Assembly (NCBI GenBank): GCA_010692425.1
Contig: JAAHHJ010000010.1
Coordinates: forward strand, 112,402-176,401
Source of the DNA: Symploca sp. SIO3C6
GTDB taxonomy: Bacteria > Cyanobacteriota > Cyanobacteriia > Cyanobacteriales > Coleofasciculaceae
Reading direction: 5' to 3'
DNA length: 64,000 nucleotides
The position numbers and the translations under genes were made by a program. Each line of letters starts with the position of its first letter. The first letter of the stretch is position 1. Shown in pieces: positions 1-64,000 of the stretch. The notes below the pieces were generated by a model that was not told where the DNA came from, searched no databases, and saw nothing but the letters and a program-made list of their open reading frames with translations.

Positions 1-1419
1 TTCCTCAAGGGAAAAGCACTAATCGATGAGCAAAAACTAACGGGTGAGTCTATGCCCGTAGTGCGCAGCGAGGGAGAAGCTGTCTATGCTTCAACTTTGG
101 TGCGAGAGGGACAAGTATATATCTTGGCTAAATGCATAGGTGCAGATACCCGCGCTGGACGCACAATTGAACTGATCCAAGAAGTACCAGTTCATGACAC
201 TCGTATCGAAAACTATGCAGCCAAAATTGCTGATAGAGCAGTTTTACCCACCCTGTTACTGGGAGGTGCAGTCTTTTTTGCTACCCGCAATGCCGCCCGC
301 GCCGCTTCTGTTCTAACTCTCGATTTTGCTACAGGCATTAGGGTTTCTGTGCCTACGACAGTCATGGCAGCCTTGAGTGCCGCTGCGCGGCGTGGTATTC
401 TTATTCGTAGCGGCAGGGCCCTAGAACAATTGGCGCAAATTGATGCTATTGTTTTTGACAAGACTGGTACCCTGACTCAAGGGGATGTGGCCATCGTTGA
501 GGTCAAAACCGTAGCCACACCGATCCCCCCCCTGCACGTGCTGAAATTAGCAGCAGCAGCAGAGCAACGTATCACTCACCCAGTGGCTGAGGCTGTAATG
601 CGCTATGCCAATTACCAGGAGTTAATTGTACCAGCCCGAGGTGAGTGGGAGTATCAAGTGGGTCTTGGTATTAAGGCTGAGATTGAAGGACATAAGGTCT
701 TGGTAGGCAGTGAACGCTTCCTGCTTAAGCAAGGTATTGAGGTAGATTCACTTTATGCTAGCCACCCAAACCTAAAACAAGCAGGGTACCCGATGATCTA
801 CGTTGCCAGTGATGGTATACTTCAAGGGGTCATTCAGTATACTGATCCACTGCGTCCAGAGAGTAGGCAAGTGGTTTCAAGGTTGCGAGAAGAAATCGGT
901 GCAGAGATTCACATGCTTACTGGTGATAATCAGCAACGGGCAAGCATTGTGGGTAGAGAGTTGGATATTCCACCCCATCAGATTCACGCCGAAGCTTTTC
1001 CCGAACACAAAGCAGAAGTTATCCAAAAGTTACATAATCAAGGTAAGACAGTTGCCTTTGTTGGGGATGGTCTCAATGACTCGGCAGCTTTGGCTTATGC
1101 AGATGTTTCAGTTTCCTTCCGGGATGGTTCTGACGTTGCCCGCGAAACAGCAGATGTGGTGTTGATGGAAAATGACCTACGCGGTTTAATTGAAGCGATC
1201 GCCATTGCTTGTAATGCTAAGCAAATTATCCATCAGAATACAGGAATAATTGCTGTTCCTAATATTTCTGGATTAGCGATTGCGGCAACAGTTGGTCTCA
1301 CACCAATGACAGCAAACTTGCTTAACAATGGTTCAAGTGTGATTGCTGGTGTTAATGGTCTACGACCAGTTCTTAATGGTCATGAGAATTCGATTATGGG
1401 AGTGGGGAATAGGGAGTAG
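1..1419 (+). CDS. Heavy-metal-type P-ATPase, C-terminal part (5' end outside window)
   Basis: The frame is open from base 1, so the N-terminus and first membrane helices lie upstream. Visible in order: the actuator motif TGES (bases 40-51), two membrane helices, the phosphorylation motif DKTGTLT (about 457-477), the nucleotide-binding region, MLTGDN (about 913-930), the hinge VGDGLND, and a C-terminal helix pair (NTGIIAVPNISGLAIAATVG). This is the P1B (heavy metal) layout. The helix before the P-domain normally carries CPC or SPC; here the aligned residues are Phe-Ala-Thr within DFATGIRVSVPT. The transported ion therefore cannot be predicted. Two DUF5132-like genes follow on the same strand after about 220 bp and may be functionally linked. 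The family call is secure; the substrate is unknown. Confidence 0.9.
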   Translation, partial: FLKGKALIDEQKLTGESMPVVRSEGEAVYASTLVREGQVYILAKCIGADTRAGRTIELIQEVPVHDTRIENYAAKIADRAVLPTLLLGGAVFFATRNAARAASVLTLDFATGIRVSVPTTVMAALSAAARRGILIRSGRALEQLAQIDAIVFDKTGTLTQGDVAIVEVKTVATPIPPLHVLKLAAAAEQRITHPVAEAVMRYANYQELIVPARGEWEYQVGLGIKAEIEGHKVLVGSERFLLKQGIEVDSLYASHPNLKQAGYPMIYVASDGILQGVIQYTDPLRPESRQVVSRLREEIGAEIHMLTGDNQQRASIVGRELDIPPHQIHAEAFPEHKAEVIQKLHNQGKTVAFVGDGLNDSAALAYADVSVSFRDGSDVARETADVVLMENDLRGLIEAIAIACNAKQIIHQNTGIIAVPNISGLAIAATVGLTPMTANLLNNGSSVIAGVNGLRPVLNGHENSIMGVGNRE

Positions 1420-1640
1420 GGAGTATGGTTAAGATCATTTCATTTTGCTACAAATAACTAAGTTACCATTTATTAGTTATTGAGGTTTTGGAAATTTTAA
1501 CTAATAATAAAAACCTGGTTTCAACCTTAGTAGAAGTATTTAAGTGAATTGGCAAAAATTGACCTACTTACTACTTCCTACCCCCGACTCTCTTTCTTAG
1601 GTGAAAGTTTCATCTGATTGTTTAATACTGGAGGTGTTTT

Positions 1641-1934
1641 ATGGACCTCGATCTTGACGATTTGTTTGAAGACTTTGGTCTTCCTGGTCTTGTAATTGGT
1701 GTTGGTGCTATATTGCTTGCACCCATTGTCGGTCCAGCTCTGGCAAAGGTTGGTAAACCTGCTGCTAAAGCTGCGATGAAAACTGGAATTGTGTTTTATG
1801 AAAAGAGTAAAGTTGTAGTCTCAGAAGCCAGTGAAGCCTTTCAAGACCTTTTAGTAGAAAGCAAGGCTGAACTTGCTAGTGAAGCAGCTGCCAAAACAAT
1901 TGAAGTAGCTACCACTGAAGTAACGGATACTTAA
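1641..1934 (+). CDS. DUF5132-like small membrane-associated protein (copy 1)
   Basis: A 97-aa protein with an acidic N-terminus (MDLDLDDLFEDFG), a Gly/Ala/Ile-rich hydrophobic stretch (about residues 15-35), a conserved-looking KVGKPAAKAA turn and a Lys/Glu-rich helical tail. A good ribosome site (ggaggtg) precedes the ATG. Its stop is followed 14 bp later by a paralogue with the same plan. From memory the pattern fits DUF5132, short cyanobacterial proteins often near metal P-type ATPases; function unknown. Likely a membrane-peripheral partner or regulator of the upstream ATPase (inference). Confidence 0.75.
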   Translation: MDLDLDDLFEDFGLPGLVIGVGAILLAPIVGPALAKVGKPAAKAAMKTGIVFYEKSKVVVSEASEAFQDLLVESKAELASEAAAKTIEVATTEVTDT

Positions 1935-1948
1935 TGAGGAGGTGTACT

Positions 1949-2254
1949 ATGGCACTCAAAGTTGAAGATTTATTTGAAGACATGGTTGATAACCTGGGAG
2001 TTCCCGGTATCGCTGCAGGAATTGGTGCGCTAGTGCTTGCACCTTTCCTGATTCCTGTAGTGGCAGGGGTTGGTAAACCCATCGCCAAAGCTGCTATCAA
2101 AGGTGGTATCTTTGCCTATGAAAAGAGTAAAGGGGTATTAGCAGAAGCTGGCGAGGCATGGGAAGATATTGTGGCAGAAGCTAAGGCTGAACTTTCTGAG
2201 AAGCAGGCACAAATGGCAATTGAAGAAGCTGCAACTCATCCTGAAGTTGGCTAG
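1949..2254 (+). CDS. DUF5132-like small membrane-associated protein (copy 2)
   Basis: A 101-aa paralogue of the preceding gene: LEDLFEDM-type acidic start, hydrophobic segment GIAAGIGALVLAPFLIPVVA, then VGKPIAKAAIKGGIFAYEKS and an acidic/Lys helical tail. The start at 1949 is chosen because gaggaggt (1936-1943) sits just upstream; an in-frame ATG at 1934 would give five extra residues without a ribosome site. Tandem duplication with copy 1 is evident. A strong hairpin follows at 2311-2360. Function unknown. Confidence 0.75.
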   Translation: MALKVEDLFEDMVDNLGVPGIAAGIGALVLAPFLIPVVAGVGKPIAKAAIKGGIFAYEKSKGVLAEAGEAWEDIVAEAKAELSEKQAQMAIEEAATHPEVG

Positions 2255-2259
2255 TACTG

Positions 2260-2286
2260 TTCATTGTTCATTGTTCATTGTTCATG
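2260..2286. repeat. Heptanucleotide tandem repeat (TTCATTG)n
   Basis: Three perfect TTCATTG units plus a fourth imperfect one directly after the second DUF5132 gene. Related Tgaacaa/ttcattg tracts occur near 20685-20745, 22140-22185 and 51421-51510. This matches the short tandemly repeated repetitive (STRR) class known from filamentous cyanobacteria. Confidence 0.75.
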
Positions 2287-2310
2287 GCAATGAAATCATA
2301 AAATTATCGG

Positions 2311-2360
2311 AATCTAACTTTTATCCTTACCCTGCTAAGGATGAGGATAAAAGTTAGATT
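2311..2360. terminator. Long hairpin, likely bidirectional terminator
   Basis: Perfect 16-bp inverted repeat: left arm 2311-2326 (aatctaacttttatcc), right arm 2345-2360, with an 18-nt loop. It lies between the convergent DUF5132 genes (+) and panB (-). There is no clear T-run beyond the AT-rich arms, so terminator function is inferred from position and stem strength. Confidence 0.5.
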
Positions 2361-2417
2361 AACGGGTCAAATGATAGTGTTTAAGGTTCTATAATTTGAC
2401 CATTTTTTTGCTTGATT

Positions 2418-3200
2418 TTATTTTGTCTCCGGAAATTTTCGCTGATGCACGTCATCACTAAAGTCTTGCACCGCCTGGGTAATTATTTGTCGTAAGTTAA
2501 CGTAAGACTTGGCAAATGGTGGCAAACGCTCTGATAATCCTAGTAAATCAGAGGTTACTAGCACTTGACCATCACAATGTACTCCTGCACCGATTCCAAT
2601 TGTAGGAATTGATATCTTTTGGGTAATTTTCAGTGCTAAATCAGCTGGGATATGTTCTAATACAATGGCAAAGGCACCAGCATCGGATAGGTTGACCGCT
2701 TCTTGTAATATCCTCTCACTAGCTTCGAGGGTTTTTCCCTGTTGGCGGTAGCCTAACTGATGCACTGACTGGGGTGTTAAGCCCACATGACCCATTACCG
2801 GGATTCCTGCGGCTGTTAGTTTAGCAACAGTTTGGGCAATTATAGGGTATCCTCCCTCTAATTTTACTGCCTGTGCACCAGTTTCTTTGAGGACTCGACC
2901 TGCAGTCTGCAAGGCTTGCTGTGGGCTTTCTTGATAGCTCATAAAGGGCAAATCACAGACTACCAATGCTCGTTTTACTCCTCGACATACTGCTTTAGAA
3001 TGATGCAGCATTTCCTCTAGTGTGACTGGCAGTGTGGTTTTATAGCCTAAGGTCACCATTGCTAGGGAATCACCGACCATAATAATATCTACTCCCGCCT
3101 CGTCTAACAACTGAGCGATCGCATAATCGGAAGCTGTTAGCACTACAATTGGACGCCCATGCTGTTTCCATTTTTTCAGCTGCTGGATATTAACGGTCAT
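2418..3200 (-). CDS. panB: 3-methyl-2-oxobutanoate hydroxymethyltransferase
   Basis: A 260-aa protein of the usual PanB length. It transfers a hydroxymethyl group from methylenetetrahydrofolate to 3-methyl-2-oxobutanoate to make ketopantoate, the first step of pantothenate/CoA synthesis, in the cytoplasm. Recognisable segments: [18 protein letters not shown] near the start, the metal/substrate site [25 protein letters not shown], and [15 protein letters not shown]-like [13 protein letters not shown], followed by [16 protein letters not shown]. No other pantothenate gene is adjacent. Transcribed alone on the minus strand, facing the DUF5132 pair. Assignment is firm. Confidence 0.95.
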
Positions 3201-3240
3201 CTTAGCTGCTCCCTTGTTCCCAGAATATACAAATTTTAGA

Positions 3241-3286
3241 TGGGGGAAGGGGGAGATGGGGAGAGGGGGAGATGGGGAGAGGGGGC
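3241..3286. repeat. G-rich minisatellite (GGGGAGATGGGGAGA type)
   Basis: Near-perfect tandem of gggggagatggggaga units between panB and the CHAT/NB-ARC gene. The same motif, in either orientation, recurs at 7682-7730, 8956-9008, 44988-45057, 45960-46074, 47326-47385, 56561-56600 and 60399-60417/60501-60530. Confidence 0.85.
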
Positions 3287-3406
3287 TAATCTCGAGTTAA
3301 GAAAATTCTTCGGAAACAAGGATTTTTTTTAGCAAAATGGGCAAATAAGTTTCCGGAATTACACAATAAAGCAGCGGAGATTTTGATAAAAATATTGTAG
3401 TTTAAT

Positions 3407-6400
3407 ATGCCTCTCAGCTTCTCTTTTGCTCTCGGTCAAAATCAAACCTTTGATTTACGCTGCAATTATGGTACTCGTCGCTTGGATACAACGGCGTTAG
3501 CAAGTTTAATAAATTTGTGTGAAGAAAAATACTATTCTAGTAATTACAATGATGCCTCCCAATTAAAGAGGATTGGGCAACAGTTGTATCAATGGTTGGA
3601 TGGTAAAGAGGGCTGGTTACGTCAGGCTTTAGAATCAGATAGTGAAGGTCGAATTTACCTCGATTTAATTAAAACTAGTGAAGCACAGGCTTTAAATCCT
3701 GAAACCCAGAAAGTAGCTTTAGGGTTGGCACATTTGCCTTGGGAATTATTACATAATGGTACAGTATTTTTACATAATATTTTGCCTGTGCGGACGGTGC
3801 AACAGTGCCAGCAGGATGTAATTGCTGTGCAAAATCGTCCGTTGCGTTTGTTGTTTATGGCGACTTCTCCAGAAGATATTAAGCCGATTTTAGATTATGA
3901 ACAGGAAGAGGCGAATATTCTTGAAGCCACTAAAAAGCAGCCTTTGGGGTTGGTGGTGGAAGAAAGTGGCTCGGTAGAAGAATTAAAAAATTTGGTGCAA
4001 TCTTATCCAGAAGAACATTTTGATGTGTTTCACCTCACGGGGCATGGGGTGATTTATACGGAACAAGATTATGGCTATTTGCTGCCCGAGGGTAAGAAAA
4101 TTACAGATTATACGCCCTGTTTCATCACTGAAGATGAGGTGGGGAATGTAGAATTAACTACTGCTGAAGATTTGGGTAAGGTTTTTAAAAAACGTTTCCC
4201 CAGGGTAATATTTCTTTCTGGCTGTCACACTGGGCAAGGGGCGAATCAAGGGACTGTTCCCTCAATGGCGCAGGCTTTGGTAAAAGCTGGTGCGGGTGTG
4301 GTTTTAGGTTGGGCGCGTCCAGTTTTTGATAGAACTGGTATTATTGCTGCCAAGTCCTTTTATCTGGCCTTGGCAACGGGGGCGACGGTGGAGGATGCGG
4401 TAAAAGCAGCACAGTTAGAGATGATTGAGCAGGAATGCTCTGATTGGCATTTGTTGCGAATTTATCGGGATACTCGCCCAATTGAGGAGTTGGTAACACC
4501 ACTGAGAACAAATAAACGAGAAAAGCTGACATACACCCCACCGGAAACGGAATTTTTGGATGAAAATAGTCTTGTTAAAGTTGCTAGTCGGAGGGAATTT
4601 GTTGGACGTAGACGCCCTTTACAAAGATGTTTAAAAGCATTGCAGGAAACTAGCGATAATATTGGTGTTTTTATTGCTGGGATGGGTGGTTTAGGTAAAA
4701 GTTCTCTAGCAGCGCGGTTATGTACTCGGGTGCAGTCGCAACGGGAAAATTTTCAGCGAGTGGTGTTGATTGGTGTTGTTGATGAGGTGGGTTTATTAAA
4801 TAAGCTTGCTAATAAATATCAACGCTATGCTGATGTGCCTGGGTTATTGAATGAGCCTGGTGTTTCTCTACAGGGGCGATTACAGAACTTTTTTGATGTT
4901 ATTGAAGATAACTATAATCAGCCTTTGTTATTGGTTTTGGATGATTTTGAGCAGAATATTCCTCAAGGGAATATCGAAGATGGTAGTTTGCGGATGACTG
5001 CGGAAACTTATAGGCTTTTAGAAGCTCTGTGTGCAGCTTTGGCAGAAAATCAAGCTGAAAGTCGGTTAATTGTTACCTGTCGCTATCTCAAAGAAGATAC
5101 TTTACCGCCCCATTCCTTACATTTGGAAAGTTTAGCCGCGATGGGGAAGGGAGATATTAATAAAATTGTCCGAGATTTGGATGAGAGAGTTAAGCAACAG
5201 ATACAACAACAGAGGTTAATTAACATCGCTGACGGTAATCCCCGTTTGTTGAAGTGGTTATTGGATGTGGTGAAGCAACCGGGGATAGTTGAAGATGAGT
5301 TATTGAGTCAGTTGGAAGCGGTGGAGTTGAAGTTTCGAGAGAATATTTTGGCTCAGGCACTGTTGGCAGGTTTGGAGGAAGAAGAAAAGGAATTTTTAGC
5401 ACGGTTAAGTGTGTTTCTGTTGCCCGTGACACAGGAGATAATAAAAAATCTCTCTCCAAACCCTTCTGCTGCGAGCAGAGAGTCTTTAAATGCTCCCTCT
5501 TGCCTACCAAAATTGGTGAGTCTTAGTCTTGTGGAATCTGCCACAACCTACGAGCAGCAACAGCCAGAATATCGCGTGACGAGGATTTTAGAATCCTTGC
5601 TGCAATCGGTATTAACCAAGGAAGAATGGCAAACCACCAGGAAAGTCGCTACCCAGAGTATTTATAAAACTTGGTGGGAAGATAGGGAAAATACCTATAA
5701 CGAAGAACAAGCGCGAGAAATTATCAGGTTAGCGCTGTTGGCACAAGAGCCAGAAATCTCCTTCACTGTTGGGGATATTATCGCCAATTATTGGGTCAAT
5801 AGTAGCCGCTATCTGGAAGCGCTGGAATTATGTAAGGAAATTCTTCAGTTAGGGAAAGATTACCGGATTTTGGGAACTATTGCTAGGGCAGAACACATTT
5901 TGGGTTTTGTGGCAGAGGCGCTGAGGCATTATCAAACAGCTTTGGAATTTTGCCCAGAGGATAACTTTAAAGAAAAAGCCGCTACCCTGCACAACATCGC
6001 TCAATTAAAGGCCCAACAGGGAGAGCTCGAAGAAGCCTTGGCTCTTTATCAGCAATCTTTACAAATCCAAGAATCCATCAACCATGTTAGAGGCAAAGCC
6101 GCTACCCTGCACAACATCGCTCAATTAAAGGCCCAACAGGGAGAGCTCGAAGAAGCCTTGGCTCTTTATCAGCAATCTTTACAAATCCAAGAATCCATCA
6201 ACAATGTGGGAGGCAAAGCCGCTACCGTGCACAACATCGCTGATTTAAAAGCCCAACAGGGAGAGCTCGAAGAAGCCCTGGCTCTTTATCAGCAATCTTT
6301 ACAAATTGAAGAATCCATCAACAATGTGGGAGGCAAAGCCGCTACCGTGCACAACATCGCTGATTTAAAAGCCCAACAGGGAGAGCTCGAAGAAGCCCTG

Positions 6401-7360
6401 GCTCTTTATCAGCAATCTTTACAAATCCAAGAATCCATCAACGATGTGCAAGGCAAAGCTGCTACCCTGCACGCCATCGCTCAATTAAAAGCCCAACAGG
6501 GAGAGCTCGAAGAAGCCCTGGCTCTTTATCAGCAATCTTTACAAATCAAACAATCCATCAACGATGTGCGAGGCAAAGCTACTACCCTGCACAACATCGC
6601 TCAATTAAAAGCCCAACAGGGAGAGCTCGAAGAAGCCATGGCTCTTTATCAGCAATCTTTACAAATCAAACAATCCATCAACAATGTGCGAGGCAAAGCT
6701 GCTACCCTGCACGCCATCGCTGATTTAAAAGCCCAACAGGGAGAGCTCGAAGAAGCCCTAGCTCTTTATGAGCAATCTTTACAAATCCAAGAATCCATCA
6801 ACGATGTGGGAGGCAAAGCTGCTACCCTGCACAACATGGGTTATTTGGAAGGGAAAAGGGGCAATAAAAGCAAACAGTTAGAATTATGCTTAGAAGCAGC
6901 TCAAATCCTCGCACAAATCGGCGCTTACATTAATTTACACCAGGTATTAAAGAACTTAGGCGTTACTGATGAAACCAAAGGAATCATCTACTTAGCTCAA
7001 GCCCTGTGGCTTTGTCTGCGGGTGCAAATACCTTTGACAGCTAGTGTAGATACTATTAGGTCAATGTACGATATGATACCTCAAGGTGATGAGATGGAAG
7101 CCTTATTGGGTACAACTGCAATCTATTTATGTCAGACTCGCGGTGCCCAACATCCGCAGTTAGAGGAATTGCAAGAGCAAAGTGTCCAGATTTTATCAGG
7201 TGCAGCAGTTGCCCAGGAAATTGAGACAAAGGAAGCATTTGAAACTTGGATTGTGCAGCAAAATTTGAAGGACCCTGAATATTTTATCCCGCGATTAGTT
7301 GAAAAATTAGAGGAAATAGTCGGGGATGAGTGGTTATTTGACAGGCAAAATAACCTTTAA
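3407..7360 (+). CDS. CHAT protease - NB-ARC/STAND NTPase - TPR protein
   Basis: A 1317-aa three-part protein. Residues ~100-340 form a CHAT (caspase-like) domain with HLTGHG (209-214, catalytic His213) and SGCHTG (catalytic Cys273). Residues ~395-560 are an NB-ARC/STAND NTPase: P-loop GMGGLGKSS (425-433) and Walker B LLLVLDDFE (507-515), followed by helical/winged-helix regions. From residue 857 there are seven almost identical 40-aa TPR units and one partial. No signal peptide or membrane helix is seen, so it is likely cytoplasmic. In STAND families the TPR array senses a ligand, the NTPase drives oligomerisation and the protease executes; that role here is inference. It has no obvious operon partner. 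Ribosome site is weak. Domain calls are firm; ligand and substrate unknown. Confidence 0.9.
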   Translation: MPLSFSFALGQNQTFDLRCNYGTRRLDTTALASLINLCEEKYYSSNYNDASQLKRIGQQLYQWLDGKEGWLRQALESDSEGRIYLDLIKTSEAQALNPETQKVALGLAHLPWELLHNGTVFLHNILPVRTVQQCQQDVIAVQNRPLRLLFMATSPEDIKPILDYEQEEANILEATKKQPLGLVVEESGSVEELKNLVQSYPEEHFDVFHLTGHGVIYTEQDYGYLLPEGKKITDYTPCFITEDEVGNVELTTAEDLGKVFKKRFPRVIFLSGCHTGQGANQGTVPSMAQALVKAGAGVVLGWARPVFDRTGIIAAKSFYLALATGATVEDAVKAAQLEMIEQECSDWHLLRIYRDTRPIEELVTPLRTNKREKLTYTPPETEFLDENSLVKVASRREFVGRRRPLQRCLKALQETSDNIGVFIAGMGGLGKSSLAARLCTRVQSQRENFQRVVLIGVVDEVGLLNKLANKYQRYADVPGLLNEPGVSLQGRLQNFFDVIEDNYNQPLLLVLDDFEQNIPQGNIEDGSLRMTAETYRLLEALCAALAENQAESRLIVTCRYLKEDTLPPHSLHLESLAAMGKGDINKIVRDLDERVKQQIQQQRLINIADGNPRLLKWLLDVVKQPGIVEDELLSQLEAVELKFRENILAQALLAGLEEEEKEFLARLSVFLLPVTQEIIKNLSPNPSAASRESLNAPSCLPKLVSLSLVESATTYEQQQPEYRVTRILESLLQSVLTKEEWQTTRKVATQSIYKTWWEDRENTYNEEQAREIIRLALLAQEPEISFTVGDIIANYWVNSSRYLEALELCKEILQLGKDYRILGTIARAEHILGFVAEALRHYQTALEFCPEDNFKEKAATLHNIAQLKAQQGELEEALALYQQSLQIQESINHVRGKAATLHNIAQLKAQQGELEEALALYQQSLQIQESINNVGGKAATVHNIADLKAQQGELEEALALYQQSLQIEESINNVGGKAATVHNIADLKAQQGELEEALALYQQSLQIQESINDVQGKAATLHAIAQLKAQQGELEEALALYQQSLQIKQSINDVRGKATTLHNIAQLKAQQGELEEAMALYQQSLQIKQSINNVRGKAATLHAIADLKAQQGELEEALALYEQSLQIQESINDVGGKAATLHNMGYLEGKRGNKSKQLELCLEAAQILAQIGAYINLHQVLKNLGVTDETKGIIYLAQALWLCLRVQIPLTASVDTIRSMYDMIPQGDEMEALLGTTAIYLCQTRGAQHPQLEELQEQSVQILSGAAVAQEIETKEAFETWIVQQNLKDPEYFIPRLVEKLEEIVGDEWLFDRQNNL
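5975..6838 (+). repeat. Seven tandem 120-bp coding repeats (40-aa TPR units)
   Basis: Exact 120-bp periodicity with units starting at 5975, 6095, 6215, 6335, 6455, 6575 and 6695, then a partial eighth. Long blocks such as gcccaacagggagagctcga are identical in every unit. Variation clusters at a few codons (for example NHVRG, NNVGG, NDVQG, NDVRG at the unit end). DNA-level identity indicates recent expansion or gene conversion. Confidence 0.95.
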
Positions 7361-7390
7361 AGGTTATATTATACCATCCTACCAAGACCA

Positions 7391-7515
7391 CCTAGGGTTC
7401 AAACCCCAGGCTCATAGCCCAAGTCCTCTAAAAGAGGACTAAATGCCCCTACAAAACTTGAATTTTAGTCCACTTAAGTGGACTTTTGCTATTAGCTGTG
7501 GAATTCATTCCACAG
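7391..7515. repeat. Dispersed multi-hairpin intergenic repeat, copy A
   Basis: Contains four successive inverted repeats: an imperfect one at 7391-7410, agtcctct-aaa-agaggact (7422-7440), the 18-bp palindrome agtccacttaagtggact (7467-7484) followed by ttttgctattag, and ctgtggaa-ttca-ttccacag (7496-7515). Related modules occur at 46293-46343, 46952-47000 and 47109-47202. It fills most of the 374-bp gap between the CHAT/NB-ARC gene and the propeller gene; no coding frame is seen there. Confidence 0.8.
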
Positions 7516-7681
7516 TGGGAAAAGTGGCTTACAGAGCAATGATTCAAAATCTGAGTATATCAGGATCTTAATTATAAATTATCTTGCTCAAGAGAGCTAA
7601 TTGCTGTTCCTTGTGCATGGTGCTGTTTTTGATTCTTCACACCTGCAATCAGATCACCTCGCATTAATTGAATATCTATTT

Positions 7682-7730
7682 TTCCCATCTCCCCATCTCC
7701 CCATCTCCCCATCCCCCCTCTCCCCCTCTC
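7682..7730. repeat. Minisatellite (CCCCATCT type)
   Basis: Tandem ccccatct units with a tccccctctc tail, immediately beyond the stop codon of the propeller gene. Same family as the G-rich minisatellite at 3241-3286, opposite orientation. Confidence 0.85.
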
Positions 7731-7734
7731 TTCT

Positions 7735-8856
7735 TCAAAAATCCGGTGCCTCTCTAACAAAAGCCAAATGAGGCCTAACACGCCCAGTAGTTTGACTTAC
7801 CCAAGCCAGCCCTTCCGTAGTTCCCACCCACAGCTTATTCCCCGTATCAGGAGACAATGCCAAGATACGTTTAGAGGGAAGATTTGGGATCTGAGCAAGT
7901 ATCGCTCCGCTGTCAGCTTTTAACTTGAACAAGCCATCATCAGTACCAACCCACACATTACCATCTTGGGCAAAGCGCACAGAAGTTACATTACGCCCCC
8001 TCATAAGGGTAACAGAGCGAAGTACTTGGCGGGTTTGTGGGTCAATAACCAATAAACTATTAGGGGTGCCAGCCCAAAGTAGACCTTGAGGTCCAAAAGT
8101 CAAAGTTTGCACTGTTGTGACAGAGGAATTTTTCATACGACCAATGATAAAAGCACTGGCAGTATCCACTTGCACTAGACCCTCTAAAGTTCCAACCCAT
8201 AAATGACCTTCATCATCTAGAGTAAGAGTATTAGCACTAACACCGGGTAATTCTTGTAATGTAGTCATCAATAACCCTTGATCAGGGCTGATCATAGAAA
8301 GGCCGCGATCGCTACCTACCCAAAGAAAACCTCGATGATCAATTAGCAGAGATAAAACTCGCTTAGATGGTAAATTAAAGTTTTGGGCAGTAATTTTATT
8401 AATGCGAGGGTCTATACGCAACAAACCCTCATAGGTTCCTACCCAAATTCGTCCAACTCGGTCTTGGGCTAAAGCGCCAACAGTGTAGTTAGGCAAGCCA
8501 ATACGATTCAACAAACGTCCAGTGTTAGGGTTAATTCTGGCTAACCCCAGCCACGAACCCACCCAGAGATCACCAGTGTAATCTGGTTGCAAAGCACTGA
8601 CCCGAAAATCCTTGGGCAGAGGCTGATTCTCTCGCCGCAGCCGTTGTTGAGGCAATGGTCTGTTTCCTGGCGGCGGTGGGTTAGGCTTATAGATAGGGGT
8701 TGAAAATTCTTGGTCGATGTAATTTTGTGCCAGAACTTGATCGGTAGATACTGGCAGCAGCATCTTGTACCTAACTTTTAAGACCGGTAAGTTCCACCAT
8801 AACAGTAATGTACCGATGGCAATACTAATCTGGGTACGGATGCTAAAAAAACCCAT
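7735..8856 (-). CDS. Seven-bladed beta-propeller protein (two-component-regulator propeller type)
   Basis: A 373-aa protein with an N-terminal signal anchor (ISIAIGTLLLWWNLPVL), a Pro-rich linker (about residues 55-85), then seven repeats of the form xLWVGTxxGLxxIDPxTG (DLWVGSWLGL, RIWVGTYEGL, FLWVGSDRGL, HLWVGTLEGL, LLWAGTPNSL, NVWVGTDDGL, KLWVGTTEGL). These are Reg_prop repeats, usually the periplasmic sensor part of hybrid kinases; here there is no kinase or output domain. The start at 8856 is chosen because aaggaggctcttg lies directly upstream; longer in-frame starts up to 9009 would translate a minisatellite. Probably a membrane-anchored periplasmic ligand-binding or scaffold protein; ligand unknown. 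Confidence 0.8.
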   Translation of the reverse strand: MGFFSIRTQISIAIGTLLLWWNLPVLKVRYKMLLPVSTDQVLAQNYIDQEFSTPIYKPNPPPPGNRPLPQQRLRRENQPLPKDFRVSALQPDYTGDLWVGSWLGLARINPNTGRLLNRIGLPNYTVGALAQDRVGRIWVGTYEGLLRIDPRINKITAQNFNLPSKRVLSLLIDHRGFLWVGSDRGLSMISPDQGLLMTTLQELPGVSANTLTLDDEGHLWVGTLEGLVQVDTASAFIIGRMKNSSVTTVQTLTFGPQGLLWAGTPNSLLVIDPQTRQVLRSVTLMRGRNVTSVRFAQDGNVWVGTDDGLFKLKADSGAILAQIPNLPSKRILALSPDTGNKLWVGTTEGLAWVSQTTGRVRPHLAFVREAPDF

Positions 8857-9435
8857 CAAGAGCCTCCTTTTGACACTTAATTTTAAGCTGTTAGGCATCT
8901 GGTATTGCAGTTTCGACCGTTTTATGTTTAAGGAAAGGAAAACTCTAATATCATCCCCCCTATTCCCTGCTCCCCATCTCCCTCCCTCCTCATTTACTCT
9001 GCTCCCCACCTAATCCTATGAAGCTTATTTAGGTCTTAAAGCGTACAGAATACGAATTTGCAATCAACTGTAATAAAAAGTTGTAATTCTTTGCCTTCAT
9101 AAAACGAACTTATATATTACTAAAGATTTTTTTGCGTTTAACTTATTACATTCCTGGTATATTTCAAAAAGATTAAGAAATCCAAGGAATTACCTCAGCC
9201 GCTCTTGCGATCGGCAAAACTTTCATATGCTGATAGTTTTCGCAGATAAATATTTGAGGTAGTCCCATGGGCAATTTAATGTCATGGGAGTTTTGGGTGT
9301 GATGTTGCCCCCAAACAAGGCTAATTTGTGAGCCTGGACAAAAGATTTTAGTTTTGAGAATTCAGAGCAAAATCTACAACAGAAAACATCGACTTAAACT
9401 GTCCCAACATTCAGTAGTTTCCAAGGAAGGAAAGC
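8857..9435. other. Divergent intergenic region and rbcL leader
   Basis: No credible gene in 579 bp. It starts with a C-rich minisatellite (8956-9008), continues AT-rich (9050-9180), and ends with the rbcL leader. The promoter of the rbc operon must lie here, but I could not assign a -10 or a regulator site with confidence. A hairpin at 9263-9289 is listed separately. The rbcL ribosome site aaggaagg is at about 9423-9430. Confidence 0.6.
9263..9294 (+). promoter_or_regulatory. Terminator-like hairpin in the rbcL leader
   Basis: Inverted repeat tcccatg (9263-9269) / catggga (9283-9289) followed by g and tttt, about 145 bp before the rbcL start codon. It looks like a weak intrinsic terminator or attenuator. 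The role is inference. Confidence 0.35.
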
Positions 9436-10866
9436 ATGTCTTACTCATCAACCAGGACTCAGACGAAAGCTGGGTACGAGGCCGGGGTAAAGGATTATAA
9501 ATTAACTTATTACACTCCGGACTACACCCCTAAAGATACAGATATTCTGGCTGCTTTCCGCATGACCCCGCAGCCTGGAGTTCCTCCCGAAGAAGCTGGC
9601 GCTGCTGTAGCAGCTGAGTCTTCCACTGGTACCTGGACAACTGTTTGGACAGACCTACTGACTGACCTCGACCGCTACAAAGGTCGCTGCTATGATATTG
9701 AACCAGTTCGTGGGGAAGACAACCAGTACATCTGCTTTGTTGCTTACCCCTTGGATCTGTTTGAAGAAGGCTCTGTCACCAACATGCTGACCTCAATTGT
9801 GGGGAACGTGTTTGGTTTCAAAGCCCTCCGTGCCCTGCGTTTAGAAGACTTGCGGGTTCCCATCGCTTACCTCAAAACCTTCCAGGGCCCACCCCACGGA
9901 ATTACCGTAGAGCGCGATAAACTCAACAAGTATGGACGTCCTCTGCTCGGTTGTACAATTAAGCCCAAGCTAGGTCTGTCAGCTAAGAACTACGGTCGTG
10001 CAGTTTACGAGTGCCTGCGCGGTGGTCTCGACTTCACCAAAGACGACGAAAACATTAACTCCCAGCCATTTATGCGCTGGCGCGATCGCTTCTTGTTTGT
10101 TGCTGATGCGATCCACAAGTCTCAAGCAGAGACTGGTGAAATCAAAGGTCACTACCTAAACGTTACTGCTCCCACCTGCGAAGAAATGATCCAGCGGGCA
10201 GAGTTTGTCAAAGAACTCAACATGCCCATCCTCATGCATGACTACCTCACCGGTGGTTTCACTGCCAACACCACCCTTGCTAAGTGGTGCCGGAACAATG
10301 GTGTTCTCATGCACATCCACCGGGCAATGCACGCTGTAATTGACCGCCAGAAGAACCATGGCATCCACTTCCGGGTACTAGCTAAGTGCCTACGCATGTC
10401 CGGCGGAGACCACCTCCACTCTGGTACTGTTGTAGGTAAACTCGAAGGTGAGAAAGGCATCACCATGGGTTTTGTAGACTTGATGCGGGAAGACCACATT
10501 GAGCAAGACCGTGAACGGGGTATTTACTTCACTCAAGACTGGGCTTCCATGCCTGGGGTGATGCCAGTAGCTTCTGGTGGTATTCACGTTTGGCACATGC
10601 CAGCCTTGGTGGAGATCTTTGGGGATGATTCCTGCCTGCAATTTGGTGGTGGTACCCTAGGTCACCCTTGGGGCAACGCTCCTGGTGCAACTGCTAACCG
10701 GGTTGCTCTAGAAGCTTGTATCCAAGCTCGTAATGAAGGTCGCAACTTGATGCGTGAAGGTGGCGACGTCATCCGTGAAGCTTGTAAGTGGAGTCCTGAG
10801 TTGGCTGTTGCTTGTGAACTGTGGAAGGAAATCAAGTTCGAATTCGAGGCAATGGATACAGTCTGA
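9436..10866 (+). CDS. rbcL: Ribulose-1,5-bisphosphate carboxylase/oxygenase large subunit (form IB)
   Basis: A 476-aa protein, standard cyanobacterial length. It fixes CO2 onto RuBP in the carboxysome as part of the L8S8 enzyme. The start [20 protein letters not shown] and the loop [18 protein letters not shown] are typical of form IB. The carbamylated lysine lies in [11 protein letters not shown], and loop 6 is in [14 protein letters not shown]. Preceded by a good ribosome site. First gene of rbcL-rbcX-rbcS, the usual cyanobacterial order. No carboxysome shell or activase gene is present in the window. Assignment is certain. Confidence 0.99.
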
Positions 10867-10880
10867 TCACTCGTGAGGTG

Positions 10881-10904
10881 TGAAGTTTGAAGGTTCAAAC
10901 TTCA
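10881..10904 (+). other. Hairpin in the rbcL-rbcX spacer
   Basis: Perfect 10-bp stem tgaagtttga (10881-10890) / tcaaacttca (10895-10904) with a 4-nt loop aggt, 14 bp after the rbcL stop. No T-run follows. It may stabilise or process the rbcL part of the message, letting rbcL outnumber rbcX (inference). Confidence 0.5.
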
Positions 10905-10942
10905 TGCTTCAGACTTCCTACTTCAACAGACTGGCTTCAAAC

Positions 10943-11332
10943 ATGGATCTCAAAAGAGTTGCGAAAGACACAGCCAAGGTGCTGACTAGCTACATGACCT
11001 ATCAAGCACTGCGGACAATTCTGGATCAATTGGGTGAAACTGACCCTCCCCAAGCGCTGTGGCTGCATTCCTTTTCCTCAAAACACAGTATCCAAGATGG
11101 AGATGCCTACCTTGAGGAATTGCTCAGAGCTAAGCAAGATTTAGCTTTTCGGTTGATGACTGTGCGGCAGCATTTGACCGAGGAAGTGGCAGACTTTCTG
11201 CCAGAAATGGTTCGCGCTAACATCCAGCAGTCGAACATGGAACATCGGCGGCGGCATCTTGAGCGAATCACGCAACTCACGATTTCTGATCCTCCTAACC
11301 ATCCGGAGCAACAAGCTGACTCGGATAACTAA
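10943..11332 (+). CDS. rbcX: Rubisco assembly chaperone RbcX
   Basis: A 129-aa helical protein. RbcX dimers clamp the C-terminal tail of RbcL (the EIKFEFE peptide, present in this rbcL) during L8 core assembly. The start at 10943 gives the canonical MDLKRVAKDTAKVLTSYMTY; an upstream in-frame start at 10880 would overlap the hairpin and add a non-family N-terminus. The C-terminus ends in a short polar tail (about 20 residues). Position between rbcL and rbcS confirms identity. Confidence 0.97.
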   Translation: MDLKRVAKDTAKVLTSYMTYQALRTILDQLGETDPPQALWLHSFSSKHSIQDGDAYLEELLRAKQDLAFRLMTVRQHLTEEVADFLPEMVRANIQQSNMEHRRRHLERITQLTISDPPNHPEQQADSDN

Positions 11333-11379
11333 CCGATTTGGTTGCATAAAGTAGATAATTCAACACGCGAGCCTTACCC

Positions 11380-11724
11380 ATGCAAACTTTACCTAAAGAG
11401 CGCCGTTACGAAACCCTTTCCTACTTGCCACCACTTGACGATGGGCAAATTATTCGACAAGTGGAGTACATTTTGGATCAGGGTTACATCCCAGCAGTAG
11501 AATTCAACGAAACTTCCGAACCTGAGCAGCATTACTGGACAATGTGGAAACTGCCCTTGTTCAATGCTCGTTCCCCCAAAGAAGTTTTGGCGGAAGTGGA
11601 TGAGTGCCGCGTTGACTACCGCGACTGCTTCATCCGCGTCGTTGGTTTTGATAATGTCAAGCAATGCCAGGTTCTAAGCTTCATCGTTCACAAGCCAGGT
11701 GCTGGCAGCCGTGGTCGATACTAA
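11380..11724 (+). CDS. rbcS: Rubisco small subunit
   Basis: A 114-aa small subunit of form I Rubisco. Hallmarks: [19 protein letters not shown] at the start, [31 protein letters not shown], and [10 protein letters not shown] near the C-terminus. It starts 47 bp after rbcX, consistent with one operon. No strong ribosome site is visible. No C-terminal extension, so this is the plain subunit and not a CcmM-type small-subunit-like repeat. Confidence 0.99.
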
Positions 11725-11760
11725 ACAGTTTTTAGCTAAAATTTCCTGAAAGGGAATTCA

Positions 11761-11788
11761 GGTCGAGGTAGTGATAACTACCTCGGCC
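11761..11788 (+). terminator. Strong hairpin after rbcS
   Basis: Twelve-bp stem ggtcgaggtagt (11761-11772) / actacctcggcc (11777-11788), loop gata, one G-T pair. It is preceded by a short IR cctgaa...ttcagg. No T-run follows, so it may be a processing or partial-termination site between rbcS and the coiled-coil gene 38 bp downstream. Confidence 0.45.
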
Positions 11789-11825
11789 TGTGTGATGATA
11801 CGCGCCTGATGAGGAGAAGTTGTCA

Positions 11826-12314
11826 ATGAGCAACGATGTTACTGAGTGGTTAGCCCAAATCAAGGCGCTAAGACAGCAACTTACAGATAGTATTAGTTCT
11901 CGGCAGGAGGCAGATGAAAGCGCAGCTAACTGGCGTCGATTATATAATACTGAAGCCCAGCAACGACGCACCCAAATGCGACTAGCTCAACAGCAAATAG
12001 AAACACTTCAGACTAAAATTCAGCAACTGCAAGGGGGGAAAACTCAATTGCTCTCAGATGATTCTGAAGCAAGCTCCGCAATTGAACAAGAAGTTACGCA
12101 AATTGCCAGTACGGAGGAACTTAGAGCGAAGCTAATCGAGGTAATGTTAGAACGAGAAAGCTTGATTAAGGCTTTAAAGACTGAACAAGATCAACATGCC
12201 GAAACCCGTAAAAACCTAACCGCTGTTATTGGTGATACTATTGAGCAGCTTTCCAAAAACAGCGGAAGCACTCAGATAAATAAAAATAAAAAAGTTAGCA
12301 ATAAGCTCAACTAA
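11826..12314 (+). CDS. Coiled-coil protein of unknown function downstream of rbcS
   Basis: A 162-aa, very hydrophilic protein (MSNDVTEWLAQIKALRQQLTD) dominated by heptad-type helices at about residues 5-70 and 95-140, separated by an acidic linker with DDSEASS. No signal peptide, membrane segment or catalytic motif. The ATG at 11826 is preferred over a TTG at 11820 because ggag lies about 9 bp upstream. It is co-directional with and closely follows rbcLXS, so co-expression with Rubisco is likely. Not recognised; it could be a Rubisco-associated or carboxysome-associated coiled coil, but there is no direct evidence. Confidence 0.75.
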   Translation: MSNDVTEWLAQIKALRQQLTDSISSRQEADESAANWRRLYNTEAQQRRTQMRLAQQQIETLQTKIQQLQGGKTQLLSDDSEASSAIEQEVTQIASTEELRAKLIEVMLERESLIKALKTEQDQHAETRKNLTAVIGDTIEQLSKNSGSTQINKNKKVSNKLN

Positions 12315-12339
12315 ATTTGATTTATTTGTTAATAGACAA

Positions 12340-13461
12340 TTAATCTTCTAAACCCATTGCCTTAGCCACGGCTGCTGTAGTTGGTGCTATGCCTTGCTGA
12401 CATTGGTTATTGCTGTGTTCAATTGCTGTATCTGGGTCTTTAAGACCATTGCCGGTAAGAACACAAACTACTGTTGCTCCTGTAGGTACTTGGTCTTTTA
12501 CTTTCAACAAACCAGCTACAGATGCAGCACTAGCCGGTTCACAGAAAATTCCTTCTTGAGATGCCAGTAAGCGATAGGCATCGAGAATTTCAGCATCAGT
12601 GACACTGGTAAATTTGCCCTGACTTGATTGCTGAACCGCGACTGCCTTGTCCCAACTGGCTGGGTTGCCAATCCGAATTGCTGTCGCCACAGTTTCAGGC
12701 TCAGGAAAGACTTTGCCGAGGACGAGGGGAGATGCCCCAGCTGCCTGAAATCCCATCATCCGGGGCAAGCGAGTACATTGTTGTTGCTGGTGGTATTGAC
12801 AAAATCCCATCCAGTAGGCGGTAATATTGCCAGCATTTCCTACTGGAATGCATAACCAATCGGGAGCATCGCCTAGAGAGTCAACTATCTCAAAAGCTCC
12901 AGTTTTTTGACCTTCTAAGCGATAGGGATTGACCGAATTGACGAGAGTGACTGGATACTTTTGAGCCATTTCCCTAACAATTTCTAGGCAAGTATCAAAA
13001 TTACCCTCAATTGCCAGTACTTGAGCGCCGTAAAGCAACGCCTGTGCTAGTTTTCCTAGCGCCACATAACCGTCGGGAATTATTACAAAGGCTTGCATTC
13101 CCCCACGACGGGCATAGGCTGCTGCTGAGGCTGAGGTGTTGCCAGTGCTAGCGCAGATAACGGCTTTCGCCCCTGCCTCCTTGGCTTTAGAAATTGCCAT
13201 AGTCATCCCTCGGTCTTTGAAGCTACCAGTAGGATTGAGACCATCGTATTTCACAAATACCTTTACACCTGAACCGATCAACCCAGAAATTGTGGGAACG
13301 GGGATCAGGGGAGTATTGCCCTCCAGTAGGGTAACTACTGGGGTGGAATCAGTTACCGGTAAATAGAGGCGATAAGCCTCAATTAAACCAGACCAGTGAT
13401 GAGGGTTAACAGCGGTATCCCCAGAGCTGGGGTGATTGGCAGCAGACAAGGTTGAAGCCAC
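12340..13461 (-). CDS. thrC: Threonine synthase
   Basis: A 373-aa PLP enzyme of fold type II that converts O-phosphohomoserine to threonine in the cytoplasm. The PLP lysine lies in [11 protein letters not shown]; the phosphate-binding loop follows ([14 protein letters not shown]), and a C-terminal [14 protein letters not shown] closes the active site. This is the shorter, class 2-like form common in cyanobacteria. It starts 38 bp downstream of the DEAD-box helicase stop on the same strand and might share its transcript. It ends close to the convergent coiled-coil gene. Confidence 0.95.
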
Positions 13462-13499
13462 TTTTCGTCAGTTCTCGATAGCCAAGTGCATCATTAAGT

Positions 13500-14948
13500 T
13501 TAGCTTGACTGGTTTTGAATCGCAGGCTTTTGAGGCTTATCGATTCTCGGTCTTTCGCTACGGGGCTTGTTGCTACCAGATTCATTTTTGTCGAACCGAC
13601 GGCGCTTGTTAAGTTTTGGTCGTTCTACAGTGTACTCAAAGTCTGGTGCATTCCAAGCTGGTTGAGTTTGATCGTAAACCATTTGTAGTGCTGCTGCTGC
13701 GATCGCATGGGGGTCATATTCCTCATCAAGGTCTCGCACCACTGGCAGGAAGGAAGCCATGCGTTCACCTGCTAGAGCTTCACGCAATTGCTCCTGTAGT
13801 TTTTCCAGACGCTGGGCTTCAATTTGAGCTCGCGTAGGAATTCTGGAGATTTCCAAATTTTGCTTAACGTGGCGCTCAATTAGGCGCAGTTTACGCCGCT
13901 CAAAGGGTTGAATCAAGGAAATTGCTGTCCCTGTCTTGCCAGCACGACCTGTACGACCAATACGGTGAATGTAGCTTTCAATTTGATCTGGCAGGTCGTA
14001 ATTAATCACATGGGTGAGGTGATCGACATCTAGACCCCGTGCCGCAATATCTGTGGCTACAACCCAGCGTACCTGACCTTGACGAAAACGCGATAGTAGG
14101 CGCTCCCGCTGGGATTGACTGAGATCACCATGGTACTCATCGACACTGTGACCAGCTGCTTGTAATTGGTTAGTTAGTTCTGCAGCTGCCTTACGGGTGC
14201 GCACGAAAATGATTGCAGCTTCCGGGTCTTCAAGTGCCAGAATCGGATGGAGGGCTTTGGTCTTCAAGCAGCCGCGCGGTACCATGTACGCCCGTTGCTC
14301 AATCCTCGACGGTGCTGCTTTTTCTTGCTTAACTGTGACTGTAGTTGGGGATTTGAGGAATTTATTGATTAAATCCCTAATTGCTCGGGGCATAGTGGCA
14401 GAAAAACAAGCAGTCTGGCGCTCGGTTGGTGCTTGCTGAAGGATTCTTTTAACGTCATCAATAAAGCCCATGCTCAGCATTTCATCGGCTTCATCTAGTA
14501 CCACCCATCTGACGCTATCAAGTTTGAGTTCGCCTCGATCAAGCAAATCAATTACTCGTCCTGGCGTACCGACTACAACTTGAGTACCCCGGTGCAAGCT
14601 GCGAATTTGGCGCTCCATTGATTGACCACCGCAGACTGTAAGAATGCCCAAACGGCGATCGCCATTGAAGTCACGAATTGCCTGATTGACTTGAGAAGCC
14701 AACTCTCTTGTCGGTGTCAGAATTAGTGCTTGTACGGCGCGATTGCTAGTGTCAATCTTCTCTAACATTGGCAAAGAAAAAGCCGCTGTTTTTCCAGTTC
14801 CAGTTTGAGATTGACCAACTACGTCACGCCCACTGAGAAGTTCAGGGATTGCTTGAGCTTGAATGGGTGTAGGTGTTGTGAAGCCTATTTCTTCGAGTTG
14901 ATTGGCGCGAGCCTCTGACAAGCCTAGGCTTTGGAAAGAAAGGGTCAT
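13500..14948 (-). CDS. DEAD-box RNA helicase (CrhR/DeaD type)
   Basis: A 482-aa ATP-dependent RNA helicase. Motifs in order: Q-motif (GFTTPTPIQAQAI), motif I QTGTGKT (48-54), PTRELA, GTPGR, DEAD (VLDEADEML, near 154), SAT, then helicase C with HRIGRTGRAG. A basic, Ser/Arg/Lys-rich tail (about 430-482) probably binds RNA. Cyanobacterial proteins of this plan (CrhR, CrhB) remodel RNA under cold or redox stress; the exact paralogue cannot be decided here. The following thrC gene may be cotranscribed. Family certain. Confidence 0.95.
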   Translation of the reverse strand: MTLSFQSLGLSEARANQLEEIGFTTPTPIQAQAIPELLSGRDVVGQSQTGTGKTAAFSLPMLEKIDTSNRAVQALILTPTRELASQVNQAIRDFNGDRRLGILTVCGGQSMERQIRSLHRGTQVVVGTPGRVIDLLDRGELKLDSVRWVVLDEADEMLSMGFIDDVKRILQQAPTERQTACFSATMPRAIRDLINKFLKSPTTVTVKQEKAAPSRIEQRAYMVPRGCLKTKALHPILALEDPEAAIIFVRTRKAAAELTNQLQAAGHSVDEYHGDLSQSQRERLLSRFRQGQVRWVVATDIAARGLDVDHLTHVINYDLPDQIESYIHRIGRTGRAGKTGTAISLIQPFERRKLRLIERHVKQNLEISRIPTRAQIEAQRLEKLQEQLREALAGERMASFLPVVRDLDEEYDPHAIAAAALQMVYDQTQPAWNAPDFEYTVERPKLNKRRRFDKNESGSNKPRSERPRIDKPQKPAIQNQSS

Positions 14949-15067
14949 ACGTTTTTGTCTTTATGTTGATTTTCAGTTGTTGGTAGTCAGTAGTCAGTTG
15001 TAAACATCTGGCTTTTTGTGGTCAGTTTATCGAGAAGCTGAACACACAAACCAATAAGGTTATCTGA

Positions 15068-16405
15068 TTAACAGACAACTAGCAATGGACTAGAAACTAC
15101 AAAACCATACAAGTCGTAGATGTCGGCATCAGTAATTTCTACTGGCGTGATTGCTCCCAAAGGAGCGTCGCCTTGGATGCGAACCAAGCCATCTACTTCT
15201 GGCGCAAACCTTGCACAACGACCAATAAATTCGCCCGTTGTAGGATTCTCTTGTTCAATAAGGACCTCAACTACCTTACCTAATTGAGCCCGATTTTTTT
15301 TCAATGATATCGGCTGTTGAACTTTCATCAGGGCATCTCGACGAGCAGCCATTACCTCTTGGGGTAATTGATTTGGCAAGCTATGTGCTGCTGTTCCCTC
15401 TTCCGCAGAAAAGGTGAAAACCCCTACGTGGTCAAATTCATGCCTGCCAACAAACTCAAGCAAATGCTCAAAGTGTTGCTCCGTCTCACCAGGGAAACCG
15501 ACGATGAAGGTAGTGCGCAGCACCGCATCCGGTAGTGCTGCTTTAATTTGATCGATAATTTGATCATTCACCCGTCCTTGCCAGGGTCGGTTCATGGCAC
15601 GGAGGATGTCCGGGTGCGAGTGTTGTAAGGGTAAATCCAAATAAGGAAGAACATTAGGGGTTTCATCTATTGCTGCAATTACTGCTGGTGTTAAGCCTGT
15701 TGGATAAGCGTAGTGCATCCTAATCCAGGGGATATCCACTTGGCCTAAAGCCCGCAACAGTTGAGCTAGCTTTGGCTTGCCGTAGATATCGACACCATAG
15801 TTGGTGGTGATTTGGGAAATCAAGATTAATTCTTGTACGCCTTCAGCTGCCAATTGTTGGGCTTCACTGACAATCGATTCAATCGTGCGTGAGCGTTGCT
15901 TCCCTCTGAGATGGGGAATTATACAGAAAGCGCAACTATAATTACACCCTTCAGCTATGCGCAGGTAAGCAACTCCCTCGGAGGTAGTGCGATAGCGCGG
16001 TGTGGTTTCATCTGCAATGTAGGTTGGTTGTGGCGAAACCTGCTGAACACGCTCGCCAGCTTCTGCTCGTTCAATTACCTCAACAATTTTGTTATAGTCT
16101 CCGGTTCCTACTACTGCTACTGCTTCCGGCAACTCTTCCAAAAGTTCCTGTTGGAAATGCTGCGCCATGCAGCCAGTGATCACTATCTTTTTATGCTCTT
16201 GGGCTAGTTCTACCAGCGTGCGGACAGACTCTACCCGAGCTGCTTCTATAAAGCTACAAGTATTTACAATAACATATTCAGCTAATTCTTCGTTACTATC
16301 TACCTGGTAGCCTGCCTCTAGGAGCAGACCCAGCATATGTTCAGTATCTATACGATTTTTTTCGCAGCCTAAGTGGGAAAATGCAATAGTTGGCTTGTTG
16401 CCCAT
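15068..16405 (-). CDS. rimO: Ribosomal protein S12 methylthiotransferase
   Basis: A 445-aa radical-SAM enzyme with two 4Fe-4S clusters that methylthiolates an aspartate of ribosomal protein S12. N-terminal UPF0004 domain with [11 protein letters not shown]; radical-SAM motif CNYSCAFC (Cys-x3-Cys-x2-Cys) followed by [12 protein letters not shown]-terminal TRAM domain. The start at 16405 ([14 protein letters not shown]) gives the family N-terminus; a longer frame to 16498 adds a non-homologous 31 residues. S12-specific features (GCEKN rather than GCQMN) favour RimO over MiaB. Divergent from btpA. Confidence 0.95.
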
Positions 16406-16673
16406 GCGGTTATCTATAAAAGTGACTGGAGTAGAGTGGCGGAGCGCTCTTGTCGATGAGCATTTTACAACACATAAGCTGTTTTCGTGCATCCGCACTC
16501 CACCAGTCCGGATGTATCTAATGCCAAGGATTAGATACCGCTACCTATTGTAGATAAAATTTTATTAAGATATCCAGCACATTTGGGCTATCTGCGCCAA
16601 TACAACCCTGAACACATCCAGGGAACATTGACAGGGAAGGTAAAAAGTAGCCAGTGTTTTCAGTTGTAGATAA

Positions 16674-17522
16674 GTGAAATTAGATCAAATTTTCAAGACA
16701 CCAAATCCAATTATTGGCGTTGTTCATCTACTTCCGCTCCCGACATCCCCCCGCTGGGGAGGTAGCTTAAAAACAGTGCTTGACAGGGCCGAACAGGAGG
16801 TAACTGCACTGGCTTCTGGGGGAGTCGATGGCATCATTGTTGAGAACTTTTTTGACGCTCCTTTTAGTAAAAACTGCGTTGATCCAGCTGTAGTGAGTGC
16901 CATGACTGTGATTATCCAGCGATTGATGAATCTGGTGACGCTACCGATGGGGATCAATGTTTTGCGCAACGATGCTCACAGTGCTTTGGGGATCGCCAGC
17001 TGTGTTCGTGCCCAGTTTATACGGGTCAATGTCCTCACTGGGGTGATGGCAACTGATCAGGGATTAATTGAGGGACAAGCTCATCAATTACTTCGCTATC
17101 GGCGGGAATTAGGCTGTGATGTCAAGATTTTTGCAGATGTTTTGGTTAAGCATGCTCGTCCCTTGGGCTCTCCCAATCTGACGACGGCTGTGCAAGAAAC
17201 CATCGAAAGGGGTTTAGCTGACGGTATTATTCTCTCCGGTTGGTCTACGGGTAGTCCTCCTAGTTTAGAAGACTTAGAGTTAGCTTCTGCTGCTGCCAAA
17301 GGGACACCAGTATTTATTGGCAGTGGTGCTAATTGGGATAACATTTCTACTTTGATGCAGGCGGCTGACGGTGTCATTGTTTCTAGTTCCCTGAAGCGGC
17401 GTGGGCTCATTGAGCAGCCCATTGATCCCATCCGGGTTAGTCAATTTGTAGAAGCAGCGCGGCGGAGTGTTTCGGCAATCTCACCACCAAAACCAGTTTC
17501 TTCTCTCAAGCTACATTCGTAA
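16674..17522 (+). CDS. btpA: Photosystem I biogenesis protein BtpA
   Basis: A 282-aa BtpA family member (TIM-barrel-like). In Synechocystis BtpA is a thylakoid-associated protein needed for stable PSI reaction-centre proteins, particularly at low temperature. Recognised from IIGVVHLLPLP, GGVDGIIVENFFDAPF, LPMGINVLRNDA, and ILSGWSTGSPPSLEDL. The GTG at 16674 is the only plausible start, since an in-frame TAA lies directly before it. Starts about 270 bp from the divergent rimO. It may be grouped with the VKOR gene 70 bp downstream. Confidence 0.95.
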   Translation: MKLDQIFKTPNPIIGVVHLLPLPTSPRWGGSLKTVLDRAEQEVTALASGGVDGIIVENFFDAPFSKNCVDPAVVSAMTVIIQRLMNLVTLPMGINVLRNDAHSALGIASCVRAQFIRVNVLTGVMATDQGLIEGQAHQLLRYRRELGCDVKIFADVLVKHARPLGSPNLTTAVQETIERGLADGIILSGWSTGSPPSLEDLELASAAAKGTPVFIGSGANWDNISTLMQAADGVIVSSSLKRRGLIEQPIDPIRVSQFVEAARRSVSAISPPKPVSSLKLHS

Positions 17523-17592
17523 AGTAGATTGCTAAAGCCTCCAGATGGGCTCAGTCACTGATAACTAAAAATTAAACGGTAATTATGTAACT

Positions 17593-18579
17593 ATGAGTCG
17601 CCGACGTTCTACTCCCTGGATTCATCGCTGGTCTCGTCAATTGATTGGCGCGATTGCAATTTTAGGTGCCCTCTTAACCGCTTACCTGACTGTAGTTAAG
17701 CTCACTGGGGGTACTGTTGTTTGCACTGCAGGTGCTGAAGGTGCTGCAAGCAGTTGCAATGATGTCCTCTCGACACCTTATGCTGAAGTTTTTGGTTTAC
17801 CTCTAACCTTGTTTGGTTGCTTTGCTTATGTGAGTATGGCAACCTTTGCTCTGGCTCCTTTGACAGTGAGTTCAGAGCAAAAAAAAGTACTGCGCTCACA
17901 GTTAGAAGATTGGACATGGCTATTGCTCTTTGCTGGGGCGGCAGCCATGGCAATTTTCAGTGGCTATCTGATGTATGTACTGGCTTTTAAGATCCAAGCA
18001 GTCTGTTTGTACTGTATTGGCTCCGCTTTGTTCTCCCTGAGTATGTTAGTCCTGACAATTATTGGTCGCAGTTGGGAAGATATTGGTCAACTTTTATTCA
18101 CCGGCATTGCGGTGTGTATGGTAACACTGATTGGTACTTTAGGGGTTTATGCCAATGTCGGCGAACCTACAGCCAGCCCAGATGGCGCTGGTACCACAAT
18201 TCCTCTTGCTTCTGGTAGACCTGAACCCAGCATTGGTGGTTGGAAAGTTACAACTACCTCCGGTGAGGCGGAAATTGCTCTAGCGCGTCATTTGACTAAA
18301 GTTGGCGCTAAGAAATATGGTGCCTATTGGTGTCCTCACTGTTACGAGCAAAAGCAGCTCTTTGGTAAAGAGGCATTCCAAGAAATAAATTATGTTGAGT
18401 GTGCTGAGGGTGGCAAAGATGCACAGCCACGACTATGTGTTGCTGCTGAGATTAAATCCTACCCTACCTGGGAAATTAATGGCGAGTTATTACCTGGTGT
18501 CCAGACTCTTGAAGAACTTGCCAACTTAACTGACTATCAAGGACTGCGAGACTTTAAGTATTCTTTACCAGGGGGTTAG
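17593..18579 (+). CDS. VKOR-thioredoxin fusion (disulfide-forming membrane protein)
   Basis: A 328-aa protein. Residues 1-190 form a five-helix vitamin K epoxide reductase domain with loop cysteines Cys44 and Cys55 and the quinone-site pair CLYC (Cys138, Cys141). Residues ~215-328 form a thioredoxin-like domain with CPHC (Cys247, Cys250) and two more cysteines, Cys270 and Cys282. In cyanobacteria this fusion oxidises lumenal/periplasmic proteins and passes electrons to quinone; the plant counterpart is LTO1, needed for PSII assembly. All redox cysteines are present, so it should be active. A 13-bp hairpin separates it from the next gene. Confidence 0.95.
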   Translation: MSRRRSTPWIHRWSRQLIGAIAILGALLTAYLTVVKLTGGTVVCTAGAEGAASSCNDVLSTPYAEVFGLPLTLFGCFAYVSMATFALAPLTVSSEQKKVLRSQLEDWTWLLLFAGAAAMAIFSGYLMYVLAFKIQAVCLYCIGSALFSLSMLVLTIIGRSWEDIGQLLFTGIAVCMVTLIGTLGVYANVGEPTASPDGAGTTIPLASGRPEPSIGGWKVTTTSGEAEIALARHLTKVGAKKYGAYWCPHCYEQKQLFGKEAFQEINYVECAEGGKDAQPRLCVAAEIKSYPTWEINGELLPGVQTLEELANLTDYQGLRDFKYSLPGG

Positions 18580-18586
18580 ACCTGCA

Positions 18587-18619
18587 TAACTGCACTATTT
18601 TAGTGAAATAGTGCAGTTA
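18587..18619 (+). terminator. Hairpin between VKOR and CHASE2-GGDEF genes
   Basis: Perfect 13-bp stem taactgcactatt (18587-18599) / aatagtgcagtta (18607-18619), loop ttagtga, ending 5 bp before the next start codon. No T-run. It could terminate or process the upstream message, or mask the ribosome site of the next gene. Confidence 0.5.
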
Positions 18620-18624
18620 GACAG

Positions 18625-20463
18625 ATGTTCACAACAGTTATCAGTTGCAAACTGAAACAGTTTGCTCAACAAAAAAACCCCCTCTTGACCTCTGTTGGGG
18701 TTACACTTTCTCTCTTCTTCCTCCGATTCTTGGGAATACTACAATCATCAGAATGTGCTGCTTTAGATCTACTATTTCGCCTGCGTACCCCAGAAGTAGT
18801 CAATGAGCGGATCGTGATTGTGGGAATTGATGAAACTGATCTCAAAAAGGTAAAGCAATTGCCGATTTCTGATCAAGTTATTACCAAACTACTTAGGACA
18901 TTGGACTCCTACCAACCACGCGCCATTGGTCTCGATATCTATCGTTTTCAATCAGTGGCTCCAGGTCAGGAAGAGTTGCTCAAAGCTATTAAAACTATCC
19001 CTAATTTAATTGGCATTGAGCAACTAGAGGATAATACTAACTTAGGTGTTCCTGCTTTACCAGTTCTACGTCAACTTCAACAAGTTGGTTTTAATAACGT
19101 TGTTATTGATACTGATGGTAGGGTACGCCGTAGCTTATTATACTGGCATGCAGATGGTAAAGTCTATACAAGTTTTGCCCTAAAATTAGCCCTAGCTTAT
19201 CTTCGCCCAGAAGGAATTACTGCTAAACCAGCAGCTGTGAATCGAGAGTATTTACAGTTGGGTAAAAGTATCTTCAAAGACCTAAAATCTTTTGATGGTG
19301 GTTACGTAAGAGCAGATACTAAAGGCTATCAAGTTTTAGTAAACTTTAGAACTCCTGGAAGTTTCCAGACCATTTCCATGACAGAGGTTCTACAAGGGAA
19401 AATACCTCCAGCTTTACTGCGCGATCGCATCGTTATAATTGGTTCAACAGCTGCCAGCTTCAAAGACTTTTTCTACACTCCCTACAGTAATAGATTAATG
19501 ACAGCAGCGCAGCCAATTTTTGGAGTGGAGTTGCAAGCCAATTTTGTCAGTCAAATTCTGGGTAGTGCCCTCGATGGACGTCCTCTCCTGAAAGTTTGGT
19601 CAGAGTTACTTGAATGGCTATGGATTGGCGGTTGGTCAACTCTTTGTGCTTTTTTAATCTGGCGAGTGCGAACGCTCAAATCTGCTTTTGGTTTGTTACT
19701 ATTAGTGGGTGTGAGTCTATTCGGTAGCTGTTATCTAGCTTTTGTAGTTGGTTGGTGGTTGCCTCTAATCCCGCCTTTACTAGGACTACTTAGTTCTAGT
19801 GGCATTATGACTAGCCAAGTTATTGTCAATCTGCTGCAAGACATCCAAGAGTATCAGCAGCTACAGGAAGAACTCAAACAACAAACAGCCACTTTATCCC
19901 GCCATAACATTGCCTTAAAACTTTCACAAGGCCGCTTGAGTTATCTTGTTGATCACGATACTCTCACAGGTCTTGCTAATCGTAAAAAATTTTACGAACA
20001 ACTTAATTATTATCTTAATTATGCCAGTAGCCATAGCCAATTTATGGCGCTAATGTTTCTTGATTTAGATGGCTTTAAACAAGTCAATGATACCCTAGGA
20101 CATGATGCTGGAGACCAGCTATTACGGGCAGTTGCTCAACGACTCACTAATCGCTTGCGCAAAAGTGATTTAGTATCACGACTAGGTGGCGATGAGTTTA
20201 CAGTAATTCTCCCGATAATCCCTCAAGTTGAATATGCTGCTAAAGTTGCAGACAAGCTTATCAAGAGTATTTCTCAAGTATTTTTATTAGAAGGAACAGA
20301 GGTGTTTGTAACCGTTAGTATTGGTATTAGCATTTATCCCCTAGATGGAAGAAAACAGGAAATCTTGATCAAAAAAGCAGACACCGCCATGTATCAGGCA
20401 AAGCAACTTGGTCGTAATCAATATTATTTCTCTAGTTCAAATTATTTCTCTAGTCCAAATTAA
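18625..20463 (+). CDS. CHASE2-GGDEF diguanylate cyclase
   Basis: A 612-aa membrane sensor. An N-terminal helix precedes a CHASE2 extracytoplasmic domain (about residues 40-320; IVIVGIDETDL, PRAIGLDIYR, RIVIIGSTAASFKDFFYTPY), then three closely spaced helices (about 325-400), a short coiled coil, and a GGDEF domain. The catalytic motif GGDEF is at 521-525 and an inhibitory-site RxxD (RKSD, 512-515) stands five residues upstream, so cyclase activity with product inhibition is expected. Makes c-di-GMP in response to an unknown external signal. No EAL domain. Assignment firm. Confidence 0.95.
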   Translation: MFTTVISCKLKQFAQQKNPLLTSVGVTLSLFFLRFLGILQSSECAALDLLFRLRTPEVVNERIVIVGIDETDLKKVKQLPISDQVITKLLRTLDSYQPRAIGLDIYRFQSVAPGQEELLKAIKTIPNLIGIEQLEDNTNLGVPALPVLRQLQQVGFNNVVIDTDGRVRRSLLYWHADGKVYTSFALKLALAYLRPEGITAKPAAVNREYLQLGKSIFKDLKSFDGGYVRADTKGYQVLVNFRTPGSFQTISMTEVLQGKIPPALLRDRIVIIGSTAASFKDFFYTPYSNRLMTAAQPIFGVELQANFVSQILGSALDGRPLLKVWSELLEWLWIGGWSTLCAFLIWRVRTLKSAFGLLLLVGVSLFGSCYLAFVVGWWLPLIPPLLGLLSSSGIMTSQVIVNLLQDIQEYQQLQEELKQQTATLSRHNIALKLSQGRLSYLVDHDTLTGLANRKKFYEQLNYYLNYASSHSQFMALMFLDLDGFKQVNDTLGHDAGDQLLRAVAQRLTNRLRKSDLVSRLGGDEFTVILPIIPQVEYAAKVADKLIKSISQVFLLEGTEVFVTVSIGISIYPLDGRKQEILIKKADTAMYQAKQLGRNQYYFSSSNYFSSPN

Positions 20464-20962
20464 GAGTTGATCGTTGTTGTTCTTTGGTCATTGACTTGCA
20501 TACCATATAGCGTTTGTATTTGAGTTGTAAAATTGTTGATTGAGGCAAGGAGCCAGGAGTCTCCGAGTCAGAAGCCAGAATAGACAGGTATATCAGTCAA
20601 TTACAAATATTAGATGATGGGGTTATACTTTTTCACATTTCATTTAGAAACGCTATAGCTATAGAATACTTTCCTCAATAAATCATGAATCATGAACTAT
20701 ATTGGCGTAGCATGGACATAGCGCCTACTATGAACTATGAATCCGAGATGTATAAATTTTGACATAAATAATATTAATTATTTTGTTAAACAACTAAGTT
20801 TTATCTAGAAACAAAATTTGCTTTATTAATACCTCATATAATTTTTATTAAATCTTTGACAAGTAGTCTGTAAAGCTTTCGTGAATGCTCTTTATTCATT
20901 ACAATATTGGCTAATACACTAAAAATATAACCCCTGAAAGGACTAATTTAAACTGACTGCAT
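20464..20962. other. AT-rich intergenic region with degenerate heptamer repeats
   Basis: No gene seen in 499 bp. Around 20685-20745 there are degenerate aatcatgaa/tatgaactatgaatc repeats of the STRR type. The rest is AT-rich leader for the small secreted protein gene; ccctgaaaggac just before its start may include the ribosome site. Confidence 0.5.
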
Positions 20963-21250
20963 ATGTATAGACATCAAGGTCTCACCGTCATCGCCACCTT
21001 GCTAATTGGCTGGCAGCTGTTCTATTTTAAGATAGCAGATATTAAAGTTGGACTACCTCCAGTTAATTACTTTTCATTTAACCCAGTAGTGTTCGCCAAT
21101 AATGAAAATTATTCGCACAATTTGGATAAGACTGAGCCGTTAATCTTGGAACAGAAAGGGCTTGCTCAAGAACCGGAACAATTTGTCGAATATGTACCGC
21201 CGGATAATGGTCATCCTAGCTATACCCAAGGCTCTGGAACTTTTATTTAG
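20963..21250 (+). CDS. Small exported protein of unknown function
   Basis: A 95-aa protein with an N-terminal hydrophobic helix (GLTVIATLLIGWQLFYF), followed by a polar, Asn/Glu/Pro-rich region and a C-terminal PPDNGHPSYTQGSGTF. The helix is preceded by an Arg and His, fitting a signal anchor or uncleaved signal. No cysteine lipobox. Not recognised; the C-terminal PPDNGxP...GSGT pattern appears in small cyanobacterial exported proteins as far as I recall. Monocistronic, 64 bp upstream of larB. Confidence 0.65.
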   Translation: MYRHQGLTVIATLLIGWQLFYFKIADIKVGLPPVNYFSFNPVVFANNENYSHNLDKTEPLILEQKGLAQEPEQFVEYVPPDNGHPSYTQGSGTFI

Positions 21251-21314
21251 CATCAAAGTATATGTATGAATATATTGGTCAACATCCTAAATTACAACAT
21301 CCTAAATTAATCGA

Positions 21315-22094
21315 ATGACTCAACCCGAAGCACTGCAATCTCTACTCGCAGCTGTTGCTGCTGGTGAAGTCAGCCCCGAAGTTGCCCTCGATGAGCTCAA
21401 GCATTTAACCTTTGAGCCAGTGCAAGATTTCGCTAAAATTGACCATCACCGTACCTTGAGAACTGGTTTTCCGGAGGTGATTTGGGGACAAGGGAAAACA
21501 CCAGAACAAATTGCTCAGATTATGGAAGCGATGCGGCTGCGCAATCAGATGGTAATGGCAACCAGAATTGAGCCAGATGTCTTTGCTAAACTGCAAACTC
21601 AAGTGCCAGGTATTTACTACTACTCAACTGCCCGCATTTGTGCAATTGCCCGTGAGACTCTCACGACTAAATATTCAGGAACCATCAGTCTGATTTCTGC
21701 TGGGACATCTGATTTGCCAGTAGCTGAGGAAGCTGCTGTTACGGCCCAACTATGTGGCTTTCAGGTACAACGTCTCTGGGATGTTGGAGTGGCGGGCATT
21801 CACCGCTTGCTAAGTAACAGAAAGATAATTGCCGATGCAGATGTTTTAATTGTTATTGCTGGAATGGAAGGAGCATTGCCCAGCGTCGTTGCCGGTTTGG
21901 CAGATTGCCCAGTAATTGGTGTACCTACTAGTATAGGTTATGGTGCGAGTTTTGGCGGTGTCGCCCCTTTGTTGACAATGCTCAACTCTTGTGCAGCTGG
22001 AGTAGCAGTGGTTAATATTGACAATGGGTTTGGAGCAGCTATTCTGGCAGGGCAAATTTTGAGAACAGCTCACAAGTTGAAATCAAAGGATTGA
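21315..22094 (+). CDS. larB: Pyridinium-3,5-biscarboxylic acid mononucleotide synthase LarB
   Basis: A 259-aa protein. LarB carboxylates and hydrolyses nicotinic acid adenine dinucleotide in the first step of nickel-pincer cofactor synthesis. Shows the LarB N-terminus (LLAAVAAGEVSPEVALDELK, and DHHRTLRTGFPEVIWGQGKTPEQIA) and an AIR-carboxylase (PurE-like) C-terminal half with SAGTSDLPVAEEAAVTA, VIAGMEGALPSVVAGL and VGVPTSIGYGASFGG-like IGVPTSIGYGASF. LarC, LarE and lactate racemase are not in the window, so the target enzyme is unknown. Close to an upstream small exported gene but no operon partner is evident. Confidence 0.93.
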   Translation: MTQPEALQSLLAAVAAGEVSPEVALDELKHLTFEPVQDFAKIDHHRTLRTGFPEVIWGQGKTPEQIAQIMEAMRLRNQMVMATRIEPDVFAKLQTQVPGIYYYSTARICAIARETLTTKYSGTISLISAGTSDLPVAEEAAVTAQLCGFQVQRLWDVGVAGIHRLLSNRKIIADADVLIVIAGMEGALPSVVAGLADCPVIGVPTSIGYGASFGGVAPLLTMLNSCAAGVAVVNIDNGFGAAILAGQILRTAHKLKSKD

Positions 22095-22139
22095 GATGGT
22101 TCATGGCTCATTGAAGAAAGTATTCTACAGCTAAGGTAC

Positions 22140-22185
22140 ACAAACCAATGAACCATGAACCATCAACTATGAACAATCAACACAC
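22140..22185. repeat. Degenerate heptamer repeat (TGAACCA/TGAACAA)
   Basis: Runs of aatgaaccatgaaccatcaac and tatgaacaatcaac between larB and the convergent EndoU-like gene. The same word family is seen at 2260-2286 and 51421-51510. Confidence 0.5.
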
Positions 22186-22220
22186 AAACAGAAAATAACC
22201 ACCAGGAGAGGTCAAAGCTT

Positions 22221-23567
22221 CTAATTAGTAAACTGGATAATTTCACCAGAATTAGCGCGAGAGTACTTAACAGTTGCCACCTGTTGTAACTGATTATCAA
22301 ATACAGCGATTAATCCAGATTTATTCGTCATTTGCATAGAAGAATTACTAGAGCGTCTCACAGGAAAGCGTTTGACTTCATTGGGTTCGAGAGTACCACT
22401 CAAAGATTCAGGGCGACCCATTTTATCTTGCATTTCCCAACCTGTTAGATTAATCGGTGAGTTGGTTACATTCTTTAATTCAACCCACTCTCGACCACCG
22501 GTATCTGAACCTTCAGGATTAGGTAAGGCAGCAACAATAACTACAGAATCATCGTTTTTAATAATATTATCGATGGGCACGATTTCAGGGCGATTCATTT
22601 CTGGTTCTTTGACGCCATCATTGCCCAAGAATATGGGAAAGAAGGAACGAATAAACTCCCCTCGGCTACCATTGGGATTAGTACTGCGGTACAAAACCAA
22701 ATTGTAATTAGCATCATTGATACTAATCCGTTGTCTATCACGGATAAGACCATCAATACTCTGAAAATAGGCAACAGTTGCCATCGCTATTTCACATTCG
22801 GGGCTTGGCCCGACGAAAAATCCACCCTTCTTTTTAAACAGTTGAGCAATAATATTGCCGCGCATGTCAGTTACATCTTGCAACATCTGTAAGGTGACAA
22901 CGTTGGGATTATTGGAACCTGCTTTGCCTTTCAAGTCATATTTATAGCCTAAAAAGTTGACGCGTTGATTTTGCTCATCAAGGTAAAATTTGACCCAAGA
23001 GTGGTAGCCAGAAATAGTGCCGAGGTTATCTAGATTGTTACCAGAACGTATATTAAATTTACCTTCTCCCACAAAGACATGCTCAAAGCCAGAGGCGAAG
23101 TGAGTCGATTTGCCATTGTAATAATTGGTGTAAAGTTCAAACCAGATTCGCTGTAACTTGGCTTTAAATTGGATCTGAGAAAAGTTGGCACCTAACTCTT
23201 GATTGATATATTCTAGTGCTATTTGAATTGGCTTCGTAGAAATAATTAAGTTGATAAAATCACGTTGTTCTTGTTCTTCTTGGTCAGGAGTAAACTCTGG
23301 ATCGAGAGTGCGAATTGTGTAATTATCTAAGAGTTGAATGAAGTTGACATAGGTTAGTTTTTTATCAAATAACTTGTCTTCATTCACCTTATAAAATAAA
23401 GGTCGCGTTGCTAAGTCGATGCCGGGTTTACCACTGGCTTTGACCTGCTCATCTAAAAGGATATCAGCGTTTTTGTCTTCCCAATCACCTGAACTATTAC
23501 GAGCACTTACAGAGAATTGATTCTCATCACTTTCCCAGATTTGCTGATAAATATCAGTGTGGCTCAT
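22221..23567 (-). CDS. EndoU-like endoribonuclease with C-terminal lamin-tail-like domain
   Basis: A 448-aa protein. Residues ~60-295 match the EndoU/XendoU (poly-U-specific endoribonuclease) pattern: GFEHVFVGE (His163), SGYHSWVKFYL (His189), GYKYD, and GPSPECEIAM, the counterpart of the family's GVSPEFE. The two catalytic histidines are present; the third, a lysine, is probably among KKK 245-247 or nearby but cannot be fixed without alignment. Residues ~340-448 resemble a lamin-tail (LTD) beta-sandwich (EWVELKNVTNSPINLTGWEMQDK). The ATG at 23567 is preferred to a TTG at 23597. No signal peptide is visible. EndoU proteins cleave RNA; in bacteria many are toxins, but no immunity-like partner is adjacent. 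Function here unknown. Confidence 0.75.
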   Translation of the reverse strand: MSHTDIYQQIWESDENQFSVSARNSSGDWEDKNADILLDEQVKASGKPGIDLATRPLFYKVNEDKLFDKKLTYVNFIQLLDNYTIRTLDPEFTPDQEEQEQRDFINLIISTKPIQIALEYINQELGANFSQIQFKAKLQRIWFELYTNYYNGKSTHFASGFEHVFVGEGKFNIRSGNNLDNLGTISGYHSWVKFYLDEQNQRVNFLGYKYDLKGKAGSNNPNVVTLQMLQDVTDMRGNIIAQLFKKKGGFFVGPSPECEIAMATVAYFQSIDGLIRDRQRISINDANYNLVLYRSTNPNGSRGEFIRSFFPIFLGNDGVKEPEMNRPEIVPIDNIIKNDDSVVIVAALPNPEGSDTGGREWVELKNVTNSPINLTGWEMQDKMGRPESLSGTLEPNEVKRFPVRRSSNSSMQMTNKSGLIAVFDNQLQQVATVKYSRANSGEIIQFTN

Positions 23568-24516
23568 GTTTATTTCTCTTGAGTGAAGTTTGCACAAATT
23601 CTTCCACCCATAGCAACAACACTAGAAACTCAGATTCCGTAGATTATCGTAGAATTTGCCATCAGGTGGGTAAACGAAGTTCTTGGTGGGATTTCTAGCT
23701 AAGTTTTTAAAAAATTCCCCACACTCCCCACACCTCCGGCACCTCCGGCACCTTTTTTTCCCTCACCCCCATCCGGTGACTAGACTCATCATCTTGATCT
23801 TAAGAGGATGCTCCATTTACCTTGGTGGGTTTTGCCAAGGATCTGTATGGTCTTACGGACAATGAGTAAGTTATGGTCTTTATAAGATTTAATGAAAATT
23901 CTGATAAAAATTATTACCCTGCTGGTTCAAATATATCAACCTTCAAGAGAAAAGGTATTAGCCATTGCCAAGATTACTCATTTTCCTTTCATCGACTCGA
24001 TTACCTTTTGCCGTGAAGCTTTATTAGCATCCATCAATAATTCTAATATTTAGGCTGAAATCCTGGAGTGGCAAGACATCCACTTTTCTCAGTTGAGCAG
24101 CTATAGCAGATAACTCACCTACAGATAGCTTAAAATACAAAACATAAGGTATGGCAATAACCAACTCCAAGTAGAACACTTTCCTGTAGGAACATGTGAC
24201 TTGGAAGGTTTCTCGCCTTGATGACCTTTGCCCTAGACTGTCCAAGCTTAAGGCTCGTAATCTAGATCACAGCTGCATCACCATCGACTCCTACATCCTC
24301 CCTGGGCGCGGAGTCAAATCAAGTCAAACTAAGGATAAAAAAGTATTTAGGAATCATAAAAGTTACATAGCAATCCTAAATAGGTTGTGAAACTTAACTA
24401 TAGATTCTTTTCCTAAAACGCCATTAGAGCAATACTTATGGAAACGACACTAATTACAACTAGTTTAAGATAGCTATAGTACTTGATACGACAATACTTA
24501 TATAGGATAAACTATC
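23568..24516. other. Large intergenic region, probably with decayed coding sequence
   Basis: About 950 bp with no convincing gene. At 23718-23755 lies a ccccacac/ctccggcac repeat. A 53-codon frame at 23892-24053 (MKILIKIITLLVQIYQPSRE) and short frames on both strands to 24390 look protein-like but match nothing I recognise and have no ribosome site; they may be remnants of an insertion element or gene. The last ~120 bp hold the promoter of the COP23 gene. Confidence 0.45.
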
Positions 24517-25425
24517 ATGCTTAAGAAGCCATTGTCGAGTATTATAACAGCCTCAGCTTTAGCAATACCAATGATTGCTTTGAGTGGGTCAGCAACTCTT
24601 GCTCAGAGGAGTTATCAGATTCGCAACACTACAGGTCACAATATTATCAATCTCTATGTGTCATCCTCTAGTTCTCAAGACTGGGGTTTAGATAGTTTAG
24701 AGACTAATAGCTCTCTGCGTAACGGTGAGTCAGTTAATATTAAACTAAGTAGTGATTGTCTCTATGACATCAAAGTTGAGTTAGAAGATGGTCGGGAAAT
24801 AGAAAAACGCCAAGTTGACACTTGTGCCAGCAGTTTCTTAACCCTTGCCCCTGAAAGCATTTCTGATCTTCCAGCTTCTACTACTGTGGCTGCAACTGGA
24901 TCCTCTGGCACTGGAGGATTTTTCTGCGACACATCAAGCGGGATACCCGAAACACGTTATCAAAATTCTTCAGGGAGCTCAGAAGTTTGGATTCGCTGGA
25001 GTTCCAATTTCTTCTCTACTTCCGGCTATGATCCTCTTAGCCGTTGCCAAGCTGTCAGTGGGCGTCTTGAGAACTACCGTCGCAACGGTAAACTCAATTA
25101 CATGGGAGTAGGTCAGATGAATGGTCAGAATATCATCTGCACAGCTATAAAACCTGGTAATTGCTTGGGTCTAGTTTACACCCTCAAGCCACAGCAAAGC
25201 CCGCTTGAAACCCTACAGCAATTCATGCAGCACCGCGTAGGAGTGGTTGGTACAGCACCTCTCTATGAAAGTGAAGATGGGGAAGAGGAAACACCTTTTG
25301 TTGATGTGAGACCTTTTTTAGAAGGTAACACTAATACTGCCCCAGCTCTGGTCTCTCCTAATCAAAATAATACAGCTCCTTCCCCTGAGCAACTCAGAGA
25401 TGGAGGAGAATTGCGCAGACTGTAG
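24517..25425 (+). CDS. COP23-domain secreted protein
   Basis: A 302-aa exported protein: signal peptide with ASALAIPMIALSGSATLAQ (cleavage after about residue 29), a first beta-rich domain with paired cysteines (~30-110), and a C-terminal COP23 domain (~135-235) starting FFCDTSSGIPETRY and containing RCQAVSGRLENYRRNG and NYMGVGQMNGQNIICTA. COP23 is the circadian oscillating polypeptide family of cyanobacteria, function unknown. The tail is acidic and Pro/Asn-rich. The downstream protease gene begins 50 bp later on the same strand, implying one operon. Confidence 0.85.
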   Translation: MLKKPLSSIITASALAIPMIALSGSATLAQRSYQIRNTTGHNIINLYVSSSSSQDWGLDSLETNSSLRNGESVNIKLSSDCLYDIKVELEDGREIEKRQVDTCASSFLTLAPESISDLPASTTVAATGSSGTGGFFCDTSSGIPETRYQNSSGSSEVWIRWSSNFFSTSGYDPLSRCQAVSGRLENYRRNGKLNYMGVGQMNGQNIICTAIKPGNCLGLVYTLKPQQSPLETLQQFMQHRVGVVGTAPLYESEDGEEETPFVDVRPFLEGNTNTAPALVSPNQNNTAPSPEQLRDGGELRRL

Positions 25426-25475
25426 ATAATCTTCTTGAGACATCAAGGGGATTTTATGGATAAGGTTAGTAGATT

Positions 25476-26729
25476 ATGTTATTAAAACAAATTGCTCTGA
25501 AATCACTAGGCTCAATGTTACTAGGTTGCTTGGTGGCAAATCCAGTTTTAGCCCAATTAAGTCCTGAAGAAATCAATTCAATTGCCAGACAAACTACTGT
25601 TTTGATTGCACCAGGACTAACACCAGAGTTAATCGACGAACTAGAAGAAAATCGCCAAAATCCCCTTGCCAGAGCCAAAGATCCGGATGGAGTATGGAAT
25701 CCTGGCTCTGGGGTAATCATCGCTAAAGAAGGAAAAAGTTATTATGTTTTAACTGTCACTCATAACTTCAAACAAAGACATTTAGATGAAAACATGTCTT
25801 ATGGAATTCGCACCAGTGATGGTCAAGTTCATGAAGTTACAGAAGTTAATGATGACAGGGGTTGCCCTCTCAATGGCGGAGTAGGGCAGGATCAACAGTT
25901 ACTTCGATTTGGCTGTTATTCAAAGTATCTGCCCAACCGGGTGAATGGTTTTGACCTAGCTATTGTTCGTTTTGAGAGTGACAAAAAATATGCCGTTGCT
26001 CCCTTAGGAAGCCCAGATGATATCAAGATGATGGATACAGTTTTTATCTCGGGCTGGCCTGATCCAGAAAAAGAACAAGATGCTGTAACTGGTAAGTGCC
26101 GAGGTAGGGTGGCTCGCCGGCAAAGGCGTCTAGCTTGGGGACCAGTAACTGGTAAGATTAATCCTGCTCAAGGTCAGAATGGCTATGGTATTTTTTATGT
26201 TGACCAGACTCGCCCTGGTATGAGTGGAGGACCTGTGTTTGACAGCAACGGTTTTGTTGTCGGTGTTCACGGTCGTGGTTCTGCTGACAAGGGACAGTTG
26301 GTGAGACAATATTGTTCTCTTCCTAAGGATCTAAATAATACCACCTTTGAGTCGGAAGATCTTGCTGCACAAGCAGGTGGTTCTGACCCCACAATTCTAC
26401 ACACTCGCTTTAGCAGTGCGCAAAATTTAAATAACTTTTCTAATGTTACTAATCAGGCAGGAATGAAGTTGTCCTTCAATCGTTTGCCTCCTTCGGCAGA
26501 TTTTATTCAAGCCGCTTTGATTGAGTTGAAACCTGATCGGAGTAACACTGGTACTTTTGATCTTGTTGCTCGCGATGATGTTATGGGTACTTTTGAGGAC
26601 ACTCAAGACGCTGTAGAGGATATCTATGACCTCTTTCAATTTAAGCTAGAAAATCAGCTTAGAGATGAGCCATCGGCAGGGTGCGGTAGTATTTTGCTCG
26701 GTGATGAAAGGGAGCGTTGTAAAAAGTAA
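25476..26729 (+). CDS. Secreted trypsin-like serine protease
   Basis: A 417-aa protein with a signal peptide (LGSMLLGCLVANPVLAQ) and a trypsin/V8-type domain. The expected triad is visible: His96 in TVTHNF, Asp160 in GFDLAIV, and Ser250 in RPGMSGGPVF, so it is probably active. Extra cysteines (GCPLNG, FGCYS, GKCRG) may form disulfides. A C-terminal ~100-residue region has no recognised domain and ends in a Cys-Gly/Cys-Lys-Lys tail. Located in the periplasm or outside the cell. Likely cotranscribed with the COP23 gene. Its TAA stop is supplied by the first unit of the downstream heptamer repeat. Confidence 0.9.
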   Translation: MLLKQIALKSLGSMLLGCLVANPVLAQLSPEEINSIARQTTVLIAPGLTPELIDELEENRQNPLARAKDPDGVWNPGSGVIIAKEGKSYYVLTVTHNFKQRHLDENMSYGIRTSDGQVHEVTEVNDDRGCPLNGGVGQDQQLLRFGCYSKYLPNRVNGFDLAIVRFESDKKYAVAPLGSPDDIKMMDTVFISGWPDPEKEQDAVTGKCRGRVARRQRRLAWGPVTGKINPAQGQNGYGIFYVDQTRPGMSGGPVFDSNGFVVGVHGRGSADKGQLVRQYCSLPKDLNNTTFESEDLAAQAGGSDPTILHTRFSSAQNLNNFSNVTNQAGMKLSFNRLPPSADFIQAALIELKPDRSNTGTFDLVARDDVMGTFEDTQDAVEDIYDLFQFKLENQLRDEPSAGCGSILLGDERERCKK

Positions 26730-26797
26730 TAAGTAATAAGTAATAAGTAATAAGTAATAAGTAATAAGTAATAAGTAATAAGTAATAAGTAATAAGT
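26725..26797. repeat. STRR: ten perfect AGTAATA heptamers
   Basis: Ten uninterrupted copies of agtaata (26725-26794) plus agt. The first unit overlaps the protease stop codon (taa at 26727-26729). The same heptamer is found at 46137-46169 and, as its complement, at 53032-53073. Confidence 0.97.
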
Positions 26798-27142
26798 GAC
26801 AATTTTGAACCAGGCTGTAGGGGGATTTTTTTTACTACTCCAACTCCTAAATCCCCTGCCACTGAAGGTGGGGAGTTATACCAACTGTATAAATGCTTAC
26901 TATGCATTAATCCCTGTGTCTGGGCGTCTCTGAGTCTGGGTTTCATCAGCATCTGTAACAAACATAAATAAAATTGATATTAGCGTAAGTCCTAAAATTG
27001 TAAACTTTTGCAATCAAGAAGTTTTGTGTATATAGTGAAGCACTCTGATTAAGAAGCAGTAAAATTTGCTCATAATTCAAGCTTTCGGCTGAGGAAATTG
27101 GCTGATAGCCAAATTTGCTGTTTCTGAGGGTGAGGAGTAAAG
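26798..27142. other. Intergenic region with a lone inverted-repeat terminus
   Basis: 345 bp without a gene. Holds gcgtaagtcctaaaa at 26983, identical to the right terminus of the MITE-like element at 42310-42477, without a visible partner, so a possible single-ended remnant. The porin promoter must lie in the AT-rich 27000-27110 part; ggtgaggag is the ribosome site of the first porin. Confidence 0.5.
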
Positions 27143-29047
27143 ATGAGTATCAGACATCTATTCTCAGGCATTTCCTTTTTGCTGTTAACTGCCTCTGTTG
27201 CTCAAGCAGAACCTCCAGACTCACTTCCCCAAGCTAATCAACAACCCCTGAATTTAATAAGTTATTCTGATAAATGGATTAATCAGGTGACAAATGTCTC
27301 TCAGTTGCGGGATGTGCAACCGGGAGACTGGGCCTATGAAGCGCTGCGATCGCTAGTGGAACGCTATGGTTGTATTGCAGGTTATCCTGATGGTACCTTT
27401 AAGGGCAACCGTTCCCTGACACGCTATGAATTTGCAGCTGGTTTGAATGCTTGTCTCGAACAAATCGAGAGATTGATTGCTGATGGTATCGACGAGCTTA
27501 AAATCAGAGACGATTTAGTTAAATTAGAAAGACTCACTAACGACTTTGGAGCCGAACTTGCGACTTTAGCAACGAGAACTGACAATCTTGAAGGTCGGGT
27601 GGCTTTTTTAGAAGATAATCAATTTTCAACAACAACAATTTTAAATGGGGAAGTCATTTTTGGACTAGCCACTGCCTTTGGGGGCGATCCTCCCGGTGGA
27701 TGTAGAGTCCTTCAAGATGGCACCCTACGTTTTGACGATATCAATAATGATCCTGATATTGTCTGTAATGGTGGAGATCCAGACACTAATACGGTTTTTA
27801 CCCATCTTACCCGTTTGGGATTACAAACCTCATTTACTGGTAAAGACCGCCTGCGAACTTTTTTAACAACAGGCAACTTTGATAACGGTGGCTTTACAAA
27901 TCCTGAGTCACTCAATACCTATATGGCTCGGCTTTCTTACCAAGCTGACTTAGATAATGAGGTCATTATAGACTTACTGGAGTACCGCTTTCCAGTTCTT
28001 GATGACCGTGTTGTTTTCTCTGTTATTCCCTTTGGTTTTAGTCTGAGCAATGTTCTTAGTGCTAACTCTCCCTATTTTGATACGGGACGAGGCTCAATTT
28101 CACGCTTCGGAGAAGCTACTCCCATCCTGAAAATTGGTGGAGTTATGGATGCTGGCGCTGGTTTTGATTGGTTGATTGCCGATCAATTGCGCTTGCAATT
28201 TGCCTATGGCACAGCAGATAGTAGTGAGCCTGATGATGGATTCTTTGGAGCAGACCGCAGTACTCTAGGTGTACAGCTGTTAGCGGAACCTTTTAAGAAT
28301 CTCGTAGCAGGAATAAGTTATGTTAATTCCTATTCTAGCAATGGTACCTTAGGTACATTTACAGGCAGTGTCAATGCTGAAACCTTGGGTTTATGGTCTC
28401 AGTCATCTATTCCTTCCAGTACTGTTAATGAAGATAGCCCTAATTTTTCCAACTTTCCATGTTGCGAACTACCTGTGGGAGATTTACCAGCCCAAATCAA
28501 TGCTGTGGGCGGTACCTTGCAATGGCGCTTGTCAGAGAACCTAACTTTTGGAGCTTGGGGAGGGTATATTTTTGCCAATTTCCTGGAAAGACTTCCTGAC
28601 GATCCTGATCTTGAGGCCTCCGCAGGTAAGAAGCCTTTTGCCAACGTTGCCACTTTCACAGTTTCTTTAGGGCTTTCGGATCCGTTTGGCAGGGAAGGCG
28701 ATTTACTTGCCTTTATATTTGGTATGCCGCCTAAATTGGTTGATGCTGGTCCTGGAACAGTGGGTGTGCCTGTACCTTTCTTTGAAATCTCAAGAACAGG
28801 GGAAGATGATGAAGTTGTAGTCACTGACAATAACCCCAACATCAGAAATGGAATACGTCCAGATAGAGAGGATCAAGTTGGAGTTGAAGATGATGCGACT
28901 TCACTCCACTTCGAGCTTTTCTACCGCTTCAAGGTAAATGACAGTCTCTGGATTACACCAGGCTTCTTCTTTGTTACCAATCCAGGGCATATTGAAGACA
29001 ACGACACTATTTTTGTCGGCACTATCCGCACAACTTTCCGTTTCTAA
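27143..29047 (+). CDS. SLH-domain OprB-type iron uptake porin (copy 1)
   Basis: A 634-aa outer-membrane porin. A signal peptide (FLLLTASVAQAE) is followed by an SLH domain (VSQLRDVQPGDWAYEALRSL, CIAGYPDGTFKGNRSLTRYE, ~50-115), a short coiled coil (ERLTNDFGAELATLATRTDN, ~135-165) and an OprB-like beta-barrel ending in Phe (TTFRF). This is the SomA/iron-uptake-porin family: the SLH binds pyruvylated peptidoglycan polymer and the barrel passes ions. Ribosome site gaggag. The tandem paralogue starts 120 bp later. Two cysteines flank an acidic loop (GGCRVL ... IVCNGGD). Confidence 0.92.
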   Translation: MSIRHLFSGISFLLLTASVAQAEPPDSLPQANQQPLNLISYSDKWINQVTNVSQLRDVQPGDWAYEALRSLVERYGCIAGYPDGTFKGNRSLTRYEFAAGLNACLEQIERLIADGIDELKIRDDLVKLERLTNDFGAELATLATRTDNLEGRVAFLEDNQFSTTTILNGEVIFGLATAFGGDPPGGCRVLQDGTLRFDDINNDPDIVCNGGDPDTNTVFTHLTRLGLQTSFTGKDRLRTFLTTGNFDNGGFTNPESLNTYMARLSYQADLDNEVIIDLLEYRFPVLDDRVVFSVIPFGFSLSNVLSANSPYFDTGRGSISRFGEATPILKIGGVMDAGAGFDWLIADQLRLQFAYGTADSSEPDDGFFGADRSTLGVQLLAEPFKNLVAGISYVNSYSSNGTLGTFTGSVNAETLGLWSQSSIPSSTVNEDSPNFSNFPCCELPVGDLPAQINAVGGTLQWRLSENLTFGAWGGYIFANFLERLPDDPDLEASAGKKPFANVATFTVSLGLSDPFGREGDLLAFIFGMPPKLVDAGPGTVGVPVPFFEISRTGEDDEVVVTDNNPNIRNGIRPDREDQVGVEDDATSLHFELFYRFKVNDSLWITPGFFFVTNPGHIEDNDTIFVGTIRTTFRF

Positions 29048-29167
29048 CGTACACACTCAAGTTAATATACTCTCAGTTATTAGCCTTGAGCCTGAAGAAA
29101 CACAGCAGTTTGCAGTTAATCGCGTCATCCAGGGTACTCAATGGCTAATTAGTTGTGAGGAGTACAG

Positions 29168-31297
29168 ATGAATATCAGACATTTACTTTTAGGTGTCTCT
29201 GTCTTCGTTTTAACCACCTCTGTGATTCAAGCTGAGAGTGCTGCTGAGACAACCTCCGATTTGGAACTATCGGCGGTTGATGGTAGCGAGTACTTGCCTG
29301 AAAAGTCTCAGCTGATCAATCCTAAGGTAATCCCAGAATTGTCTAACTTGCAGCATCTAGAGACGCCTAATGCTAACTTACCTGTCCCTACAATCACTCA
29401 GTTAAGTAAAAAGGTGATAGTCGCACCAGTAGAGGTAAGTCAAGAGAATGGAAATGTTCCAGCAGTGAATCAGCTGAGTGCAGATACACCGGTTGCACAA
29501 ACAGATGATATAGAGTCCCCATCAGCTGATTCACCCCCTCAAACTGAAACCAAACCACTGAAGTTAGTTAGTTATTCTAATAAGTGGATCAATCAGGTAA
29601 CTAACGTCTCCCAACTGCGGGATGTGCAACCGGGAGACTGGGCATACGAAGCACTGCGATCGCTAGTGGAGCGTTATGGTTGTATTGCTGGTTATCCTGA
29701 TGGTAACTTTCGGGGCAATCGACCACTGACGCGCTATGAATTTGCAGCGGGTTTAAATGCCTGTCTGGAACAGATTGAAAGATTGATTGCTGATGGTATC
29801 GATGAACTTACGCTCAGAGAAGATTTAGTCAAATTAGAAAGATTAACTAATGACTTTGAAGCTGAACTTGCCACCTTAGCAACCAGAGTTGATAATTTGG
29901 AAGGTCGTGTAGCTCTACTAGAAGACAATCAATTTTCAACCACGACTATCTTAAATGGAGAGGTAATTTTTGGATTAGCCACTGCCTTTGGAGGTGATCC
30001 ACCAGGAGGATGTGGCTTTGCAGCCGATTCGGATCGAGTTAACTGTCAAGATGCTGATGGTTCCGACACTAACACCGTTTTCGCCCACCTGACTCGCTTG
30101 GGATTACAGAGCTCATTTACTGGTAAGGATCGCCTGCGCCTGTTTTTAACCACAGGTAATTTTGATAACGGCGGTTTTACCAATCCTGAGTCCTTCAACA
30201 CCTACATGGCTAGGCTTGCTTACCAAGCTGACTTAAACAACCAGGTAATTTTAGACTTACTGGAATATCGCTTTCCCGCTTTTGATGACAACCTTGTAAT
30301 CTCTGTTATTCCCTTTGGATTTGGTTTAAGCGATGTTCTCAGTGCCAACTCTCCCTACTTTGATACAGGGCGAGGCTCGATTTCACGATTCGGACAATTA
30401 AGTCCTATTTTTAATATCGGCGGAGTTTTGGATGCTGGTGCTGGTTTTGATTGGTTAATTTCTGAGAATGTGCGCCTACAAGTTGCCTATGGCACAGCTG
30501 ATAGTGGCGATCCTGAAGGTGGTTTCTTCTCAGCCGATACCAGTGTTCTCGGGGCGCAGTTATTGCTGCAACCGTTTGAGAATGTTGTTACAGGCATAAC
30601 TTATGTCAATGCCTTTACTAGCGATGGTCGTTTAGGTACCTTTACAGGTAGTGTCAATGCCGAATCAAATGGTTTGTGGTCCGGAGGATTACTCCCTGTA
30701 GTTGATTTGGGTCTTTCCGCTCCAGCAAGGCTGGGTGATTTCCCTGCTCAAACTAATGCTGTTGGCGGAACTTTGCAATGGCGTCTCACGGAAAACCTTA
30801 CCTTTGGAGCTTGGGGAGGGTGGACATTTACCAATTTCTTAGAACGCTTGCCTGAGTTTCGCGATCCTAATAATAATCCAGTTAATGAGGATGATAAACC
30901 TTTTGGCAATACAGTGACTTACCTCTTTTCTCTAGGTCTATCCGATCCTTTTGGTCGAGAAGGGGATCTATTTGCTTTTCTCTTTGGTATGCCCCCTAAA
31001 TTAGTTGATTCTGGACCAACAACTCGAGGTCAAGCAGTACCTTTTTTTGAACAAGTAGTTAGAGAGGAAGACCCAGTTGAAGTCACTGACAATAATCCTC
31101 GCTTGGATAACCCAGGTAATGAAACTTTTGGAGTTGAAGATGATGCAACTTCACTTCACTTCGAGTTGTTCTACCGCTTTAAGGTAAATGATCATCTTTG
31201 GATTACACCAGGCTTTTTCTTCGTAACTAATCCAGGACATATTGAAGACAACGACACTATTTTTGTCGGCACTATCCGCACTACGTTTCGTTTCTAA
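29168..31297 (+). CDS. SLH-domain OprB-type iron uptake porin (copy 2)
   Basis: A 709-aa paralogue of the preceding porin with the same signal peptide, SLH domain (~135-200), coiled coil and OprB barrel ending TTFRF. The SLH-to-barrel DNA is very similar between copies, indicating tandem duplication. It differs by an N-terminal insertion of about 95 residues (roughly 28-125), rich in Ser, Thr, Pro and Gln, placed between the signal peptide and SLH; this may extend the protein through the periplasm. Ribosome site gtgaggag directly upstream. Probably cotranscribed with copy 1. Confidence 0.92.
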   Translation: MNIRHLLLGVSVFVLTTSVIQAESAAETTSDLELSAVDGSEYLPEKSQLINPKVIPELSNLQHLETPNANLPVPTITQLSKKVIVAPVEVSQENGNVPAVNQLSADTPVAQTDDIESPSADSPPQTETKPLKLVSYSNKWINQVTNVSQLRDVQPGDWAYEALRSLVERYGCIAGYPDGNFRGNRPLTRYEFAAGLNACLEQIERLIADGIDELTLREDLVKLERLTNDFEAELATLATRVDNLEGRVALLEDNQFSTTTILNGEVIFGLATAFGGDPPGGCGFAADSDRVNCQDADGSDTNTVFAHLTRLGLQSSFTGKDRLRLFLTTGNFDNGGFTNPESFNTYMARLAYQADLNNQVILDLLEYRFPAFDDNLVISVIPFGFGLSDVLSANSPYFDTGRGSISRFGQLSPIFNIGGVLDAGAGFDWLISENVRLQVAYGTADSGDPEGGFFSADTSVLGAQLLLQPFENVVTGITYVNAFTSDGRLGTFTGSVNAESNGLWSGGLLPVVDLGLSAPARLGDFPAQTNAVGGTLQWRLTENLTFGAWGGWTFTNFLERLPEFRDPNNNPVNEDDKPFGNTVTYLFSLGLSDPFGREGDLFAFLFGMPPKLVDSGPTTRGQAVPFFEQVVREEDPVEVTDNNPRLDNPGNETFGVEDDATSLHFELFYRFKVNDHLWITPGFFFVTNPGHIEDNDTIFVGTIRTTFRF

Positions 31298-31811
31298 TCT
31301 CAATAGACTTCTTACAGAAGTCGGGAACAGATAATACCGATTTCATTTAATTTGGTTACAGATGCTGATGACGCCTAGACACACCAGACAGGGAGACGCG
31401 GGGATTAGTTTATAGCTGAACTTACCCCCAGAGTTATTGACGACGCCCTTACCTAGAGCGGCTTTCAGTCATTTTTAAACTGCTGCTACTGGGTACATTT
31501 GAAAGCGACTCCTAAAAAGGACTTAAAGCGATTGCGCAAAGCGCAGTGGACTTAAGTCCAATCGCTATTTCTTTGATGGTACCACGATGGCAAACATCAA
31601 GCCGGAACCTACATGGGTACAGATTTTTTAGACCAAATCGCTACATCCTTTAGATTAATGGAGTTTGAGAAGCAAAGTAGTACATATGCACGGGGTAAGT
31701 TCAGTTATAGTGGAAATTACTGTGTAACAGGTATTTATGAAATTGGTATAACAGTAGACCATACTTGATGCAAACAGCATCGAAAAAAATATTTTGTTAG
31801 AGGCTTGATAA
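31298..31811. other. Intergenic region after the porins
   Basis: 514 bp. A short hairpin gacttct-tac-agaagtc (about 31308-31324) may terminate the porin transcript. At 31526-31565 agcgattg and caatcgct form an 8-bp inverted repeat around ggacttaagtcc. A short protein-like frame at 31613-31768 is listed separately. Confidence 0.45.
31613..31768 (+). CDS. Possible 51-aa protein or gene remnant
   Basis: A 52-codon frame starting MGTDFLDQIATSFRLMEFEK and ending GIYEIGITVDHT. The frame is open upstream of the ATG to about 31575, which suggests the 3' remnant of a longer gene. No ribosome site and no family recognised. Confidence 0.25.
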   Translation: MGTDFLDQIATSFRLMEFEKQSSTYARGKFSYSGNYCVTGIYEIGITVDHT

Positions 31812-34040
31812 CTACTCTAGCGCTTGAGTTGGCAATGGAAATGTCGGGTCAATTCTAAGCGCTTCTCTATAGGAATCACGTGCTTTCTGATAGCTCCTCA
31901 TTTTTTCGAGAACTAAACCTCGATTAGCCCAAATGTAAGGGTTATTAGGTTGAATCTCTTTGGCTCGATCAAAAGCTGCTAGTGCTTCTTGATTGCGGTC
32001 TAGTTTCATTAATGCTATGCCTTGACCCATCCAGGATTGATGATCCTTTGGTTGAATTTCTAAAGCTTTATTAAAGGAAGCTATTGCCTCTGGATATCGC
32101 TCCAAGTTACTTAATGCTAAGCCCCGATCCCGCCAAGCATGATAGAAACTAGGTTTAATTTGAATTACCTTGTCAAAGGATTTAATCGCTTCTTCAAAAT
32201 CTCCTTTTTCAGCAGCGAGTAAAGAACCACGGTTATGCCAAGTCCGGTAAGATTTAGGTCTAATTTTCAGAGCTTGATCATAGGCGGCAAGAGCCTCTTC
32301 GTAGCGCCTTAGAAAATAGAAAGCATCACCTTTATTGTGCCAAGCTAGATAGAATTTGGGGCTAACTTCAATTGCCTTTTCATAAGAATAAAGCGCTTCT
32401 TCATGACGCTTAAGTTTGCTTAAAACACCACCTCTATCAACCCAAGCTACCGGGTCTTTAGGATTAGCTGAAAGAGCTTCAGTGTAAGTAACTACAGCTT
32501 CCTCATAAACCTCAATCGCTTCTTGATGACGCTTTAAGTATTCTAGTGCTAGGGCTTGATTTTGCCAAACTGTTGGATCCTGTGGCTTTAACTTCTTGGC
32601 CTTTTTAAAAGCTTCTAATGCCTCTTCATAGCGTTGTAAACCAATCAGGGCTATTCCCTTGTCACTCCAAGCTCTGGCGTTATTTGAGTCAAATTTAATC
32701 GCTTTTTCCTGAGCAGATAAAGCTTGCTCAGACTTTCCCTGTTTATATAATGCCCTACCTTTCTTATTCCAGGTTTCACTATCGTTAGGTCTTAAGTGGA
32801 GAGCTTTATCATAGGTAGCTAGAGCTGCCTGATTGCGATCCAATAGGCGCAGGGCATCCCCTCTCCCTTCCCAACCTTCTGCATTTTTAGGTCGCATTTT
32901 AATCACACTCTGGAAGCTATCGAGTGCATCTTCTAGTTGCTGAGACTCTAGCAACTTTTCACCTCGGTGCAACTGATAAACTGGTCGAATAATAGGGTAA
33001 ATTAACTCTGCTATCCCTAAAATAGCAGTTATACCTCCAAGAAACACTAACCCTTGCCAAGGCTTGAGGGTTGGCAATGAAAATTTTGACAGCTTAGTTC
33101 CAGGATGACTAGTTACTATGGAAGAAGGAACTGAATTGGCTGGAGAAGCTTCTTGTCTAGCTTCTGTGAGGGCACTTGATGGGCTTCTGATTTCACTTAC
33201 AATCTGTGTGGTTTCAGTGAGTAATTTGGTGCAATTTCCCAGCTCATTAATAACCTCACCTACAGACTGGTAACGATCCCTCAAGCTAGGGCTTACCATT
33301 TTATCCAAAATATTAGCTATCTGGCTACTTACCGCAGCTTGATGGTGCCAAATTACTTGACCTGTATTGGGATCCCATTGTAAATCCCTGGGATTATTCC
33401 CAGTTAAAGCCTGTATGGCTGTGATCCCCAAGGCATAGATATCACTGCTAAAGCTTGGTTTTCCTTGCAGTTGTTCGATGGGCGTATAGCCAGCAGTGCT
33501 AATGGCAACAGTTAACTGCTCTTGCTCATGAGGATTTAAGTTTTGAATACTCAATTGCTTGACTGAGCCAAAGTCAATCAAGACTAATTTTCCATCTTGC
33601 TTGCGCCTGATGATATTAGAGGGTTTGATATCGCGGTGGATGACCTTCTGTTGATGAACAAACTCTAGGATTGAGAGAATTTCTTGTAAAATAGCGATAA
33701 CTTCTCCCTCACTCAATTTATGATAAATATTTAGTTCTTGACTGAGGGGATTGCCTTCGATGTACTCCTCAACTAGATAAAATTCTTCTTCTTCATCAAA
33801 GTAGGCAAACAGTTGTGGAATTCTGTCATGTTTGCCCATATCTTGTAGACATTTTGCTTCCCGATCAAACAATTTTCTTGCCGTCGGTAGCACTTTGGGT
33901 GTCAGAGGTTTAAGCTGTTTGACTACGCACTTAGGATTTCCTGGCAACTTATGGTCTTGGGCCAGATAGGTTTTTCCAAATCCCCCTTCTCCCAAGTGGT
34001 CAATAACTTTGTAGCGTCCAGCTAGTAATTTCCCTAGCAT
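31812..34040 (-). CDS. Serine/threonine protein kinase with TPR array
   Basis: A 742-aa membrane kinase. Hanks-type kinase domain (~10-275): GEGGFGKTY glycine loop, HRDIKPSN (Asp137) and DFGSVK (Asp156), and the activation-loop TAGYTPIEQ. A Ser-rich juxtamembrane stretch, one membrane helix (about 326-350), then about ten TPR repeats (~360-735) with the W-x3-G-x2-L pattern (AWSDKGIALIGL, TWHNRGSLLAAE). The kinase would be cytoplasmic and the TPRs outside. The start at 34040 (MLGKLLAGRYKV) fits the family; upstream in-frame ATGs to 34196 add a non-kinase leader. Divergent from the fasciclin gene. Substrate unknown. Confidence 0.92.
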   Translation of the reverse strand: MLGKLLAGRYKVIDHLGEGGFGKTYLAQDHKLPGNPKCVVKQLKPLTPKVLPTARKLFDREAKCLQDMGKHDRIPQLFAYFDEEEEFYLVEEYIEGNPLSQELNIYHKLSEGEVIAILQEILSILEFVHQQKVIHRDIKPSNIIRRKQDGKLVLIDFGSVKQLSIQNLNPHEQEQLTVAISTAGYTPIEQLQGKPSFSSDIYALGITAIQALTGNNPRDLQWDPNTGQVIWHHQAAVSSQIANILDKMVSPSLRDRYQSVGEVINELGNCTKLLTETTQIVSEIRSPSSALTEARQEASPANSVPSSIVTSHPGTKLSKFSLPTLKPWQGLVFLGGITAILGIAELIYPIIRPVYQLHRGEKLLESQQLEDALDSFQSVIKMRPKNAEGWEGRGDALRLLDRNQAALATYDKALHLRPNDSETWNKKGRALYKQGKSEQALSAQEKAIKFDSNNARAWSDKGIALIGLQRYEEALEAFKKAKKLKPQDPTVWQNQALALEYLKRHQEAIEVYEEAVVTYTEALSANPKDPVAWVDRGGVLSKLKRHEEALYSYEKAIEVSPKFYLAWHNKGDAFYFLRRYEEALAAYDQALKIRPKSYRTWHNRGSLLAAEKGDFEEAIKSFDKVIQIKPSFYHAWRDRGLALSNLERYPEAIASFNKALEIQPKDHQSWMGQGIALMKLDRNQEALAAFDRAKEIQPNNPYIWANRGLVLEKMRSYQKARDSYREALRIDPTFPLPTQALE

Positions 34041-34436
34041 TATTTCAACATCTCTATTGCGATATCTGTATAAAAAAGAAGATAACCCTGCTTGTCGAAG
34101 TCTCATACCATTTCCACTCAAAGCCAGATACCACAGGGCATGAAGCCATAAGTTGAAGAAAGAGGGAAGAAACCTAATTGGGCGATTGCTTCGCACAATG
34201 ATTAGGCGAAGTAGTCCCCCAGAACAAAGAGCCAGTGAAAAGTCAGTAGCAACAAGTTACTCATTTACCTGTTTCTGCGAGGAGACAGAGGCCTGAATCC
34301 GGGGGATTCAGTATGCAGTAGTTGACTTAAAGAATCTTGACATAGTTGAGTTTATTTGAACCTACCTGTTTAGTCAATTAGAGATTAGTTATATTGTAGA
34401 TATTCGTTATCTTAATTTGTTTAGAGCCTCAATCCT
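34041..34436. other. Divergent intergenic region, kinase/fasciclin
   Basis: 396 bp carrying the promoters of the two divergent genes. A perfect 8-bp hairpin ctgaatcc-ggg-ggattcag is at 34293-34311. No gene seen. Confidence 0.45.
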
Positions 34437-35021
34437 ATGAATACTAGAGATAAGTTCAAAAGATTAGGTAGCTTGGTGGGATTAGTCAGTGCCAGCCTCC
34501 TATTAAGTTTTCCCCTACATGCTCAATATCTCCCTCGTTTTACCTTTTGGCAGCGTCCTGCCTACCTTGAGTCTGAAGATGAGATTAATCTTGCTGAAAT
34601 TATTGCACAAGAGAGTCAGTTTACAATTTTTGCTGATAGTTTAGAAAAAGCAGGTTTGTCGAAAACTCTTGAAGGGAATGGTTATCTGACGGTTTTGGCC
34701 CCAACGAATCAAGCCTTTAATGCTTTATCCTTCACTGATAGTCAAAAGCTATCCCAACCAGAGTATCTCAAGAAAGTACTCAAATATCATTTAATTGAGG
34801 GTGAAATCAATCCACAGGAGATTCCCGTAGAAAAGCTAACCCTTGCCGGCAGCTTGGTCAAAATTACCTTTGGTAAGAGTAGCCAAAATGAATTTTGGGT
34901 AAATAATCAGGCTCAGGTGATCCCACTTGACGTTGATGAAAATGATAACCCCAAAGCCAAGTTTGCAGACAATGCAACCATAGTTCCCATTAATAAAGTA
35001 CTTCTGCCCCCAGAATTTTAG
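34437..35021 (+). CDS. Secreted fasciclin-domain protein
   Basis: A 194-aa protein: signal peptide (LVGLVSASLLLSFPLHAQ, cleavage near residue 30) and one FAS1 domain (~60-192) with NGYLTVLAPTNQAFNAL and LKYHLIEGEI, ending ATIVPINKVLLPPEF. FAS1 domains mediate adhesion or carbohydrate contacts. Single domain, no anchor, so probably periplasmic or extracellular. A palindrome (35181-35202) separates it from the convergent YbjQ gene. Confidence 0.92.
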   Translation: MNTRDKFKRLGSLVGLVSASLLLSFPLHAQYLPRFTFWQRPAYLESEDEINLAEIIAQESQFTIFADSLEKAGLSKTLEGNGYLTVLAPTNQAFNALSFTDSQKLSQPEYLKKVLKYHLIEGEINPQEIPVEKLTLAGSLVKITFGKSSQNEFWVNNQAQVIPLDVDENDNPKAKFADNATIVPINKVLLPPEF

Positions 35022-35180
35022 CTGAAAGCAAGGGATTGAGCCAAGCTCAGTGCCAGAGTCAATTGTAATTATGTCTCAATTGCATCTAATTGAGGGCAAT
35101 AGGTCTAGCAGGTTATCACTTCAGACAACTGAATATAATTTAGGTAAAAATGAGGATGGGTTTTTGTTTTTTCCGAGAAA

Positions 35181-35202
35181 GAGGCGCGACATGTCGCGTC
35201 TC
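35181..35202. repeat. Dispersed palindrome GAGGCGCGACATGTCGCGTCTC
   Basis: A 22-bp near-perfect palindrome between convergent genes. Shorter relatives are gacgcg-agatgg-cgcgtc (55595-55612) and gagacgtg-tttgtc-cgcgtctc (63921-63942). Each is followed by tcta. May act as a bidirectional terminator. Confidence 0.6.
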
Positions 35203-35253
35203 TAGCGCTTCATAGGACTCTCTCAATGGCAGAAATTGGTAATTTTGCAATTC

Positions 35254-35682
35254 TTAGCGAATGCCTGTCCCATAGGCTATAACTTCAATGCCATTACTAT
35301 TGGTTCCGATGTTGGTAGTTTCCATCCTTACATTGACAACTTGGGTAGCCCCCCAAGCCATCGCTTGCTCCTTCATCCGCAACATCGCTTCCCGACGCCC
35401 ACGCTCTAATAGCCCCTCATAGAGTACCATGCGACCGCCAAATAGATTTCTCAAAGAAGACACAAAGGTCTTAAAATAGTCAGCAGCAATGACTACAGAA
35501 CCAATAAATAGTGCTGCTTCCTCTGCTTCAGGTATAGTCTGTTTAGCTTTAAAAGTTACCATCGACAGATGGCTAGTTTGGCGCTCCCTTTCGGTGAGGC
35601 TTTGGTAATGCTTCTTCTCAAAATAAAGCCCACAGAAATAGCCAAGGGCTAGCAAACTCAAGAATATTAATACATTATCCAT
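35254..35682 (-). CDS. Membrane-anchored YbjQ-family protein
   Basis: A 142-aa protein with an N-terminal helix (ILIFLSLLALGYFCGLYF-like, residues 5-22) and a YbjQ/UPF0145 domain: YFKTFVSSLRNLFGGRMVLYEGLLERGRREA, then ATQVVNVRMETT and IEVIAYGTGI. YbjQ folds as a small pentameric heavy-metal-binding-like domain of unknown role. It starts 2 bp after a second, anchorless YbjQ gene, itself downstream of ald, so all three are probably one operon. The paired anchored and soluble forms may form a mixed ring (inference). Confidence 0.85.
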   Translation of the reverse strand: MDNVLIFLSLLALGYFCGLYFEKKHYQSLTERERQTSHLSMVTFKAKQTIPEAEEAALFIGSVVIAADYFKTFVSSLRNLFGGRMVLYEGLLERGRREAMLRMKEQAMAWGATQVVNVRMETTNIGTNSNGIEVIAYGTGIR

Positions 35683-35684
35683 CG

Positions 35685-35999
35685 CTATTCTACTCTGACT
35701 GCAGTTCCATAGGCAAAGAGTTCAGCAGCTCCTTGAGCAACAGATGAGGTAGCAAAACGGATATTGACAATCGCATTAGCTCCCATTGGGGAGGCTTGTT
35801 GGATCATCCTCTCAAGTGCTTCTTGGCGTGCTTCCCTTAGTAGTTGAGTGTATCCTTTGAGTTCTCCTCCTACCATATTTTTCAAGCCAGCCAAGATGTC
35901 TTTACCAATGTGTTTTGCTCTGACAGTACTCCCCTCTACTAATCCAAAATGCTCTACAATTCTTTTTCCCGGAACCCCTTCAAGAGTAGTTAGAATCAT
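35685..35999 (-). CDS. YbjQ-family protein (soluble)
   Basis: A 104-aa YbjQ/UPF0145 protein of the usual length: MILTTLEGVPGKRIVEHFGL at the start, GLKNMVGGELKGYTQLL in the middle, ANAIVNIRFATS and ELFAYGTAVRVE at the end. The ATG at 35999 matches the family start; a TTG at 36029 would overlap the ald stop. Lies 26 bp after ald and 2 bp before the membrane-anchored paralogue. Function unknown. Confidence 0.88.
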   Translation of the reverse strand: MILTTLEGVPGKRIVEHFGLVEGSTVRAKHIGKDILAGLKNMVGGELKGYTQLLREARQEALERMIQQASPMGANAIVNIRFATSSVAQGAAELFAYGTAVRVE

Positions 36000-36025
36000 T
36001 TTATAATTTATCCCCACTCTTATGT

Positions 36026-37114
36026 TCAACCAACCAAATCAGGAAATACTTCCTGCACGGCAGGATGAACTAGCTGATAGTTGCTGACATTAACACCCTT
36101 AGCTAAAGCTGGGTCAATTTCTAGAGCTTCCATGCCATGATGCGCTAACTTGAGTACATAGGGTAAAGTGCTGTTATTAAGTGCCTGCGTCGCCGTTGAG
36201 GGTACAGCTCCTGGCATATTTGGCACACCATAGTGAACGACACCCTCCTCTATGTAGACGGGATTGGTGTGAGATGTTGGTCGCAAAGTCTCAATACAAC
36301 CGCCTTGGTCTACAGCAACATCTACAATCACTGAACCAGGGTGCATACGCTTGACTAGAGAGCGAGGTACTAAAATGGGAGCGCGACGCCCTAGGACTAA
36401 AACTGCACCAATGAGAAGATCGGCATTAGTTACAACTTCTTCAATTTGTGCTGAGTTACTGTAGAGCAGTTCAACTCTCGAACCAAAAATAGTTTCTAAA
36501 TAGGCCAAGCGGTCTACGTTCACATCTAAAATCTGAACTTGAGCCCCCATGCCCACAGCAATCCGAGCCGCTTCTGTACCAACAACGCCACCGCCGATAA
36601 TAACTACCTTACCTGGCTTGACCCCCGGTACACCACCAAGCAGGACTCCCCTTCCTCCCTGCTGGCGCTCTAGAAACCTTGCTCCAAATTGTACAGATAG
36701 ACGACCAGCGATGATACTCATGGGAGTGAGTAGGGGCAATTTGCCATTAGCAATTTCTACTGTCTCATAAGCGATCGCACTCACGCCACAATCAATTAGA
36801 TGCTCTGTTAAAGCGCGCTCAGCTGCCAAATGTAGATAAGTGAACAACAGCTGCCCTTTTCCCAGAAACTGATATTCAGGTTTGAGCGGTTCTTTGACCT
36901 TAACCACTAGTTCCCGATTCCAAGCCTGGGTTGCCTTAGCAACGATCTGCCCTCCAGCCTGCTGATATTCTTCATCTGTAAAGCCAGCACCGACACCTGC
37001 ATGAGTTTCCACGAAGACCTGATGACCAGCTTCACACAAAACTCTAACGCTGCTGGGACTTAAGCCAACGCGAAATTCCTGATCTTTAGTTTCTTTGGGA
37101 ACGCCAATTTCCAT
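36026..37114 (-). CDS. ald: Alanine dehydrogenase
   Basis: A 362-aa NAD-dependent enzyme interconverting alanine with pyruvate and ammonia. N-terminal [20 protein letters not shown], catalytic-region YLHLA and [12 protein letters not shown], the Rossmann loop [14 protein letters not shown], and DVAVDQGG plus [13 protein letters not shown]. The start at 37114 gives the canonical N-terminus; an in-frame ATG at 37153 adds a basic leader unlike the family. Followed by two YbjQ genes on the same strand. Divergent from hli, sharing a 149-bp promoter region. Confidence 0.96.
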
Positions 37115-37218
37115 TTTTTTCTTATATTTTAACCTTTCGCCAGCGGCTACCATCTGATAGTATGTAGTTAGTACCTATTCCCACTTGACAAAGGCACATA
37201 TATAAATAATGATTACGA

Positions 37219-37236
37219 TTAGTAAAGAATTGTAAC
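37219..37236 (-). promoter_or_regulatory. HLR1-like (RpaB) site between ald and hli
   Basis: On the minus strand it reads gttacaattctttactaa: two TTAC half sites 10 bp apart, one mismatch from the HLR1 consensus (G/T)TTACA(A/T)(A/T)NN(G/T)TTACA(A/T)(A/T). It is 28-45 bp upstream of the hli start codon. HLR1 is the RpaB box of high-light genes including hli. A palindrome acccattatgggt directly follows. Assignment from sequence only. Confidence 0.45.
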
Positions 37237-37263
37237 CCATTATGGGTGTAAGGTTTGAGAAAA

Positions 37264-37434
37264 ATGACCAAACCAAAACCTACCATAACTCCCCAGATCG
37301 AAGAACCAAAGTTTGGCTTCAACGATTACGCAGAGCGTTTGAACGGTAGAGCTGCGATGATTGGTTTTATGCTGACTCTTGCCATCGAGTACTTCACTCA
37401 CCAAGGGCTGCTTAACTGGCTTGGTTTGCAATAA
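37264..37434 (+). CDS. hli: High-light-inducible protein (one-helix LHC-like)
   Basis: A 56-aa protein starting MTKPKPTITPQIEEPKFGFN, with the chlorophyll-binding LHC motif ERLNGRAAMIGFM and one membrane helix (MIGFMLTLAIEYFT). Hlips bind chlorophyll and carotenoid in thylakoids and protect photosystem assembly and free chlorophyll under excess light. Length and motif are canonical; HliA/B/C/D subtype cannot be fixed. aagg about 10 bp upstream may be the ribosome site. An HLR1-like box lies in the promoter. Confidence 0.95.
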   Translation: MTKPKPTITPQIEEPKFGFNDYAERLNGRAAMIGFMLTLAIEYFTHQGLLNWLGLQ

Positions 37435-37531
37435 AAACAAGATTTGCCGCTAACTTTCAGGAACCTCTAGAAAACAAAATTTGTCTTGCTAAATACCTAA
37501 AACAACTTCTTTTCGAGAAATAGCCAGCTGT

Positions 37532-37668
37532 TTTAACAGCCCTCTGTAGAGCGAGTCAGATTTTAACCTGACGAAGAATCTTGAATTAGACGACGTATCA
37601 CGTAAGATATTTGTTTGATCCTTCAACTAGCCTGAGAACCTCAGAGTTTAAACCAGAGGGCTGTTAAA
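37532..37668. repeat. 137-bp inverted-repeat-bounded element
   Basis: Perfect 15-bp inverted repeats, tttaacagccctctg at 37532-37546 and its complement at 37654-37668, enclose 107 bp with no coding frame. It occupies the 319-bp gap between hli and the small membrane protein. It could be a small non-autonomous mobile element or a structured RNA; no copy elsewhere in the window. Confidence 0.5.
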
Positions 37669-37753
37669 CGGGTATCTAGTTGTTATAGGTTGATGAGATA
37701 AGCTGGAGTTAGATTAGATAATTTCTGAAATAGAGATTAAGTAGCAAGACGTA

Positions 37754-38047
37754 ATGAATGCTTTATTACCTCGGATCTTGAAATCAGCTTACCGTAAGGA
37801 ACCGATTTCTAGCTTTATTATTATTGTCGGAGTAGTCAATGCCCTAATTGGTGGATTTGATGAGCGTTGGTCTTTGCTAACTTTTGGGATTATGGTAGTG
37901 GCACTAGCATTTGTAATCCGTTGGTGGCAAACTCAACGCCGGGAAACTGAACTTGTACAACAGCCTGTTACACGCTTTCTTCCTGCAAGTTCATCTCGAC
38001 CTCCCTTACCAATGCTTACTACCAGCAAGCGCCAGCCACCTCGGTAA
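37754..38047 (+). CDS. Small membrane protein of unknown function
   Basis: A 97-aa protein with two hydrophobic helices (SSFIIIVGVVNALIGG and LTFGIMVVALAFVIRWW) and a basic, Pro-rich cytoplasmic tail (about 60-97). Both ends probably face the cytoplasm. No motif recognised. The AT-rich 5' region gives no clear ribosome site. Appears monocistronic. Confidence 0.7.
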   Translation: MNALLPRILKSAYRKEPISSFIIIVGVVNALIGGFDERWSLLTFGIMVVALAFVIRWWQTQRRETELVQQPVTRFLPASSSRPPLPMLTTSKRQPPR

Positions 38048-38186
38048 TCACAGGCATTAAACATCTTGATTTACTCCTGAAAGACGAGTGCGATCGCGCT
38101 TTTAAGTGCGCGAAACACTCCTTAATTGAAAAACCAATGGCTAAACTTGCTAATACTTCTCAAACCAGATTACCTTAGTCACTTTG

Positions 38187-39191
38187 CTACTGTAACTTTT
38201 TTTGCAACTTAGTTAGCGATCGCTTCGCAAACAACTTGCTAACGCGCCACCAACTAAGTCCCTCAATATTGGACTGCTGATGTTGCCTATGGTCAAAAAA
38301 TTGATTAATTTCCGTTAAGATTACCTGTAGACGCTTAACTAAATTTTCAGTACGGTACTCCTCAAAAAACGAGTCTGGTAACTGTGGGTGTTGGGGTGAA
38401 TTTAAAACTGCCAAAAGGCGTTGAAGATCATACTCCCGAGAATACCCAGCAATCTTATGGCAATTAAATCCAGGATCTAGATAGTCTGCCAAAGCATCAT
38501 TGACGCTGGAAAATATTTGGCAACCACAGGCTAGGGCTTCCAAGGGAGGCAGCCCGAATCCTTCTGTAACTCCACTCATTACCCAATATTCAGTGGAGTC
38601 GTAAAGGTAAATTTTGGCGCGATTAAATAGTCCTGCTAAATCCTCAACATAACTATCTAAAACTTTGACCTGACAGTGTTGAGATAGTACTGGAACCAGT
38701 TTATTTAGCAAATATTCTGAAGATTTACGGGCTTGCACCAGAACATCGATATCTCTTGGCTTACCCTGGTTATAAAAGAGATCACCAATTTGATTGGGTA
38801 AATAGTAGATTAAGGAGTTAGGTGATTTTCTTCCCCAGTAACTCATGGTATTGCGACTTACGGCAATGATGGGAATATCTGGCGGTAGCTGGAAGCGATA
38901 ACCAGCACTATGGGCATGATAGATAACATTTTGAGATTTAAGCTTGGCTACCAGCTTTGCCACATCAAAGCCCCAACTGACGATAAAAATAAAGTCTTCT
39001 AAATTAGTTTTCTTCAGAATATCTTCTAAAAAAAGATGATTGGATTCTCGCTGTCGATAGGTTACAATTTCAGCAAGACAAATCTTTTGAACCAGTTTGA
39101 TAGTGTTGAGTTGGGCCCAGAGTCCGCCACTGCCAAAATTGCTGGTGGTTCCAGGGAGCAGAAAGTATAGCCTTCTCATTGAAGATGTCAT
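38187..39191 (-). CDS. Glycosyltransferase family 4-like protein
   Basis: A 334-aa GT-B enzyme. C-terminal donor-binding half carries EGFGLPPLEALACGC, the E-x7-E signature of GT4 (about 215-225), and a preceding LFNRAKIYLYDS. N-terminal LLPGTTSNFGSGGLWAQLNT resembles an acceptor-side loop. Transfers an unknown activated sugar, probably in exopolysaccharide or glycolipid synthesis. No other sugar gene is adjacent. A start at the fifth codon (39179) is also possible. Confidence 0.85.
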   Translation of the reverse strand: MTSSMRRLYFLLPGTTSNFGSGGLWAQLNTIKLVQKICLAEIVTYRQRESNHLFLEDILKKTNLEDFIFIVSWGFDVAKLVAKLKSQNVIYHAHSAGYRFQLPPDIPIIAVSRNTMSYWGRKSPNSLIYYLPNQIGDLFYNQGKPRDIDVLVQARKSSEYLLNKLVPVLSQHCQVKVLDSYVEDLAGLFNRAKIYLYDSTEYWVMSGVTEGFGLPPLEALACGCQIFSSVNDALADYLDPGFNCHKIAGYSREYDLQRLLAVLNSPQHPQLPDSFFEEYRTENLVKRLQVILTEINQFFDHRQHQQSNIEGLSWWRVSKLFAKRSLTKLQKKLQ

Positions 39192-39389
39192 GTTATCCGG
39201 AGCAAAAATAGGGAAGCATGTATAGCAGTGCGCTCTGGTCTACTTACAGTACAAATGTTCTAAACCTTTACCCATCAAGGCTCTATTTATGATTTGTAAA
39301 CACACCAGCGCGCAGCGCCATATCTTAAATAAAATTATTCCTGATCTTTAGTGAATGCTTTCTTAAATGAGTGACACTTGAGATGAAAT

Positions 39390-41720
39390 TCAAAAACTAC
39401 TACAACCAGTCCCTTGATACCACCAATCTTGAGGTGCTGCTCCCGGCAGTGGTGCCACTAACACCACCTCATTGTCTTCATTGACAACCCACCCAGTCGC
39501 TTCCACAATTTTTTTCGGAGGCTTTGAGGCTGCTGTTTGCCCAATATCTGAGAGTAAATTATCACTAATTTCAGAAAAATCCCTTGTATCGAGCCAAATC
39601 ATATCACTGATTAAAGGCTGTCTAGGATCTTCTGGTAAACCCCCCCTTCCTATCACCGCGAAGTAATTACCTTCATCAGCAGGGCAAGTGGTAGCAATAA
39701 GTTCACTAGGATCTCGGATTTCATTAGGTAATACTACTAATCCTTGACTAGGATCAACCTCTGGTGTTTGCAAGATGACGCTGCCCTGATCAATCTCAGG
39801 ATTAAATTGAGAAAAGGCGGTAATATCATTACTTGTAAGTAAATTAGGATCCAAGTTATTAGGGTTATTAGTACCTAGCAAACGCTCTAAATCTTCTATT
39901 GTGCGTAACTCTAGCCCAATTATTCCTTGAGCAGTTAAAGTAATTTGTCCCCCAGAGCCTTGGACAGCATTGGCAACAAGATCATTATTTTCTTCAGGGG
40001 CGGCTACAATTAAATCAGTATCAATCGAGATATTACCGCCATTAGCTAGTCCAGTGGCATTAGTAGTAATTGTACTGTTGCGGCGTAAAAAGATGTCCTC
40101 GGCTTGGATGGTAATGTTGCCCTCACCGGAAGCAGTTTCAGCACTAAGGGTTCCTTGATTTTCAAGACGAAGGTTGTTAGTGTTGACTTCTAAATTACCA
40201 GCCGCCCCCTCTCCTGTGCTACTGACACTGATTTGAGCTCCATCTTCGACAACTAAACTACTGGTGTTAACCTTGATTAACCCTCCGCTGCCTACTCCTC
40301 TAGTCGCAGCAAACAAACCACTGGGAGCTGTATCAGTAGATGATTGACCACTAATTTTAACTATCTCAGAGGCATTGACTAATAAACTTCCTCCTTCACC
40401 AGAACTCCGGGTAGTACTTGTTAATTGTCCACCATTATTGATAATTAATCTACCAGTCATTATCTGCAAGTTACCAGCCTTGCCCTCACTAAAAGATTCA
40501 GTACTTAACCTGCTAAATCCTCCACTCCCATCTACCAGGATAGATTCAGAGGCATTTATTATTATGTTTCCTCCTGAGCCAGCACTAAAAGTAGCTGCTC
40601 GTATGGAGGATTTACGGACAATCAACTGCCTAGTTTCAATTTTTATTTCTCCTCCTGCGCCAATCTCTGAAAAATTGTTATTGGCAAGATTGGATTCGTT
40701 GCTAATTTCTAAAGATTCAGAAGCAACAAAGGTTAAAATCCCCCCTGAATTAGCACCGAAGTTATTCGCCGTGATTGCTGAGTCACCAGTGATTATCAAT
40801 TGTCTGCCCAATAACCGAACCTCTCCAGCATTGACAACGGGTATAGAAGCACTTAAAAAGGGCGAGGCGACAGTAATATTTGCTTCATCAGATAGTTGAA
40901 TATCTTGAAAATTTTGTACATCTTCGTAATTAAAAATTAAACCATCAGGAGCTAGAACAAGACCAACAAAATTATTGCTGGCGGCACTTCCTAGTTCAAT
41001 TCTTCCTCCTGGTGCAAACAAATTACCACCTTCTAGGAAAATATTGCCACCCAAAAGTGCTAGAGTTTGGTTAGGCTGAACCTGCATACCATCGAGTAGT
41101 TCAGATCGATTAATAATATTTCCTACTGCTTCACCAAATTGCAAGCCAATGGGAGTATTAATTGTCAATAGGGGTATTGTGTTCTGGTTAGTAGTACTAA
41201 ATTCCAGATTATTTTCAAACACTAAACTACTGGCTGTAGTAGCTATAAAAGAACCTCCCATATCTAAACGAGCATTGGCTCCAAAGATAATGCCATTGGG
41301 ATTAATTAGAAACAGGTTAGCATTACCTAAAACACCAAGAGTTCCCTCAATATTAGAGAGATTACTACCTGTTACTCGACTAATAATATTCTCAATACCA
41401 GCTGCATGAGTAAAGTAAACGGCTCTGGCTTCACCGATATTAAATTCCCTAAAACTGTGAAAGAGGTTTTCCCCACGAATTGCTCCACCCTCAATCTGGA
41501 TAGCAGAAAAATCCCCGATTATTTCAGGGGTTAACACCGACATTTCTGTAGTACCGAGGGTATCGTCAGGAAGAATTTGTGCTTTTGCCAAGTTGAGAGG
41601 TTCTACAGTAAAACTGCAAAGGCTAACCATAAGCCAACTCACTGGTTTGACTAGATAGTTGACCAAATTCTTACTTGTCCCTCTCAAATTTATATTAACC
41701 CTTTGCTCAAATTTCCTCAC
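39390..41720 (-). CDS. Filamentous-haemagglutinin N-terminal (TPS) domain exoprotein
   Basis: About 776 aa. A signal region (SWLMVSLCSFTVEPLNLAKAQ) leads into a TPS/haemagglutination domain (NLFHSFREFNIGEARAVYF, NLFLINPNGIIFGANARLDMGGSF) and a long beta-helix of short Gly/Ser/Asn repeats. The C-terminus has a Cys-containing cap (TTCPADEGNYF) and a final ATGWVVNEDNEVVL block. Such proteins are exported by a TpsB/FhaC transporter, which is not in this window. The start is uncertain: GTG at 41720 overlaps the upstream stop by 14 bp (coupling); a TTG at 41762 follows ggaggc. No protease or toxin domain seen. Likely an adhesin. Confidence 0.85.
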   Translation of the reverse strand: MRKFEQRVNINLRGTSKNLVNYLVKPVSWLMVSLCSFTVEPLNLAKAQILPDDTLGTTEMSVLTPEIIGDFSAIQIEGGAIRGENLFHSFREFNIGEARAVYFTHAAGIENIISRVTGSNLSNIEGTLGVLGNANLFLINPNGIIFGANARLDMGGSFIATTASSLVFENNLEFSTTNQNTIPLLTINTPIGLQFGEAVGNIINRSELLDGMQVQPNQTLALLGGNIFLEGGNLFAPGGRIELGSAASNNFVGLVLAPDGLIFNYEDVQNFQDIQLSDEANITVASPFLSASIPVVNAGEVRLLGRQLIITGDSAITANNFGANSGGILTFVASESLEISNESNLANNNFSEIGAGGEIKIETRQLIVRKSSIRAATFSAGSGGNIIINASESILVDGSGGFSRLSTESFSEGKAGNLQIMTGRLIINNGGQLTSTTRSSGEGGSLLVNASEIVKISGQSSTDTAPSGLFAATRGVGSGGLIKVNTSSLVVEDGAQISVSSTGEGAAGNLEVNTNNLRLENQGTLSAETASGEGNITIQAEDIFLRRNSTITTNATGLANGGNISIDTDLIVAAPEENNDLVANAVQGSGGQITLTAQGIIGLELRTIEDLERLLGTNNPNNLDPNLLTSNDITAFSQFNPEIDQGSVILQTPEVDPSQGLVVLPNEIRDPSELIATTCPADEGNYFAVIGRGGLPEDPRQPLISDMIWLDTRDFSEISDNLLSDIGQTAASKPPKKIVEATGWVVNEDNEVVLVAPLPGAAPQDWWYQGTGCSSF

Positions 41721-42198
41721 ATACTGGTGTTGTAGATTGATATAAGTCAGAAGGTTGTACAATGCCTCCGTCAGGTTTGACTATCTGACACCTAGTGCGT
41801 GTAAGCTGTGCAGTACTACTACTCGGTGAACCCGGTACGCACTGCACAGTCCCTGAATTAAACTCGATTCTGCCCCAAAAAAAACCGCCAGTGTAAGCAG
41901 CTAGACATGCCTCATATTCATTGACTGTTGGTGTAACTATTATTGGCTCTTGTACCTTATTTCTTTTCTCTATACTTAGAAAGTATGAGTATCTTTCTTG
42001 ATAAGCTCCATCTTTTAATAAAGAGAACCTTTTACAAAAGTTCCCTTTTGGACATGCAGGTGTTGGATCTCCTGAGTCTAAAATGGTGATAGTTTCACCC
42101 GCCCATGCCTCAGCAGTGGGAATTAACAGCATTCCTAAGGTTAAAACAAGCGTCAAGACAGTTGAAACTGCCATTGTAAATGGTTTGAACGGCTTCAT
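41707..42198 (-). CDS. Cys-rich secreted protein of unknown function
   Basis: A 163-aa protein with a signal peptide (VSTVLTLVLTLGMLLIPTAEAWA, cleavage near residue 34). The mature part has six cysteines (CPKGNFC, EACLAAY, VQCVPG, RCQIVK, PVCEE), which could form three disulfides, and a Tyr-rich section. No family recognised. The ribosome site ggag precedes the ATG. Its stop overlaps the start region of the haemagglutinin gene downstream, so the two are probably made together; it might be a processing or surface partner. Confidence 0.75.
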   Translation of the reverse strand: MKPFKPFTMAVSTVLTLVLTLGMLLIPTAEAWAGETITILDSGDPTPACPKGNFCKRFSLLKDGAYQERYSYFLSIEKRNKVQEPIIVTPTVNEYEACLAAYTGGFFWGRIEFNSGTVQCVPGSPSSSTAQLTRTRCQIVKPDGGIVQPSDLYQSTTPVCEEI

Positions 42199-42309
42199 AG
42201 GTTTACTCCAAGTAATTTAACACATCTCTATAACTACATAGAGATTTATTTAGTTGGTTGTGACAGCAAACAAATATTGGTTTCGGCGAGGATCTAAAAG
42301 TCAAAATTT

Positions 42310-42477
42310 TAGGAGTTACGCACTATACAAATCAGCCATAATGTGCGTCATGTGATTCGGTCATTTTACACGCTTCTACTAACCCTAATTTACTCGCTGC
42401 TTTTGCTATCTCAGGCACTATAAAGGGCTGAAATAACCAAATCTCGTATAGTACTGATGTACGATGCGTAAGTCCTA
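42310..42477. mobile_element. MITE-like element with TAGGA(G/C)TTACGCA termini
   Basis: A 168-bp non-coding segment bounded by taggagttacgca (42310-42322) and tgcgtaagtccta (42465-42477); the inverted repeats extend to 15-16 bp with one mismatch. No transposase inside. The same terminal word occurs singly at 26983 and 46431. It occupies most of the 487-bp gap between the Cys-rich and DUF928 genes. Confidence 0.6.
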
Positions 42478-42685
42478 AATTCTTAAACCAGGATAATTTT
42501 TGACCTCTTAATTTCCTATTAACCTACCTTCCCTGCTGCCTATTTGCTTAATTATCAATACAGTCTATCTTTGGTTTTTGCTTAGGTCAACTAATAAAAC
42601 TTATATAAAGTTCATAAAATTTTCCCTGACCATACTAATAACTTAATGGGGAAGTTACTATCGTGGGACTTTAGTGTGTATTTTT

Positions 42686-43453
42686 ATGAAAAAACTACCA
42701 GCATTTGCCCTCATTAGTACAGTGGTATTTTTGATAGACCTTGAATTAGCGTCGGCTCAATCATTCCACCTCAACTCATTTATCACTCAAGATCCAGTCC
42801 CCACCATCCTCTTCAATCCACCACCAAAGGATGAAAAACCGGACAAAACTACGGGAGCAGGGTCACGAGATGAGCGACAATGTTCTCAGGATACCCAAAA
42901 CAATTTTGCTCAGACACTATTACCACAGCCTGCACTTCAAGCACTTGTTCCCAACGATAATTACGGCGTAACCTTTTCAGAGCGTCCAACCTTGTGGGTG
43001 TATATTCCAGAAACTTCAGCTAAACAGATAGTTTTAAGCCTGAAAGAGGAAGGCATCAAACATCACTCCCAAATCTTTCTCCCCATTACCGGAATTTCTG
43101 GTATCTTTGGATTTAAATTGGGGGAAGAATCACCACCTCTAGAAATCGGGAAAAGTTACCAGTGGGCAGTGGTAATGGTTTGTGGAGATCAACCAAGCCC
43201 AAATGACCCAGTAACTACTGCTTGGATTAAGCGAATTACACCATTACAGCCACTGGATGATTCACTCAGTTGGCTAGAGCAAGCTGTTTGGTATGGGAAA
43301 CAAGGTATTTGGTATGATGCCCTGACAGCATTGGCTCAGGCTAGACAATTACAGCCTAATAATAGTAAGCTAATGAAAGACTGGGCAGATTTTCTATCTT
43401 CTGTTGAGTTAAAGGCGATCGCTACTGAACCCCTAGAGCCAATTACCGACTAA
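42686..43453 (+). CDS. DUF928 secreted protein
   Basis: A 255-aa protein with a signal peptide (FALISTVVFLIDLELASAQ), a Pro-rich linker (PPPKDEKPDKTTGAGSRDE) and a DUF928 domain (~85-250): YGVTFSERPTLWVYIP, GKSYQWAVVMVCG, and WYDALTALAQARQLQPN. Function unknown. In cyanobacteria DUF928 genes commonly sit beside CHAT-TPR and haemagglutinin-type genes, as here (from memory). The ATG at 42686 is preferred to GTG at 42674. Its 3' end overlaps the convergent CHAT gene by 21 bp. Confidence 0.85.
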   Translation: MKKLPAFALISTVVFLIDLELASAQSFHLNSFITQDPVPTILFNPPPKDEKPDKTTGAGSRDERQCSQDTQNNFAQTLLPQPALQALVPNDNYGVTFSERPTLWVYIPETSAKQIVLSLKEEGIKHHSQIFLPITGISGIFGFKLGEESPPLEIGKSYQWAVVMVCGDQPSPNDPVTTAWIKRITPLQPLDDSLSWLEQAVWYGKQGIWYDALTALAQARQLQPNNSKLMKDWADFLSSVELKAIATEPLEPITD

Positions 43454-46126
43454 TACAAAAGCAGACCAGTAAGCTGGATGTTGGTATTGGGGGGATTTTA
43501 ATAGTGATAGTTGCGCCTGACGTAGGGCTTCAGCTTTGGTAACACCTGGTTGTTTGAGAGCTTTATACAACTCAATCATTAACTTGGTGGTGGAATCGTC
43601 TTGAACTGACCAGAGCGCTGCCATGGTACTACGGGCACCAGATCTCAGTGCAACTCCAGCCAGTCCTAGTGCTGCTCGCTTATCTCCAGCAGCAGTTTGA
43701 CAAGCACTCAAGATTAACAGCTCAATTGGTCTTTTGTTTTGACGTTCGCGGACTTGTAGTAATTGGTCTAAGTCTTTGACGTTAATACGACCATCCCAAG
43801 TTAGTAAAAAAGTTTTTTCAGCTTGGGAGGAAAATTGACCATGTGTGGCTAAGTGTACCACAGGAAAAGATGTTGAGTCAATTTTGACCTCAAGTCGGCT
43901 GCGAGTAAAGTCTTGATTAAGCAAGACATCTGCTGGTACTAACTTAGCAATCTGCTCCACTTCTTCAATAACACCAGGGAGAGCCGAAAACCCTTGACGA
44001 GGCTCAGATAATCCCCCTGCCAGGGTTTCCAATTGTTCTGGTTTGAGTAATTGTGGTGGTAGGAGTTGCAATCCTGGTGTTAGAGCCAAATTATATTTCT
44101 CTATTAAATAGTGCTGACGGTCATGAAGTGCCGCCATGGGTATACCACGTAGCACCCCATCTAGGACAAAAACTAAAGTCTTGACACCACTATTTTGCAG
44201 TTGCTGCTCAACTGGACGGATTAACCAATCATACAGTTGTTGGTGGGGACGTAGAGGTTCTGAGTTAGAAATAAATGGGTTTAAGGTGGCGAATAAATCA
44301 TCAAAGGTACGTTCTAGTAATACAGAGGCATTTTCCTGATGATCAGAATTATCAGAAATTAAAATAGTGTCATAGTAACGCAGTGGTTTTCCAGGAACAG
44401 AAAGAATAACTGCAAGGCGGTCTGGTAGAATAATGGAGTAGAATACTGCCGCTTTCGGATCAACCTGGTCAATTTGTTGAGGTTGGGCATCAAAACAGAT
44501 TTCTCGAAAGAAGTTATTAAGTTGGGCCAGTTGTAGAGCTTCAATTACCTCTCTCGCACGTCGCAAGTTAGCCTGAGAAGGTTCATTTTTTAATAGCAGT
44601 TGTACCAATTGACGATAAATAGGCTCAACTTTATCTCGAAAAGCAAAGCCTACTTCCGGGTTGAGTGCTACCAAATCACCCCTTAGTTGGGACAGGGTTT
44701 CAAAGGCTTGATTATAAGCATTAATCGCTTCAGTAATAAGTCCCTGTGCTGCTAGAATTCGACCAAGCTGCCATTGCCAAGAAATAGCAATATCTTGGGC
44801 ATTACTCTCGACAGCGATTAACAAAGCTTGTTGTGTCAACTTCTTTGCTTGTTGCCGCTGTTTATAACTTTCATACAAATGTCCTAACTGACCTAAAGCA
44901 TAGGCTTCAGCCCTTTGGTCTTGCAACACCCTCGCCTCAGAAACTGCCTTAATCAAAATCTGAGCAATATCCTGGAAATCATTAAACCTCCCCCTCTCCG
45001 CGTCTCCGCGTCTCCCCATCTCCCCCTCTCTCCCTCTCCCCCTCTCCCCATCTTCCCAGCGCTTTATTTTAATCAGATTTTCCGCTAGATTCACTCGGGC
45101 ATAGACAGTTATACGACTTGGTGGTATTTCCTCAAGGAGTGATTTAATCGTCGGTAATATAGATATGGCTTTGCTAATTTCATTAGCATCCACCAGCAGA
45201 CTAAACTGATTTAATTGCACCTGAAGTTGAAGAGAAGGTTCAAAAGCCAACAGTGCAGCTTGTTGGTAAAAAGCCTGCGCTTTTTCAAATTCCTGTCTAA
45301 CTCTAGCAACATTCCCCAACTCCATAAGTGTTTTACTGATAGCGGCTTCGTCATTAAGGCTTTGAGATATTTTCAAACTCGATAGCAAAGCAATTTGGGC
45401 TGGTTGGAAGTCACCAACCCTCAGTAGGGCTATGCCTAAACTGTGCAAACCATTAGCTTTGAGGGGTGAATCGGGAAACTGTTGCAGTTGAGCATTAATT
45501 TGCTCTAAAACTATCTTGGCTCGTCGATATTGTCCCAGAGTTTGTAGAGCTTGGGTTTGGTTGAGTTGAGTGCCTATTGTGCCAATTTGATCACCAACAG
45601 CAGTATAGGCGGCTTCACTCTGTTTCCAGGTTTCGAGGGCTATTTTACTTTGTCCTTTTGCCAGTTGGATTGCTCCTTTGTTATTTAAAGTTTGGGCAAG
45701 GAGCAGTTGAGATGAGGGGTTATTTTTTAGAATAGCGATCGCTCTATCAATAGCTACTGATGCTGCTTCCCATTTTCCTAAGTCTCGATAAACAAGGGCT
45801 AAATGGTTCCAAGTTTGTATTTGTTTGGGTATATTTCCTTGAGTAGTGTATTGCTGGAGTGCCTGTTGCCAAATCTTGGCGGCTTGAGTTAATTTTCCTG
45901 CTCTGTAGAGAGTTTTACCTTGCCTGAATAAATTTGAAGTCTGCTCCTCTAGAGAAGTTAGGAGGGGAGAGGGGGAGACGCGGAGATGGGGAGATGGGGA
46001 GAGGGGGGGAAGGGGAGACGCGGAGATGGGGAGATGGGGAGATGGGGAGAGGGGGGGAGGGGGAGAGGGGGAGAAAGTTATAAGTTTTAGTGATAGTGTC
46101 AAAATGCTTAATAGGGATGGATACAT
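43433..46126 (-). CDS. CHAT-TPR protein with minisatellite insertions
   Basis: An 897-aa protein. An N-terminal hydrophobic segment (SLLSILTLSLKLI) is probably a signal, followed by a Pro/Ser tract (residues 18-55) encoded by the minisatellite, a TPR array (~65-480), and a C-terminal CHAT domain with HLATHGQF (His762) and LSACQTAAG (Cys809). Both catalytic residues are present. A second minisatellite block encodes a Gly/Arg/Glu-rich stretch at residues 357-380 within the TPR region, keeping the frame. Overlaps the DUF928 gene tail to tail. Probably exported, unlike the other two CHAT proteins. No in-frame ATG follows the first block, so the start is unlikely to be later. Confidence 0.88.
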   Translation of the reverse strand: MYPSLLSILTLSLKLITFSPSPPPPLSPSPHLPISASPLPPLSPSPHLRVSPSPLLTSLEEQTSNLFRQGKTLYRAGKLTQAAKIWQQALQQYTTQGNIPKQIQTWNHLALVYRDLGKWEAASVAIDRAIAILKNNPSSQLLLAQTLNNKGAIQLAKGQSKIALETWKQSEAAYTAVGDQIGTIGTQLNQTQALQTLGQYRRAKIVLEQINAQLQQFPDSPLKANGLHSLGIALLRVGDFQPAQIALLSSLKISQSLNDEAAISKTLMELGNVARVRQEFEKAQAFYQQAALLAFEPSLQLQVQLNQFSLLVDANEISKAISILPTIKSLLEEIPPSRITVYARVNLAENLIKIKRWEDGERGRGREGEMGRRGDAERGRFNDFQDIAQILIKAVSEARVLQDQRAEAYALGQLGHLYESYKQRQQAKKLTQQALLIAVESNAQDIAISWQWQLGRILAAQGLITEAINAYNQAFETLSQLRGDLVALNPEVGFAFRDKVEPIYRQLVQLLLKNEPSQANLRRAREVIEALQLAQLNNFFREICFDAQPQQIDQVDPKAAVFYSIILPDRLAVILSVPGKPLRYYDTILISDNSDHQENASVLLERTFDDLFATLNPFISNSEPLRPHQQLYDWLIRPVEQQLQNSGVKTLVFVLDGVLRGIPMAALHDRQHYLIEKYNLALTPGLQLLPPQLLKPEQLETLAGGLSEPRQGFSALPGVIEEVEQIAKLVPADVLLNQDFTRSRLEVKIDSTSFPVVHLATHGQFSSQAEKTFLLTWDGRINVKDLDQLLQVRERQNKRPIELLILSACQTAAGDKRAALGLAGVALRSGARSTMAALWSVQDDSTTKLMIELYKALKQPGVTKAEALRQAQLSLLKSPQYQHPAYWSAFVLVGNWL
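44988..45057. repeat. Minisatellite inside the CHAT-TPR coding region
   Basis: Seventy bases of ctccgcgtctccccatctcc type repeats, opposite in orientation to the copy at 45960-46074 and translated in frame on the minus strand as a Gly/Arg/Glu-rich stretch. Confidence 0.9.
45960..46074. repeat. Minisatellite at the 5' end of the CHAT-TPR coding region
   Basis: About 115 bp of gagatggggagaggggg and gagacgcggagatgggg units, translated on the minus strand as Ser-Pro-rich residues 18-55. Confidence 0.9.
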
Positions 46127-46136
46127 ATTTTATTTA

Positions 46137-46169
46137 AGTAATAAGTAATAAGTAATAAGTAATAAGTAA
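46137..46169. repeat. STRR: AGTAATA heptamers
   Basis: Four perfect agtaata units and a partial, just upstream of the CHAT-TPR start codon. Same repeat as at 26725-26797. Confidence 0.95.
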
Positions 46170-46292
46170 GAGGTAGCAGGGAGCAGGGAGCAGTTTTACG
46201 GCATAAGTCTATATAAATCTATTCAATCGCTTGGGGTTCACACTCCAGTCTAATATCAAAAATTCTCTAAAAGAGGATTTGGAAAGGTTTTG

Positions 46293-46343
46293 AGTTCACT
46301 TAAGTGAACTTATGCTATTAGCCCAGAGTTTTGAACTCTGGGC
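46293..46343. repeat. Dispersed double-hairpin repeat, copy B
   Basis: Palindrome agttcacttaagtgaact (46293-46310), the linker tatgctatta, and a second hairpin gcccagagtt-ttg-aactctgggc (46321-46343) followed by gg. Upstream at about 46263-46278 is a degenerate tctct-aaa-agagg copy of the first stem. This fills the 333-bp gap before the 59-aa gene. Confidence 0.8.
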
Positions 46344-46459
46344 GGTAAAGGTAGTTTAACAACTACAGGTAGCTTTGATTATTGAAATCAAGTTTATCTG
46401 TAGTGCGGGTATTCTGCCCGCGAGGAGTTTTGCGTAAGTCCTGTTTTTTACTGCCTATT

Positions 46460-46639
46460 CTATTTTTCAATAGGCGGATCAAACACGAGTTCAAACTTAA
46501 CCTCGGCAATTTGTTGACGGCAGAAGTTGAGATTCCTTTCGGCATCGGCACGACTGCGGTAGCGAGTAATTACTACCCATTGCACTGGGGAAATTAGACG
46601 CACAATTGTCCAAGGACCATTGCTATTTTGATCGTACAT
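46460..46639 (-). CDS. 59-aa protein of unknown function
   Basis: A compact frame starting MYDQNSNGPWTIVRLISPVQ and ending CRQQIAEVKFELVFDPPIEK. Preceded by aaggag about 12 bp upstream. Predicted as a small beta-alpha-beta fold (ITRYRSRADAERNLNFCRQQ). The fold pattern and the good ribosome site make it a likely real gene. It resembles short conserved cyanobacterial hypotheticals. No functional clue. Confidence 0.7.
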   Translation of the reverse strand: MYDQNSNGPWTIVRLISPVQWVVITRYRSRADAERNLNFCRQQIAEVKFELVFDPPIEK

Positions 46640-47389
46640 AATTAGGATGACTCCTTTTCTAAGTTATTAGGAGCCAGAGCCAGCCCCCAGGTTTGGAAGG
46701 CTACGGGCTGGCTTCTGACTTTGTCGCAACTGCAATTGTTACAACAATTTTAATTTATCACTTAAGGCAAAAAATAACAAGTTGTTTTAATAAAAAAACA
46801 CATATCAAAAAGGCTTTATTTTGCAGAGGAAGCTGTTAGGTTGGATCAAGGCAGAAGGCAGGAGGCAGAGGGCAGAAGGGAATATTTATTCAAACTCAGT
46901 GGCTAATAGTAAAAGTTCATTAAAACTGAAATCTATGTAGAGCTAGGTTTTAGTCCTCTTTGAGAGGACTTTCACTATTAGACTGGGGTTTGAACCCCAG
47001 GCGGGTGAAGATATTGATGCAAGCTCTAAGTAAAACTCAGATTCTTAAAAATTATGGTTGGTAAGCTACTTTTACCGCCCAGAGTTCAATCTATGGGCTA
47101 ATAGCAGAAGTCCATTAAAATGGACTGGAATCTATATAGAACAATGATTTAGTACTCTTTGAAAATACTTTCGCCATCAGTCAGTGATTTAAATCGCTGA
47201 CTAGTTAATGGATATGTGAAAAATCTAAAGAAAATCCCTAAAAAGCCACTGTGCATCTAAATTGCACTATCTCAGTGTTTTAAAAAACTCTAACCAGAGA
47301 AAGGTAGAAAGTTTCTAAAAACCCTCTCCCCATCTCCCCATCTCCCCATCTCCCCATCCCCCCATCTCCCTCTCTCCCCCTCCCCTCCC
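46640..47389. other. Repeat-rich intergenic region with copies C and D of the double-hairpin repeat
   Basis: No gene in 750 bp. Copy C: agtcctct-ttg-agaggact (46952-46970), then ttcactattag, then ctggggtt-tg-aaccccag (46983-47000). Copy D, in inverted orientation: cgcccagagttcaatctatgggctaatag (split over 47083-47104), then agtccatt-aa-aatggact (47109-47126), and a further pair at 47179-47202. A minisatellite of ccccatct units (47326-47385) ends 4 bp before the next start codon. Confidence 0.75.
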
Positions 47390-50300
47390 ATGCTGCAATT
47401 CCTCTCCAAACCCTATCGCTGGATTAAAGGCAAATTTATCCGTCAACCAGGTATACTGGCATTAATTGATAAGTCTGTTGAGCAATTTCAGGTGCAGGAT
47501 TATCAAGGGGCTTTGGATTCTTTGAATCTTGCTGTTGAGAGATATCCAAATGACTACAGAGGTTGGTATCTTATTGGTTCATTCAGAAATCAATTTTATC
47601 AGTATGAAGAGGCAATATCCTTTTACGACCAAGCTTTAAAATTGAAACCTGACTATCACGATGCATGGTACAAACGGGGCATTGTGCTGTCTAAATCAGG
47701 TAGATTAGAAGAGGCAATATCCTCTTACGACCAAGCCTTAAAATTGAAACCTGATTTTTACTTCGCTTGGAACAACCGGGGCGTTGTGCTGAATGAATTA
47801 GGCAGATTTGAAGAAGCAATATCCTCTTACGACCAAGCTTTAAAATTTAAACCTGACTATCACGATGCCTGGAGCAACCGGGGCGTTGTGCTGTCTAAAT
47901 CAGGTAGATTAGAAGAAGCGATGTCCTCTTACGACCAAGCCTTGATATTGAAACCTGACAATCACAACGCCTGGAACAACCTGGGCATTGTGCTATCAGA
48001 TTTAGGCAGATTAGAAGAAGCGATGTCCTCTTACGACCAAGCCTTGATATTGAAACCTGACTATCACAACGCCTGGCACAACCTGGGCAATATGCTGTCA
48101 AATTTAGGCAGATTAGAAGAAGCAATATCCTCTTACAATCAAGCCTTAAAATTTAAATCTGACTATTTTGAAAGCTGGCATCAACGTGGCATTGTACTGT
48201 CAGATTTAGGCAGATTAGAAGAGGCAATATCTTCTTACAACCAAGCCTTAAAATTTAAACCTGACTATTTCGAAGTCTGGTACAACCGAACCTTGAGTCT
48301 AAATAAATTAGGAAGAATAGAAGAATCAATATCCTCTTACGACCAAGCCTTGAAATTGAGACCGGACTATTACGTAGCCTGGATGAACCGGGGCATTGTG
48401 CTGGATAAATTAGGCAGATTAGAAGAAGCAATATCCTCTTACGACCAAGCCTTGAAATTTAAATATGACTTTTACGAAGCCTGGAACAACCGGGGCATTG
48501 CGTTGAATAAATTAGGCAGATTAGAAGAAGCAATATCCTCTTACGACCAAGCCTTGAAATTGAAACCTGACGATTACGCAGCTTGGAACAACCGGGGCAA
48601 TGCGGCTGGAAAATTACCAGGTTATGACCATTTTCAGCAACAGCAGTTTGTCGAACTATTTCGTTTAGAAGTCAGCAAAGCTCCTCAAATATTAATTCCT
48701 ATTCTAAAAAGCACTAATTCCGAGCAAATCCTTAACCAGTTCCAAACCTCCCTCAATACCTCTACAGAACTACTGCTAAATATCTTTGCTAACCTTGACG
48801 CCCCAGAATTAATTACCCAAATCCAAAAACCACCTTCACCAGAACTAAGTCAAGTAATCCTAAAATCTCCACCACCAGAACTATTTAACTTTATTAAACA
48901 ACCCCTATCTGAAGAAGTTTCCGTACAACTAGCTCAAGATTTATTTTCCCATCCCCCTCACTTCAATCCTCAACTCAATCAACGAGGTTACGAGGGAGCA
49001 ATTGCTAGCTATAAGGCGGAACTTGATAAAGCCATCCGCCTAGAAACTCACCCCGAAGGATGGGGTAAATTACATCATGCTATTGGCAAAGAACACTATT
49101 TCCAAGGACGAAAGAATACTAAACCTTATTCTTTCTGGCGTAAAGCAGAAACTAGCTATAAAACAGCATTAAAAATCCCCGAATCTTCTGAACTTGAAGA
49201 GCTCCGCCTAGAAATCCTACAAGATTTAATTCAAGTATCAATAGACTTAAAAGAAATTGAGCAGGCGCAGGAATTACAAAGAATAGGAACAAGTCTTTTA
49301 CAACGCATGTTGGCAGACTCCAAACGTACAGAGCGCCAAAAGCAAAAACTCGCCCTCAACTCTTCTATATTTGATCAGTTAACAGTAGATTTAGCTATCC
49401 AATCTGGCGATATCTTCAGTGCTTTAAAGCTAGCCGAAACTGGAAAAAACACTTGCCTACGCTGGCTCTTAGGTATAGAAGAAATCCCCAACGTCGATTA
49501 TGCCCAAATTCAACAACTGCTCAACCCTACCACGGCAGCAATTTACTGGCATCTTAGCCCTAGCGCCCTGACTACCTTTGTGATTCTACCCGGTGCCACT
49601 GCCCCAGTTGTGATACCTGATGTTTCAGCTTATGTAGAAAAATCAACTGAGGTAGAGAATGGGGAGAATTCAAAGTCTCTCTCTTTGCAGGAGAGAGGTT
49701 TCAATGAAACAGAAGAGCAACATTTTGCTTCCTTACAACAAATCCTGGCATGGGAAAAATGGCTGGGACAATGGAACCAGCAATATCAAGATTATGGTAA
49801 TCCTAAGAGTAAGAAAGACTATCACGATAAAAAATACTATCCTTGGCGTAGTGAAATGGAGGATAGTTTAAAGAGTCTTACAGAAATACTCAATATCCCT
49901 GCGATCGCAAAATACCTGCAAACTTACCCTATCGATAACCTCATCTTAATCCCTCACCGAGATCTTCACCGCTTCCCCCTGCATTACCTATTCGATAACT
50001 TCACTTGCACTTATCTCCCCAGCGCCCAATTAGGTATCAACAAAATCGAATACTCCCCTCAGCCTCCAAAATCCAACCTTTTTAAAAACTCTCCTCAGCC
50101 TTCCTCAACAGACTTATTAATTATCGAAAATCCCAAAAGCACTATTGAAATTAACGATAAAACTAAACCCCTTGCCCCCTTACCCTTCGCCGAAGTGGAA
50201 GCCGCCCTTATCTCGAAAATGTCTTCCCAAGTCACCACCATTGAGAATAAAGATGCAAGCTATAGCAAAATCGAACAAGCCCTCAACCAACCCCATCAAA

Positions 50301-50839
50301 TCTTTCACTTCACCGGACATGGAGCCTACGATAGCACTAACCCTGCTCAATCCTGCCTCTTCTTGAGCGGTACAGAGCAGCTTACCCTAATCGACATTAT
50401 CAAACTAGACTTGAGTAACTACCACCTTGTCTGCCTCGCCGCCTGCGAAACCGCCATTACTGGCAAAGAAACTATTACAGATGAATATGTAGGGCTGGTT
50501 AGTGCCTTCCTCAAAGCTGGCGCTACCTATATAATTAGCACCCTTTGGACAGTAGAATCAGCTGCCAGCGCCCTACTAATGGTGGAATTTTACCAACAAC
50601 TACAGCATCAACAACCACCAGCCGCCCTCAAAGCTGCCCAAAACTGGCTTAAAAATACCAATCGCGATCAATTAATAGAGTGGCTCGATACTACTATTAC
50701 CAAATTATCAAATCAGCGATCGCCACGCCTTGTCCTCGAAGATGAGCGTGAGCTAATTAGTAAAATGGATAGTAACGAGAAGCCCTTTAGCCATCCTTAC
50801 CATTGGGCAGCCTTCACAATTTCTGGAATTTCTGGATAA
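47390..50839 (+). CDS. TPR-CHAT protein, first gene of a three-gene cassette
   Basis: A 1149-aa protein. A short basic start (FLSKPYRWIKGKFIRQPG), then a TPR array of exact 34-aa units (~55-400), a helical middle region (~420-680), and a C-terminal CHAT domain with HFTGHGAYD (His977) and CLAACETA (Cys1019), ending YHWAAFTISG, a typical CHAT terminus. Both catalytic residues are present. No signal peptide or NTPase domain. In known systems TPR-CHAT proteases are triggered by a ligand on the TPRs and cut a partner (e.g. Craspase on Csx30, or caspase-like activation of gasdermins). The two genes downstream on the same strand are candidate partners. No clear ribosome site: the minisatellite directly precedes the ATG. 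Confidence 0.9.
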   Translation: MLQFLSKPYRWIKGKFIRQPGILALIDKSVEQFQVQDYQGALDSLNLAVERYPNDYRGWYLIGSFRNQFYQYEEAISFYDQALKLKPDYHDAWYKRGIVLSKSGRLEEAISSYDQALKLKPDFYFAWNNRGVVLNELGRFEEAISSYDQALKFKPDYHDAWSNRGVVLSKSGRLEEAMSSYDQALILKPDNHNAWNNLGIVLSDLGRLEEAMSSYDQALILKPDYHNAWHNLGNMLSNLGRLEEAISSYNQALKFKSDYFESWHQRGIVLSDLGRLEEAISSYNQALKFKPDYFEVWYNRTLSLNKLGRIEESISSYDQALKLRPDYYVAWMNRGIVLDKLGRLEEAISSYDQALKFKYDFYEAWNNRGIALNKLGRLEEAISSYDQALKLKPDDYAAWNNRGNAAGKLPGYDHFQQQQFVELFRLEVSKAPQILIPILKSTNSEQILNQFQTSLNTSTELLLNIFANLDAPELITQIQKPPSPELSQVILKSPPPELFNFIKQPLSEEVSVQLAQDLFSHPPHFNPQLNQRGYEGAIASYKAELDKAIRLETHPEGWGKLHHAIGKEHYFQGRKNTKPYSFWRKAETSYKTALKIPESSELEELRLEILQDLIQVSIDLKEIEQAQELQRIGTSLLQRMLADSKRTERQKQKLALNSSIFDQLTVDLAIQSGDIFSALKLAETGKNTCLRWLLGIEEIPNVDYAQIQQLLNPTTAAIYWHLSPSALTTFVILPGATAPVVIPDVSAYVEKSTEVENGENSKSLSLQERGFNETEEQHFASLQQILAWEKWLGQWNQQYQDYGNPKSKKDYHDKKYYPWRSEMEDSLKSLTEILNIPAIAKYLQTYPIDNLILIPHRDLHRFPLHYLFDNFTCTYLPSAQLGINKIEYSPQPPKSNLFKNSPQPSSTDLLIIENPKSTIEINDKTKPLAPLPFAEVEAALISKMSSQVTTIENKDASYSKIEQALNQPHQIFHFTGHGAYDSTNPAQSCLFLSGTEQLTLIDIIKLDLSNYHLVCLAACETAITGKETITDEYVGLVSAFLKAGATYIISTLWTVESAASALLMVEFYQQLQHQQPPAALKAAQNWLKNTNRDQLIEWLDTTITKLSNQRSPRLVLEDERELISKMDSNEKPFSHPYHWAAFTISGISG
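47654..48571 (+). repeat. Nine tandem 102-bp coding repeats (34-aa TPR units)
   Basis: Exact 102-bp period from 47654, each unit encoding a variant of AWNNRGIVLxKLGRLEEAIS followed by SYDQALKLKPD. DNA blocks such as tcctcttacgaccaagcctt recur in almost every unit. A tenth partial unit follows. Variation is highest in the first codons of each unit (YHDAW, FYFAW, YFESW, YYVAW), the ligand-facing helix positions. Confidence 0.93.
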
Positions 50840-50998
50840 TAAACTGATTACTAAACCAGTTGCCAGGAAAAAGTAATTAGGCAAAAAGCGTCGGAGGTAG
50901 TGTTAATTCATGAATTACCACTACGGAAAATCAGGGTTTCAAGATGCTTTGGCAGAAGTCCTATAGATTCAAATTTAAAGACACTAAATTTTACTCTA

Positions 50999-51418
50999 AT
51001 GAAAGACACAGAAGCCCTTATTCTCAAAGCCTTTCTCGCTGCCCTTTACCAACAGAGATCGCCACTTTCCGATAACATCAAAGAACAACTAAGTAAAATC
51101 GCCCAATCTCTAGAAAGCCAAATCCTAGATTTACATTATTTAGCAATCAACACTACTACCCTAGCTACCCCCTACAAAAATGCCCGTCTCTTGTTCACTT
51201 CCACTGCAGCTGAGCGGGGTATGGGAAAAAAATTCTTACCGGCTGATGATACTGATGATTATGACAGCCAAGAAACTCCCAATATTACTAGAGATGTCGG
51301 TAATGATATTGAAGAGATGGAAAGATTTATGGCTGCTATTGATGACAAATATGAACAAGCATCTGAAATTATTTCTGCATCCGATCCTGTACAAGCTGCC
51401 CAACAAAAATTTAAATAG
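50999..51418 (+). CDS. Small helical protein, second gene of the CHAT cassette
   Basis: A 139-aa protein starting MKDTEALILKAFLAALYQQR; helical first half (LSDNIKEQLSKIAQSLESQI), then a GKKFLPADDTDDYD acidic linker and a helical C-terminus (DIEEMERFMAAIDDKYEQAS). No signal peptide, membrane helix or recognised domain. The ATG at 50999 is used instead of a longer frame from 50900 because the extra residues look random. It lies 159 bp after the CHAT gene and 91 bp before the membrane protein, same strand. It may be an adaptor, inhibitor or protease substrate; inferred from position only. Confidence 0.7.
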   Translation: MKDTEALILKAFLAALYQQRSPLSDNIKEQLSKIAQSLESQILDLHYLAINTTTLATPYKNARLLFTSTAAERGMGKKFLPADDTDDYDSQETPNITRDVGNDIEEMERFMAAIDDKYEQASEIISASDPVQAAQQKFK

Positions 51419-51509
51419 TTTCATGGTTCATTGCTCATATTTAATTGCTCATGGAGTTGGTATTCAGCAGCTATAAAATACTTTCCCAATCAACAATGAA
51501 CAATCAACG

Positions 51510-52877
51510 ATGAACAACCAACTAATCTACCCCACAATCGATTTATTCCTCTACGATTTAGGCAATGGTTTAGGACAAAGTAGCGAAAAAATCGATAAGA
51601 ATCGCCAACGTTTTTGGCAGCGCATCTACCAAGATAACCTCAATGAACAAAAATTAACTCAACTTCAATCCGAAGAAGGTACATTTTCTAGCTACATAGA
51701 ATTATTAGGAACACAGAGAGTCGAATTCTTTAAACATCCCCTTGATGGCTATTACTATCCAGTCAAACTAGGAGATACTTATGCCCTACAAATAGATTGT
51801 GCAGGCAAAGAAAATGATCAAGATTGGGAACAGCTTTCTACAGTAGAACAACTACAACAGCTTAAAGAAATAGTCCTTGGTCATACTTATAACCTACCAG
51901 GGGAAATGGGGCAAACCTGGCTAATTTGGGGCAAACTAGCTAGCCCCAGCCAAGACTCAGAAACTATTGCTAAAGAATACTACCAAGCCCTAAAAATCGT
52001 TCCCAAACCCAAATGGCAGCGCGACTGTAAAGGAAAAGGAAACTTTCAAGGAGCAACTCTCTTTGAACTAGAACAACCAGATAAAACACCTGATGGTTTT
52101 AATCGTAATTACCATATTATTATCTGTCTGTTTCCCTACAACCGAACAGAAGAGCTAATTGAAAAAACTATCGGTAAACTCTATCGTCATTTTATTCGTC
52201 TCTTCCACTACCGCAACAAAATCCTGTGGGTATATGAGCAAAGTCGCCAACTCAAAGATACCCTCAAAAAATCCTATAGTACTATTCAAAAAATCGTTAA
52301 TTCCCTATCCCAGCACCTTACCAACTCTGATATTAACCTCAAGCAACTACAACAAAACTTAGCAGACGCTTTATCTATTTCCTATTATCACGAAAGCAGA
52401 TTAGTTTATCTGCATGACCAACTTTCAACCATTGAAATCAACGTCAAAAATTACCAAAGCCTAACTCAAGTCATGGCTGAAACAGACGCCAATAGCGATA
52501 TAGTTTTCCTACAAAGATTTGGCGAATTTGCCCAGGATAAATACCTCAACCAAATCAAAACCGACTATCAAACCCTCAACGCCGGCTTAAAATCCCTTGA
52601 CAACTTCATCAAAACCATTGAAGGCATCATCAATATCGAAAAAACCAAAAACGAGCGCACCCTCAACAAAACAGTAGCAATTGCCAGTGTTGGTATTAGC
52701 ACCGCATCTCTAGCCGCTTCCACCATTACAGAGCAAGCCGAAGACATAGCAAAAACCATCCCCTTCATACCGCGCAGCCAAATTAACCTAGGTGCTTTCG
52801 GTTTATCCTTTTTCCTCAGTGTGCTTATCGGCTTACTGTTTGCCGCCATTACCTTACTCTTGCTTAAGAAAAAGTAA
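51510..52877 (+). CDS. Coiled-coil protein with two C-terminal membrane helices, third gene of the CHAT cassette
   Basis: A 455-aa protein. An alpha/beta N-terminal domain (~1-220; YPTIDLFLYDLGNGLGQ, YHIIICLFPYNRTEEL), a long helical/coiled-coil region (~225-385), then two hydrophobic segments: TVAIASVGISTASLAASTIT (~388-407) and LGAFGLSFFLSVLIGLLFAA (~425-445), ending in KKK. The plan (soluble head, long helix, two terminal helices) recalls CorA-like channels, but the GMN loop is absent, so it is not a Mg transporter. A membrane effector controlled by the TPR-CHAT protein is the most interesting reading, but unproven. Not recognised as a known family. Confidence 0.8.
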   Translation: MNNQLIYPTIDLFLYDLGNGLGQSSEKIDKNRQRFWQRIYQDNLNEQKLTQLQSEEGTFSSYIELLGTQRVEFFKHPLDGYYYPVKLGDTYALQIDCAGKENDQDWEQLSTVEQLQQLKEIVLGHTYNLPGEMGQTWLIWGKLASPSQDSETIAKEYYQALKIVPKPKWQRDCKGKGNFQGATLFELEQPDKTPDGFNRNYHIIICLFPYNRTEELIEKTIGKLYRHFIRLFHYRNKILWVYEQSRQLKDTLKKSYSTIQKIVNSLSQHLTNSDINLKQLQQNLADALSISYYHESRLVYLHDQLSTIEINVKNYQSLTQVMAETDANSDIVFLQRFGEFAQDKYLNQIKTDYQTLNAGLKSLDNFIKTIEGIINIEKTKNERTLNKTVAIASVGISTASLAASTITEQAEDIAKTIPFIPRSQINLGAFGLSFFLSVLIGLLFAAITLLLLKKK

Positions 52878-53031
52878 TAATTTAGAGTAAATAAAATTAC
52901 CTTTCTCACTTAGAAGAGTAAAAATCTTTATTAGTAGGCTAGATAGAAGTAAAGAAACCCAACATATACTCTAGTTAAAATTAGGTTTCACACCCTTCTC
53001 GGCAACCTACTGTCAGTAAAATTAATTGACT

Positions 53032-53073
53032 TATTACTTATTACTTATTACTTATTACTTATTACTTATTACT
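53032..53073. repeat. STRR: TATTACT heptamers
   Basis: Six tandem tattact units (complement of agtaata) ending 1-2 bp from the ftsW stop codon (53075-53077). Confidence 0.95.
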
Positions 53074-53074
53074 T

Positions 53075-54289
53075 TCAACCCCCACGCTGCCGCCTTCTCT
53101 GATGCTGAAAACGCCGATGCTCCATTGCCAACTGACGGCGAGACTTAATAGGCACTACCTCAGCTTCACCAGCCTCCCTTGCCACCCTAATCAATAGCCC
53201 TGCTGAAATCAAACTAGCAATCATTGAACTGCCACCATAGCTAAAGAAAGGAAAAGGCAAACCCGTAGTAGGAAGAACACCAGTAGCAACACCAATATTC
53301 AATAGCGACTGTCCCACAATCAAAATCATCGAACCCATCGCTACCAACTGATGAACCTTATGACGAGCCTTAATTGCTACAATCACTGCTAAGGTAGCAT
53401 AGGTCATCAACATTAACAGTAGCAAAACACTACCAGCAAAGCCAAATTCCTCAGCAAAAACAGCAAAGATAAAATCAGTATACTGAATTGGTAAATAAAA
53501 TAGCTTTTGCTGTGATAGCCCAAAACCAGAACCCCAAATGCTACCAGAACCAACAGCAAGTAAACTTTGTACTAGTTGGTAGCCATCGTTCATCGAGTCA
53601 GCCCAAGGATCGAGAAACGAAGTTATCCGACGCCACTGATAGGGATTAATACTAACACTGATCATTGCCAGGAAGAAACCACCTAGTGCTGTTCCTCCCA
53701 AATAAGAAAAAGGCAAGCCTGCTGCTAGTGCCACTAGCCATAAGGTTATCCCACAAAGTGCTGCAGTACTCAAATTGGGCTGTACTAAAATTCCCAACAG
53801 CACAGTCACAAAAACCCCCAACCAGAGCAAGCGCACTCTCCAAGTTAGCCTCTCCCAATACCCAAAGACGCGAGAACTCTGTAACACTAGAAAAGGCTTA
53901 ATTAATTCTGAAGGTTGCAGAGGAACAGGCCCAAGAGATAGCCAACGGGTGGCACCATTGACTGTAGTGCCTACACCAGGAATCCGGGTAATTAAAATAA
54001 ACCCTAAAAGCAGAAGCACAAACCAATGGGTAACTCCCAGCAGGAAATTTAGGGGAGTTCTCACTAACAAGTTAAACCCCACTAAGCCTAACACTACCCA
54101 GATAAGCTGACGCTTGAAGTAGTAAAGTCCGTCTCCAAACTCAGCATCTGCACTTGGATAAGAAGCAGAAAATAGAACAGCTAACCCTATGAATGTCCAC
54201 AAAAAGGTTAGCCATCGCAACAGCCGCGCATCTATTCCCCATGCTTGGGCAGAAGGATTTACCAATAGAATCAGGTTTCGTAAAGCCAC
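53075..54289 (-). CDS. ftsW: Cell division protein FtsW
   Basis: A 404-aa SEDS-family glycosyltransferase with about ten membrane helices that polymerises lipid II at the division septum with its partner PBP. Characteristic loops: NGATRWLSLGPVPLQPSELIKP, WADSMNDGYQLVQSL with GSGFGLSQQKLFYLP, and TGLPFPFFSYGGSSMI. GTG start. The conserved catalytic Asp lies in FLDPWAD. A basic, Arg/Gln-rich C-terminal tail follows the last helix. FtsW is preferred to RodA on the NGATRW/GFGLSQQK loops and the lone position outside a rod locus. Confidence 0.93.
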   Translation of the reverse strand: MALRNLILLVNPSAQAWGIDARLLRWLTFLWTFIGLAVLFSASYPSADAEFGDGLYYFKRQLIWVVLGLVGFNLLVRTPLNFLLGVTHWFVLLLLGFILITRIPGVGTTVNGATRWLSLGPVPLQPSELIKPFLVLQSSRVFGYWERLTWRVRLLWLGVFVTVLLGILVQPNLSTAALCGITLWLVALAAGLPFSYLGGTALGGFFLAMISVSINPYQWRRITSFLDPWADSMNDGYQLVQSLLAVGSGSIWGSGFGLSQQKLFYLPIQYTDFIFAVFAEEFGFAGSVLLLLMLMTYATLAVIVAIKARHKVHQLVAMGSMILIVGQSLLNIGVATGVLPTTGLPFPFFSYGGSSMIASLISAGLLIRVAREAGEAEVVPIKSRRQLAMEHRRFQHQRRRQRGG

Positions 54290-54454
54290 TAGCTACCAGT
54301 TATTAATTATCAATTGCCAGATTCATCCCCTCAAAGGAGATGAACATATCATAAGCAATTAATTTTGGTTTTATCCTTAGGAAGGGGATAGGCTTCCGAT
54401 TCCAGAAAAACTACTGGCGATATCCTGGCGACAGTTTCAGCAATTTTGCCACCA

Positions 54455-54655
54455 TCAAAGCCCAGTATTTGTACCCTGCTTACCTGTAAACAGTTCAACT
54501 TTGATAATCTTGCCACCCATTTTCTGCATCCGCTGCTGCTCACGGAACCAATTCTCGTAGGGAACCAATTTGGTGAAAAAGGTGTTTTGTAACTCACGTT
54601 GAGTCCGAATACGAGTTTGGCTAGGAACACAGGCGGTTACTTTAAACATGCGCAT
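54455..54655 (-). CDS. apcC: Phycobilisome small core linker ApcC (LC 7.8)
   Basis: A 66-aa protein starting MRMFKVTACVPSQTRIRTQR, canonical for the 7.8-kDa core linker that caps allophycocyanin trimers, with KLVPYENWFREQQRMQKMGG in the middle. Length normal. Ribosome site aggag 9 bp upstream. Last gene of the apcE-A-B-C order; an imperfect hairpin (tcatcccc...ggagatga, about 54326-54346) downstream may terminate it. Confidence 0.98.
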   Translation of the reverse strand: MRMFKVTACVPSQTRIRTQRELQNTFFTKLVPYENWFREQQRMQKMGGKIIKVELFTGKQGTNTGL

Positions 54656-55059
54656 GTTTCTACTTCTCCTAATCTGAATTAAGTAATTTTTAATTTGAAT
54701 TTTAGTTTTTGAAGCGACAAACCAAAGTCGTACTCAAAATCTTTTTTTGGATCTACAGGCTTCAACAATCTGGGTAATCTATTGAGTTCTAAAACTCCCC
54801 ATCATAACCATAGCATGCTTGATACTAAAGGTTAACCCATGCACTGTGAGAAAGCGATCGCCTTTAGGAGCTGCCCTTGGCACAATTACTAAAACAACAA
54901 AGGCTGGGAGTCAATTGTCAATGCTAGACTGCCAAAACTTATCTGTTTGACATTGGAGCAAAACATGTCTTTAACAAGCTAGCACTCACAACTGACTTCC
55001 CAGGCTTTGACAAGACCAAAAATCCCGAATAACTTCAGAATTCAAGTCAGCCAGCTTAC
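54656..55059. other. apcB-apcC spacer
   Basis: 404 bp without a gene. Contains a GCGATCGC (HIP1) palindrome at about 54854 and the apcC ribosome site. The long gap suggests a weaker or separately processed apcC message. No clear hairpin seen. Confidence 0.45.
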
Positions 55060-55545
55060 CTAGCTCAAGCCAGAGCTGATGTAATCGAAATAGACACCCA
55101 TTTCTTTGCCGGCATCAGGACCAACCAAGCTAGCTGTTGCTTCTTTCATAGCTTGGATAGCTTGTACAGTGTTGCCAATGGGAACACCAAGAGAATTGTA
55201 GGTTTCTTTCAAACCGTTGAGTACACGCTCATCAAGGATGGAAGGATCGCCAGCGAGCATAGCATAGGTTGCATAGCGTAGGTAGTAGTCCATGTCGCGG
55301 ATGCAAGCGGCATAGCGGCGAGTTGTGTACATGTTGCCACCGGGACGAGTGCTATCGGAGTATAGCAAAGACTTAGCAACTGCTTCCTTAACAATGGTGG
55401 AGGCGTTAGCACTGATGCTGGTGGCTGCCCGCACCCGTAGTTCCCCAGTCTGGAAATAGCCCTTGAGCTTTTCGAGGGAAGAGGCATCTAAGTATTTGCC
55501 TTGGACATCGGAAGAATTGATAACAGAAGTAATTGCGTCTTGCAT
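55060..55545 (-). CDS. apcB: Allophycocyanin beta subunit
   Basis: A 161-aa phycobiliprotein of the phycobilisome core. [20 protein letters not shown] at the start and [13 protein letters not shown] carrying the phycocyanobilin-binding Cys of the family (position 82 by consensus). The conserved Asn that is methylated in beta subunits lies just before, in [12 protein letters not shown]. Forms trimers with ApcA. Ribosome site aaggaa. 95 bp downstream of apcA, same transcript likely. Confidence 0.99.
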
Positions 55546-55594
55546 AATTGTGTTTCCTTCAATTTCAGCTTAGTCTCGGAAAACCAGACTTTCT

Positions 55595-55612
55595 GACGCG
55601 AGATGGCGCGTC
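55595..55612. repeat. Dispersed palindrome GACGCG...CGCGTC
   Basis: gacgcg-agatgg-cgcgtc followed by tctac, between apcA and apcB. Relative of the palindromes at 35181-35202 and 63921-63942. May affect apcA/apcB message stability. Confidence 0.5.
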
Positions 55613-55640
55613 TCTACTGCTTGGGGGGATTACTCCTACC

Positions 55641-56126
55641 CTACAGCAGTCCTCCAACCACGTAGTCGAAGTAGGAGGCAGCCTCAGCAGCATCCTCTGC
55701 AGACAAGATGTTAGAGGCTACTGACTTCATGCAGCGGACGCTTTCAGCAACCGCATCAATGGAAGTGCCTAGAGACTTATACATTTCTTTAGCACCAACC
55801 AAACCAATTTCTTCAATCGGTGTGACATCACCAGCAACAACACCGTAGGTGACTAGGCGCAAGTAGTAATCCATGTCCCGCAAGCAGGTAGCTGTCATTT
55901 CCTCACCATAAGCATTGCCCCCGGGAGAAACGACATCAGGACGCTTCTGGAACAGTTGATCCCCAGCCTCTTTGACGATGCGTTCACGAGATTCTGTCAG
56001 GGTTTGAGCAATACGAAGACGCTGTTCACCGCTGCTAACAAAGCCCTTAATTCGGTCTAATTCACCAGGGCTAAGATAGCGTGCTTCGGCGTCTGCATTC
56101 ACGATTGATTTCGTGACTATACTCAT
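55641..56126 (-). CDS. apcA: Allophycocyanin alpha subunit
   Basis: A 161-aa phycobiliprotein. [20 protein letters not shown] at the start and [16 protein letters not shown] with the bilin-binding Cys (position 80-82 by family). Pairs with ApcB in core trimers that pass energy to ApcE and the photosystems. Strong ribosome site tggaggaa. Upstream of apcB and separated from apcE by a long leader. Confidence 0.99.
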
Positions 56127-56698
56127 TGATGGATTCCTCCAGAAAGAAAATATAACCAGGTTTGTTTAAACTGGCATTAACACTGAAATAATTGCTGAAC
56201 TCTGAGCTCTCCTCGCGTTAAGAACGACGAGGATTCAAGTGGTTGTTAAGGAGAGCCTTAAAATAACGCTCCTCGACGAGAGTTTCCCAGATTTTTCTTC
56301 TGGTAGGCACTCTCAAAGGTGCCCTACAGACCAAGGCTTTGCGTCAGCTTAACTGTATCCCTACTTTGGCTAGACTTACCCCCTGTCACAGCTCGAATAT
56401 AAATTCTAGTTGTTAGTTTTTTCACCAACTTTAACTAGAAATCAAAACTGTACATTTTGTTAGGGGTACAGCTACCTTCCGCAAATATTCTGCGACAGAT
56501 TGTTCACAATCTTACTGCGTCCGCAACATTTTGTAATATTTATCCTCAGATTCCTAGTAAGGAGAGGGGGAGATAGGGGGAGGGGGAGATGGGGAGATAA
56601 TTGATGATTAGTCTTGTATCTCCTGAACTCCTCACTCCTGACTTCTGTTTCCCACTCCCTTCTTCGTTGACAGACAGCTAACCAATTAAGGATGGCAA
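56127..56698. promoter_or_regulatory. apcE-apcA intergenic region with structured apcA leader
   Basis: 572 bp holding the apcA promoter and leader. Inverted repeats gctctcct (56206-56213) / aggagagc (56249-56256) enclose cctcg...cgagg (56211-56215 / 56228-56232); a third ctcctcgacgagag follows at about 56269-56282, so alternative pairings are possible. A minisatellite lies at 56561-56600, near the apcE stop. No gene seen. Confidence 0.45.
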
Positions 56699-60765
<4,067 letters not shown>

Positions 60766-61959
60766 ATGGAAACCTCTAACAAGACTAGCGCTGCTGTTGA
60801 GCGGCTTTACGATACCTACCCTTTTCCACCAGAGCCTCTGCTGGATGAACCTCCTCCCGGTTACAATTGGCGTTGGCATTGGTCTGCTGCCTATAGCTTT
60901 TGCACTGGTCAGAAACCATCAACACAGGAGATTCGTATTCTGGATGCTGGTTGTGGTACTGGTGTAGGAACGGAGTATTTGGTTCACCTCAATCCTCAGG
61001 CTTCTGTAGTGGGGATTGATTTAAGTGCAGGAGCATTGAAAGTAGCTACAGAGCGCTGCCGTCGCTCAGGGGCAAATCGAGTTGAGTTTCATCAGCTGAA
61101 TCTATGCGATGCGGCTCAACTGGCAGGCGAGTTTGATTTAATTAACTGTGTTGGCGTTTTACACCATCTGCCTGATCCAATTGCAGGAATTAAGTCTTTA
61201 GCTGCCAAGTTAGCTGTAGGTGGATTGTTGCATATTTTTGTCTATGCTGAGTTAGGTCGCTGGGAAATACAATTAATGCAACAGGCGATCGCGCTTTTGC
61301 AAGGTCAGAAGCGGGGGGATTATCGAGACGGTGTGAAAGTAGGGCGTCAATTGTTTGATTCTCTACCAGAAAATAATCGAATTGTCAAGAGAGACAAAGA
61401 GCGTTGGTGTTTGGAGAATCATCAGGATGAGTGCTTTGCTGATATGTATGTTCATCCCCAGGAGATTGACTACAATATCGAGACAGTATTTGAGTTGATT
61501 GCAGCTTCTGGTTTGGAATTTGTGGGTTTTTCTAATCCCCGCTATTGGAATTTGGAGCGACTGATCGGGAAAAATCCGGAGTTGATAGGGCGGGCGCAAG
61601 AGTTGAGCGATCGCCAAAGATATCGGTTAATTGAGTTATTGGATCCTGAACTGACTCATTATGAGTTTTTCCTGACACGCCCTCCCCTGCCAAAAGCAGA
61701 TTGGTCAGATGACAAGACTTTATTGGCAGCAAGTTGTGAGCGAAATCCCTGCATGAGTGGCTGGCCTAGTAAGTCTCTATTCGATTATGATTATAAACTT
61801 GTCCAGTTATCGGAAGCAGAGTTTGAATTTCTGCAAATATGCGATGCTCATAACTCACAGGGGCAGGTAAAAGTTGGAGAAATTTTGGCTAAGGTACAGT
61901 TGGAGTTGGATGAAGTTAGAGGGCTCCTCAAACGGCAGTTGATTATGCTGAGCAGTTAA
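60766..61959 (+). CDS. Class I SAM-dependent methyltransferase
   Basis: A 397-aa protein. N-terminal VERLYDTYPFPPEPLLDEPP, then a Rossmann methyltransferase fold with motif I ILDAGCGTGVG (58-68), VVGIDLSAGALKVA, and CVGVLHHLPDP; the C-terminal ~170 residues (ENHQDECFADMYVHPQEIDY and beyond) are extra and may hold the acceptor site. Substrate unknown. The ATG at 60766 is preferred over a longer frame from 60739. As I recall, cyanobacterial genomes keep a methyltransferase of this type just upstream of the atp operon, though the minisatellite-like spacer makes cotranscription unlikely here. Confidence 0.85.
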   Translation: METSNKTSAAVERLYDTYPFPPEPLLDEPPPGYNWRWHWSAAYSFCTGQKPSTQEIRILDAGCGTGVGTEYLVHLNPQASVVGIDLSAGALKVATERCRRSGANRVEFHQLNLCDAAQLAGEFDLINCVGVLHHLPDPIAGIKSLAAKLAVGGLLHIFVYAELGRWEIQLMQQAIALLQGQKRGDYRDGVKVGRQLFDSLPENNRIVKRDKERWCLENHQDECFADMYVHPQEIDYNIETVFELIAASGLEFVGFSNPRYWNLERLIGKNPELIGRAQELSDRQRYRLIELLDPELTHYEFFLTRPPLPKADWSDDKTLLAASCERNPCMSGWPSKSLFDYDYKLVQLSEAEFEFLQICDAHNSQGQVKVGEILAKVQLELDEVRGLLKRQLIMLSS

Positions 61960-62195
61960 AATGCCAGGATATTTAGAGAGGGTGGCAAGAGGGGAAACAG
62001 AGGAGAGATTTTTGTTACAGATTCCTTCCACACTTCCGACATCCCCCATACCTGGCACACTTGCCCATCTTTCTTGCAGCTCGAGAAGGAAACTTCAAGG
62101 CGAAGCTCGTTAAGTATTGTTACTTCCACGTGGTACTATTACATGTGGCTTGCTACTGGCAAGCCAGCTTTCTGGACTAGCTTTAGCTGCCACCC

Positions 62196-62639
62196 GTGAA
62201 CTTGTCAGACGAACACCTTCAACAAACATCAGTAACGGAGGAAATTCCTCAACAGGATGTTCCCGCCTCTGAAACTGGCTCTTCAATGCAGGAGTATTAC
62301 CAACTCCAACAGACTTTGCTGTTGGTTACACTTGCCTTAACAGGGATTATTTTTATCTGTGTGTGGATTTTTTACTCCCTCGATATTGCCTTGAATTATT
62401 TAATCGGGGCATGTACAGGTATGGTTTACTTGAAAATGCTAGCTAGAGATGTAGAGCGGCTGGGTAAACAAAGTAATAAACTGAGTTCTTCCCGATTGGC
62501 GCTTATTAGTGGGGTAATTATCGTTGCCAGTCAATGGCATAAATTGCAGATATTACCTATATTTTTTGGTTTTTTGACTTATAAAGCCGCTGTGATCATC
62601 TATATGCTGGAAAGCTTCATACCTTCTGATTCTAAGTAG
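62196..62639 (+). CDS. atp1: ATP synthase gene 1 protein (AtpI/UncI-like)
   Basis: A 147-aa membrane protein with about four helices ([64 protein letters not shown]). It belongs to the Atp1/UncI family that precedes F0 genes and helps assemble the c-ring. GTG start at 62196; the N-terminal ~30 residues are polar and variable, so an internal ATG (MQEYYQ) is an alternative. First gene of the atp operon, 72 bp before subunit a. Confidence 0.9.
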
Positions 62640-62711
62640 GTTAAGTTGTTAGGTTAGTTAAAGTTTTACACTTGACAAGTATACGGGGAAATATCCATCA
62701 TTGAATTAGAA

Positions 62712-63461
62712 ATGGTACATGGTTTAAGCGTTCTGAATCCTTTCTTTCTTGCTGAATTAGAAGTGGGCAATCACTTCTTATGGAAAATTGGTAATTTAAC
62801 AGTACACGGGCAGGTTTTCCTCTCCTCCTGGTTTGTAATTGCCCTGATTGTCATTGCTTCGATTGCTGCTACTCGCAATATCCAGAGAATTCCTCAAGGG
62901 ATGCAGAATTTCATGGAGTATGTCCTAGAATTTCTGCGTGATTTAGCGAAAAACCAGTTAGGCGAGAAAGAATATCGACCTTGGCTACCTTTTATTGGTA
63001 CATTGTTTCTGTTTATTTTTGTCTCCAATTGGTCGGGGGCTCTGATTCCGTGGAAGGTATTAGAGATACCAGATAGTGAGCTAGCTGCTCCGACTAATGA
63101 CATCAATACAACAGTTGCTTTGGCCTTGCTAACTTCTTTAGCGTACTTTTACGCTGGTTTTAGCAAGAAGGGTTTGGGATACTTTGCTAATTATGTCAAG
63201 CCCATACCAATCCTGCTGCCAATCAAGATTTTAGAAGATTTCACCAAGCCCCTTTCTCTCAGTTTCCGTCTATTTGGCAACATTCTGGCGGATGAATTGG
63301 TGGTAGCCGTATTGGTGTTCCTGGTTCCCCTATTTATCCCCCTACCCTTGATGGCTCTAGGTCTATTTACCAGTGCCATTCAAGCCCTAGTGTTTGCCAC
63401 CTTAGCAGGCGCTTACATTCATGAGGCGATTGAGGACGAAGGTGAAGAAGAGCATGGGTAG
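62712..63461 (+). CDS. atpB: F0F1 ATP synthase subunit a
   Basis: A 249-aa membrane subunit (atpI in cyanobacterial naming) forming the proton half-channels beside the c-ring. The stator Arg is in the family motif [17 protein letters not shown]. About five to six membrane helices and a short acidic C-terminus (EDEGEEEHG). Between atp1 and the c-subunit gene in the conserved operon. Assignment certain. Confidence 0.98.
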
Positions 63462-63572
63462 TATTCTCCAGTGAGGTAGGTTTTGCCCTGCTCTAGAGGT
63501 AGGATGAGTAGAGTCATTCTGCCTGGGGAATACGCTCAGTTGAAGACAAAGTAGGAGTAATTCAGGAGGAGT

Positions 63573-63592
63573 AAGCATTTTTAAAAATGCTT
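63573..63592 (+). other. 20-bp perfect palindrome before atpE
   Basis: aagcatttttaaaaatgctt, 65 bp upstream of the c-subunit start, in the 196-bp atpB-atpE spacer. Could be an RNA processing or stability element raising c-subunit output relative to a (inference). Confidence 0.5.
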
Positions 63593-63651
63593 TGAGGCTC
63601 CTTGCTCCTGAGTGTTGACTTGGAATTTGTTCTGTACTAAAGGTTAAGTAA

Positions 63652-63903
<252 letters not shown>

Positions 63904-63920
63904 AACCTTGTGACTGTCTA

Positions 63921-63942
63921 GAGACGTGTTTGTCCGCGTCTC
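63921..63942 (+). terminator. Hairpin after atpE
   Basis: gagacgtg-tttgtc-cgcgtctc (one G-T pair) followed by tatatttt, 18 bp after the atpE stop. Terminator-like, perhaps attenuating downstream atp genes; member of the GACGCG palindrome family. Confidence 0.5.
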
Positions 63943-64000
63943 TATATTTTTGGAACTCTGAGTCAGATTGGCACCTGAGTTTGACATCAAAATTGGCAAG

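Follow-up and report, generated by a model that had tools for sequence, protein, structure and literature searches.

Filamentous cyanobacteria carry short tandemly repeated heptamers, known as STRR, that have been described as intergenic or intronic. Another kind of dispersed repeat, the Rickettsia palindromic elements, consists of palindromic units of fixed length that reside in frame within functional genes, where they are translated at tolerated sites. G-quadruplex heptamers of the types GGGNATC and GGGGA(C/T)T have been described from Xanthomonas and Nostoc (Rehm 2015, PMC4692102) and, according to the parts of that report considered here, the G-rich heptamer of Nostoc PCC 7120 is 68% intergenic and roughly one third intragenic.

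The stretch of DNA analyzed here, below referred to as the window, comprises 64,000 nucleotides from Symploca sp. SIO3C6, whose genome (G000) is a single draft of 7.49 Mb in 289 contigs, with filamentous cyanobacteria as its relatives. The gene of interest occupies positions 43433–46126 on the minus strand, starts with ATG, and encodes 897 residues in a frame that is open through two arrays of a G-rich octamer. Pfam matches to TPR_12 (E 4.2e-24) and CHAT (E 2.1e-63 at residues 626–895; 43442–44251) agree with a TPR-CHAT architecture, i.e., N-terminal TPRs and a C-terminal CHAT domain. The protein begins with a signal-like hydrophobic segment (codons 1–17; 46076–46126; helix 2–16 in the AlphaFold model), and secondary structure in the model together with the TPR matches defines a helical TPR region at model residues 54–540 (44507–45967). 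The CHAT domain includes His762 and Cys809, which we take to be its putative catalytic His-Cys pair; both columns are invariant in an alignment of 28 sequences. The model has a mean pLDDT of 69 and is poor in the CHAT half, where the underlying alignment is thin. A heptamer array of TAAGTAA units is located at 46135–46169, 8 bp upstream of the start codon, giving three arrays of two families in or beside the gene. On the opposite side, a DUF928 gene (42674–43453) converges on the CHAT gene with an overlap of 21 bp, and the identical gene pair and overlap are present in the orthologous locus L001 of a same-genus genome (G001).

The N-terminal octamer array (codons 18–55; 45964–46074, minus strand) has a C-rich sense strand and contains 13.9 copies of the 8-bp unit, with Tandem Repeats Finder rows scoring 138 to 173. 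The internal array (codons 357–380; 44988–45057, minus strand) lies in the opposite orientation, has a G-rich sense strand, and contains 8.8 copies, with scores of 84 and 98. One of them reads FSPSPPPPLSPSPHLPISASPL... and the other WEDGERGRGREGEMGRRGDAERGR. An earlier, sequence-only reading of this DNA had placed one minisatellite in frame at both sites, inverted at the second, with Ser/Pro-rich residues from one strand and Gly/Arg/Glu-rich residues from the other; the placement, within an intact frame, is confirmed, and the residues are Ser/Pro-rich at the N-terminal and Gly/Arg/Glu-rich at the internal site. Most of the two arrays is modeled with low confidence, with pLDDT values below 50 at residues 13–53, 369–371, and 373–381, adjoining confident helices. 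The internal array is positioned where helices 338–366 and 378–401 of the TPR region join, and its first third (residues 357–366) is modeled as the end of the former helix. For the mRNA of the internal array, the energy model predicts −31.5 kcal/mol with quadruplexes, compared with −7.6 kcal/mol without.

Matches to GGGGAGATGGGGAGAG with at most two mismatches occur 26 times in the window, compared with a mean of 0.03 in 100 shuffled sequences. An intergenic array of the same family at 47325–47379 precedes a second TPR-CHAT gene (47390–50839, plus strand); it stops 10 bp short of the start codon and thereby occupies the place where the ribosome-binding site of that gene would be expected. Further members are found at 3238–3285, between open frames 2418–3200 and 3407–7360, at 7684–7730, between frames 3407–7360 and 7735–9009, and, as a short array, at 56564–56594, between frames 55641–56126 and 56699–60037. 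Frame 3407–7360 also contains, at 5975–6837, about seven 120-bp repeats (94% matches) that resemble recently duplicated TPR-like modules.

Genome-wide, CTCCCCATCTCCCC is present in 617 copies on the two strands of G000, compared with 3 for the reversed control. Array locations were counted in 834 kb of the genome (C1 complete, C2 to base 176401), using gene calls from our own simple codon scorer. Of the 42 octamer arrays in this stretch, 13 are in gene interiors, 25 are intergenic, and 4 are at the ends of genes; at least two of the interior ones (C1:201279 and C1:417881) are located near a called gene end. The statement in the sequence-only reading that the repeat is otherwise intergenic was thus wrong. 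Since 79% of the stretch is coding by the same gene calls, and only 13 of 42 arrays are interior, octamer arrivals in coding DNA are strongly depleted but not rare. Octamer arrays or variants of them form the edges of some contigs in both genomes (G000:C1, at its start; G001:C119, C148, C185, and C188), so that the arrays seem to break assemblies and true copy numbers may be higher than those counted.

As for the heptamer families AAGGCAG and TTCCCAA, the octamer is free of stop codons on either strand, and each strand of these three families encodes a single cyclic peptide whichever frame is read, because neither 7 nor 8 is a multiple of three; the residues are therefore set by orientation alone. 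In the 834 kb, interior arrays account for 13/42 of the octamer and 4/16 of the AAGGCAG arrays, compared with 1/41 for TAAGTAA and 0/22 for the AACAATG type, both of which have stops on at least one strand (octamer versus TAAGTAA, Fisher p = 0.0007; versus the AACAATG type, 0.0026). Stop codons do not account for the filter entirely, since a 15-mer family that is also stop-free is interior in 0/14 arrays, which is rarer than for the octamer (Fisher p = 0.025).

The G001 genome matches Symploca sp. SIO2E9, as its locus L008 is 100% identical over 4551 bp to L001, a locus from the record of that strain. The orthologue encoded there is 84% identical to the TPR-CHAT protein in the window, and its start (ATGTATCGCTCC...) is clearly homologous to that of the window gene. 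Its N-terminal linker is an arrayless segment of some 25–30 residues, compared with 111 bp of octamers in the window, and, judging from the alignment, part of a G001-type linker seems to have been replaced by the array rather than cleanly split. Most of the more distant homologues have an ordinary signal-peptide-like start and no array. L002–L004, which the tree places as the closest outgroup, do not cover the N-terminal linker, and it is G001 together with the more distant homologues that make the N-terminal array probably a recent gain; loss in G001 is the less likely alternative. A composite of 31 bp from this array occurs in G000 only within the array itself, twice at a spacing of 40 bp, consistent with local duplication rather than with copying from another array; its eight further copies are all in G001. 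A single donor array was therefore rejected for lack of a second place for the composite in G000, and no donor is named.

At the internal site, octamers are present in both the window gene and L001, but the segment between matching flanks measures 225 bp in L001 and 72 bp in G000. The additional 153 bp in L001 include a 7-bp array of the TTCTGCC type between two copies of a GGGGGGATGGCTCGGGGAGA block. The internal linkers of L002–L004 are short and arrayless, and the internal array was thus probably gained before G000 and G001 separated; from these alignments it would be older than the split and still changing. The spread had been described as recent, which holds for the N-terminal array, absent from G001, but not for the internal site, occupied in both same-genus genomes. 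The L001 alignment revealed neither terminal inverted repeats nor a target duplication at either array, but with the N-terminal site apparently replaced and the internal one filled in both genomes, neither offers a clean empty site for this comparison.

The presence of Gly/Arg/Glu residues at the internal site in both genomes of the genus could be taken to mean that the arrays encode an ancestral, conserved low-complexity domain whose similarity at the DNA level is a by-product. The DNA unit, however, recurs hundreds of times in G000, mostly outside genes, and the residues are not conserved among 31 aligned homologues (34 loci were taken, of which L032 and L036 had no frame passing the filter and L008 duplicates L001). 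The alignment suggested earlier, with an orthologue lacking the insert, was possible for the N-terminal array with G001, and orthologues encoding the same residues with unrelated codons were looked for and not seen, in agreement with the arrays being a DNA minisatellite. On the basis of the orthologue and homologue alignments we reject the conserved protein segment, an explanation to which we attach next to no probability.

Outside the linkers, dN/dS between G000 and L001 is 0.18 for the TPR part and 0.10 for the CHAT part; values inside the linkers are uninterpretable. Judged by these ratios, selection on the host gene is purifying on either flank of the internal array and in the sequence that follows the N-terminal array, and the protein is thus maintained in these parts. 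This maintenance is, at the sequence level, the best available evidence that ribosomes may read through the arrays. Four in-gene sites of period 7–8 can be compared between G000 and G001, and their length differences (0, 33, 153, and 180 bp) are all multiples of three, although the 180-bp difference contains much non-array sequence.

The unit of the N-terminal array is itself not a multiple of three, and in silico loss or gain of one unit introduces an early stop, at codon 68 or codon 59, so that slippage by a single unit could toggle the CHAT protein, as in a contingency locus. A position near the gene start is typical of such phase-variation switches, a point for which the parts of PMC4692102 considered here cite Lin and Kussell. 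The array is degenerate, however, with 85% matches and a longest perfect run of just 29 bp (3.6 units), and the internal array is likewise non-triplet in spite of its location in the middle of the gene. Furthermore, no frame-shifted orthologue was seen, although one homologue (L032, G005:C885) is listed with an internal TAA. A switch function therefore appears very improbable.

The same two linkers are used repeatedly in the TPR-CHAT family. The full set of 54 proteins, including that of the window, consists of 32 as ranked by the search and 22 from loci added later as paralogues from G000 and G001, matches broken at a linker, or a long frame (L214), and the latter are biased toward inserts. 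Arrays of period 7 or 8 number 32 in 22 of these proteins, with 18 at the N terminus, 14 at the internal linker, and none elsewhere in the gene. Four of the N-terminal arrays (in L016, L195, L209, and L211) lie upstream of the aligned start and may be non-coding. All 28 within-gene arrays of the partly insert-biased set are thus in the two linkers, as are all 15, in 8 proteins, among the 32 proteins as ranked. Unrelated repeat families are found at identical linkers in relatives, including the AGATGGGG octamer and its GACGCGGA form, AAGGCAG, TTCCCAA, CAAACAA, TTGAAGG, CCAATCC, TTAACAG, and others. Mapped on a single, quick tree built from columns without either linker, with array labels entered by hand and one family per row, array presence requires at least nine changes at the N-terminal and at least four at the internal site; 19 of the 51 inner branches have support below 80, and the well-supported branches alone would force fewer changes.

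This recurrent use of two linkers by several families could indicate that the repeats are retained as a diversification device, tuning linker length, charge, or oligomerization of the CHAT protein. We regard such selection as unlikely, given that Ser/Pro, Gly/Arg/Glu, Phe-Pro-Ile, and Asn/Gln peptides interchange in the TPR-CHAT linkers, which suggests tolerance, and that 32 of the 54 proteins have no array of period 7–8. A loop in an RND efflux pump and, at least in its octamers, a linker in a SelD fusion protein behave similarly and again suggest tolerance. In the RND loop of L148, from the related genus g2, about 34 tandem copies of AATTCCC (L148 1277–1517) encode (FPIPNSQ)n in frame where G000 has octamers. 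The SelD fusion carries its array between its two enzyme parts, and the octamers in this linker follow a different order in G000 and G001 at equal total length (60 bp each). The SelD-linker peptides of L128 and L132 are presumably typical of other dispersed repeats. Octamer hosts in G000 include the RND pump (two octamer arrays and one heptamer array), an HlyD protein, a TPR-GT41 (GT41) protein, the second TPR-CHAT protein, a PMT protein, and the SelD fusion, and an ABC permease carries a heptamer array. Because the RND, SelD fusion, GT41, HlyD, PMT, and ABC permease proteins all carry arrays, targeting specific to CHAT proteins is not claimed.

Evidence for spread between loci is provided by a variant of the octamer. 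The unit CTCCCCATCTCCCC is present in 41 of 57 genomes searched, at 1 to 950 copies, but of 20 genomes searched for the variant GGGGATGGCTCGGGG, only G001 has it, in 120 copies; G000 is among the 19 that lack it. Three of the G001 copies are in the internal linker of the TPR-CHAT orthologue. The variant has thus spread recently between loci, including into a coding linker, in one lineage. In 776 kb of G001, 12 copies are found at 10 places, from which we estimate, by scaling up, that the 120 copies represent about 100 places. Three places were compared with G000, where one is empty, one has a different, arrayless spacer, and one has an array without the variant. At the empty site 114 bp are missing, and AATATAA is present at both ends of the G001 insert; at C2:96247, as in the TPR-CHAT gene, G000 has an array that lacks the variant. 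Empty and altered sites together therefore imply that arrays arrive at new places and that those already present change.

As for the route of movement, the octamers might reach coding DNA solely as cargo of MITE-like elements. Shared MITE-like ends were found at 3 of the 10 GGGGATGGCTCGGGG places, and further arrays lie inside other inserts absent from the sister genome (sites 75 and 111). At the other seven places, which include the TPR-CHAT gene and one site at a contig edge, no ends are present in the flanks examined; neither TPR-CHAT array has ends, and a 55-bp octamer-type array in G001 (site 121) faces an empty G000 site with no other insert. Transport by such elements alone is, accordingly, an explanation that we consider unlikely. 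The mobile-like spread proposed in the sequence-only reading is supported as regards movement between loci, by the GGGGATGGCTCGGGG distribution, but not as regards transposon ends at the arrays. The MITE-like element with ends GGGATATTTTTTTATTTGGAAGTCCC and CCAAGAAATAAATTATCCAATTTACTTGG has internal octamer arrays at G001:C2:151112, C10:10916, and C5:8562; with up to three mismatches, each end has 7 near-matches in 776 kb of G001, compared with 0 and 1 in 834 kb of G000. A separate element of about 100 bp with AAGGCTCC/AAGGCAG units recurs at G000:C1:321394, C1:561334, and C2:72134, and its copy at C1:321394 is absent from G001; a heptamer family may thus be riding in a small mobile element.

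Based on these observations, we consider it probable that a high-copy, G-rich octamer minisatellite disperses between loci and is tolerated within genes at disordered linkers, where its net length is a multiple of three. Stop-free minisatellites would disperse by some copying route, possibly template switching or recombination between G-rich arrays, with some arrays hitch-hiking in MITE-like elements. An array would land or expand in a linker and, if translated, contribute a peptide with a presumably near-neutral effect. Most coding arrivals would be purged, and those with lengths of 3n in disordered linkers would persist. A more speculative proposal, which we regard as rather unlikely, is that non-triplet minisatellites open in all six frames constitute array-level mobile DNA without ends of its own, copied by a dedicated or hijacked reaction driven by G-rich structures, with protein linkers as its coding niche. 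If so, such DNA would be a main source of new linker sequence in proteins such as CHAT sensors, transporters, and fused enzymes of filamentous cyanobacteria. The preferred explanation, tolerated dispersal, suggests a candidate rule for gene-colonizing repeats, namely a stop-free strand, a unit that is not a multiple of three, and a disordered linker. With sites that are empty, filled, or altered between G000 and G001, the spread of the repeat and its cost to proteins become testable. A further caution concerns annotation, since a low-complexity linker in a cyanobacterial protein may be a dispersed DNA repeat, and some contigs break off inside such linkers.

Compared with STRR, the octamer arrays are similarly short, non-triplet, tandem, and dispersed, and the TAAGTAA, AACAATG, and AAGGCAG families of G000 resemble STRR; the arrays of the TPR-CHAT gene differ in lying within what appears to be a translated frame. 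The N-terminal array resembles a Rickettsia palindromic element in being inside a gene, absent from the orthologue, and compatible with the frame, but it is a tandem array of variable length with no fixed ends, in place of a palindromic unit of fixed length. Phase-variable simple sequence repeats also comprise non-triplet tandem repeats near a gene start; the differences are the short perfect tract, the second array in mid-gene, and the frame kept in both G000 and G001. The closest likeness in sequence type, as far as the passages considered extend, is to the heptamers of PMC4692102, which are short, G-rich, high-copy units dispersed on both strands with possible G4 folding, but with a 7-bp unit instead of the 8 bp of GGGGAGAT. 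Neither "in frame" nor "amino acid" occurs in the main text of that report, and its passages considered here describe neither encoded peptides nor a location in linkers. In a literature search that covered mainly the openings of abstracts, nothing was recognized on in-frame minisatellites in cyanobacterial linkers. Given the intragenic Nostoc heptamers in the same partly consulted report, the translation of a minisatellite is not in itself new in kind. Three features appear to be new within our searches, namely the reuse of two linkers by unrelated repeat families, the frame-independent peptide combined with filtering by stop codons, and the spread of an octamer variant, in one lineage, into a coding linker.
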